A stretch of DNA of 41,473 nt, from the IMG/VR virus record IMGVR_UViG_3300037245_000541, positions 1 through 41,473 of that record; one strand, 5' to 3'. Position numbers and translations under genes: made by a program. Shown here piece by piece: positions 1-41,473 of this stretch. Under the pieces are notes generated by a model. It had not been told where the DNA came from. It did no database searches and saw nothing but the letters and a program-made list of their open reading frames with translations. The stretch's first letter is position 1; every line of letters begins with the position of its first letter. The stretch is from a virus.

Positions 1-123
1 CTTATTTAGTATCTGGTCTATAGCCTCAGATAAGTAAATTTTCTTAGCTGTTGACATATGTACTCTTTTCTCTATTACTTCTGAGTACGCGCCTTCTATC
101 TCTGTAAACTTTATATCTGACAT
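1..123 (-). CDS. Hypothetical protein, 3' end cut by window edge
   Basis: An open reading frame starts with ATG at 121-123 and runs off the left edge of the window after 41 codons with no stop. The start is preceded by GGAG nine bases upstream, and it lies only 4 bp after the stop of the upstream gene, so it continues the same leftward operon. The visible part is hydrophilic with a helical second half (YLSEAIDQILNK). No family is recognised. If the molecule is circular the frame would continue from 41473 and stop near 41417, giving about 59 residues. Confidence 0.6.
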   Translation of the reverse strand, partial: MSDIKFTEIEGAYSEVIEKRVHMSTAKKIYLSEAIDQILNK

Positions 124-127
124 ATTC

Positions 128-1141
128 TTATACTCCGCTACTTTCAGTGTTTCTGTTAGCTGCTACACGATAGGCTAGCTTAGCTTTAATGAATTCTATC
201 TTACTAGAATATTGTGACTCTATTGGCTCAGTCTTAGGTGCTCTAGCTACAATAGAATCAAGCATATCATTTACATTAGTACTAGCTAGATCATTACTAT
301 TATCTGTACCTGTATTATCTATGCTATCTAAGCTAGGTAATAAGGTAAAGTCAGATACTTCTACAGTACCTCCTAAGTAATCTATATGATTAGTACGTCC
401 TTTCTCTAGTACCTCACATAGTTCATGGAAGTGTATAGAGCCTGCTTCTATATTACAGTGACAATAAGTTTCTACTTCTTTTATAAGAGATAGAGGAGTA
501 GTAAACATTTTATAAGAGTTAAAGCAAGTACGGATAATAGTTTTCCAGCTAGCTGCCTTATCTTCTGGGAACTCTCCAGCTCTACAAGCCCAGTCAGCTA
601 TAACAGATGCATACTTTTCTGGTTTGTTACCTGATAAGATACAAGAGGTAAGCTTATTCTCTAATACCTGTAACTCTTCTAACTCTTTAGCACTAGCCTT
701 ATCAGAATAGAAGTCATCTATATTATCATACCAGGCAGCTATCCAATTAGGTATCTGCTCTAAGTCTGAGTTATCATAGTGAACTGAGAAGCTAGGCTGT
801 ACAAAGCTAGGGTGCTTTATAAGTGCTGTCTTCTCTATTACATTAACAAGCTGTGTAATATTATTCTCTATAAGCTTAGCAGTACCTGAGCTAGTAGGAT
901 CTAATGTAGCTGGATGGCTCCAACCTATCTGACCAGAGGATTGTAAGAAAGCTAAGAATACTAAGTAAGAATCACTAGGTTTAAGCTGTCCCTTACAATG
1001 CATACTATACGCTTTATATAGCTGGTCTTGAGTAGTAGCAAATACAGGATGATAGTAACCTTGTGTAGCCGGTATAGATAAGAAGTCTAAGCCAGATACT
1101 TGAAAGGATACACCTGATATAGCACAGTTAAGAGTAGTCAT
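128..1141 (-). CDS. Hypothetical phage protein, 337 aa
   Basis: The protein is soluble, with no membrane segments. The N-terminal half contains a Trp/Pro-containing stretch (around GWSHPATLDP) and the C-terminal half is acidic and Ser/Asn-rich before a basic helix. I place the start at ATG 1141 because AGAGGTG lies about 7 bases upstream; a frame-compatible GTG nine bases earlier (1150) is less well placed. The gene overlaps the end of the preceding gene by 14 bp and is followed 4 bp later by the truncated gene at the window edge. Position in the leftward arm suggests an early function. No family is recognised. Confidence 0.75.
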   Translation of the reverse strand: MTTLNCAISGVSFQVSGLDFLSIPATQGYYHPVFATTQDQLYKAYSMHCKGQLKPSDSYLVFLAFLQSSGQIGWSHPATLDPTSSGTAKLIENNITQLVNVIEKTALIKHPSFVQPSFSVHYDNSDLEQIPNWIAAWYDNIDDFYSDKASAKELEELQVLENKLTSCILSGNKPEKYASVIADWACRAGEFPEDKAASWKTIIRTCFNSYKMFTTPLSLIKEVETYCHCNIEAGSIHFHELCEVLEKGRTNHIDYLGGTVEVSDFTLLPSLDSIDNTGTDNSNDLASTNVNDMLDSIVARAPKTEPIESQYSSKIEFIKAKLAYRVAANRNTESSGV

Positions 1142-1553
1142 GGTAAGCACCTCTTATAGGTAAGAAAGTCACAGCACGCTTACCTACTATAGGTTCTGGT
1201 AAGGGAGCAGGTAAGTTCTTAAGCTGCCATACAGTGTGGCCTTTATATTCTGTTAGGTAAGCGCAACCTCCTTTACGTTTTATAACAGAGCCTACACCTA
1301 TTAGTATATAACAGATTCGGTGGTTAGAGTTATCAAATGATGTTGGTTCTCTAGGTACTTGTATAGTTAGTATAGCTAGCTTAGGTTTCTTAGCTTTCTC
1401 GTCATCCTTATATACTTCTAATACCTCATATAAAGTATGCGGCTTTACACTAGGTATTATACCTCGTTCTTGTAAGCTCTCCTCATCTTTAATACCTGCT
1501 TGAAAGTATACCTTTCTACCTATTAGGTCATCTAAGTTATCTGGTATATACAT
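1128..1553 (-). CDS. Hypothetical phage protein, 141 aa
   Basis: The ATG overlaps the TAA of the upstream gene by one base and is preceded by AGAGGTG, a good ribosome binding site. The product looks like a small beta-rich protein: an N-terminal 'IGRKVYF' segment, then alternating hydrophobic strands (LAILTIQVP, RICYILIGVG) and a Pro-rich loop. No catalytic motif or membrane segment is visible. It is translationally coupled to both neighbours, so it probably works with them. Function unknown. Confidence 0.75.
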   Translation of the reverse strand: MYIPDNLDDLIGRKVYFQAGIKDEESLQERGIIPSVKPHTLYEVLEVYKDDEKAKKPKLAILTIQVPREPTSFDNSNHRICYILIGVGSVIKRKGGCAYLTEYKGHTVWQLKNLPAPLPEPIVGKRAVTFLPIRGAYHDYS

Positions 1554-2011
1554 TATAGGTCACCTCTTAGAGAAGTCATAGATTCTGCCATAGCTTCAGA
1601 TTCAAAGATTGCTACTTCTTCAGGGGTCATAAGCTCATTAAGATATCTATGCTCGTTATAACCTCTATGCTCTCTTACAGTAAGTGCGTTTATACCTGAT
1701 TCTTCTGCTTTCTCATAACACTCAGCCCAGTAGTGAGGATTAGATAGGTCCGTGTTAGTGCCGCTACCTGCATAGTTATCAGCGCTCTCTAAGCCACCTA
1801 AGTCTGCTAACATTTCAGTTACAGTTTTCTTACGCTGAGTACTATAAGCAGGTAGCTTAGCTTCATTAGCTATCTTAGCATGGAACGGAGCTAGTACACC
1901 TAAGAGCTGTATACTTTCGGGGCTTATAGGGGATTCATTCTTAGCTAGGTCTATACAGTGTAGTATCATAGCTTCTGTTAAAGATGGCCGGTATTTTTGT
2001 TTAGCTGTCAT
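1553..2011 (-). CDS. Hypothetical phage protein, 152 aa
   Basis: This is the first gene of the four-gene leftward cluster that leaves the repeat-rich gap at 2012-2485. AAAGG precedes its ATG. The sequence is mostly helical and charged, with a central Gly/Ser/Asn-rich linker and an acidic C-terminal helix (TPEEVAIFESEAMAESM). No enzyme motif or DNA-binding fold is recognisable. Being directly downstream of the TGCCA/TGGCA repeats, it is the gene most likely to be controlled by them on this side; that is inference. Confidence 0.7.
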   Translation of the reverse strand: MTAKQKYRPSLTEAMILHCIDLAKNESPISPESIQLLGVLAPFHAKIANEAKLPAYSTQRKKTVTEMLADLGGLESADNYAGSGTNTDLSNPHYWAECYEKAEESGINALTVREHRGYNEHRYLNELMTPEEVAIFESEAMAESMTSLRGDL

Positions 2012-2061
2012 AGTGTTACCTTTATGTGATAGGTGTAAATAGTTATGTTAAGTAGCGATAG

Positions 2062-2135
2062 TTGGCACCAATCTTGCATGGCGCGGCGAATTCTGGCAAA
2101 GTTTGCCTAGAAATGCCATTGTGCCATAATGCCAT
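2062..2135. repeat. Left TGGCA/TGCCA box array, three boxes at 8-bp spacing
   Basis: TGGCA boxes lie at 2063 and 2094, the palindrome GGCAAAGTTTGCC at 2095-2107, and TGCCAT boxes start at 2114, 2122 and 2130, exactly 8 bp apart. They mirror the array at 2398-2454. These look like protein-binding sites rather than coding sequence. Confidence 0.7.
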
Positions 2136-2170
2136 AGAAAATGCAACCTGTTTCGGTGTATATATATGCC

Positions 2171-2224
2171 TATATTCCTACCTCCCTAAGTAGGAATATA
2201 TAGGTAGTAAGGTAAGGAGGTAGG
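2171..2224. other. Two mutually exclusive hairpins in the control region
   Basis: 2171-2181 pairs perfectly with 2190-2200 (11 bp, loop CTCCCTAA). The overlapping segment 2177-2185 instead pairs perfectly with 2216-2224 (9 bp, CCTACCTCC with GGAGGTAGG). The two structures cannot form together, the arrangement expected of an attenuator-like switch or of a cruciform at an origin. No U-tract follows on either strand, so neither is a standard terminator. Confidence 0.5.
2199..2211 (+). repeat. 13-bp dispersed repeat TATAGGTAGTAAG (copy 1)
   Basis: An identical 13-mer occurs at 36009-36021 in the AT-rich gap upstream of the candidate SSB gene. Both copies lie outside genes, on the non-template side of leftward transcription. 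Related words (GGTATAGG..TAGTTA) occur at 2221-2238 and at the right window end (41452-41471). Confidence 0.55.
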
Positions 2225-2397
2225 TATAGGAGTAGTTATATTAGTATAGCTCTAACGGGTATATATTAGGGTGTCTATTAAGAAATATAAATACATACAT
2301 ACCTAGTTAGATACATATACTTATATAGCCCAGCTAGATAGCTAGTGATAGAGAGTAGTAAGGGAGATACAGGAAGGCCATAAATACCCGCCGATAG

Positions 2398-2454
2398 TGG
2401 CAAGAATAGTTATGGCATTTTGGCATTTTGGCAATAGTTGGCATTCCTTGCCAT
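2398..2454. repeat. Right TGGCA box array, three boxes at 8-bp spacing plus hairpin
   Basis: TGGCA boxes start at 2398, 2413, 2421, 2429 and 2439. The middle three are exactly 8 bp apart, the same phase as the left array but in inverted orientation. The last box pairs with TGCCA at 2449-2453 across TTCCT to give a 5-bp perfect hairpin just beyond the stop of the 2486-3217 gene. Confidence 0.7.
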
Positions 2455-2485
2455 AAATGATATTTAGTGCTTAGCTAGCTATTAT

Positions 2486-3217
2486 CTATAACTCCAATAA
2501 TTGCTCTTGTATTGCTTCCTTCATTCCTGTGATCTTAGCTATAAACCTAGCACCTAGCAGACTATCCTGAGCTTCACACTTAGTAATCACATTAATCATA
2601 GCGTCACGATCGGCTACTACTAATACAGTTTTAGGATTAGCAAGAGATACAAACTTAAGTTTATAAGCATTAACCATTAGCTGTATCTTTTGCTCTTGCT
2701 CACTAGTGATACTATCAACAATATTCATCTTGTCACATATAAGCAGCTTTAAGTTATCCTCCATTGACTCAATAAACCAAGCTTCCACTTTCTCTTTAGT
2801 TAGTCTCGCGCCCGCTTCGCTAGCTTCCAAGCCTGCTATTAACTTGTCTACACTTAGGTATTCAGTATAGACTGACAAGCTGCCTTTCTTGTGATCTGCC
2901 TTTATTTGCTTATCCTCTTCAGCTTGTAGATAAGCTAGAATGTAAGGTGATAGTTCAGTAACACGCTCAACTATAATAGCTTCAGTTAGATGCTTAGTAG
3001 GAATGCGCACAAAGCTGTTATCGCCTGCTTTGGTACCAGTAGCTTTATTCAATTGGTACAGGCATTTAACTATTCTAGTGCCTGTAATGTCAGCGATAGG
3101 TAAGTCATTACTATAAGCTTTGAACTCGCCTAGTGTTTCGCCTAGTGAACTTAACAAGTTATCGCGTGCAATTAGTGCTGCAGTTATACCGCTGCTAGCT
3201 TGATTTAAATCAGTCAT
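2486..3217 (-). CDS. Hypothetical phage protein, 243 aa
   Basis: A soluble, mostly helical protein with many Lys/Glu residues and no membrane segment. It starts at ATG 3217 with only a weak ribosome binding site and stands alone: a probable terminator (3281-3302) separates it from the small genes upstream, and the TGGCA repeat region begins just after its stop. That isolation next to a candidate origin or operator makes an initiator or regulator an attractive guess, but no helix-turn-helix, P-loop or zinc motif is visible, so the function is unknown. Confidence 0.75.
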   Translation of the reverse strand: MTDLNQASSGITAALIARDNLLSSLGETLGEFKAYSNDLPIADITGTRIVKCLYQLNKATGTKAGDNSFVRIPTKHLTEAIIVERVTELSPYILAYLQAEEDKQIKADHKKGSLSVYTEYLSVDKLIAGLEASEAGARLTKEKVEAWFIESMEDNLKLLICDKMNIVDSITSEQEQKIQLMVNAYKLKFVSLANPKTVLVVADRDAMINVITKCEAQDSLLGARFIAKITGMKEAIQEQLLEL

Positions 3218-3280
3218 ATTATGTATTCCAGTTTAGTGAATTAGATTAGGTAGACTAGATTAGCTAGCCTTACTACCAGT

Positions 3281-3302
3281 AAAAGCCCCAGTTAAGGAGC
3301 TT
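3281..3302 (-). terminator. Probable Rho-independent terminator of the small early operon
   Basis: On the minus strand AAGCTCC pairs with GGGGCTT (7 bp including one U-G) around the loop TTAACT and runs into four Ts. It lies between the last small gene (stop at 3328) and the 243-residue gene, so it would end the 3863-3328 transcript. The U-tract is short, so termination may be partial. Confidence 0.6.
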
Positions 3303-3327
3303 ATAGATTGTGCTTAGATTCTAGCTG

Positions 3328-3474
3328 TTATCGCCTGTATTTAGCATCTAGCCATTTATAGCTACGCTTTGTAGCCTGGATCGGATAACTATTACTAGCG
3401 CTAGCTGCCTTCCTAGAATCTAATGATACCAGAAACAGCCATACAATTACTAGTAGGAATATAGATAATAACAT
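3328..3474 (-). CDS. Small membrane protein, 48 aa
   Basis: The chosen ATG at 3474 lies just after the stop of the upstream gene (3476-3478), with AGG eight bases before it. The product is a single N-terminal hydrophobic segment (LLSIFLLVIVWLFLVSL) followed by a basic tail, so a small inner-membrane protein is likely. A longer in-frame version from 3609 would have two membrane segments, but it lacks a good ribosome binding site and would overlap the upstream gene by 134 bp. A role in lysis or superinfection exclusion is possible but unsupported. Confidence 0.5.
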   Translation of the reverse strand: MLLSIFLLVIVWLFLVSLDSRKAASASNSYPIQATKRSYKWLDAKYRR

Positions 3475-3475
3475 A

Positions 3476-3703
3476 TTAATAACCTGCCCACGTACGTAGT
3501 TTAGATCGAAAGGTGAAACTAGTGAATACACTGCTATCACCACTACTATCAACCAAGCCATCAATTGAACCGTCACTGTCATTGTAATAACAAGCGACTC
3601 CCCAATCATGTGATTTACACCATTCTAGTAAAGCCTTTCTTTTAGCTAAGCTCATTGATTCTATTCTACCAGTTGGCGCTGTTCCTATAGTTCTAATAGC
3701 CAT
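3476..3703 (-). CDS. Small hypothetical protein, 75 aa
   Basis: Starts at ATG 3703 with a strong AGGGAG seven bases upstream, 4 bp after the stop of the preceding small gene. The product is soluble, basic at the N terminus (GRIESMSLAKRKALLEW) and Ser/Asp-rich toward the C terminus. No family is recognised. It is the middle gene of three small ORFs leaving the divergent control region leftwards, the usual place for early host-takeover proteins; that role is inference from position. Confidence 0.6.
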   Translation of the reverse strand: MAIRTIGTAPTGRIESMSLAKRKALLEWCKSHDWGVACYYNDSDGSIDGLVDSSGDSSVFTSFTFRSKLRTWAGY

Positions 3704-3707
3704 TATA

Positions 3708-3863
3708 CTACGCTCCCTTGCTTGCTACTAAGTAGCCACTTCTCGGGATACTGCGAGCACGGAAGTTAGCTACTAGGTATTCTGAGTCTCTACGCTCTGT
3801 AACCATACCTAGTAACAAGCCTGTTAGGCATGCCGCTATCATTAAAAGAGTCATTGTTATCAT
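3708..3863 (-). CDS. Small membrane-anchored protein, 51 aa
   Basis: An ATG at 3861-3863, with AGGA nine bases upstream, opens a 51-codon frame ending in TAG at 3708-3710. It begins with a hydrophobic segment containing IAAC and ending GLLLGMV, followed by charged ERRDSEY and a basic tail. This fits a signal anchor or, less certainly, a lipoprotein signal (IAAC resembles a lipobox but the N terminus lacks basic residues). It is the first gene of the leftward early transcript and is tightly spaced with the next. Function unknown. Confidence 0.55.
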   Translation of the reverse strand: MITMTLLMIAACLTGLLLGMVTERRDSEYLVANFRARSIPRSGYLVASKGA

Positions 3864-4412
3864 TCTATGTAATCCTATCTAGTGAGTGAATCTATCTTAT
3901 TCTATCCTAGCTAAGAGGCTACTGCCTGCTTGCTTGGTATGAGTTAAGTATACAGCTATTAGCTAGATTAGGGAGTTTATTTGCTGTATTAGGGAGTATT
4001 GGTGAGATTGATTAAGACTTAGCTAGTAACTACTAATAACGTCTAGTTATATAAGGGTGTAGGGGTGTGTATTAGGTTAGCTAGGGGGCAGGTGTGTATA
4101 CCCTGTGTGTATGGGTAGGTATATCTAAGCTAACACCCCCATCAAGTAGTACTAAGCTAAGCTAGGGTGTATAGGTGGGTAGGTGGTAGGTAGGCTAGTA
4201 GGTGGTAGCAGAGGGGTATTAGAATCTAAGGGGGGCCTCAACCTTTTTTGACTTTCCCGCGCGGTGTACTCCTAAGAACGACCTTACATATTTCTAAACT
4301 TTTTTAGGTATTAGCTATCTAAGCACTTATTCTAGGAAAGCCATTTGCGCACATAGAGGTAACTAGCTATACTAGGTACTATTACTAATGACTACCAGAG
4401 GAGCCTGAGCTT
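3864..4412. promoter_or_regulatory. Divergent control region, G-rich on the + strand
   Basis: This 549-bp gap separates the leftward early genes from the rightward late operon and holds no credible ORF. Much of 3960-4235 is rich in G runs on the + strand: ATTAGGGAGT occurs twice (3967-3976 and 3988-3997), GGGTGT/GGGGTGT several times, and GGTGG/GTAGG repeats at 4170-4206. GGGGTGT (4062-4068) can pair with ACACCCC (4133-4139). The palindrome CCGCGCGG lies at 4257-4264 just after a T6 run and TTGACT (4249-4254), a possible -35 without a convincing -10. Promoters for both arms must lie here, but I cannot place them reliably. Confidence 0.55.
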
Positions 4413-5051
4413 ATGAGTATTAATTCTGTATTAGAAGATTTGGGCGGCATAACCCCACTGGCACCTACAGTAGAAGCTCCCCCAGCTCTAGTAGAACCAT
4501 CTAATCATTACTCTCCTGGAGTGACTAGCTCAGTAGAAGATAAAGCACTAGCCTTACTAGGAGCTGGCGTAGATCCAGAATCTACAGCTGCAGCACTAGG
4601 AGTAACAGCTAGCAGGATATCCCAGTTACTAGCAGAGAAGTCTTTTGCGGACAAAGTATCTGAGCTTAAGTATGCTGCCCTGACTGAGCACAATGTCAGA
4701 GATAATGCTTATGATAAGCTAGAAGATAAGTTACTAGTTAAACTAGATGCATCGCTACCTTTACTTATAAGACCTGAGAGTATCTTAAAGGCTATGAGTA
4801 TAGTTAACGGAGCTAAGCGGCGCGGCCATACCACCACCAATCAAATATCCAACAGTCAGACTGTGGTTAACCTTACCTTACCTACAGTCATAGTTAATAA
4901 GTTTGTTACGGATATAAACAACCAGGTAATCAAAGCAGGAAACCAAGAGCTAATGACCATGGCCTCTGGTAACCTATTAGATCAAGTAGAGAAAGCTGCG
5001 GAAGTAGCACTAGAGGTGACACATGTACAAGACTCCGGAGGAGAGACTTAA
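4413..5051 (+). CDS. terS: Probable terminase small subunit (DNA-recognition protein)
   Basis: The small terminase subunit binds the packaging start site on concatemeric DNA and passes it to the large subunit. Residues about 43-75 form a helix-turn-helix-like pattern (ALLGAGVDPESTAAALGVT then SRISQLLA), followed by charged helices suited to oligomerisation. The Pro-rich N terminus is probably flexible. GAGGAG precedes the ATG. The 212-residue length and the position as first gene of the late operon, two genes before terL, support the call. The family match itself is from pattern and context only. Confidence 0.65.
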   Translation: MSINSVLEDLGGITPLAPTVEAPPALVEPSNHYSPGVTSSVEDKALALLGAGVDPESTAAALGVTASRISQLLAEKSFADKVSELKYAALTEHNVRDNAYDKLEDKLLVKLDASLPLLIRPESILKAMSIVNGAKRRGHTTTNQISNSQTVVNLTLPTVIVNKFVTDINNQVIKAGNQELMTMASGNLLDQVEKAAEVALEVTHVQDSGGET

Positions 5052-5208
5052 ACTAAGTTATTTAGTTCCTAAGCTAAGAAAGGAGGCACCTAAACCTGCC
5101 GCTCCTACTAGACGACCTAAAGCTGATATAACTGCAGCCAGGGGAGTACTAGAGAGACTTATGGCTGGTACTAACTCTAATGAACTTCTCTCTGTAACTG
5201 AGATGTAA
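5023..5208 (+). CDS. Small basic protein between terminase subunits, 61 aa
   Basis: The ATG lies inside the end of the preceding gene (29-bp overlap, different frame) with AGAGGTG five bases upstream; the stop lies 2 bp before terL. The product is basic and Pro/Lys/Arg-rich in its first half (LRKEAPKPAAPTRRPKAD) and helical at the end. It has no recognised family. Its wedged position suggests a packaging accessory or a linker between the two terminase subunits, which is inference. Confidence 0.6.
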   Translation: MYKTPEERLKLSYLVPKLRKEAPKPAAPTRRPKADITAARGVLERLMAGTNSNELLSVTEM

Positions 5209-5210
5209 CT

Positions 5211-6833
5211 ATGGCTAAGAAGAGAGAACCTAACCAGAATATACTGGAGTCCTTAGGAGGTAATTTAGATGACTACCCTGAGGATGAGAATACTCCTGAA
5301 GGTATTCCTGAAAACTTACCTACTACTATACTACCTACTAACTCTGCTCCAAAGTTAGAAGAAGACGTCCAGCAAGTAGGGGCTTCAGCAGAAGAAGTAC
5401 AAGCACTAGCTAAGCAGGATATGGACTTTCTAGCTGCCTTAGTAATGCCTCTAGTATTTAAGTATTGTTTCCCTCCAGTATTTAAAGCTGTCTGGGAGTG
5501 GCTACTAGGTTATGTAGCTGAGAAGAGATCCTTCCCTCAGTTAGCCTTAGGTCTACCTCGTGGCTTTGGTAAGTCCACAGTAATGAAACTGTTTCTATTC
5601 TACTGTATAGTATTTACAGACAAGAAGTTCATAGCAGTAATAGCAGCTAACGCTAAGCTAGCAGAGAACATTGTATCTGATGTAATGGATATGCTAGAAG
5701 AACCTAACATTATAGCTGTGTTCGGGGACTGGAGATTAGGCTGTGAGAAAGATACTCAGTCACTTAAGAAGTTCGGTTTCAGAGGTAGAAACATAACCAT
5801 AGCTACAGTAGGAGGCGAAGGTCCTATCAGGGGACTTAACATAAAGAATGAGCGTCCTGATGTAATGCTGTTTGATGACATACAATCTAAGGAGTGTGCA
5901 GATTCAGAAGTACAAAGCACTAGCTTAGAGACCTGGCTAATAGCTACAGCAATGAAAGCTAAGTCACCTATGGGTTGTATGTTTCTATTCGTAGCTAACA
6001 TGTACCCTACTAAGCATAGCTTACTTCGCAAATTCAAACAGAATCATACCTGGACTAAGTTCATAGCTGGTGGCATACTAGCTGACGGAACTAGCTTATG
6101 GGAAGAGCTACAGCCTATTAAGCAACTAACAGCTGAGTTTGAGAATGACTTAGCTATGGGTCACCCAGAGATCTTCTACTCAGAGGTACTTAATGATGAG
6201 AACGTTAGCTTTAATAACCGTATTAATCTATCTAAGCTTCCCGATACACCCTACCAGGACGGGGATATTTCTGCGGGTAGCTTTGTTATTATCGACCCAG
6301 CAACGGATAAGATAGATAGTGATGCTGTATCTATAGGTTACTTTGAAGTACATAATGCTAGACCTATGCTTATGGAGCTTAAGGAGGATAGGTTCTCCCC
6401 AGGTGAAACCATTACAGAGGCTATTAAGTACTGTCTTAAGAATAACTGCCGGCTAGTAGCTATCGAAGCTAACGCCTATCAGTACTCTCTTAAGTACTGG
6501 TTTGACTTTATATGCTTACAGATGGGTATCCGAGGTATTGAAGTAGTACCTATCTACTCAGGTGTTACAGCTAAGAACAATAGAATCCTAACCTTCTTTA
6601 AAGCTTACTCAGCTGGCGAGATATACTGTCACCCTGACTGCCGCTTAGATCTCCACTTACAGGTATCTTCCTTTAACCCTATGAAGAGAGATAACACTGA
6701 CGGCCTGTTAGATCTTATGACTTACGCGCCTAGAGTTATGGTAGAGTTCGAAGAATATGTTATAGGCGGCTCTATACTAGAACAGCAAGAGTTTGATGCT
6801 ACTGAGGTAGTAGAGTTTAACAGCTGCTTCTAG
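5211..6833 (+). CDS. terL: Terminase large subunit (packaging ATPase/nuclease)
   Basis: Motor and nuclease that drives genome packaging through the portal. A Walker A motif GLPRGFGKST lies at residues 114-123 and a Walker B VMLFDD at 218-223. The C-terminal RNase H-like nuclease domain shows the acidic residues expected: D362 (IIDPATD), E419 (LVAIEA) and D497/D501 (TDGLLDLMTY). At 540 residues the length is normal. The first 60 residues are acidic and probably disordered. It follows the small ORF by 2 bp, has a weak ribosome binding site and is likely translated by coupling. A structured gap separates it from portal. Confidence 0.93.
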   Translation: MAKKREPNQNILESLGGNLDDYPEDENTPEGIPENLPTTILPTNSAPKLEEDVQQVGASAEEVQALAKQDMDFLAALVMPLVFKYCFPPVFKAVWEWLLGYVAEKRSFPQLALGLPRGFGKSTVMKLFLFYCIVFTDKKFIAVIAANAKLAENIVSDVMDMLEEPNIIAVFGDWRLGCEKDTQSLKKFGFRGRNITIATVGGEGPIRGLNIKNERPDVMLFDDIQSKECADSEVQSTSLETWLIATAMKAKSPMGCMFLFVANMYPTKHSLLRKFKQNHTWTKFIAGGILADGTSLWEELQPIKQLTAEFENDLAMGHPEIFYSEVLNDENVSFNNRINLSKLPDTPYQDGDISAGSFVIIDPATDKIDSDAVSIGYFEVHNARPMLMELKEDRFSPGETITEAIKYCLKNNCRLVAIEANAYQYSLKYWFDFICLQMGIRGIEVVPIYSGVTAKNNRILTFFKAYSAGEIYCHPDCRLDLHLQVSSFNPMKRDNTDGLLDLMTYAPRVMVEFEEYVIGGSILEQQEFDATEVVEFNSCF

Positions 6834-6844
6834 AGTAGTTACCT

Positions 6845-7010
6845 AAGCGAATCGCGGCGCCCTAAGTGACCGCAAGAGTGCCTTACGAAGGCTAAGGGCC
6901 CACAAGTCAAGCACGCCCAGTGAGCGTAGCGAGTGGCTGCTTTACCTTGGGGATATGCTGAAGTAAGCTCTCGGGCAGGGCACTAGTAGCAAGAGGAGCG
7001 GCACCAATCA
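6845..7010 (+). ncRNA. Candidate structured RNA between terL and portal
   Basis: The 215-bp gap is much more GC-rich than its surroundings and has no ORF. On the + strand a three-way junction can be drawn: GCCC 6915-6918/GGGC 6973-6976 and GAGC 6922-6925/GCTC 6967-6970 enclose hairpin GTAGC-GAGTG-GCTGC (6926-6940) and a second hairpin (6942-6948/6961-6966, one bulged C). Upstream, GCCCT 6859-6863 pairs with AGGGC 6895-6899 around hairpin GCCTT-ACG-AAGGC (6880-6892), and GCGG 6854-6857 could form a pseudoknot with CCGC 6870-6873. Strand is inferred from the flanking genes. It could be a regulatory leader for portal, an RNA processing site, or a packaging-related RNA; none is proven. Confidence 0.5.
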
Positions 7011-7048
7011 TCCCACTTTACAATTCACCTTTATAAGAGATTAAAAGT

Positions 7049-9076
7049 ATGGCAGCTTCAACAGAGGTAGTACTATCTAAAAAGGCTCAATTAGCTTTCT
7101 TTGAATACTACCGTAATACTCAGAACATAGGTAGCGTTACTCGTAATCAAACTAGAGCTCGTTTCTTACGAGTAGATAGAGAGTACCAGCGAGAAGTAGA
7201 TAGACAAGAAGATAATCTACGAGCTCAGAAAGCTAACAACCAAGGCGATACTTCTCGCTACCAGGATATGACTGTTCCTGTAGTTATGCCTCAAGTAGAA
7301 GGAGCAGTAACTCATCAGTCTTCTGTCTTCCTTACTGGCGACCCTATATTTGGAGTAGTAGCTTCACCTGAGTTTGAAGATGAGGCCCTCCAGCTACAGA
7401 CAATCTTAGAAGATAACTCTATTAAAGGCGGTTGGGCTAAAGAGCTTATGCTATTCTTCCGAGATGGCGCTAAGTATAACTTCGCTCCTGTGGAAGTATC
7501 TTGGGCTCAAGAAGTAACTCATACTGTAGAGACAGACCTTACTAAGAACGCTAAAGAAGGTGTACCTAAGAAAGTAATCTGGTCTGGTAATAAGATACGT
7601 CGCTTAGATCCTTACAATACTTTCGTAGATACTAAGGTACCTGCATCTGAAGTATATAAGGACGGTGAGTTCGGAGGCTTTACAGAGCTGTTCGGTCGCA
7701 TTAAGCTTAAGAAGTTTATATCTGAGTTACCTCATAAGATCATAGCTAACATTAAACCTGCTTTTGAATCTGGCGTAGGTGGTACCATGGCAGCTAAAGA
7801 TGCTTCTGCTATGAACTACTACATGCCTTCTATTAATCCTGCAATTAACGAGGATGACTATAAAGGTAACGGAACTAACTGGATACGTTGGGCAGGTATT
7901 ACAGACACTCAGCAGAAGATTGACTATAAGGATAACTATGAAGTAACTACCTTATACTGTCGTATACTTCCTTCTGAGTTTGATCTACGTGTACCTAATG
8001 CTAAGACTCCTCAGATCTATAAGCTAGTCTTTGTAAATCATGAGCATATCATCTTTGCTGAGCAGCAAACTAACGCTCATGGTTACTTACCTCTCATGAT
8101 AGGTCAGCCATTAGAAGACGGTCTATCTTACCAGACTAAGTCCTATGCTGAGAATGCCATTCCTTTCCAGCAACTAGCTACTACTTACATGGGTTCTATC
8201 ATAGCCTCTGCTAGACGTTCTATCTCAGATCGTACTCTGTTTGACCCTAGCCGTATTACTGCTGCTAACATGAACTCAGCTAACCCTTCTGCTAAGATAC
8301 CAGTAAGGCCTGCTGCTTTTGGCTCTAACATATCTGACGCTGTATATGCTTTCCCTTATAGAGCAGATCAGAATGCAGTTAGTATGCAGCAGATCCAGAC
8401 TATCCTTGAACTATCAGACTCCTTAGCTGGACAGAACAAAGCTCAGCGAGGTCAGTTTACTAAGGGTAACAGGACTGTAGAAGAGTTCTCTGAGATCATG
8501 CAGAATGCTAACGGTAGAGATCAGCTAGCCTCTCTTCTTATAGAGCATCAAGTATTTGTACCTATTAAGCTTATCCTTAAACTTAATACCCTGCAGTTCC
8601 AGGGCGGTACTACTGTATATAACAGAGATGAAGATAAGGTTGTAGAGATTGATCCTGTAGCTCTACGTAAGGCAGTACTTAACTTCCGTATCTCAGATGG
8701 TGTAGTACCTGCCTCTAAGATTATAAGTGCTGATGCTTTTGGTATAGCTTTACAGACTATGGCAGGCTCACCTCAGATAGGCGCATCTTATAACATAGGT
8801 CCTGCATTCTCTTACCTAATGAAAACTCAGGGTGCTGAGATAGCAGCGTTTGAGAAACCTCCTGAACAAGTAGCTTACGAAGGTGCAATGAGTCAGTGGC
8901 AGAGTATAGTAGCTCTAGCTATTGAGAAGTCCCCTACAGGCGAGATAGGTGGCGACTTCCCTCCACAACCTTTACCTGAGCAGTTTGGTTACGATCCTGC
9001 AGCTAACAACCCAAAACCAGAAGCAGATAACTCCGGCAGTCAAGCCCCCACCCCACCCTCAGTACTAGAAGGCTAA
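7049..9076 (+). CDS. Portal protein
   Basis: The portal forms the dodecameric channel at the head vertex through which DNA enters and leaves. The call rests on position directly after terL and before scaffold and capsid, on the 675-residue size, and on a typical mix: an N-terminal basic helix-rich part, a central beta-rich wing with several Asn/Tyr-rich segments, and a long helical section around residues 440-500 (ILELSDSLAGQNKAQRGQ). The C terminus is Pro/Ser/Asn-rich and disordered. The ribosome binding site is weak (AAGAGA). No other gene here could serve as portal. Confidence 0.82.
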   Translation: MAASTEVVLSKKAQLAFFEYYRNTQNIGSVTRNQTRARFLRVDREYQREVDRQEDNLRAQKANNQGDTSRYQDMTVPVVMPQVEGAVTHQSSVFLTGDPIFGVVASPEFEDEALQLQTILEDNSIKGGWAKELMLFFRDGAKYNFAPVEVSWAQEVTHTVETDLTKNAKEGVPKKVIWSGNKIRRLDPYNTFVDTKVPASEVYKDGEFGGFTELFGRIKLKKFISELPHKIIANIKPAFESGVGGTMAAKDASAMNYYMPSINPAINEDDYKGNGTNWIRWAGITDTQQKIDYKDNYEVTTLYCRILPSEFDLRVPNAKTPQIYKLVFVNHEHIIFAEQQTNAHGYLPLMIGQPLEDGLSYQTKSYAENAIPFQQLATTYMGSIIASARRSISDRTLFDPSRITAANMNSANPSAKIPVRPAAFGSNISDAVYAFPYRADQNAVSMQQIQTILELSDSLAGQNKAQRGQFTKGNRTVEEFSEIMQNANGRDQLASLLIEHQVFVPIKLILKLNTLQFQGGTTVYNRDEDKVVEIDPVALRKAVLNFRISDGVVPASKIISADAFGIALQTMAGSPQIGASYNIGPAFSYLMKTQGAEIAAFEKPPEQVAYEGAMSQWQSIVALAIEKSPTGEIGGDFPPQPLPEQFGYDPAANNPKPEADNSGSQAPTPPSVLEG

Positions 9077-9078
9077 CC

Positions 9079-9369
9079 ATGGCACATATGATCCCTACCA
9101 GCTTTACCGCATATCAACTTAACCATCAAGAGCAAGTAGAGGGCTCTAAGTTTACTATCACTCAGAAGCAAGTGATTCAGAATCACATAGCTGACTTAGC
9201 TGAGCAGTTACTTACCTTAGAGCCTGACACTAAAGATGTACTTAAGTTTGCACAGCAGCAAGCTCACTTTAAAGGAGGTATAGCTAGCCTTAAGTACCTC
9301 CTTGCTGTATGTGAGGCAATAGAAGAAGAAGAAGTACTAGCTATGGACTTAAGACCAGAAGTAGACTAA
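9079..9369 (+). CDS. Small hypothetical protein between portal and scaffold, 96 aa
   Basis: Starts 2 bp after the portal stop with AGAAGG upstream. The product is predicted helical, with an acidic C terminus (EAIEEEEVLAMDL). Its place suggests a minor head or assembly factor. No family is recognised. Confidence 0.65.
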   Translation: MAHMIPTSFTAYQLNHQEQVEGSKFTITQKQVIQNHIADLAEQLLTLEPDTKDVLKFAQQQAHFKGGIASLKYLLAVCEAIEEEEVLAMDLRPEVD

Positions 9370-9407
9370 ACCACCCAACCCAAAACCAACCTAAGAGTAA
9401 AAGACCA

Positions 9408-10169
9408 ATGAGTATATTAGATATGTTTCGCGCACCTCCTCAGCCAGTAGTTCAGACAGTAGCTCAACCTGCTCCTGCTCAGCCAGCTCCTCCTGGTAAC
9501 ATCCCTGCACCTACAGTTCAAGCTTCTATAACTCCCGGAGCTGCACCTAACGGAGTAGTACCTGAGGTCGCACCTGTTACTGTTGAAGGTAACGGAAATC
9601 CTCAAAACCCACTTGATCAGTTTAAGGACCTATGGCAAACTGCTCCTATAGATCCTAATGCACCTGGTACTCCGGCTGCTCCCGCACCACTTACAGCGGA
9701 ACAGTTAACCGCCTCTATGAGCAAGGCTAACTTTACTAATACGTTAGATCCTAGCTTAATGACTGCTATTGCAGCAGGAGGAGAAGAGGCAGGAGTAGCT
9801 TTTACTACAGCCCTAGATCAAGTAGCTAGACAGATAATGGTACAGTCTACCTTAGTTAACAACAAGTTAACTGAGCAAGCTGTAGCTCACGCTGAACAGA
9901 AAGCTACTGCAAATATTCCTGATATGCTCAGACAGCAAGCTACATCTAACCACCTAGTTGAATCAAACCCAGTCTTTCAAAACCCTGCAATCAAACCGTT
10001 TGTAGAAAGTGCACAACAGCAACTTCTAATTAAACACCCTACAGCAACTCCGGCAGAGCTCACTGTACTGACTAATGATTTAATGTCAGCTATCTCAGAG
10101 ACCTTTGCTCCGGCTACTCCAATAGATCCTGCAGTTGCAGCAGGTACGGACTGGGATAAGTTCCTGTAG
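9408..10169 (+). CDS. Probable scaffold protein
   Basis: Scaffold proteins guide capsid shell assembly and are absent from the mature head. The 253-residue protein has a Pro/Ala/Gln-rich, disordered N-terminal 90 residues, a helical Gln/Ala-rich middle (residues about 120-220) and a C terminus ending GTDWDKFL. This composition, and position immediately before the major capsid gene, are characteristic. The ribosome binding site is weak. The specific family was not identified. Confidence 0.72.
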   Translation: MSILDMFRAPPQPVVQTVAQPAPAQPAPPGNIPAPTVQASITPGAAPNGVVPEVAPVTVEGNGNPQNPLDQFKDLWQTAPIDPNAPGTPAAPAPLTAEQLTASMSKANFTNTLDPSLMTAIAAGGEEAGVAFTTALDQVARQIMVQSTLVNNKLTEQAVAHAEQKATANIPDMLRQQATSNHLVESNPVFQNPAIKPFVESAQQQLLIKHPTATPAELTVLTNDLMSAISETFAPATPIDPAVAAGTDWDKFL

Positions 10170-10239
10170 GTAGAACTGTTTACTTAACTCTTTTTAATCC
10201 TTTAATTATTAGCTTCTTAGCTAGTAGGAGATTTTTATT

Positions 10240-11469
10240 ATGACCACTGGAATTTTTAATACTGGTAACTTTACCCAGGATCTAGCTAAGAAGTCATTCG
10301 CAGCTATGATTACACGGTTGATGCCTAACGGTACTGCCCCACTGTTTGCGATGACTTCAATGACTACTGACGAAACTGCTTTGCAAGTAGAGCATGGTTT
10401 CTTCTCTAAGACTATGATCTTCCCTGAGCTTAAGATTGACAATGGCGGAGGTTACAACTCAGCTGAAACAGTTATGGTTGTAGATACAATTGATAACTTG
10501 CTGCCTGGTATGATGATGCGCATTGAACGTACTGGCGAGAATGTTATTCTTGATACAGTAGGTCCTGGTGCTATCATTCAGGTTACTCGTGGTGTAGGTA
10601 CGGTTGCTGCTGCAGCTATCCTAGATGACGATGACTTCTACCAAGTAGGTACAGCGTTTGAAGAAAGCTCTGTTCGTCCCGTTGCTAACAACATCATCCC
10701 AGTACGTGTTACTAACCTTACTCAGATATTCCGTAATACTTGGGCTATCTCAGGTTCTGCTCGTGCTACTGAAGTTATAGCCGGTGACGCTACTGATGCT
10801 GAAAGTCGTCAAGATGCTGCTGCGTTCCATGCTGCTGATATCGAGAAAGGTATCTTCTTCGGTCAGAAGTCCCAGGGTACTCGTAATGGTCAACCGTTCC
10901 GTACTATGAATGGTTTGATTACTATGATCGAAGATCCTACCTTCTACCCACCTTCTTACCTTGGTTCAGTTAACAGCTTCACTGCTGGTGCAACTACTAA
11001 CTTTACTCAGTTGCAGACTATGTTGGATCCGGTCTTTAACCAGGCTACTGATCCTAAAGGCGCTAACGAACGAGTTCTGTTCTGCGGCGGTGCTGCTAAG
11101 GTAGTTCTTAACGAGATCGGTCGCTTGAACGGTACCTATCATCTAGTAGATGGCCAGACTAACTTCGGTCTGCAGTTCTCTACTCTTACTATGGCTCGCG
11201 GTAAGTTCCGTATTATTGAGCATCCGCTCTTTAACACTAACGCTACTTGGGCTAAGATGGCAGTTGCTGTTGATCTTCCTACCTTCCGTCTAGCTTACCT
11301 TGCTGGCCGTAAGACTCAGAACTTGGAGTTCAACACTTCAGGTAACCAAGCTCAAGATAACGGTATTGATGCTGTAGGTGGTACTCTTACTACTGAGCTT
11401 ACTACTGTTATCAAGAACACTCCTGCTAACGCGGTTATTCGTAACCTTACTCTAGCAGCTGTAGGTTAA
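10240..11469 (+). CDS. Major capsid protein, SU10/DUF5309-like
   Basis: Builds the icosahedral shell. The 409-residue length, position after scaffold, and C-terminal signature (GGTLTTELTTVIKNTP then AVIRNL, following an ENP-like 'HPLFNTNATW' strand region) match my knowledge of the SU10/DUF5309 capsid family with an HK97-type fold. AGGAG lies nine bases before the ATG. Codon use differs from its neighbours: all but two or three Arg codons are CGT/CGC and none is AGA/AGG, and TTG/CTG leucine is common, as expected for the most strongly expressed structural gene. A hairpin follows the stop (11491-11514). Confidence 0.85.
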   Translation: MTTGIFNTGNFTQDLAKKSFAAMITRLMPNGTAPLFAMTSMTTDETALQVEHGFFSKTMIFPELKIDNGGGYNSAETVMVVDTIDNLLPGMMMRIERTGENVILDTVGPGAIIQVTRGVGTVAAAAILDDDDFYQVGTAFEESSVRPVANNIIPVRVTNLTQIFRNTWAISGSARATEVIAGDATDAESRQDAAAFHAADIEKGIFFGQKSQGTRNGQPFRTMNGLITMIEDPTFYPPSYLGSVNSFTAGATTNFTQLQTMLDPVFNQATDPKGANERVLFCGGAAKVVLNEIGRLNGTYHLVDGQTNFGLQFSTLTMARGKFRIIEHPLFNTNATWAKMAVAVDLPTFRLAYLAGRKTQNLEFNTSGNQAQDNGIDAVGGTLTTELTTVIKNTPANAVIRNLTLAAVG

Positions 11470-11490
11470 ACCCTGTAGTACCCAACCAGA

Positions 11491-11514
11491 AGCTGCTCTG
11501 AAATATGGGCAGTT
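11491..11514 (+). other. Intergenic hairpin after the capsid gene (copy 1)
   Basis: AGCTGCTC pairs with GGGCAGTT (8 bp with two G-U pairs) around loop TGAAATAT, followed by a short T stretch and a C-rich tract. A related hairpin lies at 12097-12122. It may be a weak terminator or mRNA-processing site that raises the level of capsid mRNA; the T tract is too short for an efficient terminator. Confidence 0.5.
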
Positions 11515-11551
11515 TCATCCCCTCCCTAGTACTTAAACCTGAGATCATATC

Positions 11552-12085
11552 ATGCCTACTAAAGAAACTAAAAGTACCCCAGCTAAGTCAGTATCAGTAT
11601 CAGTGTCTAAACCTGAACCTGTAGCTAAACCTGAACCTGTAGCAAAGACCCAAGCCTCTATCGGAGATACCTTAGCCGGTAAGAAGTTGGACGCTGTAGC
11701 GAATCCTGCCCCTGTAGCTCCTGCACCTAAGGTTATTGTAGCTCCTAAGAAAGAGTTTCAGACTTACCGTTCTTCTCGTGTCTCTACTCAAATGATTAGT
11801 GATACAGGTCGCCGAATCCGATTCACTGCTCACCTATTCATTACCCGCGAAGAGTGCCTTATTGCGTACTTAGATGCTGAGATTGCTAATGGCTGTCGTG
11901 ACATTACTAAGGGTGAGATGGTAGAAACAGCTGAGCGAGATCCTATGGCTGCTATACGTGCACAGCACTTTAAAGAGTTTACTGCTCAGCAAGCTTTAGT
12001 TTCTCAGTCACGTGACATGGGTAATAACCTAGTTCCAGGTACTATCCCCTTTCAAGCATTGAACACAGGTCAGCTAACTACTTAG
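11552..12085 (+). CDS. Hypothetical virion-associated protein with disordered N terminus, 177 aa
   Basis: The first 70 residues are Pro/Ala/Val/Lys-rich and repetitive (KPEPVA twice, SVSVSVS), and certainly flexible. The rest looks folded: beta strands around FQTYRSSRV and RRIRFTAHLFI, then helices. It lies directly after the capsid gene between two related hairpins, suggesting a head decoration or completion protein. The ribosome binding site is weak. No family is recognised. Confidence 0.62.
   Translation: MPTKETKSTPAKSVSVSVSKPEPVAKPEPVAKTQASIGDTLAGKKLDAVANPAPVAPAPKVIVAPKKEFQTYRSSRVSTQMISDTGRRIRFTAHLFITREECLIAYLDAEIANGCRDITKGEMVETAERDPMAAIRAQHFKEFTAQQALVSQSRDMGNNLVPGTIPFQALNTGQLTT
11607..11642 (+). 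repeat. 18-bp tandem duplication inside a coding region
   Basis: The unit CTAAACCTGAACCTGTAG occurs twice in direct succession (11607-11624 and 11625-11642), encoding the repeated KPEPVA. Just upstream TCAGTA is repeated in threes, giving SVSVSVS. Both keep the frame, as expected for replication slippage in a tolerant linker. Confidence 0.85.
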
Positions 12086-12096
12086 TATGATTCAAC

Positions 12097-12122
12097 TTAG
12101 CTGCTTAGAAATAGGCGGCTAA
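12097..12122 (+). other. Intergenic hairpin (copy 2)
   Basis: TTAGCTGC pairs with GCGGCTAA (8 bp, one G-U) around loop TTAGAAATAG. It shares AGCTGCT and GAAATA with the hairpin at 11491-11514, so the two look like copies of one element flanking the 177-residue gene. Confidence 0.5.
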
Positions 12123-12158
12123 CTTAAGTTATACACTAATAACAACGAGGATATACTA

Positions 12159-12431
12159 ATGCCAGATAACAGCACTTATGCAGGTTCAGCTCCTAACAAC
12201 CCTGCCGGTCACTCTGAAGTACTACCTGATGCTACAACTACTGAGCTAGCTGAATTTAGCCGCGGTATATACGTAGGCTGTGCAGGTAACTTAACAGTAG
12301 TTATGGGAGCTGACGGAGAAGCAGGTACTCTTACTACCTTTACTGCTGTACCTACAGGTACTCTACTTCCTATCCGCATACATACTATTTCTGATACTTC
12401 AACTGCTACCTGTGTAGTTGCTATCTACTAG
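12159..12431 (+). CDS. Spike base protein, RCAP_Rcc01079-like
   Basis: The 90-residue protein has the layout I know from small spike-base proteins (RCAP_Rcc01079 type): a short N-terminal tail, then strands around SRGIYVGCAGNLTVV, a conserved turn VPTGTLLPIRI, and a C-terminal strand ending VVAIY. In gene transfer agents and phages such proteins attach head or tail spikes to the particle. GAGGA precedes the ATG. The next two genes, also beta-rich and lying 9 and 1 bp downstream, probably complete the surface structure. Confidence 0.65.
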   Translation: MPDNSTYAGSAPNNPAGHSEVLPDATTTELAEFSRGIYVGCAGNLTVVMGADGEAGTLTTFTAVPTGTLLPIRIHTISDTSTATCVVAIY

Positions 12432-12440
12432 GAGTAACTT

Positions 12441-12842
12441 ATGAAGTTAGCTAATGATGTTAGAAGCTCCAGAGGTGCAGACCTATCTGATAGTATAGAT
12501 GCTGACGCCTTTCCCGGTAAACTTAATTTCTACAATGCTCCCCAGCCAGCTAAAGGAGGAACTGTAACTACACTGATCGTTAGTTTTGATTTAGCTTTCC
12601 CTGTAGCTCCTTCTCCTGTAAATGGAGTAACTACTTGGTCTAGCATTCCAGGCCCTGTAAACGCAGTATCTACTAATGACTTAAGCTGGGCTAGAGTGAC
12701 AACAAACTTTGGCGCGTTTATAGCAGACTACACTGTAGGACTTACTGGCTCTGGAGCTGATATAGAGTTTGACGCTATAGAAGCAGCCTCTGGCTCTCCT
12801 GTATCCATGGACTCTTTTGTATTAATAGAAGGTAATAACTAA
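12441..12842 (+). CDS. Phage structural protein of unknown role, 133 aa
   Basis: The opening MKLANDVRSSRGADLSDSI followed by a small beta domain and a final 'DSFVLIEGNN' strand resembles a common class of small phage virion proteins often found beside spike-base genes. AGGAG lies six bases before the ATG. The rest is Thr/Ser/Gly-rich beta sequence without motifs. It is likely part of the same surface complex as its neighbours; the resemblance is from memory of the family pattern, not a search. Confidence 0.6.
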   Translation: MKLANDVRSSRGADLSDSIDADAFPGKLNFYNAPQPAKGGTVTTLIVSFDLAFPVAPSPVNGVTTWSSIPGPVNAVSTNDLSWARVTTNFGAFIADYTVGLTGSGADIEFDAIEAASGSPVSMDSFVLIEGNN

Positions 12843-12843
12843 T

Positions 12844-13962
12844 ATGGCTACTCCAGGGCAGATAGTTCTTAACTCTCTCACAGCAGGGGTATCTTCACTA
12901 GCTGCAGCTTATACTAATCCTTCTGTGGCTGATACAGATAGAGTTTATATCCAGTTTAGAAAGGATGTTGCTACTAAGTGGATTACTGTAAACTTAGATG
13001 TGTCTGTTGACTCTGGCTGGAATAGCGCCTTTACTCCTTGGGGGTTAACTGCAGATACTGGTTACGATTGTAGAGTAAGAGCTGTAAGTGATGCTGACGG
13101 TGCAGGTCCTTGGTCAGCTATCCTAAGTGAGACTACTTTAAACGACACCTTCAGCGAACCTTTAATAGCTTGGGATGAGTTCGGAGTAAGAACTGGACCT
13201 TTCGTAGATAACACAGGTCAGTTAGATTCATCCTATGACTTAGATACTAAGATAGGTACAGGTAACCAGTCTAATCAGGTCCGTAATAGTAGACCTTGTT
13301 GGCAGTCCGATAACACATCAGGTCTTAGTACTGGCTCTCTAGGGTCTCCCATTCTAGCTCAACCTTGTACTATCTACTGTGCCCTTCAGCTATTCTTCAT
13401 AGATGCTAACAATAGAACTATCTTTTATGGCCACTCTTTTGATACCTTTCTAGCACCTCTTGAGATACGTGTCCAGACTGGAGGCTTCTCCCTTACTTCT
13501 AATGGTACAGGAGAGTACGCAAAAGGTATTGCATCTACTGACGGCAGGTTATCAGTTGTAGAGTGTGTAATAGATGACGGCTCATCTAGTATCAGGATAA
13601 TGGACGATGTAGGTAATGATAGCGGGGATATAGCTGTAGACATTCAGTTCTCTGATGACTTCACTCCTCAGGCACTGCTGTGGAATACTGCTATGACAAC
13701 TAATGCGGACTTACCTGCGCAGATGTATGAAGTATCTGTGTATGATGGTTTTGGTACTGCTTCTGAACGTACTGCTAGACGAGAAGAGCTGCTACAGAAG
13801 TGGGGCATAAACGCTCCTGACCTCCTTGATTACCGTACTGCTACTGCTAGTATAACCTTAGATGATACAACTGCTACAGGTACTGGAACTATAGGTACTG
13901 TTCCTCCTAGCGGATCAAGTAAGACTGTAGCTTCAGGAGTACAAGTGGGGATACAACTATGA
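12844..13962 (+). CDS. FN3 plus LamG-like surface protein, 372 aa
   Basis: Residues about 5-100 resemble a fibronectin type III domain (paired strands with 'YDCRVRAVSDADGAGPWS' near its end). Residues about 105-320 look like a concanavalin/LamG-like lectin fold (AWDEFGVRTGPFVDN then strands ending in 'YEVSVYDGF'), and the C terminus begins another Ig-like strand set. Such proteins decorate phage heads or tails and may bind glycans. The last four bases overlap the next gene (ATGA), so the two are coupled. The domain calls are by eye. Confidence 0.6.
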   Translation: MATPGQIVLNSLTAGVSSLAAAYTNPSVADTDRVYIQFRKDVATKWITVNLDVSVDSGWNSAFTPWGLTADTGYDCRVRAVSDADGAGPWSAILSETTLNDTFSEPLIAWDEFGVRTGPFVDNTGQLDSSYDLDTKIGTGNQSNQVRNSRPCWQSDNTSGLSTGSLGSPILAQPCTIYCALQLFFIDANNRTIFYGHSFDTFLAPLEIRVQTGGFSLTSNGTGEYAKGIASTDGRLSVVECVIDDGSSSIRIMDDVGNDSGDIAVDIQFSDDFTPQALLWNTAMTTNADLPAQMYEVSVYDGFGTASERTARREELLQKWGINAPDLLDYRTATASITLDDTTATGTGTIGTVPPSGSSKTVASGVQVGIQL

Positions 13963-14567
13963 CGTTTGATGAATTATTAGAAGAGATCTACCTGATAACT
14001 AACCGTAGAGATCTTGTAGCTGAGAGTAAGTCTGCACTTAAGAGATCTACACTTAAGGGACACAAGACTGACTTCTACCCTAAAGATATCTTTGAAGAAG
14101 GTATTCAGTTCCCTGACTCTAAGTATCTACAGTCCTTTGATCCTTACACTACCTGGAGTAACTTCAGATCTTGGAAGTACTTTAAGCGGGTAGATCTTAA
14201 TCAGCTGCCTAGCCCTAGCGGAGAGTATGTATCTGTACCTATAGAGATCCTTACTGTAGATGAGACTTTAGATAGTTACGGCTGCGCTAAGGCTGACATA
14301 GCTTATGAAGCAGGTAGGATGCTAGAGATTAGATCCTCTGTAGACTTTACTAAAGCTATCGTAGGTTGCTACTTACTTCCTATAGTTGTAGAAGATAACT
14401 ATAACTCCTGGTTAGCTGAGCAGTACCCTTACTTTATTATTCACGAGTCTGCTAGACTTATCTTTGCCTCTATAGGTAAGATTGAAGAGTCAAGAGCTCA
14501 AGCAGGACTAGTAGCTGAAGAGCTAGCTGAACTAAAACTAGGTGCTACTGTTACTGTAGGCTCCTAA
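13959..14567 (+). CDS. Probable head-tail adaptor (tail tubular A-like)
   Basis: Adaptors bind under the portal and receive the tail. The 202-residue helical protein opens with MTFDELLEEIYLITNRRDL, a pattern typical of phage adaptor/tail tubular A proteins in which an N-terminal helix detects the basepair or residue count of the portal clip. It has further paired helices (around residues 115-195) that fit a four-helix bundle. Length and position before the nozzle and tail genes agree. The start overlaps the previous gene by 4 bp. Confidence 0.62.
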   Translation: MTFDELLEEIYLITNRRDLVAESKSALKRSTLKGHKTDFYPKDIFEEGIQFPDSKYLQSFDPYTTWSNFRSWKYFKRVDLNQLPSPSGEYVSVPIEILTVDETLDSYGCAKADIAYEAGRMLEIRSSVDFTKAIVGCYLLPIVVEDNYNSWLAEQYPYFIIHESARLIFASIGKIEESRAQAGLVAEELAELKLGATVTVGS

Positions 14568-14593
14568 CTAATTATTATTAAGAGGAAGTACTG

Positions 14594-15208
14594 ATGTCTG
14601 ATTGTGATGCAAGTATATGGAAACCGCGTACCCAGTGTGAGAATGTCTTTGATGGAGCTAACCCTACCTTAGCAAATGAGTTAGCGGCTCTTATTGTAGG
14701 TACTTCTGATCCTACTACTGGATCTCATATAGCTATGGGACCTCAGTTAATCCAAGCTAAAGCTAATGCTACTGAAGCACAAGGTATGGGTATTAACGCC
14801 CTAGGTGGCGATGTAACTATAGGTGGTGAGGAGAGTACTATCACAGCCTGGAACTTAGAGCGGGAGGCACTAGAGAGGGTGCTTACTGAGTCTGATAGAT
14901 TCCTTCCTGTAGCTGCTAACCCTCTTACAGGTGTAGCTCATACTATCGGCGGCTCTAACATAGGCTTCATTACAGAGGTTACTAACGTCGCAGGTACTAC
15001 TCTGACTATCAATGATAGCTCTAAAGCAGGGGTTAACATAGGTGACATCATGTCCTTCTTTACTAGAAGTAACGTTGGTATCCTAGGCACTAATGCTGTA
15101 GGTGATCAGTTTCTAATACGTCCTATATCTGGCACTGCAGTAGAGTTCAGTAGATCCTGCTCATTTCAGTACGTAGCTGTAGACACTTGGTTATACACAG
15201 GACCTTAA
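14594..15208 (+). CDS. Hypothetical structural protein, 204 aa
   Basis: AGAGGAAG precedes the ATG. The N-terminal part is helical, the C-terminal part is a Gly/Thr-rich beta domain (TLTINDSSKAGVNIGDIMSFF). It sits between the adaptor and the Gly-rich protein and overlaps neither. A tail or fibre-associated role is likely from context; no family is recognised. Confidence 0.6.
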   Translation: MSDCDASIWKPRTQCENVFDGANPTLANELAALIVGTSDPTTGSHIAMGPQLIQAKANATEAQGMGINALGGDVTIGGEESTITAWNLEREALERVLTESDRFLPVAANPLTGVAHTIGGSNIGFITEVTNVAGTTLTINDSSKAGVNIGDIMSFFTRSNVGILGTNAVGDQFLIRPISGTAVEFSRSCSFQYVAVDTWLYTGP

Positions 15209-15209
15209 T

Positions 15210-16424
15210 ATGCTTAATCCTACTCTACAAAATCAAGTAATATCTATCCCTGCTGTCACTTGTTCTTCTACTCACTTAGAGGAGAACTTGTGGGACCCAG
15301 GTGACTTTGAATGGTCAGGCTCTGACTTCTTTATTCCTTCCTTTGAAACAGGAGCAGGGATAACTAGAACCTTAGGTCCTGCTATTAACAACTGGAATGC
15401 TGACAATAACAGACCTACTGATATGTTAATAACTCTTGAGTTAGATAATATAGTAGGCGTGTCCTTTCCTGTAAACATGACCATTGTAGTTAAGGACACT
15501 GATGGTGTAACCTTAGGTACTTCTGTTCTTGCGATAGTCGCAGGAGGAGCTACTGTAGAAGAAGTAGCATTAAGTTGGGCTGGTTCAGCAGGTACAGCAG
15601 GGTTAGATATCTTAACCTTTACTCCTGATGTGTTTACTAGAGGTCCTCGTATTAGCTGCTTACAATTTGTAGGTGGACTCAGAGCTCCTATATCTACTAA
15701 TATAACAATACTAGAAGACACTGTAGATCTGAACTTACTAGAGCACTATACCAATCTATTGCTTCCTACTATTGTAGCGGGGGATAATATAGGCTTTACC
15801 TTACGTACTCCTGCTATCTTCTCTGCCTCCTCTCACCTTGTTCCTGGTATAAGAACAGGTGTATTCCCTGATAATACAAACGTAACTGTAGGTTGTGCAT
15901 TCCCTGTAGTCTATGGAGGTGGCGCACCTGGAGTAGGACCTACCGGAGCTGCTAGAGGGGGTACTGCCTTTCTAGTTGAGTACCCTATTACCTTTGCTTA
16001 TACCTTCTCTGAGTTCTATGGAGGTGGCGGAGGTGGAGCTGGTACTGATAGCTGGACTGGTGAAGGAGCTGGCTCAAGTCAGTTTTATCAAGCAGGCGGA
16101 GGTGGCGGTGCAGGCTCTATCGCAGGCGTAGGTCATGTACCTGTAGGTAATGACTTTAACTTAGCTGGAGTATCAGGTACCTTAACCTTAGGTGGCAGAG
16201 GCGGAGATCCTTTCTCAGATCCTAACCAGCCTCAGACTCCTACTACAGTTAGAGGTGGAGCAGGAGGTGGATTAGGTCAAGCTGGCGGAGATGGTAGTGA
16301 CGTTGCTGAACCTGGCAGTACTGATAACTTAGGTGGCCCTGGAGGTTGGGCTATTGATGGATGGAGCTTAGTAACAGTTGTAGGTACTCCAGGTACTGTC
16401 CTTGTAGGTGGTACTAACGGTTAG
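15210..16424 (+). CDS. Glycine-rich tail fibre/adhesin-like protein, 404 aa
   Basis: The first 250 residues are a beta-rich domain. From about residue 270 the sequence is made of glycine-rich loops: FYGGGGGGAG, QAGGGGGAGS, LGGRGGDP, RGGAGGGLGQAGGDG, GGPGGW. Such poly-Gly II-like sandwiches occur in phage receptor-binding adhesins, where the loops between Gly runs decide receptor choice. No trimerisation motif or chaperone domain is seen. It begins one base after the preceding stop. Confidence 0.62.
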   Translation: MLNPTLQNQVISIPAVTCSSTHLEENLWDPGDFEWSGSDFFIPSFETGAGITRTLGPAINNWNADNNRPTDMLITLELDNIVGVSFPVNMTIVVKDTDGVTLGTSVLAIVAGGATVEEVALSWAGSAGTAGLDILTFTPDVFTRGPRISCLQFVGGLRAPISTNITILEDTVDLNLLEHYTNLLLPTIVAGDNIGFTLRTPAIFSASSHLVPGIRTGVFPDNTNVTVGCAFPVVYGGGAPGVGPTGAARGGTAFLVEYPITFAYTFSEFYGGGGGGAGTDSWTGEGAGSSQFYQAGGGGGAGSIAGVGHVPVGNDFNLAGVSGTLTLGGRGGDPFSDPNQPQTPTTVRGGAGGGLGQAGGDGSDVAEPGSTDNLGGPGGWAIDGWSLVTVVGTPGTVLVGGTNG

Positions 16425-16453
16425 TTAATACATAAAAGAAGGGGAGAAGCAAG

Positions 16454-16759
16454 ATGGGTAGAGAAGCGGAGCCTGAAGAAGATTCATTAAAGGCTGCTTA
16501 TGAGAGGTGTAGCGCCCTCTTAGATATCTATATTAAGAAGTATGAAGACTTAGAAGAGTTAGTAAAGCAGAACTCTTTAATGGTAGAGGAGCTTAGAAAA
16601 GGCGTAGATGATCTAACTATAGCTACCGAAGGACTAGTGGCAGTATGGACTACAGCTAACAATGTACAGAAGTTTATTAAGTGGGTGTCTAGTATAGGCT
16701 TCCTAGGTATCTTAGTTACCTGGGTTATATCTAAGATCCCTTCAGACTGGTTCCCCTAA
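16454..16759 (+). CDS. Coiled-coil protein with C-terminal membrane segment; holin-like candidate
   Basis: Residues 10-65 are a charged, heptad-like coiled coil (YERCSALLDIYIKKYEDLEELV), and residues about 76-94 form one membrane segment (FIKWVSSIGFLGILVTWVI) with a short polar tail. This layout matches XhlA-like/holin-associated proteins of many phages. AAGGGGAG precedes the ATG. It lies inside the tail cluster with no adjacent endolysin, so a virion or injection role is also possible. It is the best lysis candidate in the window. Confidence 0.55.
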   Translation: MGREAEPEEDSLKAAYERCSALLDIYIKKYEDLEELVKQNSLMVEELRKGVDDLTIATEGLVAVWTTANNVQKFIKWVSSIGFLGILVTWVISKIPSDWFP

Positions 16760-16774
16760 TAGGTATCATATATC

Positions 16775-18289
16775 ATGGCTCAACAAGAGTATACTATAGA
16801 TCTAGATCAAACCTTCCCTATGTTACATGAGCAGCAAGCTAGAACTATCATAGGCTCTACTGTTGGTCAGTCTCCCTCCCCTAAACAGAAACCGGGCGTA
16901 GCTTACTGCCATAATGCAATGCCTACTCAGTATGGTATGGCATCTATAGCATATAAGACTCTTGTGACAGGTGCTACCTTTGGACAAGGAGAGCAGTTTG
17001 AAGATGTAAGAGATGCTTTCGGTGACCTTAAGACTAGGATATACTTAGGGTTTACTAACCTAGGTAATGTATATGTACTGGTAACTGGATCTAATCCTTC
17101 TTGGGTTCAGCTACCTGTTACCTCTCCTGCTCTAACCCCAGGTACTTCTCCTGATGATATAACCATAGGTAATGTAAACGGTATAAGTTACATATTCTAT
17201 GCTAACTCAGGTGGCTTTACTTACAATGAAGTCACTCAGCAACTAGACCCAGTAGTATTTACAGGACTTGATATATCAGAGACTGTAGGCGTAGCAGGAT
17301 CGGCGGGCTACCTAGTAGCTTTCTCCTCTGACGCTATAGCTTGGGGTAGTACCTTAGTACCTACTGACTTCGTACCTGATCAAGTAACCGGGGCAGGTGG
17401 TGGTGCAGTAGCTGATATAGCAGGAGCCATAAAGTTCTGTGTACCTAATAGCTTAGGTCTTATTATCTATACTGAAGCTAATGCGGTAGCAGCTACCTTT
17501 ACAGGTAACACTCAGTTCCCCTTTAGATTTAAAGAGATAGAAGACTCTAAGGGGGGTATCAGCCTAGACCTAATAGCTTACCAGGCTAACTCAGGTAACC
17601 AGTTTGTATATTCCAAAGCAGGTATCCAGGCTATTAAGATATCTAAAGCTGAGACTATACTACCTGAGGCTACTGATTTCTTAGCAGGTAGAAGGTTCGA
17701 GGATTATAACGAGGTCACTAAACAGTATGAGATAACAGACATATCTGATACTAGTACCTTACTGAAGAAGATCAAGTATATAGGGTCTAGATATTTGGTG
17801 GTGTCCTATGGCCTTACTAGCTTTACCCATGCTATTGTATTAGATACAGCATTAGGTAGAGTAGGTAAGCTTAAGACTGATCACGTAGATGTATTTGAAT
17901 ATGTGAATCAGCAGTCTGAGGTAGCTAAAGAGAACTTCGCTTTCCTTAAGTCTGACGGTCAGATAGATGTAGTAGACTTCTCTGTATCTAATCCCTCCTC
18001 TAGTGGTGTACTTATCTTAGGTAAGCTACAGCAGACTAGAAACAGATTCATAAGTTTGGAGGGAGTAGAAGTAGAGAATGCACAGGAGGGAGATACACTA
18101 GATGTTCACTCTCAGGTATCCCTAGATGGTAAGAACTTCACCGTTACTGAAGGTTTCTTAGCTACATCTGACCCTAACCTTAAGACATATAACTTCCACG
18201 CTGAAGGTAAAAACCACAGCATAGGACTGATAGGTAAGTTTAATACCACTACCGTACAAGTAACCTATGTACAGTCCAGCCGGAGATAG
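16775..18289 (+). CDS. Tail nozzle/tail tubular B-like protein, 504 aa
   Basis: Large beta-rich protein with repeated strand-turn units (residues about 60-330), fitting a beta-propeller-like nozzle that closes the end of a short tail. The last 100 residues (LEGVEVENAQEGDTLDVHSQ then strand-rich) resemble the C-terminal region of podovirus tail tubular B proteins. It follows the adaptor block and precedes the fibre-like genes with a 2-bp gap, the expected order. The ribosome binding site is AGGTATC. Confidence 0.65.
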   Translation: MAQQEYTIDLDQTFPMLHEQQARTIIGSTVGQSPSPKQKPGVAYCHNAMPTQYGMASIAYKTLVTGATFGQGEQFEDVRDAFGDLKTRIYLGFTNLGNVYVLVTGSNPSWVQLPVTSPALTPGTSPDDITIGNVNGISYIFYANSGGFTYNEVTQQLDPVVFTGLDISETVGVAGSAGYLVAFSSDAIAWGSTLVPTDFVPDQVTGAGGGAVADIAGAIKFCVPNSLGLIIYTEANAVAATFTGNTQFPFRFKEIEDSKGGISLDLIAYQANSGNQFVYSKAGIQAIKISKAETILPEATDFLAGRRFEDYNEVTKQYEITDISDTSTLLKKIKYIGSRYLVVSYGLTSFTHAIVLDTALGRVGKLKTDHVDVFEYVNQQSEVAKENFAFLKSDGQIDVVDFSVSNPSSSGVLILGKLQQTRNRFISLEGVEVENAQEGDTLDVHSQVSLDGKNFTVTEGFLATSDPNLKTYNFHAEGKNHSIGLIGKFNTTTVQVTYVQSSRR

Positions 18290-18291
18290 CT

Positions 18292-18774
18292 ATGGCAGCC
18301 CCTATTAATACATACAACTCTGCTATTGATCTACGTATAGGTCATGTACCTCAGGTTGATGAGAACAATATTGATCCTGACTTGTATAAGGAGCTGCTAG
18401 ATATACACGATGCTATCGTAGCTATAGCTTCAGGGGCTGCTAGCGCGGATACTTCTTTCGCTACCTGGCTAGCTAAGTTCAGAAAGGTTATTACTATAAG
18501 TGACACCTCCAGCCCTTATGCTATATCCACTCAGGATGGTATCATAAGAGTAGATGCTTCGGCAGGGGATGTAAATCTAATACTCCCTAGCTCTGTTACT
18601 ACTAGTGGTTATGAGTATAAGATTAAAAGAATAGATCTAGCTCCTACTACATTTGTAGTTAACCTAACTGGATCTGCCGGAGAGTTAGTAGACGGTCATG
18701 CACTAGGTGTATGTATAAGCCCTCTATCTAGCTATACAGTTAAATCTAATGCAGCAGGCTATGACATAATATGA
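18292..18774 (+). CDS. Tail fibre-like structural protein, 160 aa
   Basis: Begins 2 bp after the nozzle gene with GGAGATAGCT in front. The N-terminal 60 residues include IGHVPQVDENNIDPDLYKEL and a helix, a common opening of podovirus tail-associated proteins. The remainder is a compact beta domain (strands at KVITISDT, GIIRVDAS, NLILPSS, VNLTGS) like the triple-stranded end domains of fibres. It overlaps the next gene by 4 bp. Confidence 0.6.
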   Translation: MAAPINTYNSAIDLRIGHVPQVDENNIDPDLYKELLDIHDAIVAIASGAASADTSFATWLAKFRKVITISDTSSPYAISTQDGIIRVDASAGDVNLILPSSVTTSGYEYKIKRIDLAPTTFVVNLTGSAGELVDGHALGVCISPLSSYTVKSNAAGYDII

Positions 18775-20246
18775 GCTATGAAAATGTACCTAAGAATAAA
18801 GATAACACCAGAGTATTAGTAGAGACTGATAATATTAAAGCTGCGTTCGGTGGAGTCTCTACTGTAGAGTTAACTCCTATAACGCAGATCCAGTCTAACT
18901 ATGGTTTACTAGAAGGTGTGTTTACTGTACTAGATGACGGGGCAGTAGGTTCTACTAGTGTAGTAGATAGTAAGTTTACCTGTGAGACAGGGGTATCAGC
19001 TACCGGTTTAGCTAGTATCTTAACACTTCGTCAGGTAGGTCATAAGCCAGGCCAAGGACTAGTAGCTAGATTCAATGCTGTATTTGATACTCCCGTAGCT
19101 GATTCATTTCAGTCTGCTGGTATGCTTTCAGCCGGAGACTCTGTAGCCTTTTCCTATGCTGATACTAACTTCGGTATAGTCTATGCTCACGGCGGTATAG
19201 ATGAGCTGCAAGAACTAACTCTTACTATAGCTGCAGGTGCAGAGAATGCTACCGTTACTGTTAACGGAACTGCTTATATAGTAGCCCTTAGCGGGGTAGG
19301 CACTGTACAAGAGGATGCAGTTGAGTTAGCAGCAAGCCTTGATACTCAAGTACCTAACTATAGATTCTCTGCTAACAATGATCAAGTAGTAGCTCAAGGT
19401 GCAATACCTGGACCTGCAGGTTCTTTTGCTTATGTTAGTGCGGGTACCTCAGTAGGCGCCTGGGTTCAGATAACTGCAGGTGTAGATAATACTAATACCT
19501 TTATACCTCAAGCTAGCTGGAATGTAGATACTAAAGATGACTTAGATCCTACCCTAGGTAATGTGTACCAGATACAATTACAGGATGCTTACTTCGGACC
19601 TGTTGACTTCTCTATAGTCGATCACGAGTCAGGAGACTTAGTACTAGTACATACTATACGAGCACCTAATGTTTCTATTGATACGTTGTTCTCTAACCCT
19701 ACATTCAGAGTAGGCTGGTTAGTCACTAACACAGGTAACACTACTAACTTAACTATTCAAGGGGCTTCTGCAGCAGGATTCATAGAAGGTAGGGTAGTAA
19801 ACAGCGGGCCTACTAGAAGTGAAGTTAAAGATCAGTTAGCTGTAGGTGCTACCCTTACTAACATTATTAGTATTAGGAATAGGGATAGCTTTGGAGGTAA
19901 GGTTAACCGAGCTGAGATGGCATTAAAACTTATATCCTCTTCCTCTCAGACTAATAAGGTAGCTTTCTTTGAAATTATACTTAACCCTACCTTAGCAGGC
20001 CTACCTATATTTAACTATGTAGATAAAAACGCTTCTCTAGCTGAGGTTAGTACAGACAGTGTAGCTGTATCTGGAGGTAGGATCATAGCTACTGTAACTG
20101 TTACGTCTAGTGGAGGACCTGTACTAATCCTAGGGCCTACTTCACCTCCTATATTTCCTGGTGATTTAATAACTGTCGCTGCTGTTGTACCTAGCGGAGC
20201 TGCTTCAGACTGTCAAAGTACTATCACCTGGCAAGAGGATATCTAG
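18771..20246 (+). CDS. Beta-rich tail fibre/spike protein, 491 aa
   Basis: Starts inside the stop codon of the previous gene (ATGA overlap). It is Thr/Val/Gly/Asp-rich with many short strands, for example TLTIAAGAENATVTVNG, VYQIQLQDAYFGPVDFSIVD and TNTGNTTNLTIQGASAAG, the latter typical of beta-rich virion surface proteins found across large phages and viruses. No enzymatic motif is visible. Context suggests a fibre or receptor-contact protein. Confidence 0.58.
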   Translation: MSYENVPKNKDNTRVLVETDNIKAAFGGVSTVELTPITQIQSNYGLLEGVFTVLDDGAVGSTSVVDSKFTCETGVSATGLASILTLRQVGHKPGQGLVARFNAVFDTPVADSFQSAGMLSAGDSVAFSYADTNFGIVYAHGGIDELQELTLTIAAGAENATVTVNGTAYIVALSGVGTVQEDAVELAASLDTQVPNYRFSANNDQVVAQGAIPGPAGSFAYVSAGTSVGAWVQITAGVDNTNTFIPQASWNVDTKDDLDPTLGNVYQIQLQDAYFGPVDFSIVDHESGDLVLVHTIRAPNVSIDTLFSNPTFRVGWLVTNTGNTTNLTIQGASAAGFIEGRVVNSGPTRSEVKDQLAVGATLTNIISIRNRDSFGGKVNRAEMALKLISSSSQTNKVAFFEIILNPTLAGLPIFNYVDKNASLAEVSTDSVAVSGGRIIATVTVTSSGGPVLILGPTSPPIFPGDLITVAAVVPSGAASDCQSTITWQEDI

Positions 20247-20247
20247 T

Positions 20248-20679
20248 ATGTACCCTAGTAAATTCGAAGTAAGTCCTGTTACCCCTGAAGAGTATAAAGA
20301 GATAGTTACCTCTCCTAATATCATAGGGTCTCTTAAGAAAGCTAATGATGGGGAGACTCCTACTTATACTGATGACTCTTATATAATAAGGTATGGTAAG
20401 TATAGAGCTATGGGTACTATACTTCACTCCTCTGAAGGGGTGTATGAGATTCACATAGCAGTTCCTATAGACAGTGTACGTTACTGTAGAGTTCTAGCCT
20501 TAGGTGCTATGACTTGGATCAAAGAAGAATACGACACTAATGCCAAAGCTGTATTTACTACTGCCCCTGAAGGTAAGATAGCTAACTTTGTTAGGCAGTT
20601 AGGATTCACCCAGTCAGATAAAGTAGCAGACAAGCTATACTTTACATTTAACTTTACATCATTGACTAATAGAGGATAG
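20248..20679 (+). CDS. GNAT-like internal virion protein (T7 gp13-like position)
   Basis: I use ATG 20248, one base after the previous stop and nine bases after AGAGG; an upstream TTG at 20185 has no such signal. The 143-residue protein shows a GNAT-like core: EIHIAVPIDSVR strand, a helix with LALGAMTWIKEEY, the strand AVFTTAPEGK and RQLGFTQSD. This matches small acetyltransferase-fold proteins encoded just before the T7-type ejectosome genes. The catalytic state is doubtful. Its place ahead of three further internal virion genes supports the call. Confidence 0.6.
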   Translation: MYPSKFEVSPVTPEEYKEIVTSPNIIGSLKKANDGETPTYTDDSYIIRYGKYRAMGTILHSSEGVYEIHIAVPIDSVRYCRVLALGAMTWIKEEYDTNAKAVFTTAPEGKIANFVRQLGFTQSDKVADKLYFTFNFTSLTNRG

Positions 20680-20683
20680 CCCT

Positions 20684-21094
20684 ATGACCTTCGGCGCCAG
20701 CAGTAAAAGCAGTAAATCAAAGACTACGGAAGAGACTAGCAGTGAGAGCAAGAAAGAAGGCTCTAGAACTGAGCAGTTAATACTAGAGCAAGAGGCTGTA
20801 GATAAGATCATTGCAGATGTATTAGGCGGAGTAGGCGGCTTAGCTGAGATCTTTGCAGGTGAGCAGAACGTAGGGCTATTTAACTCTAGTGTGTCCGCAC
20901 AAGCTGCAGGGGATCTAGCTGCTAACCTAGCTGGGGAGATTGCTAAGATCACCGGTAAGACTGAGATACGCAGCTTAGAAGATATAGTATCCAGCAGCCA
21001 AGGGACTAGCACAACTACTGGTAAGTCTAAAGAGATTGGGTTTAGCTCCGCATCGAATGACGGCGGTGGCGCATCTGGCGGGGGAGTAATATAA
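20684..21094 (+). CDS. Small low-complexity internal virion protein, 136 aa
   Basis: The N terminus is Ser/Lys/Thr/Glu-rich and disordered, the middle is an Ala/Gly-rich helix (QAAGDLAANLAGEIAKITG) and the C terminus is Gly-rich (NDGGGASGGGVI). Size and order correspond to the gp14-like slot of T7-type ejection proteins, though no sequence signature proves it. AGAGGATAG precedes the ATG; the next gene begins one base after the stop. Confidence 0.55.
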   Translation: MTFGASSKSSKSKTTEETSSESKKEGSRTEQLILEQEAVDKIIADVLGGVGGLAEIFAGEQNVGLFNSSVSAQAAGDLAANLAGEIAKITGKTEIRSLEDIVSSSQGTSTTTGKSKEIGFSSASNDGGGASGGGVI

Positions 21095-21095
21095 C

Positions 21096-23072
21096 ATGGC
21101 AGCTCCAGTAATAGATTTACAGACAGCAGCAGCTAGAGCTAGACTGCCTTCCCAGATCTCTGCAGTAGAGGAAGCTATAGCTACAACGGTTGCTGATGCA
21201 GGTGCAGCTAGAGAGCAGGCGGTTACCTCAGTTGTTAAGACTCAGGAACTAACTGATACTATAACTAAGTCTCTCAATGAAAACACTGTTAATAAGCAGA
21301 CTCAAGCTAGAGCTGTGCTTAATGGTCAGTTAGCTGCAGAGAATGCTAACACTGCTGTACTAACGGCAGCTGGCGGCACTGAAGCTCAAGTACAATTAAT
21401 GACAGAGCTGACACTTCAGAACGAAGAACTTAATATTCTATCTGATGAAAAGTTAGCTATCATGCATAGAGAGCATACAGGTATAGGAGCCGTAGACTTT
21501 ATCATTAACTCGATTGGGTCTATAGGTAATAGCATTGAGACTCAGCAGATTGCAGTAGCTAGAAACCAGACTGCTAATCAGATAGCTAGTGTTAACTCAG
21601 GTGTTGAATCCTTTGCTCGTGTTAACAATGCTACTAAGACTACTCTTAATGAAGGTGCTATTGAAGCTAACATGGCTGAGATAGGTGACATTAATACTAT
21701 TGCAGCAAGTGAGAAAGAGATAGCTAATGTACATAATAACGCCTCAGCTATGAATAACTTACTTAAGGTAGACAATCAAGTTGTAGCTGCTAGGGTACAA
21801 AATGTCAGTCTATCCCAACAGGTTGAGCAGCAAGCTATAGCTCGTACTAGGGCGCAGCTTCAGATAGAGCAGCTTAACTTCCAGAGAGAGAAGTTTAAGG
21901 TACAGCTCCCTACATTGCGTGTTCAACTAGAAGCTCAAAGGTTGCAGCTAGAAGAGAATAAGTTTGTTACAGATGCTAGACGACAAGCACATGTAGCTAA
22001 GTTTGATGAGACTACTAGGCAAGTAGCAGAGATGGTACGCTTACAGGAGCAGCAAGTACTTATGATCCAGCGGGGTCAGTCAGCTCTTAGTGGAGAAGCT
22101 GGAGTAGAACCTAAAGAGACTATCATACGTGGGATTAATTCTGGCGGTGCTGTCGGAGCAGGCTATGAGAAGTTTAGAAACATAGGTGCTAGACCAGAGG
22201 TATCTTTCGGCGGTAGCGCATCTGAAGCTAATACTACACTGACTCAGTTAGATCCTGATAGTGCAGCACCTCAGACTAAAGGGCTTGCTCTTATCTACCA
22301 GATGAGACAGAAGTACGCTGCTGATATTCAAGCAAGTGCAGCTAAAGGCTTACCTGTACCTAAGACCGCAGAAGCTTTTAGTGCAGGTTTTGATGCTGTA
22401 GCTAAGCAGACTATGGATACGTTTGCTAGTAACATTGTTACAGGTCAGACTAACCCTTATGCTGCACCTCCTATGGAGTCTCTTGCTCCTTTCTTAGAAG
22501 GTAAAGGTATAGCACTATATGATAAGGTACTTAAGGTTAAGGGACTTACAGAAGTAGATCCCCAGACTATACTTGACTCAGCTATACAAGGTGTGCAGTC
22601 AGGTACCATCTCAATGCCTGAGGCTGCGGAAGGTATCGTACAGTTATTTAATGTAGTAGCTGACTTTAATAATATTAACCAGGGTGGCCTTGCTAGATAT
22701 GGCTTACCTGCACAAGATACCTTTAATACTTCTGTCTTGCGTCCTCGTAACCTTGCAGCTGCCCCTAGTGGGATACTTGGGTTATCAGCTCCTAGAGGTC
22801 TAGGTCAAGGTCCTTCCGCACAGCCAGATACAGGTGGAGGCTTTACTTCAGCCGGAGAAGTATTTGGTCAAGCGAAACTTGCTGCACAGAACTTCTTTTT
22901 AGATACACCTACTGAGATCATAGATGTAATGGATGTGGTTGAAGTACAAGATACACTAGTCAGGATGAGAACTTTTGGTAAGTCTCCTAAACCTGCTACA
23001 CCTCAGACAACACCTAACTCACCTCCACCTAAAGAAGTACCTACCGCCTCAGCCTCCCAAGGAGCTAACTAA
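21096..23072 (+). CDS. Large helical internal virion protein (gp15-like slot), 658 aa
   Basis: Almost wholly helical and Ala/Gln/Glu-rich. Residues about 210-340 form a long coiled coil (QQAIARTRAQLQIEQLNFQR and onwards). The C terminus is Pro/Thr-rich and disordered. Together with the preceding small protein and the following 1659-residue protein it reproduces the T7-like gp14-gp15-gp16 order, where gp15-type proteins form the trans-envelope tunnel for DNA ejection. GGGGGAG lies nine bases upstream. It ends with a 1-bp overlap (TAATG) with the next gene. Confidence 0.65.
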   Translation: MAAPVIDLQTAAARARLPSQISAVEEAIATTVADAGAAREQAVTSVVKTQELTDTITKSLNENTVNKQTQARAVLNGQLAAENANTAVLTAAGGTEAQVQLMTELTLQNEELNILSDEKLAIMHREHTGIGAVDFIINSIGSIGNSIETQQIAVARNQTANQIASVNSGVESFARVNNATKTTLNEGAIEANMAEIGDINTIAASEKEIANVHNNASAMNNLLKVDNQVVAARVQNVSLSQQVEQQAIARTRAQLQIEQLNFQREKFKVQLPTLRVQLEAQRLQLEENKFVTDARRQAHVAKFDETTRQVAEMVRLQEQQVLMIQRGQSALSGEAGVEPKETIIRGINSGGAVGAGYEKFRNIGARPEVSFGGSASEANTTLTQLDPDSAAPQTKGLALIYQMRQKYAADIQASAAKGLPVPKTAEAFSAGFDAVAKQTMDTFASNIVTGQTNPYAAPPMESLAPFLEGKGIALYDKVLKVKGLTEVDPQTILDSAIQGVQSGTISMPEAAEGIVQLFNVVADFNNINQGGLARYGLPAQDTFNTSVLRPRNLAAAPSGILGLSAPRGLGQGPSAQPDTGGGFTSAGEVFGQAKLAAQNFFLDTPTEIIDVMDVVEVQDTLVRMRTFGKSPKPATPQTTPNSPPPKEVPTASASQGAN

Positions 23073-26000
23073 TGCCCATAGATAAGTTTACTACGGCTCT
23101 ATCAGAGTCTAGGACTACTAACACTAAGCAACCTTCTTACATCACAGCTGCCGATACACTTAACACAGCTAATAATAACAAGACCTTTCTAGAGTCAGCG
23201 AGCGCAGCTGCAGAGTTTATACCTAGATTCATAGGTGCATCTGTAGTCTCTGGAGCTAACCAGCTATATAACATTCCTGCTGACATAGGTAATCTATTCG
23301 GTGGGGACTTTGAACGGTCTGAGACTTCTGATGTTATGGAGTCCTCTGTAGTAAGAGCCTTGGACTCTGACATGGGACAGTTCTATAAGGATAACCAGGC
23401 GGGTGTTGACTTAGCAGGCTTCATGATATCAGCTATAGTACCAGGTAGTGCTGGTGTTAAAATGCTTAACATGGGTCAGTCTAGCTTAAGAGGTGCTATG
23501 GGCGCAGGTAAGTACGGCTCCTCTATGGGTAAAGCCTTTGGGCTACTGGCACTTCCTAATAAGGAGCAGAAGTTAGCTAAAGCTATCGGAGAGGTTGTCA
23601 ATGGCTCAGCTGCCGGAGGTGTCCTATCTCGCAACTCCCTTAAGGCTATGGGTGCCGGCTTACATCAAGGAGCGCTAGAGTCTCTGTTCTTTGAGACTGC
23701 TGTTACAGCTACTATGTTTAAGTCTCCTATCCTAGAGAACCAGGACTTTGGTGACTTCGTATTTAACGTAGCCTTTGGTGCTGGTATCTATGGGTTTGTA
23801 TCTGGAGGCGTAGATGCAATTAAGATCAACCGTTCTATTAAAGCTGCTACAGATGAGACTGCATTAGTTAGTAGACCTTATACTTCTATTGAAGAGCCAG
23901 CTGCAGGTACTACTAGATCCTCTGATAAGTTAATACTTGATTACTCTCAGCAAGCTGCTATACCTCCTGTAGCTCCTCTGTCAGATCCTATACTAGTTAA
24001 CAAGCTGACTCGCCAAGCTGAAGCTAAGGTTACTAAGTTAGATAACAGGGTACGTAAAGAGTATGGAGTTCTTACCCAAGGTGATGAGAAAGTAGCTGAT
24101 GCTTTATTCGCTGGCTTTAAAGGTACTAGCATTCAGACTAAGCAAGCATCTCTATTTGGGTTAGAGGAAGTAACTGCCTTTAGTGTCAAGTCTCCTAAGG
24201 CTAGCAGAGCAAAGGACCTATCAGGTAAGTTAGCTAAAGGTACCCAGACTGAAGCTGAGCTAGCTGAGTTCGGAGCCTCTGAGATCTCTACTAAGTTTAT
24301 GAAAACTTGGGGTGAAGGTGCTGGAGATGTACTAGATGATGCACCTCTAATTACTAGCCTGGTAGATACCTTAGGTAAGAAAGAGTTTATCAAGGTTACT
24401 AATACTAAGGTCACAGCAGGTAAGAAGTCTTATGTATTCCCTGACCCTGCTAAGAAGCTTGCTAAAGGAGCTAAGCCTTGGAACATCCTAGGAGCTGATG
24501 CACTAGAAGCTAACGCTGCTTACATGCACGCTGCTAACCTAGATACTTTTGCACCTACTGCTAAGAAGCCTCTGACTATTGATGTAGATAACATCCCTCT
24601 TATGGAGAAGCTGTTACTAGACCTAGGTGAGGACAGCTTAGAGCATGTTAAGTTTACAGGCTTAGGTGAAGGTGAAGCTATAGGCTCTTCCTTACAGAAC
24701 TTCCTGTCTAATAAGAAGCTAGAGATAGCTAACCTATTACTAGAAGATGTAGTGGACGCTAGCGGTAAAGCTACTATGCGTACCCAGCAAGAGATAGCAG
24801 CCGTTGTTAATGTTAAGTCTAGTCTGTTAGATGGGAAGATACTTAAGTCTTCTGTAGCTGACTTTCATGTAGATGACATACTAGCTTTGCAGAGTCACGC
24901 GGCTAAGTATAATGATCACCTAGTAGAACAAGGCTTACGTAAAGCTACCGATACTCCTATTAATATAACAGAGGTCCCTCAGACTTTAAAACTTACTTAT
25001 GACTCTACTGACTTTGTAGGGTTAAATAACTTTGTCACAGAGAACATGGCTATTATAAAGCAACAGCAGAAGCTATACCAAGACGCTACTAATAGAGTTG
25101 TGGCTGATGTTCTAGGACAGAGTAACTATGATAGACTACAGGAGTTAACTAGTGGAAATGTGTACAGTGGGGCTCTGCCTTCTGGTTCCGGTGCTGGCTA
25201 TACTCATGCTGCTGATGGTAACTATGGAACTCTCGCTTCGAAGGTTAATGATATCGGCAAAGTCACTGCAGACCTTGAAGGCCAATCAGCAGAAAAGATT
25301 AAAGAAATCTTAGAGCCTTTGTTATATAAACTAGGTGCTAACTCAGATGCTACAATTGAGTGGAGTAGCTTACAGCAGAGAGTTAGATCTATCGAAGGTC
25401 AGTATGGACTTAACAAAGCAGGTACTGCCTTAGAGCCTTTGGAGACTATACGCTGGAGAGAAGCAGCTGAGAAAGCTGTAGCAGCAGGAGAACAACCTCC
25501 TAAGCAGAAACCTCTATCTAATCCTAACATGGAGACAGAGATACCTCTGGTTACTAGTGAGGTAAGAGACTTAGCTAGAGCTCACATCGAGACTAATGGC
25601 ACAAGAACTAATGGTCTAGCTTCCTTACGTACTGCTCAAGGTGTAGAGTTTAATAGATCCCCTGATGCTTTCTATCCTATACCTGTAGATACTAAGGACT
25701 TCCCTTTCTTTGCTTCTGTATCTGATGAGAGTATCACTAGCGGTAATCACCATAAGACTCTATTCGCTGCTACTGAGCAGGAGCTTAAGGCTCAGATAGA
25801 TAAGCTTAAAGAGAACCCTCATCTTAAGATCAGAACTAAGGCTGAAGCTGAAGAGTACTTTGAGTCTATAGGTCAGTTCAGTTATGAGAAGTCGGTTAGT
25901 AATAACTACTTGAATACTGAAGCGCATAGGAAAGGGGTTAGTGCTCCGTTCTTAGTATCTACTGACCCTGCTAAAGTAACTAATGATATGCTCAAGTGGC

Positions 26001-28051
26001 ATACTGCTAGAGAGCGAGGCTTAGTTAAAGAGACTGTAGCTGCTAAGTATGAAGTACAGTTTGCAGAGCTACTTCGTTTAGGTGACGAGTCTACTAATGT
26101 AGCTACTTCCAGGTTCGGTGTAGGTAGACCTTCCGAAGACTTGGATGCTATTATTAAGAATCCTTTTGCTGATTACATTAAGACTGCATTGAATGTTAAG
26201 AAGACTGCTGACTATCCTTGGTGGTCTACTCCTAACAAGCTAGTAGATCAAGCATTCACTAAGATGTGGAATACTGTAGATGACTTGTTCTCTAAAGTAA
26301 AACAACCTAGTGACCTGTATGCTATTAACAAGCAGCTTGAGAAGTCTGGTTATAAGGGCGCTCAGTACGATCCTCAGATGGAGATCTTTGCTAACCATAA
26401 GCCTAACTCAGGTAAGCTGACTAATGTAATACAGAGAGCTAACTCTATAATGGCTACTGTAGTACTGCGCTGGGATGCACTCAATGCTGTGAACAATGCT
26501 GTATCAGCTAATGTATTACTAGGTGCTGAGACTGCTGCTGTAGTTCGGGCTATTGACAGAGGAGATAAGAATGCTGCAGGGGCCTTAGCTGAAGTAGCTA
26601 GGATAGGAGTACCTGGTACTGACAAGACTATTATGTCACCTACTAAGATGATAGCTAGATCTGTTAAGAAGTTCATGGCTCCTGATAATGACATGCAGTT
26701 CTATAGGGATAATGGATTCATTACTTCTATATCTAAGCAGTACTCTGATACACTAGAGGCACTGGCTTTCAATCCTCTTAAGGACTCAGTAGATCAGTGG
26801 GGAGCTAGAGTAGATAGCCTGCCTGATAAGCTTAAGAAGGCTGGAGACTTTGGTGAAGTCATTACTGGTAACAAGTTAGCTGAAGAGTTTAACCGCTTTG
26901 TTGCTGCTGATGTTATGAAACAGATGACTGATGTAGCTGTAGAAGCAGGGGTTATGACAGGTAAAGAATCCTTAGCTTATATCAATACCTTTGTGAATAG
27001 GACTCAAGGTAACTACTTAGCTAGTCAGCGTCCTATGATGTTCTCAGGTCCAGTAGGTCAAGCTATAGGTCTGTTCCAGACTTACCAGTTTAACTTACTG
27101 CAGCAGATGTTCCGTCACATAGGTGAAGGTAAAGGTAGAGATGTAGGAACCATGTTAGCGCTGCAAGGTACTATCCATGGAATGAATGGCTTACCTGGAT
27201 TCAATGCAGTTAACACTCACCTGATAGGTACAGCCTCAGGTAACACCCAGCATAAGGATGCTTATAGTGAGACCTATGGAGCCTTCGGTAAGCAAGCCGG
27301 CGACTGGTTAATGTATGGTGCAGCCTCTAATGGTATGGGACTTATACATCCAGACTTGAAAGTTAACTTATATACTCGTGGTGATATTAACCCTAGGCAT
27401 ATAACCTTAGTTCCTACTGACCCTGCTTCTGTGCCTTTCGTACAGGCTACAGGTAAGGTGCTAGCTAATATATTTAACACAGGTAGTAAGTTACTTGAGG
27501 GTGGTGATATATCTACTACCTTGCTGCAGGGGCTAGAACATAACGGACTATCTAGACCTCTGGCTGGCTTAGCTCAAACCTTACAAGGGTTTAGTAATCC
27601 TCAGCAAGCTTCTTACAGTACTTCTAAAAGGGGGAATGTGATTGCAGCTAATGACTTACTATCTCTCGCTAACCTTGGTAGGGTTCTAGGCGGCAAGCCT
27701 CTTGATGAAGCTATTGCAATAGATGCTACGTATAGGTTTAAATCGTATGCTGCGTTAGATAGTAAGAGGAGAAACAAACTAGGGGCAGCCATTAAGACTA
27801 CTCTTATTGCAGGGCAAGACCCTAGTCAGGATCAGATTGAATCGTTTGCTTTGGACTATGCAAAGATGGGAGGTAGACAGGAGGAGTTTGGGAAGTGGTT
27901 TACTCAGTTGTATAAGACAGCTAACGTCTCTCAAGCGAATGCTTTACAGCAGAATCTGAAGAGTCCTTTCTCTCAGAGTATGCAGGCTATCATGGGAGGT
28001 GAGAGACTACAAGACTTTAGTGGTACTAGTAGTACTAACGTACAGGAGTAG
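23072..28051 (+). CDS. Giant internal virion/DNA-ejection protein (gp16-like slot), 1659 aa
   Basis: The longest gene here and the last of the late operon. Residues 40-270 include hydrophobic Gly/Ala-rich stretches (FIPRFIGASVVSG, AGFMISAIVPGSAG) that could enter a membrane. The middle is mixed helical. Residues about 1310-1500 contain NRTQGNYLASQRPMMFSGPV and GQAIGLFQTYQFNLLQQMFR, a pattern seen in large phage ejection proteins. No peptidoglycan-cleaving motif is recognisable, unlike T7 gp16. It is probably ejected into the host with the 658-residue protein. Confidence 0.68.
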   Translation: MPIDKFTTALSESRTTNTKQPSYITAADTLNTANNNKTFLESASAAAEFIPRFIGASVVSGANQLYNIPADIGNLFGGDFERSETSDVMESSVVRALDSDMGQFYKDNQAGVDLAGFMISAIVPGSAGVKMLNMGQSSLRGAMGAGKYGSSMGKAFGLLALPNKEQKLAKAIGEVVNGSAAGGVLSRNSLKAMGAGLHQGALESLFFETAVTATMFKSPILENQDFGDFVFNVAFGAGIYGFVSGGVDAIKINRSIKAATDETALVSRPYTSIEEPAAGTTRSSDKLILDYSQQAAIPPVAPLSDPILVNKLTRQAEAKVTKLDNRVRKEYGVLTQGDEKVADALFAGFKGTSIQTKQASLFGLEEVTAFSVKSPKASRAKDLSGKLAKGTQTEAELAEFGASEISTKFMKTWGEGAGDVLDDAPLITSLVDTLGKKEFIKVTNTKVTAGKKSYVFPDPAKKLAKGAKPWNILGADALEANAAYMHAANLDTFAPTAKKPLTIDVDNIPLMEKLLLDLGEDSLEHVKFTGLGEGEAIGSSLQNFLSNKKLEIANLLLEDVVDASGKATMRTQQEIAAVVNVKSSLLDGKILKSSVADFHVDDILALQSHAAKYNDHLVEQGLRKATDTPINITEVPQTLKLTYDSTDFVGLNNFVTENMAIIKQQQKLYQDATNRVVADVLGQSNYDRLQELTSGNVYSGALPSGSGAGYTHAADGNYGTLASKVNDIGKVTADLEGQSAEKIKEILEPLLYKLGANSDATIEWSSLQQRVRSIEGQYGLNKAGTALEPLETIRWREAAEKAVAAGEQPPKQKPLSNPNMETEIPLVTSEVRDLARAHIETNGTRTNGLASLRTAQGVEFNRSPDAFYPIPVDTKDFPFFASVSDESITSGNHHKTLFAATEQELKAQIDKLKENPHLKIRTKAEAEEYFESIGQFSYEKSVSNNYLNTEAHRKGVSAPFLVSTDPAKVTNDMLKWHTARERGLVKETVAAKYEVQFAELLRLGDESTNVATSRFGVGRPSEDLDAIIKNPFADYIKTALNVKKTADYPWWSTPNKLVDQAFTKMWNTVDDLFSKVKQPSDLYAINKQLEKSGYKGAQYDPQMEIFANHKPNSGKLTNVIQRANSIMATVVLRWDALNAVNNAVSANVLLGAETAAVVRAIDRGDKNAAGALAEVARIGVPGTDKTIMSPTKMIARSVKKFMAPDNDMQFYRDNGFITSISKQYSDTLEALAFNPLKDSVDQWGARVDSLPDKLKKAGDFGEVITGNKLAEEFNRFVAADVMKQMTDVAVEAGVMTGKESLAYINTFVNRTQGNYLASQRPMMFSGPVGQAIGLFQTYQFNLLQQMFRHIGEGKGRDVGTMLALQGTIHGMNGLPGFNAVNTHLIGTASGNTQHKDAYSETYGAFGKQAGDWLMYGAASNGMGLIHPDLKVNLYTRGDINPRHITLVPTDPASVPFVQATGKVLANIFNTGSKLLEGGDISTTLLQGLEHNGLSRPLAGLAQTLQGFSNPQQASYSTSKRGNVIAANDLLSLANLGRVLGGKPLDEAIAIDATYRFKSYAALDSKRRNKLGAAIKTTLIAGQDPSQDQIESFALDYAKMGGRQEEFGKWFTQLYKTANVSQANALQQNLKSPFSQSMQAIMGGERLQDFSGTSSTNVQE

Positions 28052-28059
28052 GTTAGGAG

Positions 28060-28824
28060 TTAGGAGGAGCTGTAGCAGGGGCTGTAGCTAGGCGGGCTAG
28101 GAGGAATTAAACCATATAAGGCGCAAGTACACTTACAGTGGTCACCCATTGTAATCTTGTGGCACTTAGCATGGTGGAGACTTCTAGGTTGTATCTCTTC
28201 CTCCTCTTCTCTTTCTTTCTTCCTTATACTGGCAGTAGGGATTCTGCCTTCCAGCCTAGCTATCTCAGCTTCAATGTACAGCTTGATCTTCTTAGCGTCT
28301 CTTAGCTTAGCCGAGTGAGAGACTTCTCCGTATCTGTAGCATGCCTCAAAGATGGTACCAATCTGAGAGTTCATATCCTTGTGAGTCATCAAGTCTATTA
28401 GCTCAGTAGATCCCTTAGGTAACTCATAGTAGTTAGCTTTGAATCCATCGCTAGTATCTAGCTTTAGTCCTTCCCTCTCTGCTATCATAGCATGTGTCAC
28501 TTCCTTATCTGTAACAGGTATAGCATTAGCCTTATCTGCATAAGCATCTAGCTCAGCCTGAGATATAGAGGGAGGCTTAGGAAAGCAGGTAGCCTCTACA
28601 GCTTTTAACATATCAGCTTTATGTTCTATAGCTGCATTATGTACCTTAATTTCAGCATTAGCTTTTCTGCTAGCTTCAGACCAGGCTTCTACAGTTTCAT
28701 CTTCCATAGACTGCCTAGGTACACGAGGTACTTGAGGCGGTAGTACTTCATCAAGAGGGTGAGGTTCTAGTCCTGCATCTCCCCTACCTTCAGGTATATC
28801 AGGTGTATCAGGTATATCACTCAT
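28060..28824 (-). CDS. Hypothetical protein with Cys/His cluster near the C terminus, 254 aa
   Basis: ATG 28824 is chosen because GGAGG sits eight bases upstream; a frame-compatible start at 28884 would overlap the upstream gene by 68 bp. The N terminus is Pro/Asp/Glu-rich, the middle helical, and near the C terminus HHAKCHKI then DHCKCTC forms a Cys/His cluster that could bind zinc. The last 15 residues are Pro/Ser/Tyr-rich. It is the last gene of the leftward arm and its stop is 8 bp from that of the late operon. Function unknown. Confidence 0.65.
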   Translation of the reverse strand: MSDIPDTPDIPEGRGDAGLEPHPLDEVLPPQVPRVPRQSMEDETVEAWSEASRKANAEIKVHNAAIEHKADMLKAVEATCFPKPPSISQAELDAYADKANAIPVTDKEVTHAMIAEREGLKLDTSDGFKANYYELPKGSTELIDLMTHKDMNSQIGTIFEACYRYGEVSHSAKLRDAKKIKLYIEAEIARLEGRIPTASIRKKEREEEEEIQPRSLHHAKCHKITMGDHCKCTCALYGLIPPSPPSYSPCYSSS

Positions 28825-29245
28825 CCACAGTCCCTCCTTTATCTGCTCGCGCCTGAGCTTTCTGATCGCTGTAAGATACCCCATACCTTTTACCTAGCTT
28901 CTTAATGTTATGTTTAAGTGTAGAGTTACGGTGAATGTTAAGTGCAGCTCTAATCCCTTCTAAGTAAAATTCTATATCACCTAGTTCTTCAATCACATTC
29001 TCTCTATCCAATTCCTTATTATAGATAGCATGCTTCTTAATAGCATCTAGTAACTCACCTGCTTCACCGCTAACACCTACAACCATATGTATTAAGTGAG
29101 CTTTAGTAGGAGTCAGAGATCCAATAATATCTGTACCTGACTTAACTAGCTTAGCTACATGGAACTTAAAGTCAGTAGGCTTTATTTCAGTTTCTACTCT
29201 GGCTGCGATTGCTTCTTCTACTTCTTCAATAATAGGGTCTGTCAT
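28817..29245 (-). CDS. MazG-like nucleotide pyrophosphohydrolase
   Basis: MazG-type enzymes hydrolyse NTPs or dNTPs to the monophosphate and pyrophosphate, and phages use them to adjust nucleotide or alarmone pools. The metal-binding pattern is present: E61 and E64 in SGEAGEL, and E86/E87 and D90 in EELGD, on two helices. The C-terminal KLGKRYGVSYSDQKAQAR is a frequent tail of this family. The 142-residue length fits a single-domain all-alpha form. GGAG lies five bases before the ATG and the stop overlaps the next start region. Confidence 0.8.
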   Translation of the reverse strand: MTDPIIEEVEEAIAARVETEIKPTDFKFHVAKLVKSGTDIIGSLTPTKAHLIHMVVGVSGEAGELLDAIKKHAIYNKELDRENVIEELGDIEFYLEGIRAALNIHRNSTLKHNIKKLGKRYGVSYSDQKAQARADKGGTVDE

Positions 29246-29253
29246 TCTAACTC

Positions 29254-29604
29254 CTAATGCTTAGTGTCGGAAGGGTCTGTTACTATAGACACCTTAGGTT
29301 TGTGGAACTCGGCTATTGGTACTCCTATGGGAGCAGTTATCAGGCCTACCTTCTTGCCTTTTAACTTCCAGAATAACTTATCAGTCAGGGTTTCTAGCTC
29401 ATCCCCTGTGTACATACCATCTACCAGTACGTTACAGTAAGCAGCTATAGTACCTAACTGATCAGACCATTCTTTAGATTCCTGGTTAACTAACTCTACT
29501 CCTAACTCAGGCCAGTTGTCTCTCACTTCTTTCATGAGAGCTATCTTAGCTTCTGAGAACATAACTATGTTTACTTTACCGGGCTTGTCACTAGACTTAG
29601 ACAT
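29254..29604 (-). CDS. Hypothetical protein, 116 aa
   Basis: Starts at ATG 29604 with AGGAG seven bases upstream, inside the end of the DHH gene (34-bp overlap). The product is soluble, with helices around IALMKEVRDNWPEL and a beta end (KVGLITAPIGVPIAEFHK). No family is recognised. Its location between the DHH and MazG-like genes suggests nucleotide or nucleic-acid metabolism, by position only. Confidence 0.65.
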   Translation of the reverse strand: MSKSSDKPGKVNIVMFSEAKIALMKEVRDNWPELGVELVNQESKEWSDQLGTIAAYCNVLVDGMYTGDELETLTDKLFWKLKGKKVGLITAPIGVPIAEFHKPKVSIVTDPSDTKH

Positions 29605-30560
29605 GGGCCATCTCCTTTAGTTGGTGGAAGGGTGGGGCAAGTTAGAGCTAATAACGTAGTGGTAAACCCTGCTGCATTCTTATGACCTCCACCTCCAAAG
29701 TTAGCAGCTAAGGTAGATACATCAATGTCACCTATAGATCTAGCGCTCCACTTAATGGTTGCATCATACCCGTCAATACGATAGGTAAGACCTATATCAA
29801 TACCTTCTTTCTTAGCAAGTCTGTTACCTACCTCATTAGTATACGACCCTTCACACTGTACTGCTAAGCACTGGAAGTCACCTAGTGTCATATGTACAGC
29901 GTCCTGAACTAGCTCATCTACTTTATCTATAAACCGATCGTATAGAACCTTACCTTGCTCTAGTGCAGAGAATAAGTTATTTTCCATAACATGAGCCATA
30001 GCAGTCCAGATATCCATGTTCTTCAATGCATAGGAAAGATACTTATTAATGTATCTGGTCTCGTCTCCCATTTCAAACTTCCAGAGATCATAGTCCTCTA
30101 CATAGTTTACTATAGCAGGTCTAGGTAACCCTGTATTAAAGTAATCCCAAGCTAAGCCGGCACCAGACTTACTCATATCTAAGCGTACGCCAGCTCCCCA
30201 GATAAGAACCTCTAACTTAGAGTCTGAGGTAAAAGGACCATCATTAAGGGAGTACCGTTCAAAGGCTGTCTTGTGATGATCTAAAAGAATAACCTCTGTC
30301 TCATTATATTCTTTACATAACTTCTCTAGTGTCTCCATAGGTAAGGAGAAGTCTAAGATATATAGCTCCTTAGGGTTACAGCTCTTTACTTCATGCAGTA
30401 ACTCTTCATAGCTGAGATCATTGTAAGTCATAGGTAAGAACTCTACCTTCTCCCCCTCAGCTATCAACTTAGTATGTGCTACCCAAGCTGCAGTGTAACC
30501 ATCTATGCAGTTAGCATGGTAGGCTACTAGTACTACGCGATCTAACTTTTCTTTATTCAT
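29571..30560 (-). CDS. DHH/DHHA1 family phosphoesterase
   Basis: DHH proteins are metal-dependent phosphoesterases such as RecJ exonuclease, nanoRNases and cyclic dinucleotide phosphodiesterases. Motif I reads YHANCIDGYTAAW (H15, D20), motif II YILDFS (D70), motif III the diagnostic LLDHHKTA (D94-H95-H96), and the C-terminal DHHA1 domain shows FGGGGHKNAAGF. All catalytic positions expected are present, except that the usual HxD of motif I is HxN. At 329 residues it resembles the short NrnA-like class more than RecJ. The start overlaps the upstream stop (ATGA). Confidence 0.85.
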   Translation of the reverse strand: MNKEKLDRVVLVAYHANCIDGYTAAWVAHTKLIAEGEKVEFLPMTYNDLSYEELLHEVKSCNPKELYILDFSLPMETLEKLCKEYNETEVILLDHHKTAFERYSLNDGPFTSDSKLEVLIWGAGVRLDMSKSGAGLAWDYFNTGLPRPAIVNYVEDYDLWKFEMGDETRYINKYLSYALKNMDIWTAMAHVMENNLFSALEQGKVLYDRFIDKVDELVQDAVHMTLGDFQCLAVQCEGSYTNEVGNRLAKKEGIDIGLTYRIDGYDATIKWSARSIGDIDVSTLAANFGGGGHKNAAGFTTTLLALTCPTLPPTKGDGPCLSLVTSPVK

Positions 30561-31813
30561 ATAAACTCTCTCTCTTCGTTAGTTAATATTGTCCAATCTA
30601 CTGCACCCTTTATTCCTTCTCCCCTTACTTTCTTAATAGGTAAGTACCCTCCTGAACCTACTGTCTGAACCTTACCGGCTACTGTTAAGTTACCTAGTAT
30701 CTCAAACAACTGGTTCCTACTTTCAAAGTCTTGGTATACTAGCTTCCATATCTTCTGGGGTGTGATAGGTAGCTTGTGGTTTTCTATTACTTCCATAACC
30801 TTGTGCGTGCTTGTTGAGTTCTTAGCTCTACCAAACTCACCTAATGCTTTAGGCATAAGCTGCTCAGTGTATGTAAGTATAGTGTTAGCTTCTAGTATTA
30901 CTTCTTTACTTATTACTGTGGATACCCTACTTGCAGCTACTACCATACATAGCTTAAGTAAATGCTGTATCCTTCTTGCTTCGTACGCTTCAAACCTTAC
31001 GTCATCCATAACCTCATCTGACTGGTAGATCTTATCTAGTATTGCATAAGCTTCATCAGTGATAGTTATCTCTCCTGTTACTCGGGACTTAATCTCATGT
31101 AACTGGTTTATTAGTTTCTCCTGTAGTTCCAAGTCAGGTGACTTAGGTATTGTATATTTAACTCCTGTTGGCTCACCATAGATAAAGAGCATACGGGAAA
31201 AGAACCCTTGCTCAATTGCTTCAGGTGGGAACAGGCGGTTAAAGCCTACGAATGTATTACCTGATAGTATAGAGATAGTAGGATAGGGTATGTCTACTGA
31301 CTCAGAGTTCTTAAGTCTGTATTCAAATACCTTATCTATATCCCATAGCTCACCAAGTATAGACATAAACTCTAGGTTGCCTACACCTATAAAGTTATTA
31401 ACTTCATCTGCTGCTACGAAGCACTCTACTGGATCTTTCTTAGAGTCGTCACCGAATAAGTTCATGTCCAGTATATCACTGGAATCTCCCATACCTGGTG
31501 TTGTCTCTTTCTTAGCTAGATCTATTAGAAACTTCTCCTGCCTTATCTTATCAGCTGCGAACTTATTATAACCTGCAGCCTCCATTAGCTTACAGCCTAT
31601 CTTAACAGCTGTAGATTTCTTTGTACCTGCCTTACCTATTAGCATCACATACATGTTAGCGTGCACACGAGAGTGACCAAAAGGAAAGTAAACCTGCCTA
31701 CCAAGCCAAGCAGACAGGCAAGTTATAGCAGACCAACGGTGAAAGAAAGTAGGGCACTCAGTTTCAGAAGTATACTTTATGTAAGTGGATATAAAGTCTT
31801 CACCTTCTTTCAC
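30557..31813 (-). CDS. DUF3987-like P-loop ATPase, probable replicative helicase/primase component
   Basis: Walker A GKAGTKKST lies at residues 60-68 in the context MYVMLIGKAGTKKST, and a Walker B-like CFVAADE at 131-137. Downstream SILSGNTFVGF and FFSRMLFIYGE resemble sensor and arginine-finger regions of RecA/AAA-type ATPases seen in DUF3987 proteins, which in phages and plasmids usually act as helicases beside primases. No separate primase domain is present. The start is GTG at 31813, with AGGGG six bases upstream. It is coupled by 4 bp to the DHH gene and lies in the polymerase operon. Confidence 0.68.
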   Translation of the reverse strand: MKEGEDFISTYIKYTSETECPTFFHRWSAITCLSAWLGRQVYFPFGHSRVHANMYVMLIGKAGTKKSTAVKIGCKLMEAAGYNKFAADKIRQEKFLIDLAKKETTPGMGDSSDILDMNLFGDDSKKDPVECFVAADEVNNFIGVGNLEFMSILGELWDIDKVFEYRLKNSESVDIPYPTISILSGNTFVGFNRLFPPEAIEQGFFSRMLFIYGEPTGVKYTIPKSPDLELQEKLINQLHEIKSRVTGEITITDEAYAILDKIYQSDEVMDDVRFEAYEARRIQHLLKLCMVVAASRVSTVISKEVILEANTILTYTEQLMPKALGEFGRAKNSTSTHKVMEVIENHKLPITPQKIWKLVYQDFESRNQLFEILGNLTVAGKVQTVGSGGYLPIKKVRGEGIKGAVDWTILTNEEREFI

Positions 31814-31815
31814 AG

Positions 31816-32031
31816 TTAGCCCCTGCCTCTTAGCTCATCATAGTGTATAGCATAGCGTCGCATAAGATCAGCGCAAAGTTTAACTGACTCTTCTCTGTCT
31901 ACTACAGCTATAAACTCTTCTGCATCACAGCTGTAGTCCATTAGCGTAGCTCCATCCTCTAGCTGTATCTCCAGAGTAGTTAGGTTTTTACTCGCATCTT
32001 TAAAATCAAACTTCTCTACCTTTATATTCAT
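31816..32031 (-). CDS. Small protein, third member of a tandem paralogous set, 71 aa
   Basis: The product has a beta-rich N-terminal half and ends with a helix reading REESVKLCADLMRRYAIHYDEL, closely similar to REASVKLCAALMQVFNIDVSEL in the gene just upstream. The ATG overlaps the upstream stop (ATGA) and AGGAG precedes it. No known family is recognised; the fold and role are probably shared with its two neighbours. Confidence 0.68.
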   Translation of the reverse strand: MNIKVEKFDFKDASKNLTTLEIQLEDGATLMDYSCDAEEFIAVVDREESVKLCADLMRRYAIHYDELRGRG

Positions 32032-32219
32032 TCTGAATCTCCTAGCTCAGATACATCTATATTAAACACCTGCATCAAAGCTGCACACAGCTTAACACTA
32101 GCCTCTCTGGTTAGTTCAGTAGACATGCTGTAGTCTTCTTCCCAAATCTCAGGTGCTCTACCTTCTTTAATACGTAGGTAGAATTCAGACCCTAAATCTA
32201 TATCTTTAGTTCCTGTCAT
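32028..32219 (-). CDS. Small protein, second member of a tandem paralogous set, 63 aa
   Basis: Its C-terminal helix REASVKLCAALMQVFNIDVSEL matches that of the downstream 71-residue protein (ten or more identical positions). The N-terminal half (SEFYLRIKEGRAPEIWEEDY) is shorter but similarly strand-like. It is joined to both neighbours by 4-bp ATGA overlaps, with GGAGAAG upstream, so the three are made together. Function unknown. Confidence 0.65.
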   Translation of the reverse strand: MTGTKDIDLGSEFYLRIKEGRAPEIWEEDYSMSTELTREASVKLCAALMQVFNIDVSELGDSE

Positions 32220-32629
32220 GATACTTCTCCATCAGTACAGGTAGATCCAAAGACGCTATCAAATGCCTCCTCAGGAGTTATACCTTCCTCTTTAACTAAA
32301 ACATCTAACTGACTAAAGATAGCTTTCATATCAGTAGCAGAAGGGGCGGCAGGAAAAGGACTTACTAATAAGGTCTTCTCTTGATCTAGTATGTCCGCTG
32401 CCTTCCTTAGTACTGCTGCTCTGTCTGAACCTGTAGGGAAGTGCATTACTTCAATGTTAGATTTAGGTACCTGAAAGACTTTAATCAGGTGGCATATGAG
32501 AAGCAGTGCATCAGCTTCATTGATATACTCATACTTATAGCTAGTAGAGTCAATACGTACAGCTAACTCTAACTCTCTCTTATCTGACATACTATCAGTT
32601 ATTTCTATGCAGCCTATATTTATATTCAT
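32216..32629 (-). CDS. Hypothetical protein, first member of a tandem paralogous set, 137 aa
   Basis: The first 60 residues follow the plan of the two smaller downstream proteins: strands (CIEITDSMSDKRELELAVRI) then a helix EADALLLICHLIKVFQVPKS that aligns with their VKLCA-LM helix. A further 75 residues form helices (RAAVLRKAADILD, PSATDMKAIFSQLDVLV). It overlaps the polymerase stop by 4 bp. A small accessory of the replication machinery is plausible from position, but nothing in sequence proves it. Confidence 0.65.
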   Translation of the reverse strand: MNINIGCIEITDSMSDKRELELAVRIDSTSYKYEYINEADALLLICHLIKVFQVPKSNIEVMHFPTGSDRAAVLRKAADILDQEKTLLVSPFPAAPSATDMKAIFSQLDVLVKEEGITPEEAFDSVFGSTCTDGEVS

Positions 32630-35070
32630 TCTGTCTCACTCCAGTATTCTGCTTTACCTTTCTTGTCCCCTTCTAAGTGCTGGCCCATCTTGGCTCCTGC
32701 AGGGACTACGAATGTTCTTACCTCTCCATCATATGCCTTTACAGTCACAGGTATCTCCATTCTATCTACAACCATATCACTTAAGTACTCGTGACCTATT
32801 CTGTACTGAAAGAATATAGAGTCATGGATCTGAGCAAGTAGTTTAAAGTTAGGGCTGTACTTAGGGTTGATAGCTATGTCGTGGAATACGGATAAGAAGC
32901 CTTTGTTGAGGGTTTGTGCGTTTAAGGATTGCGGTGGGTGGGATATATAGGAGTTAAGTGCTGGTTTGGATTTACTTGGATCTGCGAAACAATAGCGAGC
33001 CCAGGCAGGCTTTCTATTTCCTGCGTTATCTTCTAGTTCATACTTCTTATTAGCAATTTCCTCTAATTCTTTAATTCTATCAGAGGCTGTCCAGTCCCAG
33101 TGGAAGGCAGTACTAACTAACATACTAGTCAGGCCTATCTCTCTTACTACACCTTTGTAGAATGTACCTTTAATACCAGGGTATAGTTTATGGAATTGTT
33201 CTAAGAGATGCTCAGCGACTTGTACATAAGACCAGAAGCGCGGCAGTCCTAGTAGTTGCTTAGCTCTAACTATGTTCTCTTCACCCATGGTATCAATTAA
33301 TACATAGGCTCCCATGTTATAGTTAGCGCCGTGGTTAACTGGCTTGCCTAGTGTTCTTAGTTCTTTAGTTACTTCATCAAAGGGTACACCAAAGAAACCT
33401 GATGCGTTTGATTTGTGGAAGTCAGGGCTATGCTCTACATTCTCTATGAGCTGTGCGTCACCTGAGATATAAGCTGTGTCCCTAGACTCTGCCTGTTCCA
33501 GATCCACTTCACATAACATGAAGCCAGGATCAGCTTTGAATGTCTGCTTAACTATCTTACCTCTAGGTATCTTCTGAATGTTATCTCCGCACCAGAAGTG
33601 GTGAGACTTAGAAGCTAGGCGGGAGCTGTCAGTACCGTGAGGGTTAAGGGAGTATAGAAAGCGGTGGCCTGTGCCGTCCATACGAGTGAACTCTTTACCT
33701 TCTGTCAGGTAGTTACTTATAAGAGTTCTAGCCTTACGCACATCTAATACTTTAGTAAGTATACGGGAGTTAAAGGGGTGACGGAACCTAGCTTTCTTAA
33801 TGTTCTTTTCATCTTGTGACTTAAGATCTTTACACCCTAGTATATTAAACAGAGCCTTCATATTAAGAGAGGACTTGACATTGAAGTTATGTCCGGCTGG
33901 AATACCTAGCATCTTATTAAGGCTACCGTTCTCCTTATCTATAATAGCTTGCTGCTCAGTCCTGGCTATCTCCATCTTACTCATGTCCCTGGCTATACCT
34001 GTCATCTCACACATGTGACAAGGGAAGGTAAGAGGGAACTCTAGGAGATAGTTATCTAGTGCATACTGTGGAGCCTCCAGAAGCATAGCGAGGAAAGCAT
34101 TACCAGTACCCCAAGTATCCAAGCCATTGTATTTATAGTACTCATACAAGTCATTAGTTTCTGATAGGTCTTTCCAGTACACTGCTTCTCGTATAAAGAA
34201 AGCGTTAAGAAATCCAAGGTCTTTAGGCAGCTCAGAATACCAACAGTGAAATAGAGTTGCAGTATCGTAAAGATAATTATAAACAGGTGCATTGTATCTA
34301 GCGAGGTAAGAAATGTCATACTTTCCATTTTGGAATACCTTAGGGGCTTTAAGTTCCCAGTTCCACTTACGCATGATAGCTAGGCTGTAGTCTGAGTTTA
34401 GAGGTAGCACTACTGTTATAGATCTAATACCTCCAGCCCCCTCTATACAAAAGCCAGTATAAGATAGGCAGCGGATAGTAGCATTCTCTCTAAAGGTTTC
34501 TATATCTATAGAGATAAGCTGACACTGAGAGAATGCAGCAAACTCTTCTTGCTCATTGCTAGCAGTAAGTATTTCGAATCCATTAAAGGGAGTGGGCTTA
34601 TACCATTTCTCTGGATTAGTCAGCTTACTTATCAGTCTGGTGGCTATGAACTTACCGTAGCTTACAGTGGATAGCTGCTTCAGTGGGGCTATGAATACTA
34701 TCTCTATATCAGGTGCTCCAGTATCAGTATCCAGGGAAGGTAGAGTGAAGTAAGATCCTGCATAGGAAGATAGTGCTGGCTTCTTTCTCTTGTCCCAGTG
34801 AAGTAGCTTCTCCAGTAGAGATACTGAGGTAGAGATAACTCGGGTTACTTTCTTAGCCTTGCAGTATATCTGTATCTGCGAGACCATGGTGATAGCTTCT
34901 ACTCTTACATAAGTAGTGACTGAACCTACGCAACTCTTAAGCTGAGGGAGGTAAGCCTTATCTTCAAAGGTGCCCCAGAATAGTATAGCATCATCAGCTA
35001 CTTGAGGGTTAGCTTCTTGTTCTGCACGGAGCTTAGCAATGTGAGCTTTGATATCTATCTTAGGTTTCAT
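32626..35070 (-). CDS. Family A DNA polymerase with 3'-5' exonuclease
   Basis: Replicative polymerase of 814 residues. The exonuclease domain has SIDIET (D189, E191), FQNGKYD (D252) and YKYNGLD (D318). The polymerase domain has motif A EVDLEQAESR (D523), motif B around R572-TLGK576-PVNHGANY584, and motif C AQIHDSIF (H749-D750). Motif B carries His580 where E. coli Pol I has Phe762, and motif C has HDS rather than HDE. The first 170 residues lack the Pol I 5' nuclease. AGGTG precedes the ATG, which overlaps the previous gene by 11 bp. Confidence 0.93.
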   Translation of the reverse strand: MKPKIDIKAHIAKLRAEQEANPQVADDAILFWGTFEDKAYLPQLKSCVGSVTTYVRVEAITMVSQIQIYCKAKKVTRVISTSVSLLEKLLHWDKRKKPALSSYAGSYFTLPSLDTDTGAPDIEIVFIAPLKQLSTVSYGKFIATRLISKLTNPEKWYKPTPFNGFEILTASNEQEEFAAFSQCQLISIDIETFRENATIRCLSYTGFCIEGAGGIRSITVVLPLNSDYSLAIMRKWNWELKAPKVFQNGKYDISYLARYNAPVYNYLYDTATLFHCWYSELPKDLGFLNAFFIREAVYWKDLSETNDLYEYYKYNGLDTWGTGNAFLAMLLEAPQYALDNYLLEFPLTFPCHMCEMTGIARDMSKMEIARTEQQAIIDKENGSLNKMLGIPAGHNFNVKSSLNMKALFNILGCKDLKSQDEKNIKKARFRHPFNSRILTKVLDVRKARTLISNYLTEGKEFTRMDGTGHRFLYSLNPHGTDSSRLASKSHHFWCGDNIQKIPRGKIVKQTFKADPGFMLCEVDLEQAESRDTAYISGDAQLIENVEHSPDFHKSNASGFFGVPFDEVTKELRTLGKPVNHGANYNMGAYVLIDTMGEENIVRAKQLLGLPRFWSYVQVAEHLLEQFHKLYPGIKGTFYKGVVREIGLTSMLVSTAFHWDWTASDRIKELEEIANKKYELEDNAGNRKPAWARYCFADPSKSKPALNSYISHPPQSLNAQTLNKGFLSVFHDIAINPKYSPNFKLLAQIHDSIFFQYRIGHEYLSDMVVDRMEIPVTVKAYDGEVRTFVVPAGAKMGQHLEGDKKGKAEYWSETE

Positions 35071-35410
35071 TAGCTGGGCACCTGCTTGGACAAGGAGAGT
35101 TTCTAAGGTTATCTAGACCTTGCTCGCCACATACCTGACACTCCAACCTAGGCTTAAAGGGGCCTTGAGGCTTACTAACAACCTCATGCTTCTTAGCTGC
35201 TCTCTCATTCAGTTCATCCAGCTCTAATGACAGCCTAGGTATCAAGAACTCTAAGGTAGATCTGTCTAGCAGAGCCCTAGCTTGGGCAGGAAAACCTCCA
35301 GCAGGCTCAGGCTTATCAGTCAAAACTAATACAGACAGTCCTTTAAACTTTCCTCCAGTTACCGGATGTATCTCTATATGCTCCTTCTGTGAATTTAATA
35401 TCATGCTCAT
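35060..35410 (-). CDS. Small protein with C-terminal zinc-ribbon-like cysteines, 116 aa
   Basis: AGGA lies seven bases before the ATG. The C terminus contains CQVCGEQGLDNLRNSPCPSRC, a CxxC...CxxxC arrangement that probably binds zinc. The centre is helical (STLEFLIPRLSLELDELNERA). It ends 11 bp inside the polymerase gene, so the two are coupled. A polymerase accessory role is inferred from position; no family is recognised. Confidence 0.65.
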   Translation of the reverse strand: MSMILNSQKEHIEIHPVTGGKFKGLSVLVLTDKPEPAGGFPAQARALLDRSTLEFLIPRLSLELDELNERAAKKHEVVSKPQGPFKPRLECQVCGEQGLDNLRNSPCPSRCPANET

Positions 35411-35519
35411 AATTCTATCCTATTATTTGTGAGAATATGGGTAGTGCTTATACTAGAAAACCCCGCGCTAGGAATTAACCTAAGGCAGGGTATAGAGTGT
35501 AGCTAGGTAGCTATTAGAC

Positions 35520-35945
35520 TTAGATTACTTGTATCTCTTTAACATTCATGTACACTTGAGAAGGGTCTTTCTTGTTAACTCGCTGGTTGCTAACGATAAG
35601 CACCTCAACATCTTTAACACCTTCAACAATATCACGGAGAGATGTTAGACCTAAGGCTTCAGCAAAAGGAGCGGCGCACTTCTTAAAGTTACCTAGTCCA
35701 AACTCATTATCAAGCATGAACATAACATTAGAAGTATCGCCTTCTTTAGGTACTTCAGCTTCTGGATCTTCAAGCTCTACTAACTCAAGGTAAACAAAGT
35801 TAAGCTTGATAACATCTTTGCCGTTAACCTTATCCATTGCGAAAGAGGCTAAGACTTTATGGGCACCGGCAGCGTAAGGAGTAAAGCTAGGAAGATCTTT
35901 CAAGTCATCAAGGGTAGCGTCTAATAAGTTATCTAATTCTGACAT
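35520..35945 (-). CDS. Candidate single-stranded DNA-binding protein, 141 aa
   Basis: A small protein with an acidic N terminus, then a beta-rich core (HKVLASFAMDK, DVIKLNFVYLEL, NVMFMLDNEFG, VEVLIVSNQRV, VYMNVKEIQVI) consistent with an OB fold, interrupted by a helix. It lies between polymerase and the Sak4-like ATPase genes; Sak4 annealases in other phages work with a cognate SSB. No diagnostic signature is visible, so the call rests on fold pattern and context. It is preceded by a 147-bp AT-rich gap likely to contain its promoter. Confidence 0.5.
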   Translation of the reverse strand: MSELDNLLDATLDDLKDLPSFTPYAAGAHKVLASFAMDKVNGKDVIKLNFVYLELVELEDPEAEVPKEGDTSNVMFMLDNEFGLGNFKKCAAPFAEALGLTSLRDIVEGVKDVEVLIVSNQRVNKKDPSQVYMNVKEIQVI

Positions 35946-36092
35946 AATTAACTCTCTTTAATAAGTAATAGTAATATAAGAATACATGTATAAGATTATA
36001 TATGTATGTATAGGTAGTAAGCAGTATACTATTTATTTACGAAGTCCCGATATACTAGCGGTAACTTAAATCTTTTCTTTGCCTAGTTTAGG
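35946..36092 (-). promoter_or_regulatory. AT-rich gap with candidate promoter for the SSB/polymerase segment
   Basis: The minus strand has a perfect TATAAT at 36000-35995, about 50 bases before the ATG of the 141-residue gene, but no good -35 at 17 bp. The gap also carries TATAGGTAGTAAG (36009-36021 on +), identical to 2199-2211 in the candidate origin region, and AATAGTATACT on the minus strand, which recurs with one change (AATAGTATATT) in the next gap at 36447-36543. These shared words may be promoter or activator elements. Confidence 0.4.
36009..36021 (+). repeat. 13-bp dispersed repeat TATAGGTAGTAAG (copy 2)
   Basis: Identical to 2199-2211. It lies just upstream (in the leftward sense) of a TATAAT at 36000-35995, so the repeat could mark a promoter or activator site used by the leftward genes. 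Confidence 0.55.
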
Positions 36093-36446
36093 CTAGGTAT
36101 TTATATGAGGTAACTCTGTACAGCCGTACCAACCAGGCTTCTCTAACCTATATGCTGCAGGCTGATGATTCCAGTTGGTTGTTTCTGTATAGGCTAAGGG
36201 GTGTACCATTCTAGTACTTAGCCAGCGAGCCCAGCTAAACTCTGAGATAACCTCAACTTTACTGACCTCCATTGGGCTAGCTTGGCCTATTAAGGACAGT
36301 CTTATATCCTGTGCACCATAGTCAGGGTGACTGTAAACTTCCTTATGGAAGGTAGATAGAGCATACCAACCTATAAAGAAAAAGGATACAGCTACCATTA
36401 CTACAGTTAGCAAGAAGTTTCTAGGTCTAATACGAGTAATAGACAT
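36093..36446 (-). CDS. Small membrane protein with N-terminal anchor, 117 aa
   Basis: AGGAG lies seven bases before the ATG. A basic N terminus (RIRPRN) precedes one membrane segment (FLLTVVMVAVSFFFIGWYAL), so the remaining 80 residues would lie in the periplasm. That domain is Trp/His-rich and shows no catalytic motif. It is an unexpected membrane gene in the middle of the replication block. Superinfection exclusion is a possibility without evidence. Confidence 0.62.
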   Translation of the reverse strand: MSITRIRPRNFLLTVVMVAVSFFFIGWYALSTFHKEVYSHPDYGAQDIRLSLIGQASPMEVSKVEVISEFSWARWLSTRMVHPLAYTETTNWNHQPAAYRLEKPGWYGCTELPHINT

Positions 36447-36543
36447 TTCATCTCCTGTAGTTAGGGTTAGTGAGTTAAAATGAATAATATACTATTTTGC
36501 TTTGTTAGCAGCTCGGTATATAAGCGAACCAAAAGGATAAATG

Positions 36544-37440
36544 TTATTTCTTTTTAAGTCTGTCTAGTATGCTGCTAGTGCTAGAGCTTACAGTTTTCTT
36601 AGCTGCTAAGGCAGGGGTAGCCATACCCTTATACAGTTCAGGTTTAAAGATCTGTAGTAAGCTACCTTCCTCAGAGTCTTCTAGTGCTACACCAGTTCTA
36701 CTACCTGTAAGTATGGTAGTTGCATAGGTACTAGAGCTAGAGAACACATGCTTCTTATTCTTTCTCTCTGCATAGATAACATGATCAAAGTATTTAGATA
36801 TGTTACGAGAGAAGGAGCGGGTACCGCCTACAGGTACTAAGGTTTTCTTCTTACCTTCAGTCTCAACTTCAGCTTCATGAGAGATAACAATCACATTGTA
36901 CTTAGCTTGCTGAATGTGAGAGAGGAAGATATCAAGTAGCTTACCTAGGTTCCCCCAGTCATCATAGTCCAGCTTGTAATCATCCGGCTTACCCTTAGTG
37001 ATATGAGCAATAGCTGAGTTAGATAGCTGAGTAAGAGAGTCAAAGACTACCACAGTATTGTGATCTAAGGAGTCAAGATCTACAGAGGTAAAGTAACCTT
37101 CATCTGTAGTAGCTTCATCATCCTTCTGCGCTCTCAAACATATAGCACACTTAACTTTACCGTGCTCTTCACATATCTCTACTGGGCCTTTAATTATCTT
37201 AAGACAGGTCTCAATAGCTATAGGGTAAGATCGGGTGTCAGGCAGGTTAATCAACTCTATGTTATCTTGCCATTCTTCAGGTAGTTGGAACAGAGTTTCA
37301 TGTCCGTTCTCCATATCTACCCATAGAACTTTGTAATGCTCAGCTAGCTTACCTGCTATTAAAGACTTACCTGTCTTAGGTCCACCGTAGATTATACAGC
37401 GGTGAGTCTGGGATGCTTTCTTAGTACTTAACTTAGCCAT
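36544..37440 (-). CDS. Sak4-like RecA-fold ATPase (single-strand annealing/recombination)
   Basis: Walker A GGPKTGKS lies at residues 19-26, Walker B VVVFD at 130-134, followed by VIVISHEAE (about 183-191) and the loop VGGTRSFSRNISKYFDHVIY typical of the Sak4/AAA_24 class of phage RecA-like ATPases, which anneal single strands and act with an SSB. An insertion at 87-102 carries C90, H93, C98 and C101, a possible zinc site. The C terminus is Ser/Lys-rich. The ATG overlaps the upstream stop by one base, with GAGGAG upstream. Confidence 0.78.
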   Translation of the reverse strand: MAKLSTKKASQTHRCIIYGGPKTGKSLIAGKLAEHYKVLWVDMENGHETLFQLPEEWQDNIELINLPDTRSYPIAIETCLKIIKGPVEICEEHGKVKCAICLRAQKDDEATTDEGYFTSVDLDSLDHNTVVVFDSLTQLSNSAIAHITKGKPDDYKLDYDDWGNLGKLLDIFLSHIQQAKYNVIVISHEAEVETEGKKKTLVPVGGTRSFSRNISKYFDHVIYAERKNKKHVFSSSSTYATTILTGSRTGVALEDSEEGSLLQIFKPELYKGMATPALAAKKTVSSSTSSILDRLKKK

Positions 37441-37736
37441 TAGTTCTCCTCTATACTTATAGGGTAGCCGTTAATAGTATCACTAGTTGCCATACTCTCT
37501 AGGATGCGCTCTGTTAGGATTGCTGCTATTTTCTCTGCTGCGTCCTTTCTTAGCTTCATTACTGTTCTTACAGCGGGGGCAGCTTGAACTTCATCCCCTA
37601 CTATTGAAGCTATAAAAGGATCATCTGATACACGCAACGGATCAAAGGCTTGTATAAAAGGATCTTCTACCTGCATAGCTGCAGCATAATACTCTCTACC
37701 TAAAGCTAGGGTAGCTGTCAGGGTTAGCTTAGCCAT
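37440..37736 (-). CDS. Small hypothetical protein, 98 aa
   Basis: Lies between two coupled genes: its ATG follows directly on the TAG of the upstream gene, and its stop overlaps the ATPase ATG by one base. The product is helical and Ala-rich, with no motif. It is probably an accessory to the recombination ATPase by position alone. Confidence 0.65.
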   Translation of the reverse strand: MAKLTLTATLALGREYYAAAMQVEDPFIQAFDPLRVSDDPFIASIVGDEVQAAPAVRTVMKLRKDAAEKIAAILTERILESMATSDTINGYPISIEEN

Positions 37737-38480
37737 CTATTCCCCATCTCCTACATCTGCACTAGCAGGCTCTGTTATATCAGCCATGAACTCAGCATGG
37801 TACATAGGTTCATAAGCTAAGCCGCCCAGCTCTTCAATCTTCTTATTCATTATTACGTCCCAGACACAGACTGTATTGTTTTCTAAGTCCAGGTTAGAGC
37901 ATAACTTCTTAGGTATCCATACTTCGTGCGGTTCATTCTCTGCATCAGTTAAGACTACTAACAGAGCGCCAGCCTTAGGACCTTCTCTATCTTTAGTGGA
38001 GGCACATAGCTCATCAAAGGCAATTACGAGTGAGTCTTTTAAGCGGTGAGCTTCTATCTCTACCTTACATATAGTAGAGTACTGAGGAACAGGCTCTTCT
38101 ACTAAGGGAGGACAAGCGCGGTCAGTATCTAGCGGGAGGTCTATCTGCTCTCCTACTGCCGGATCTGTTAGGCTATCATTGTGCATAGTGTGACTCTCTT
38201 TTAGTGTGAGTGGAAATGGGTTGAAGTATCTTACAGGGTAAGTATCAGGTACAGGCATTATAAACCCGTCAGCTATAAGCTTAAACATAGTTACTAACTC
38301 TTTTATTCTGTTCCTGCATATAAGAAATTTAATATCATTATTTTCTATCTCGCTCTCTGTTATGTACATAAGGGTAGGGTAATGATGGCGCAGGGTAGAG
38401 TTGAGATGTTTTCTAGTTTTTACTGTCTCTAAGTTATCTAGCAGTCTCTCAACCTCAGCATCCATATTAAAGGATCTCAT
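37737..38480 (-). CDS. Hypothetical phage protein, 247 aa
   Basis: The first 80 residues are helical and basic (EVERLLDNLETVKTRKHLNS), then a Pro/Asp-rich linker, then a mixed alpha/beta domain (SLVIAFDELCAS, GALLVVLTDAENEPHEVWI). No catalytic motif is visible. It starts 5 bp after the upstream stop, with AGGA 12 bases upstream, so expression may rely on coupling. It sits between the nuclease and Sak4 genes. Function unknown. Confidence 0.68.
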   Translation of the reverse strand: MRSFNMDAEVERLLDNLETVKTRKHLNSTLRHHYPTLMYITESEIENNDIKFLICRNRIKELVTMFKLIADGFIMPVPDTYPVRYFNPFPLTLKESHTMHNDSLTDPAVGEQIDLPLDTDRACPPLVEEPVPQYSTICKVEIEAHRLKDSLVIAFDELCASTKDREGPKAGALLVVLTDAENEPHEVWIPKKLCSNLDLENNTVCVWDVIMNKKIEELGGLAYEPMYHAEFMADITEPASADVGDGE

Positions 38481-38485
38481 GGTTA

Positions 38486-38716
38486 CTATAGATCCTTAGG
38501 GTCATCATTACCTTTGTACTTATTTGCGATACGGCAGTTGTAGATGTAGAGGATTCCACATATAGGCCAGATCACTACAGTAACAGGTAACTGCCATAGT
38601 AAGCCGCGCCCTATTCTCTTTAGTCCAAACCTACTGAAGCGTACGGTTAGTGCGAAAGTTACTATCAAACCTACTAAGGTATAGGCTAGGATAGCTGTTA
38701 GTACATAAGGGCTCAT
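38486..38716 (-). CDS. Small membrane protein with two membrane segments, 76 aa
   Basis: Residues 5-25 (VLTAILAYTLVGLIVTFALTV) and about 40-60 (LWQLPVTVVIWPICGILYIY) are hydrophobic, joined by a strongly basic loop (RFSRFGLKRIGR) that should face the cytoplasm, placing both ends outside. AGGAG precedes the ATG. It lies 3 bp after the nuclease gene. Function unknown; a holin-like size, but the location among replication genes argues for another role. Confidence 0.62.
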   Translation of the reverse strand: MSPYVLTAILAYTLVGLIVTFALTVRFSRFGLKRIGRGLLWQLPVTVVIWPICGILYIYNCRIANKYKGNDDPKDL

Positions 38717-38719
38717 ATT

Positions 38720-39799
38720 CTATTCTCCTTTCTTTATTTGCGCAGCTACTAAGGTATAGAAATCTACAACGAATTGATACGTAGTATCTGCTTCTTTTAT
38801 GTCAGCTACAATCTTAGTAGTCAACGGCTTAACTAAGTTCTCTGTAGACATACCACAAAGACCTAAGTATTCACACTCTCTAAAGAAGTCAAAGCAAGAC
38901 TCGCCATGCATAGGGAATGTATCATAGCTAGCATAGAGCCCTATCATTTCAGAGTCTATCAGAAGTTCTTGTAACCAGATAGCTCGCTGAAGTAAGGACT
39001 TCTTAAAGGGTAGCTCTACATACTTCATAGACTTAGATTCATATACTAAGTATAGGACAGTGTAAGAAGACATAGAAGGGAATAGAACATCTAGTACTAC
39101 TGAGTAACCTAGTGCCTGACCTGAGTTCTTATAGGTAGCTGACTGCGCTGTACCTGAGGTAGTCTTAAGCTCTAGTACCAGTATCTCCCCTGAAGTCTTA
39201 TGTCTTAGTACCACATCAACAAAGCCACGGTACTTAAAGCCTTCAGGTAAATTTATTTGAAAGGATAGCTCTGTAGCTGGCTTACCTTTATAGTATACTA
39301 ACTCATAGTCAGCCAGTATACCTTGATCTTTGATAGATGCAAACTTCTGTACTGCGAACACTGCTAACCAGAAAGACTTCTTCTGTCTAGGGTTGTTATC
39401 TAAGAGGTCTACGTCCCAGGCTAAGAAGGTATCTAGTATAGATTCATCTAAAGACTTACCTTCCATGTAGCTCTGTATACCTACGCCTACTGCTGTACCA
39501 TAAGCAAAGGTAACACCCTGCTCTATATCTTTATCAGGATCACCTGCTACCTTAGAGCTACTAAGGCGGTACAGCTGGTACTTTCTAGGACACTTATGCA
39601 TGGTAGTACGAGAGGAGTGAGAGATAAGTTTAAGTCTAGGATCTAACTCACCTTCTTGTATCTGAACTACCTCTATCTTAGCAAGGGGAGTCATACTCTC
39701 TGCGGCTATTGCTGCATCTAAGTCTAAGCCTAACTCATCTGATACTGCAGCGGTACTATCTAAGGCTTCATCAAGTAAGGCTTCTAAATCTAGTGACAT
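38720..39799 (-). CDS. Cas4/RecB-like PD-(D/E)XK nuclease with probable iron-sulfur cluster
   Basis: DNA end-processing nuclease, likely acting in recombination or replication. The core motif GFVDVV...VLELKTTSG gives D195, E210 and K212 (PD-(D/E)XK). C70 in HKCPRKYQLY and the C-terminal trio C302, C309, C315 (ESCFDFFRECEYLGLC) match the four cysteines that hold a 4Fe-4S cluster in Cas4 and AddB. The N-terminal motif that normally has His (GxxxH) reads YGTAVGVG, so the His is missing. The first 50 residues are acidic and variable. Confidence 0.8.
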   Translation of the reverse strand: MSLDLEALLDEALDSTAAVSDELGLDLDAAIAAESMTPLAKIEVVQIQEGELDPRLKLISHSSRTTMHKCPRKYQLYRLSSSKVAGDPDKDIEQGVTFAYGTAVGVGIQSYMEGKSLDESILDTFLAWDVDLLDNNPRQKKSFWLAVFAVQKFASIKDQGILADYELVYYKGKPATELSFQINLPEGFKYRGFVDVVLRHKTSGEILVLELKTTSGTAQSATYKNSGQALGYSVVLDVLFPSMSSYTVLYLVYESKSMKYVELPFKKSLLQRAIWLQELLIDSEMIGLYASYDTFPMHGESCFDFFRECEYLGLCGMSTENLVKPLTTKIVADIKEADTTYQFVVDFYTLVAAQIKKGE

Positions 39800-39847
39800 T
39801 ATGTTTTACCTTAGTAGTATAGTATTAGGTAATGGATGTAAGGGAAT

Positions 39848-39922
39848 TGGCTGTAGTGGTAGGGCTCGAACCTACTACGACACCTATAGTGTGACGCTTT
39901 ACCATGTTAAGTCTACACTACA
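39848..39922 (-). tRNA. tRNA-like gene with encoded CCA, irregular D and anticodon arms
   Basis: Read on the minus strand from 39922: the acceptor stem TGTAGTG pairs perfectly with CACTACA, followed by discriminator G and an encoded CCA (39850-39848). The T arm is canonical: GTAGG, loop TTCGAGC, CCTAC. The D arm holds only a CTT/AAG core with GG in the loop. The anticodon arm GTCAC-ACTATAG-GTGTC has one T-T mismatch; a 7-base loop would give anticodon UAU (Ile, AUA) but C at position 33, while a one-base shift gives U33 and AUA. The variable region is short. It may be a degenerate tRNA or a tRNA mimic. Confidence 0.6.
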
Positions 39923-40180
39923 TTAATTAGGGGTCCTGTATCGCACAGCGGACTAGACTGCTCACAAGGTAGGAAGACCTTTGCACTTCAGGCTTACCGG
40001 CTAGGGTAAAAACTAAATTATTTTCAGAGTTTTTAGCAGATACTATGTAAGCATACCGCTTGTAAGGTACGATCCTTACCTTGAGACGTGGCAGAAAGTT
40101 GGTCTCTTATCCCTTTTTAATTTTTTATACACAGAGAAGAAGATGCGCAGGTATAACTCAGTGTTAGTTCCTACCGGAAA
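39923..40180 (-). ncRNA. Hairpin-rich gene-free segment beside the tRNA-like gene
   Basis: No credible ORF. Five hairpins are visible: 39933-39939/39945-39953 (7 bp with a GC bulge), 39966-39970/39977-39981 (AAGGT/ACCTT), 39994-39998/40005-40009 (TTACC/GGTAA), 40062-40067/40074-40079 (GTAAGG/CCTTAC) and 40083-40087/40102-40106 (GAGAC/GTCTC). T runs follow the last on the + strand (40114-40126). A further bulged hairpin (40164-40184) overlaps the stop of the next gene. This could be a leader or processing segment of the tRNA-like transcript, or a separate RNA; the strand is uncertain. Confidence 0.4.
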
Positions 40181-40570
40181 CTAAGCTAGGCTAGCTAGGG
40201 CTAATGCTTTCTGTACTCTAGCTAACTCATCTACATACATATCACCTATCCAACCGTAACTAGGTACGAGTGCTATAGCTAACTGCTGTAAGGCATATGT
40301 ATTTAGCATTGCTGGTATAGTAAAGCTTAGGTCTATCTGGCGCGGGTATATATGTAACTGGTAGTCTATAGGTATCTGGTTACCATTAGTAAGCCAGGAT
40401 ACTAAGATCTTAAAGCCGTCCATATGATTTATATAACACTCGTGAGATGCTTTATTATATATGGCGGCTAAGGTAGTGATGGTAGGGCTGGCTGTGTTAT
40501 CAGAGAACAGGATAGAGTCTTTCTTATCTGCTGCTATCTTTGCTTTCAAGGCTGCTAGTGCGTTGCTCAA
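40181..40570 (-). CDS. Hypothetical protein, 129 aa, TTG start
   Basis: The first codon is TTG at 40570, supported by AAGAAGG nine bases upstream; no ATG lies near. The start lies 47 bp inside the upstream 52-residue gene in another frame. The protein has an Ala/Lys-rich helix, then a mixed core (FKILVSWLTNGNQIPIDY, HIYPRQIDLSFTIP) and an Ala/Leu-rich C-terminal helix. Family unknown. A bulged hairpin covers its stop codon. Confidence 0.6.
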   Translation of the reverse strand: MSNALAALKAKIAADKKDSILFSDNTASPTITTLAAIYNKASHECYINHMDGFKILVSWLTNGNQIPIDYQLHIYPRQIDLSFTIPAMLNTYALQQLAIALVPSYGWIGDMYVDELARVQKALALASLA

Positions 40571-40682
40571 GGGCTGTTACCTTCTTGTTAGTGTCAGTAG
40601 TAATCTGAAGGAGAAAGGCTAGTGAGCTTAGGATTGTAGCAAACCAAAGGGATATAAGTAATTGCTTAAGTTTAGTGTTCAT
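40524..40682 (-). CDS. Small membrane-anchored protein, 52 aa
   Basis: ATG 40680-40682 begins 5 bp after the upstream stop and opens a 52-codon frame ending TAA at 40524-40526. It encodes a basic N terminus (MNTKLKQ), one membrane segment (LLISLWFATILSSLAFLLQ) and a polar tail with a short coiled-coil-like stretch (NKKVTALEQRTSSLE). This is a small inner-membrane protein with a periplasmic tail, the layout of an i-spanin in miniature, though too short to be one with confidence. The ribosome binding site is weak. Confidence 0.5.
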   Translation of the reverse strand: MNTKLKQLLISLWFATILSSLAFLLQITTDTNKKVTALEQRTSSLESKDSSR

Positions 40683-40686
40683 AATG

Positions 40687-40920
40687 TTAGTCTCGTTTCC
40701 ACCCTATCTTACCGCCCTTCTTTCTAGATCCTGCTCTGTAGCAGTTAGGGCGTAGCTTAGTTAGGAGTGCAGGTTCAGGTTCAGGGTTAGGGTTAGTCAT
40801 ATGCATAACCACTTCTATAGTGTTTCCATGCTCATCTACAAACATCTGGCCTTGCTCAGCTAGCTCATCTATGATTATAAGGTTTGCTGCCGTACCTATT
40901 AGTCTATTAACAAGACTCAC
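40687..40920 (-). CDS. Small hypothetical protein, 77 aa, GTG start
   Basis: GTG at 40920 overlaps the upstream stop (GTGA). The product begins with a short helix (VNRLIGTAANLIIIDELAEQ), continues with FVDEHGNTIEVVMHM and ends in a basic tail rich in Lys/Gly (RKKGGKIGWKRD), which could bind nucleic acid. No family is recognised. Confidence 0.6.
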   Translation of the reverse strand: MSLVNRLIGTAANLIIIDELAEQGQMFVDEHGNTIEVVMHMTNPNPEPEPALLTKLRPNCYRAGSRKKGGKIGWKRD

Positions 40921-41198
40921 AGATCAGCTACTGTCATTTTCTTTAAAGATTTAGTGGCACCTTTCTTAGCCATCTTAGTAGCTATCTCAGTGTTAGTCTG
41001 CTTAGATAGACCGCGTACCAGTGTGCTACATTCTTCTTCACTAAGAAGGGTTACTACATCAGGGTCTTTCTTAAGAGAAGCGTGAATGTCACGGAGTAGC
41101 TCAGCTATGTTAGGTGTAGCTGCTACTAACTGAGATTCTAAGGAGGCTAGCTTCTCTCTTATCTCAAAGCCTTGACTGCCAGGTGAGAGTGTTGTCAT
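40917..41198 (-). CDS. Small helical hypothetical protein, 93 aa
   Basis: AGGA lies eight bases before the ATG. The sequence is helical with a motif-like segment (IAELLRDIHASLKKDPDVVTLLSEEE) and a basic C terminus (KMAKKGATKSLKKM). Related-looking small proteins are familiar from other phages, but I cannot name the family. It lies 10 bp after the upstream gene's stop. Confidence 0.65.
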   Translation of the reverse strand: MTTLSPGSQGFEIREKLASLESQLVAATPNIAELLRDIHASLKKDPDVVTLLSEEECSTLVRGLSKQTNTEIATKMAKKGATKSLKKMTVADL

Positions 41199-41208
41199 AA
41201 GGTGTGTC

Positions 41209-41451
41209 CTAAAGTGTGTGAATACTTATGGTGGGTGTAGACTCTAAGGAGAACTTAATAAGATCACCGTCCGAAATGTCTATTAGTTTACACTTCTTAT
41301 TGTTTTCTGACATTAAGTACTTAAACCCTACGTCGTTTTTCTTCTCTTTTCTTACGCCGTTAACTATCCTATTATGCATAGGTACTGCACAAGCTACTGT
41401 TGCTATGTTATCTTTCTTAATCTGTTCCCAGATAGCTTGATACTTTCGCAT
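41209..41451 (-). CDS. Small basic hypothetical protein, 80 aa
   Basis: Begins at ATG 41451, 22 bp from the window edge, with no clear ribosome binding site. The protein opens YQAIWEQIKKDN and has the segment HNRIVNGVRKEKKNDVGFKY, basic and Asn/Lys-rich, of a type seen in small phage proteins that handle nucleic acid. Function unknown. If the genome is circular, the gene cut at position 1 would run about 35 bp into it. Confidence 0.6.
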   Translation of the reverse strand: MRKYQAIWEQIKKDNIATVACAVPMHNRIVNGVRKEKKNDVGFKYLMSENNKKCKLIDISDGDLIKFSLESTPTISIHTL

Positions 41452-41473
41452 AGGTATAGGATAGGTAGTTAGA

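Follow-up and report, generated by a model that had tools for sequence, protein, structure and literature searches.

What lies between terL and the portal gene of this uncultured phage? In the window, the 41,473-nt stretch of viral DNA analyzed here, the terL ORF (5211–6833; phrog_38, E = 7e-43) and the portal gene (7049–9076; phrog_15554, E = 9e-79) are separated by 215 nt (6834–7048), and the questions raised by this intergenic region are whether it encodes a functional RNA on the + strand and what such an RNA would do for the phage.

The terL–portal gap and its contents

The preliminary description had depicted a GC-rich island without an ORF at this site, and this is borne out: the GC content of the gap is 0.52, compared with 0.42 for the whole window, and its longest ORF comprises 13 codons. 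The structured element spans approximately 6847–6995 on the + strand, the ends being placed where similarity to the related locus L001 begins and ends, and its core (6880–6970) is matched by two covariance models, R1 and R2, that include the window sequence in their training set. The portal leader and start codon (7025–7051, + strand) lie outside the RNA, and the mean pairing probability is 0.62 over the RNA and 0.34 over the portal ribosome-binding region. A sigma-70-like promoter was not detected at the RNA in the window, and the intrinsic terminator signature of a GC-rich stem and a U run at the element end is absent after it; the sole terminator-like site on the + strand is an internal 5-pair match at 6926–6940, within P6/P4 of the fold described below. 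Three other long stretches of the window are free of ORFs (3864–4412, 549 nt; 2012–2485, 474 nt; 39800–40180, 381 nt) and are possible promoter or origin regions.

The RNA has no counterpart in the libraries searched. A tRNA/tmRNA search of the window gave no match at the gap, and Rfam 15 gave no gathering match in the window and none at E ≤ 10 for 6700–7200; in eight other member loci, the only Rfam match was a chance miRNA match outside of the RNA. The element thus matches no Rfam 15 family, including pRNA, ribozymes, introns, riboswitches, and GOLLD/ROOL. A blastn search of 50,697 phage records with the window gap and with 13 further RNAs, other or same-family, returned a single 30-nt match at chance level, and a pattern scan of GTDB genomes returned none. 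No such gap exists in the cultured relatives Pseudomonas phage PaMx41, Aeromonas phage P5, Polaromonas phage Tiera, and EBPR podovirus 3. No description of such an RNA was found in the literature searched, and the main text of one report on candidate structured RNAs mentions neither terminase nor portal (PMC8040213).

A family of rod-shaped RNAs

Relatives were collected by terL and portal searches in IMG/VR. In these, terL and portal are separated by anything from 11 nt to over 1.5 kb; the gap is empty in many and contains small ORFs or genes in some. In eight loci (L005, L006, L007, L008, L011, L031, L001, and L057), the gap often holds a putative M15-type peptidase gene, assigned by motif, together with small ORFs, so the gap appears to behave as a cargo site. 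A subset of the gaps carries a GC-rich, ORF-free stretch with the motifs GACCGC, GUCAAG, CUAGCGNAGCGG, and UAAGCU. R1, a covariance model built on ten training sequences of the central arm, recovered all ten and others besides, and R2 was built on 19 of the sequences recovered by R1. Outside of its training set, R2 scored L029 with E = 2e-4 and found L286, in a different collection, with E = 5.3e-15; the latter match is just upstream of a portal gene. The L286 contig is binned as a Thermoprotei archaeon and carries a phage portal gene along with the RNA; it is most likely a mis-binned phage. Across the family, the element is about 150–200 nt in size.

The family extends to a distant phage, G015 (L240), whose terminase, portal, and head proteins belong to the same families and which has two divergent copies of the RNA (7384–7603 and 19773–19910), one directly upstream of portal and the other upstream of a gene for a 612-residue protein of the virion cluster. 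These copies score only 17 bits, such that very diverged copies could be missed. A search for relatives of the G015 portal returned G015 itself alone. In L130 (4809–4846), comparison with L138 reveals a shared 5′ half of the RNA followed by a jump into the coding sequence of the 612-residue gene, which is either a deletion that arose naturally or an artefact of assembly.

Covariation was evaluated on an alignment of 20 sequences (A6), with shuffling and slid partners as controls. Standard pairs occupy 85.8% of the cells, compared with 66.5% after shuffling and 31–45% with slid partners, and the covariation score is 0.515, compared with 0.173 and at most 0.116, respectively; none of 500 shuffles reached any observed value, a comparison to be read with the caveats that A6 was fitted to the structure and that kinship among the sequences inflates the shuffle contrast. 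Both sides have changed in 19 of the 23 pairs, and these compensatory changes are what the preliminary description had proposed to look for in the gaps of related phages. G-U outnumbers A-C in the cells of A6 (34 vs. 8), which indicates selection on a + strand RNA and not on DNA or on the other strand. The two general hallmarks of functional RNA structure, compensatory changes and G-U pairs on one strand, are therefore both present. The borders of the element are marked by L050 and L159, in which the RNA is nearly identical between the closing arms while both flanks have diverged to ∼57–75%.

The folding energy of the window sequence, in contrast, carries no such signal. The fold had been called hard to get by chance; however, the minimum free energy of 6845–7010 is −52.9 kcal/mol versus a shuffled mean of −56.1 kcal/mol (z = +0.82, with 156 of 200 shuffles as good; z = +0.84 on repetition), and the argument from chance therefore fails for the window sequence alone. 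Across 17 members, the mean z is −3.8 and 16 beat their shuffles, the window being the sole member with a positive value; the energy comparison that had been suggested thus favors structure in the family and not in the window. That the window sequence by itself folds like its shuffles is the one point in favor of a chance GC-rich stretch without function, a reading that can be practically discounted in light of family covariation beyond both the shuffled and the slid controls and of the independent match L286. With covariation across diverged homologous gaps and no match in Rfam or the phage collection, the proposal of a new structured RNA stands, and we regard it as almost certain that this is a genuine RNA with no precedent in the libraries searched.

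The conserved fold is a rod, P2–P3–P4–P5–P6, in which the basal helix P2 is followed by an asymmetric internal loop with the 3′ bulge UAAGCU and then by P3, P4, P5, and P6, the last bearing the tip CUAGCGNAGCGG. All window positions given here are on the + strand. P2 pairs AGUGC (6877–6881) with GCACU (6980–6984), and in 15 members the P2 arms, picked by eye, pair far better with their own partners than with swapped ones (p = 5e-5). The 5′ motif UGACCGC (6867–6873) sits just outside P2 and is common to most members. P3a pairs CUUAC (6882–6886) with GUAAG (6963–6967) and is also kept in L001; in the window, it is followed by a 3 × 3 internal loop, GAA/GAA, and by P3b, in which GGC (6890–6892) pairs with 6957–6959. 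All four modelled pairs of P3 have changed on both sides across the family. P4 pairs CCCACAAGUCAAGCA (6899–6913), which carries the conserved GUCAAG, with 6938–6952; it includes a recurrent C-U mismatch (6908/6943 in the window) and shows changes on both sides in 12 of 14 pairs. P6 and the tip hairpin occupy 6915–6937, with P6 formed by 6915–6917 and 6935–6937; 91.5% of the P6 cells are paired, and three pairs have changed on both sides. The tip of the window, GC-GUA-GC (6924–6930), is a variant of the family tip, and a search for this extended type elsewhere gave already-known loci only. The 3′ motif UAAGCU...GGGCAGG (6964–6979) lies mostly in the bulge that separates P3 from P2, with its first four bases shared with P3a, and UAAGCU is nearly invariant in A6. 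A P5 helix of the GUUU/AAAC type is seen in individual folds of many members and is missing in the window and in L001. Several members show a closing helix, P1 (e.g., GAGGC/GCCUC in L050), which is weak in the window.

This rod replaces the three-way junction that was initially drawn for the window, as L001 does not keep the pairs that the junction requires. Inspection of the alignment reveals that the proposed outer stem, GCCC (6915–6918) with GGGC (6973–6976), is broken in L001 (GCCT/GAAGC), as is the upstream stem-loop (6859–6866/6892–6899). The initial model also included a possible pseudoknot. A pairing of GACCGC with the 3′ bulge, convincing by eye, loses its support once P2 is removed, as the segments then pair with swapped partners just as well as with their own (p = 0.23), and a joint test of the pseudoknot against the nested fold did not separate the two.

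Accessory distribution near portal

The neighborhood of portal could be assessed in 87 distinct portal lineages. The RNA is present in 20 of them, 5′ of portal in 15 and 3′ of it in five, and the portal tree, built with FastTree only, requires at least 11 gains or losses. The clearest comparison is of L050 with L033, which are 85.8% identical in DNA from portal onward: L033 lacks the RNA cleanly, with a 13-nt gap in place of it and of a short ORF (on a 12-kb contig, such that a copy elsewhere in the genome is possible). Ten records of 42–46 kb with terL and portal relatives gave no match, and the five of these that were inspected have no GC-rich structured gap. No protein family co-occurs with the RNA in a comparison of nine records with it and 11 without it. 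The RNA is thus an accessory, optional component of the late genes.

Its placement also varies. The RNA can be 5′ of portal, between portal and the next gene (as in L079, which is in the R1 training set as L112, L038, L105, and L065), or one gene further (L163), with nearly all members within one gene of portal. Every copy is oriented with the late genes and occupies the space that separates a stop codon from the ribosome-binding site of the following gene. This ribosome-binding region is mostly unpaired in the majority of 13 members, L180 and L079 being among the exceptions; the pairing over the next ribosome-binding site that characterizes a translational leader or riboswitch is therefore not a general feature of the family.

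A P4–P6-like hairpin with a GUCAAG stem and a CUAGCGWAGCGG tip is found in other phages directly downstream of an integrase gene and near a tRNA-like fragment (L125, 2549–2628; on the − strand, L106, 3101–3179, L131, 3739–3818, and L115, 3236–3274). R2 scores these four hairpins with E-values of 3e-5 to 0.24, which are flattering since the loci were preselected by sequence pattern; kinship with the portal-side RNA is at most possible. Many further pattern matches to the tip motif were dropped as chance.

Possible roles of the RNA and comparison with known systems

We tentatively favor, at somewhat less than even confidence, the view that the element represents a new discrete family of structured RNA, an optional add-on to the late operon that binds a factor in trans. 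The phages that carry it would form a family of uncultured tailed phages with terL of phrog_38, portal of phrog_15554, and a head protein of phrog_1328, in which the RNA, sited beside portal in the head/packaging module, would be read on the late-gene strand within the late transcript. It might then be cut out of the late mRNA or stay within it, and its conserved tip and bulge may bind a host or core phage factor, to a benefit needed by perhaps only some phages in some hosts. The variable position favors action in trans and speaks against the control of a single, fixed gene. What counts against this reading, besides the weak P1 of the window, is that nearly all members lie near portal, as a freely acting RNA need not; this closeness, which favors action in cis, could reflect either a cis role or a local hot spot for cargo.

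Action in cis is a close contender, which we place only slightly behind trans action. As a late-mRNA element, the RNA would insulate, stabilize, or provide a processing site at the junction of terL, portal, or the next gene and thereby set the ratio of head proteins. It is always on the late-gene strand and fits into the space from a stop codon to the next ribosome-binding site, it is almost always beside portal, even in the distant G015, and the second G015 copy precedes another gene of the virion cluster; however, it switches sides relative to portal, a near-twin manages without it, and neither a promoter nor a terminator-like tail after the RNA was found. The effect on portal expression suggested in the preliminary description is possible in these terms, with the qualification that the ribosome-binding site is left mostly free. 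A further reading, which we find rather unlikely, is that of a mobile, optional "RNA moron" that inserts near portal, with a trimmed hairpin that would have spread to the integrase regions of unrelated phages and would act in trans on a host target such as a defence or RNA-handling factor.

Other readings fare worse. The location between the terminase and portal genes invites comparison with a packaging RNA that docks on portal in the manner of phi29 pRNA. Such an RNA should also be present in relatives that share the motor, yet the near-twin lacks it at the same site and no copy appears in the ten long records, whose terminase and portal are homologous; the rod-like fold departs from the pRNA architecture, and there is no Rfam family match. 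A role in packaging had been entertained; given the optional distribution, a part that packaging generally requires is unlikely, and we consider a packaging RNA improbable. A compact RNA with conserved internal loops at a gene junction could also be a new self-cleaving ribozyme acting to process the late transcript; this is if anything more doubtful, as the RNA has no Rfam ribozyme match, no sign of a catalytic core, and no supported pseudoknot. That the element is a pac/cos or recombination site in DNA, palindromic by coincidence, gains something from the same-tip hairpin that adjoins integrase genes and a tRNA-like fragment (possibly attP) in other phages; the excess of G-U over A-C, which points to selection on the + strand RNA, and the optional occurrence in close relatives make it highly improbable.

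Few optional, strongly conserved noncoding RNAs are known from the late operons of phages. The function of this one is accessible to experiment, since near-twin phages differ in its presence, its fold is defined, and its tip is conserved; if it acts on the host, the RNA would represent a class of accessory phage gene overlooked by protein-based annotation.

Like phi29 prohead RNA (pRNA), the present RNA is phage-encoded, structured, of similar size, and linked in position to packaging genes; unlike pRNA, an essential part of the motor, it is optional and rod-shaped and matches no Rfam model. Phage genomes also carry self-cleaving ribozymes (hammerhead, HDV-like), which are likewise compact structured RNAs between phage genes, whereas the present RNA has neither an Rfam match nor a recognizable catalytic core. 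GOLLD and ROOL RNAs are much longer than the present RNA. They resemble it as conserved structured RNAs of bacteria and phages whose function is unknown and that are recognized without a partner protein, and differ from it in that the present RNA is without an Rfam match (PMC12286853). A further parallel is with the candidate structured RNAs of metagenomes, which are of open function and were, like this family, found by covariation in uncultured sequence (PMC8040213, PMC2864571).
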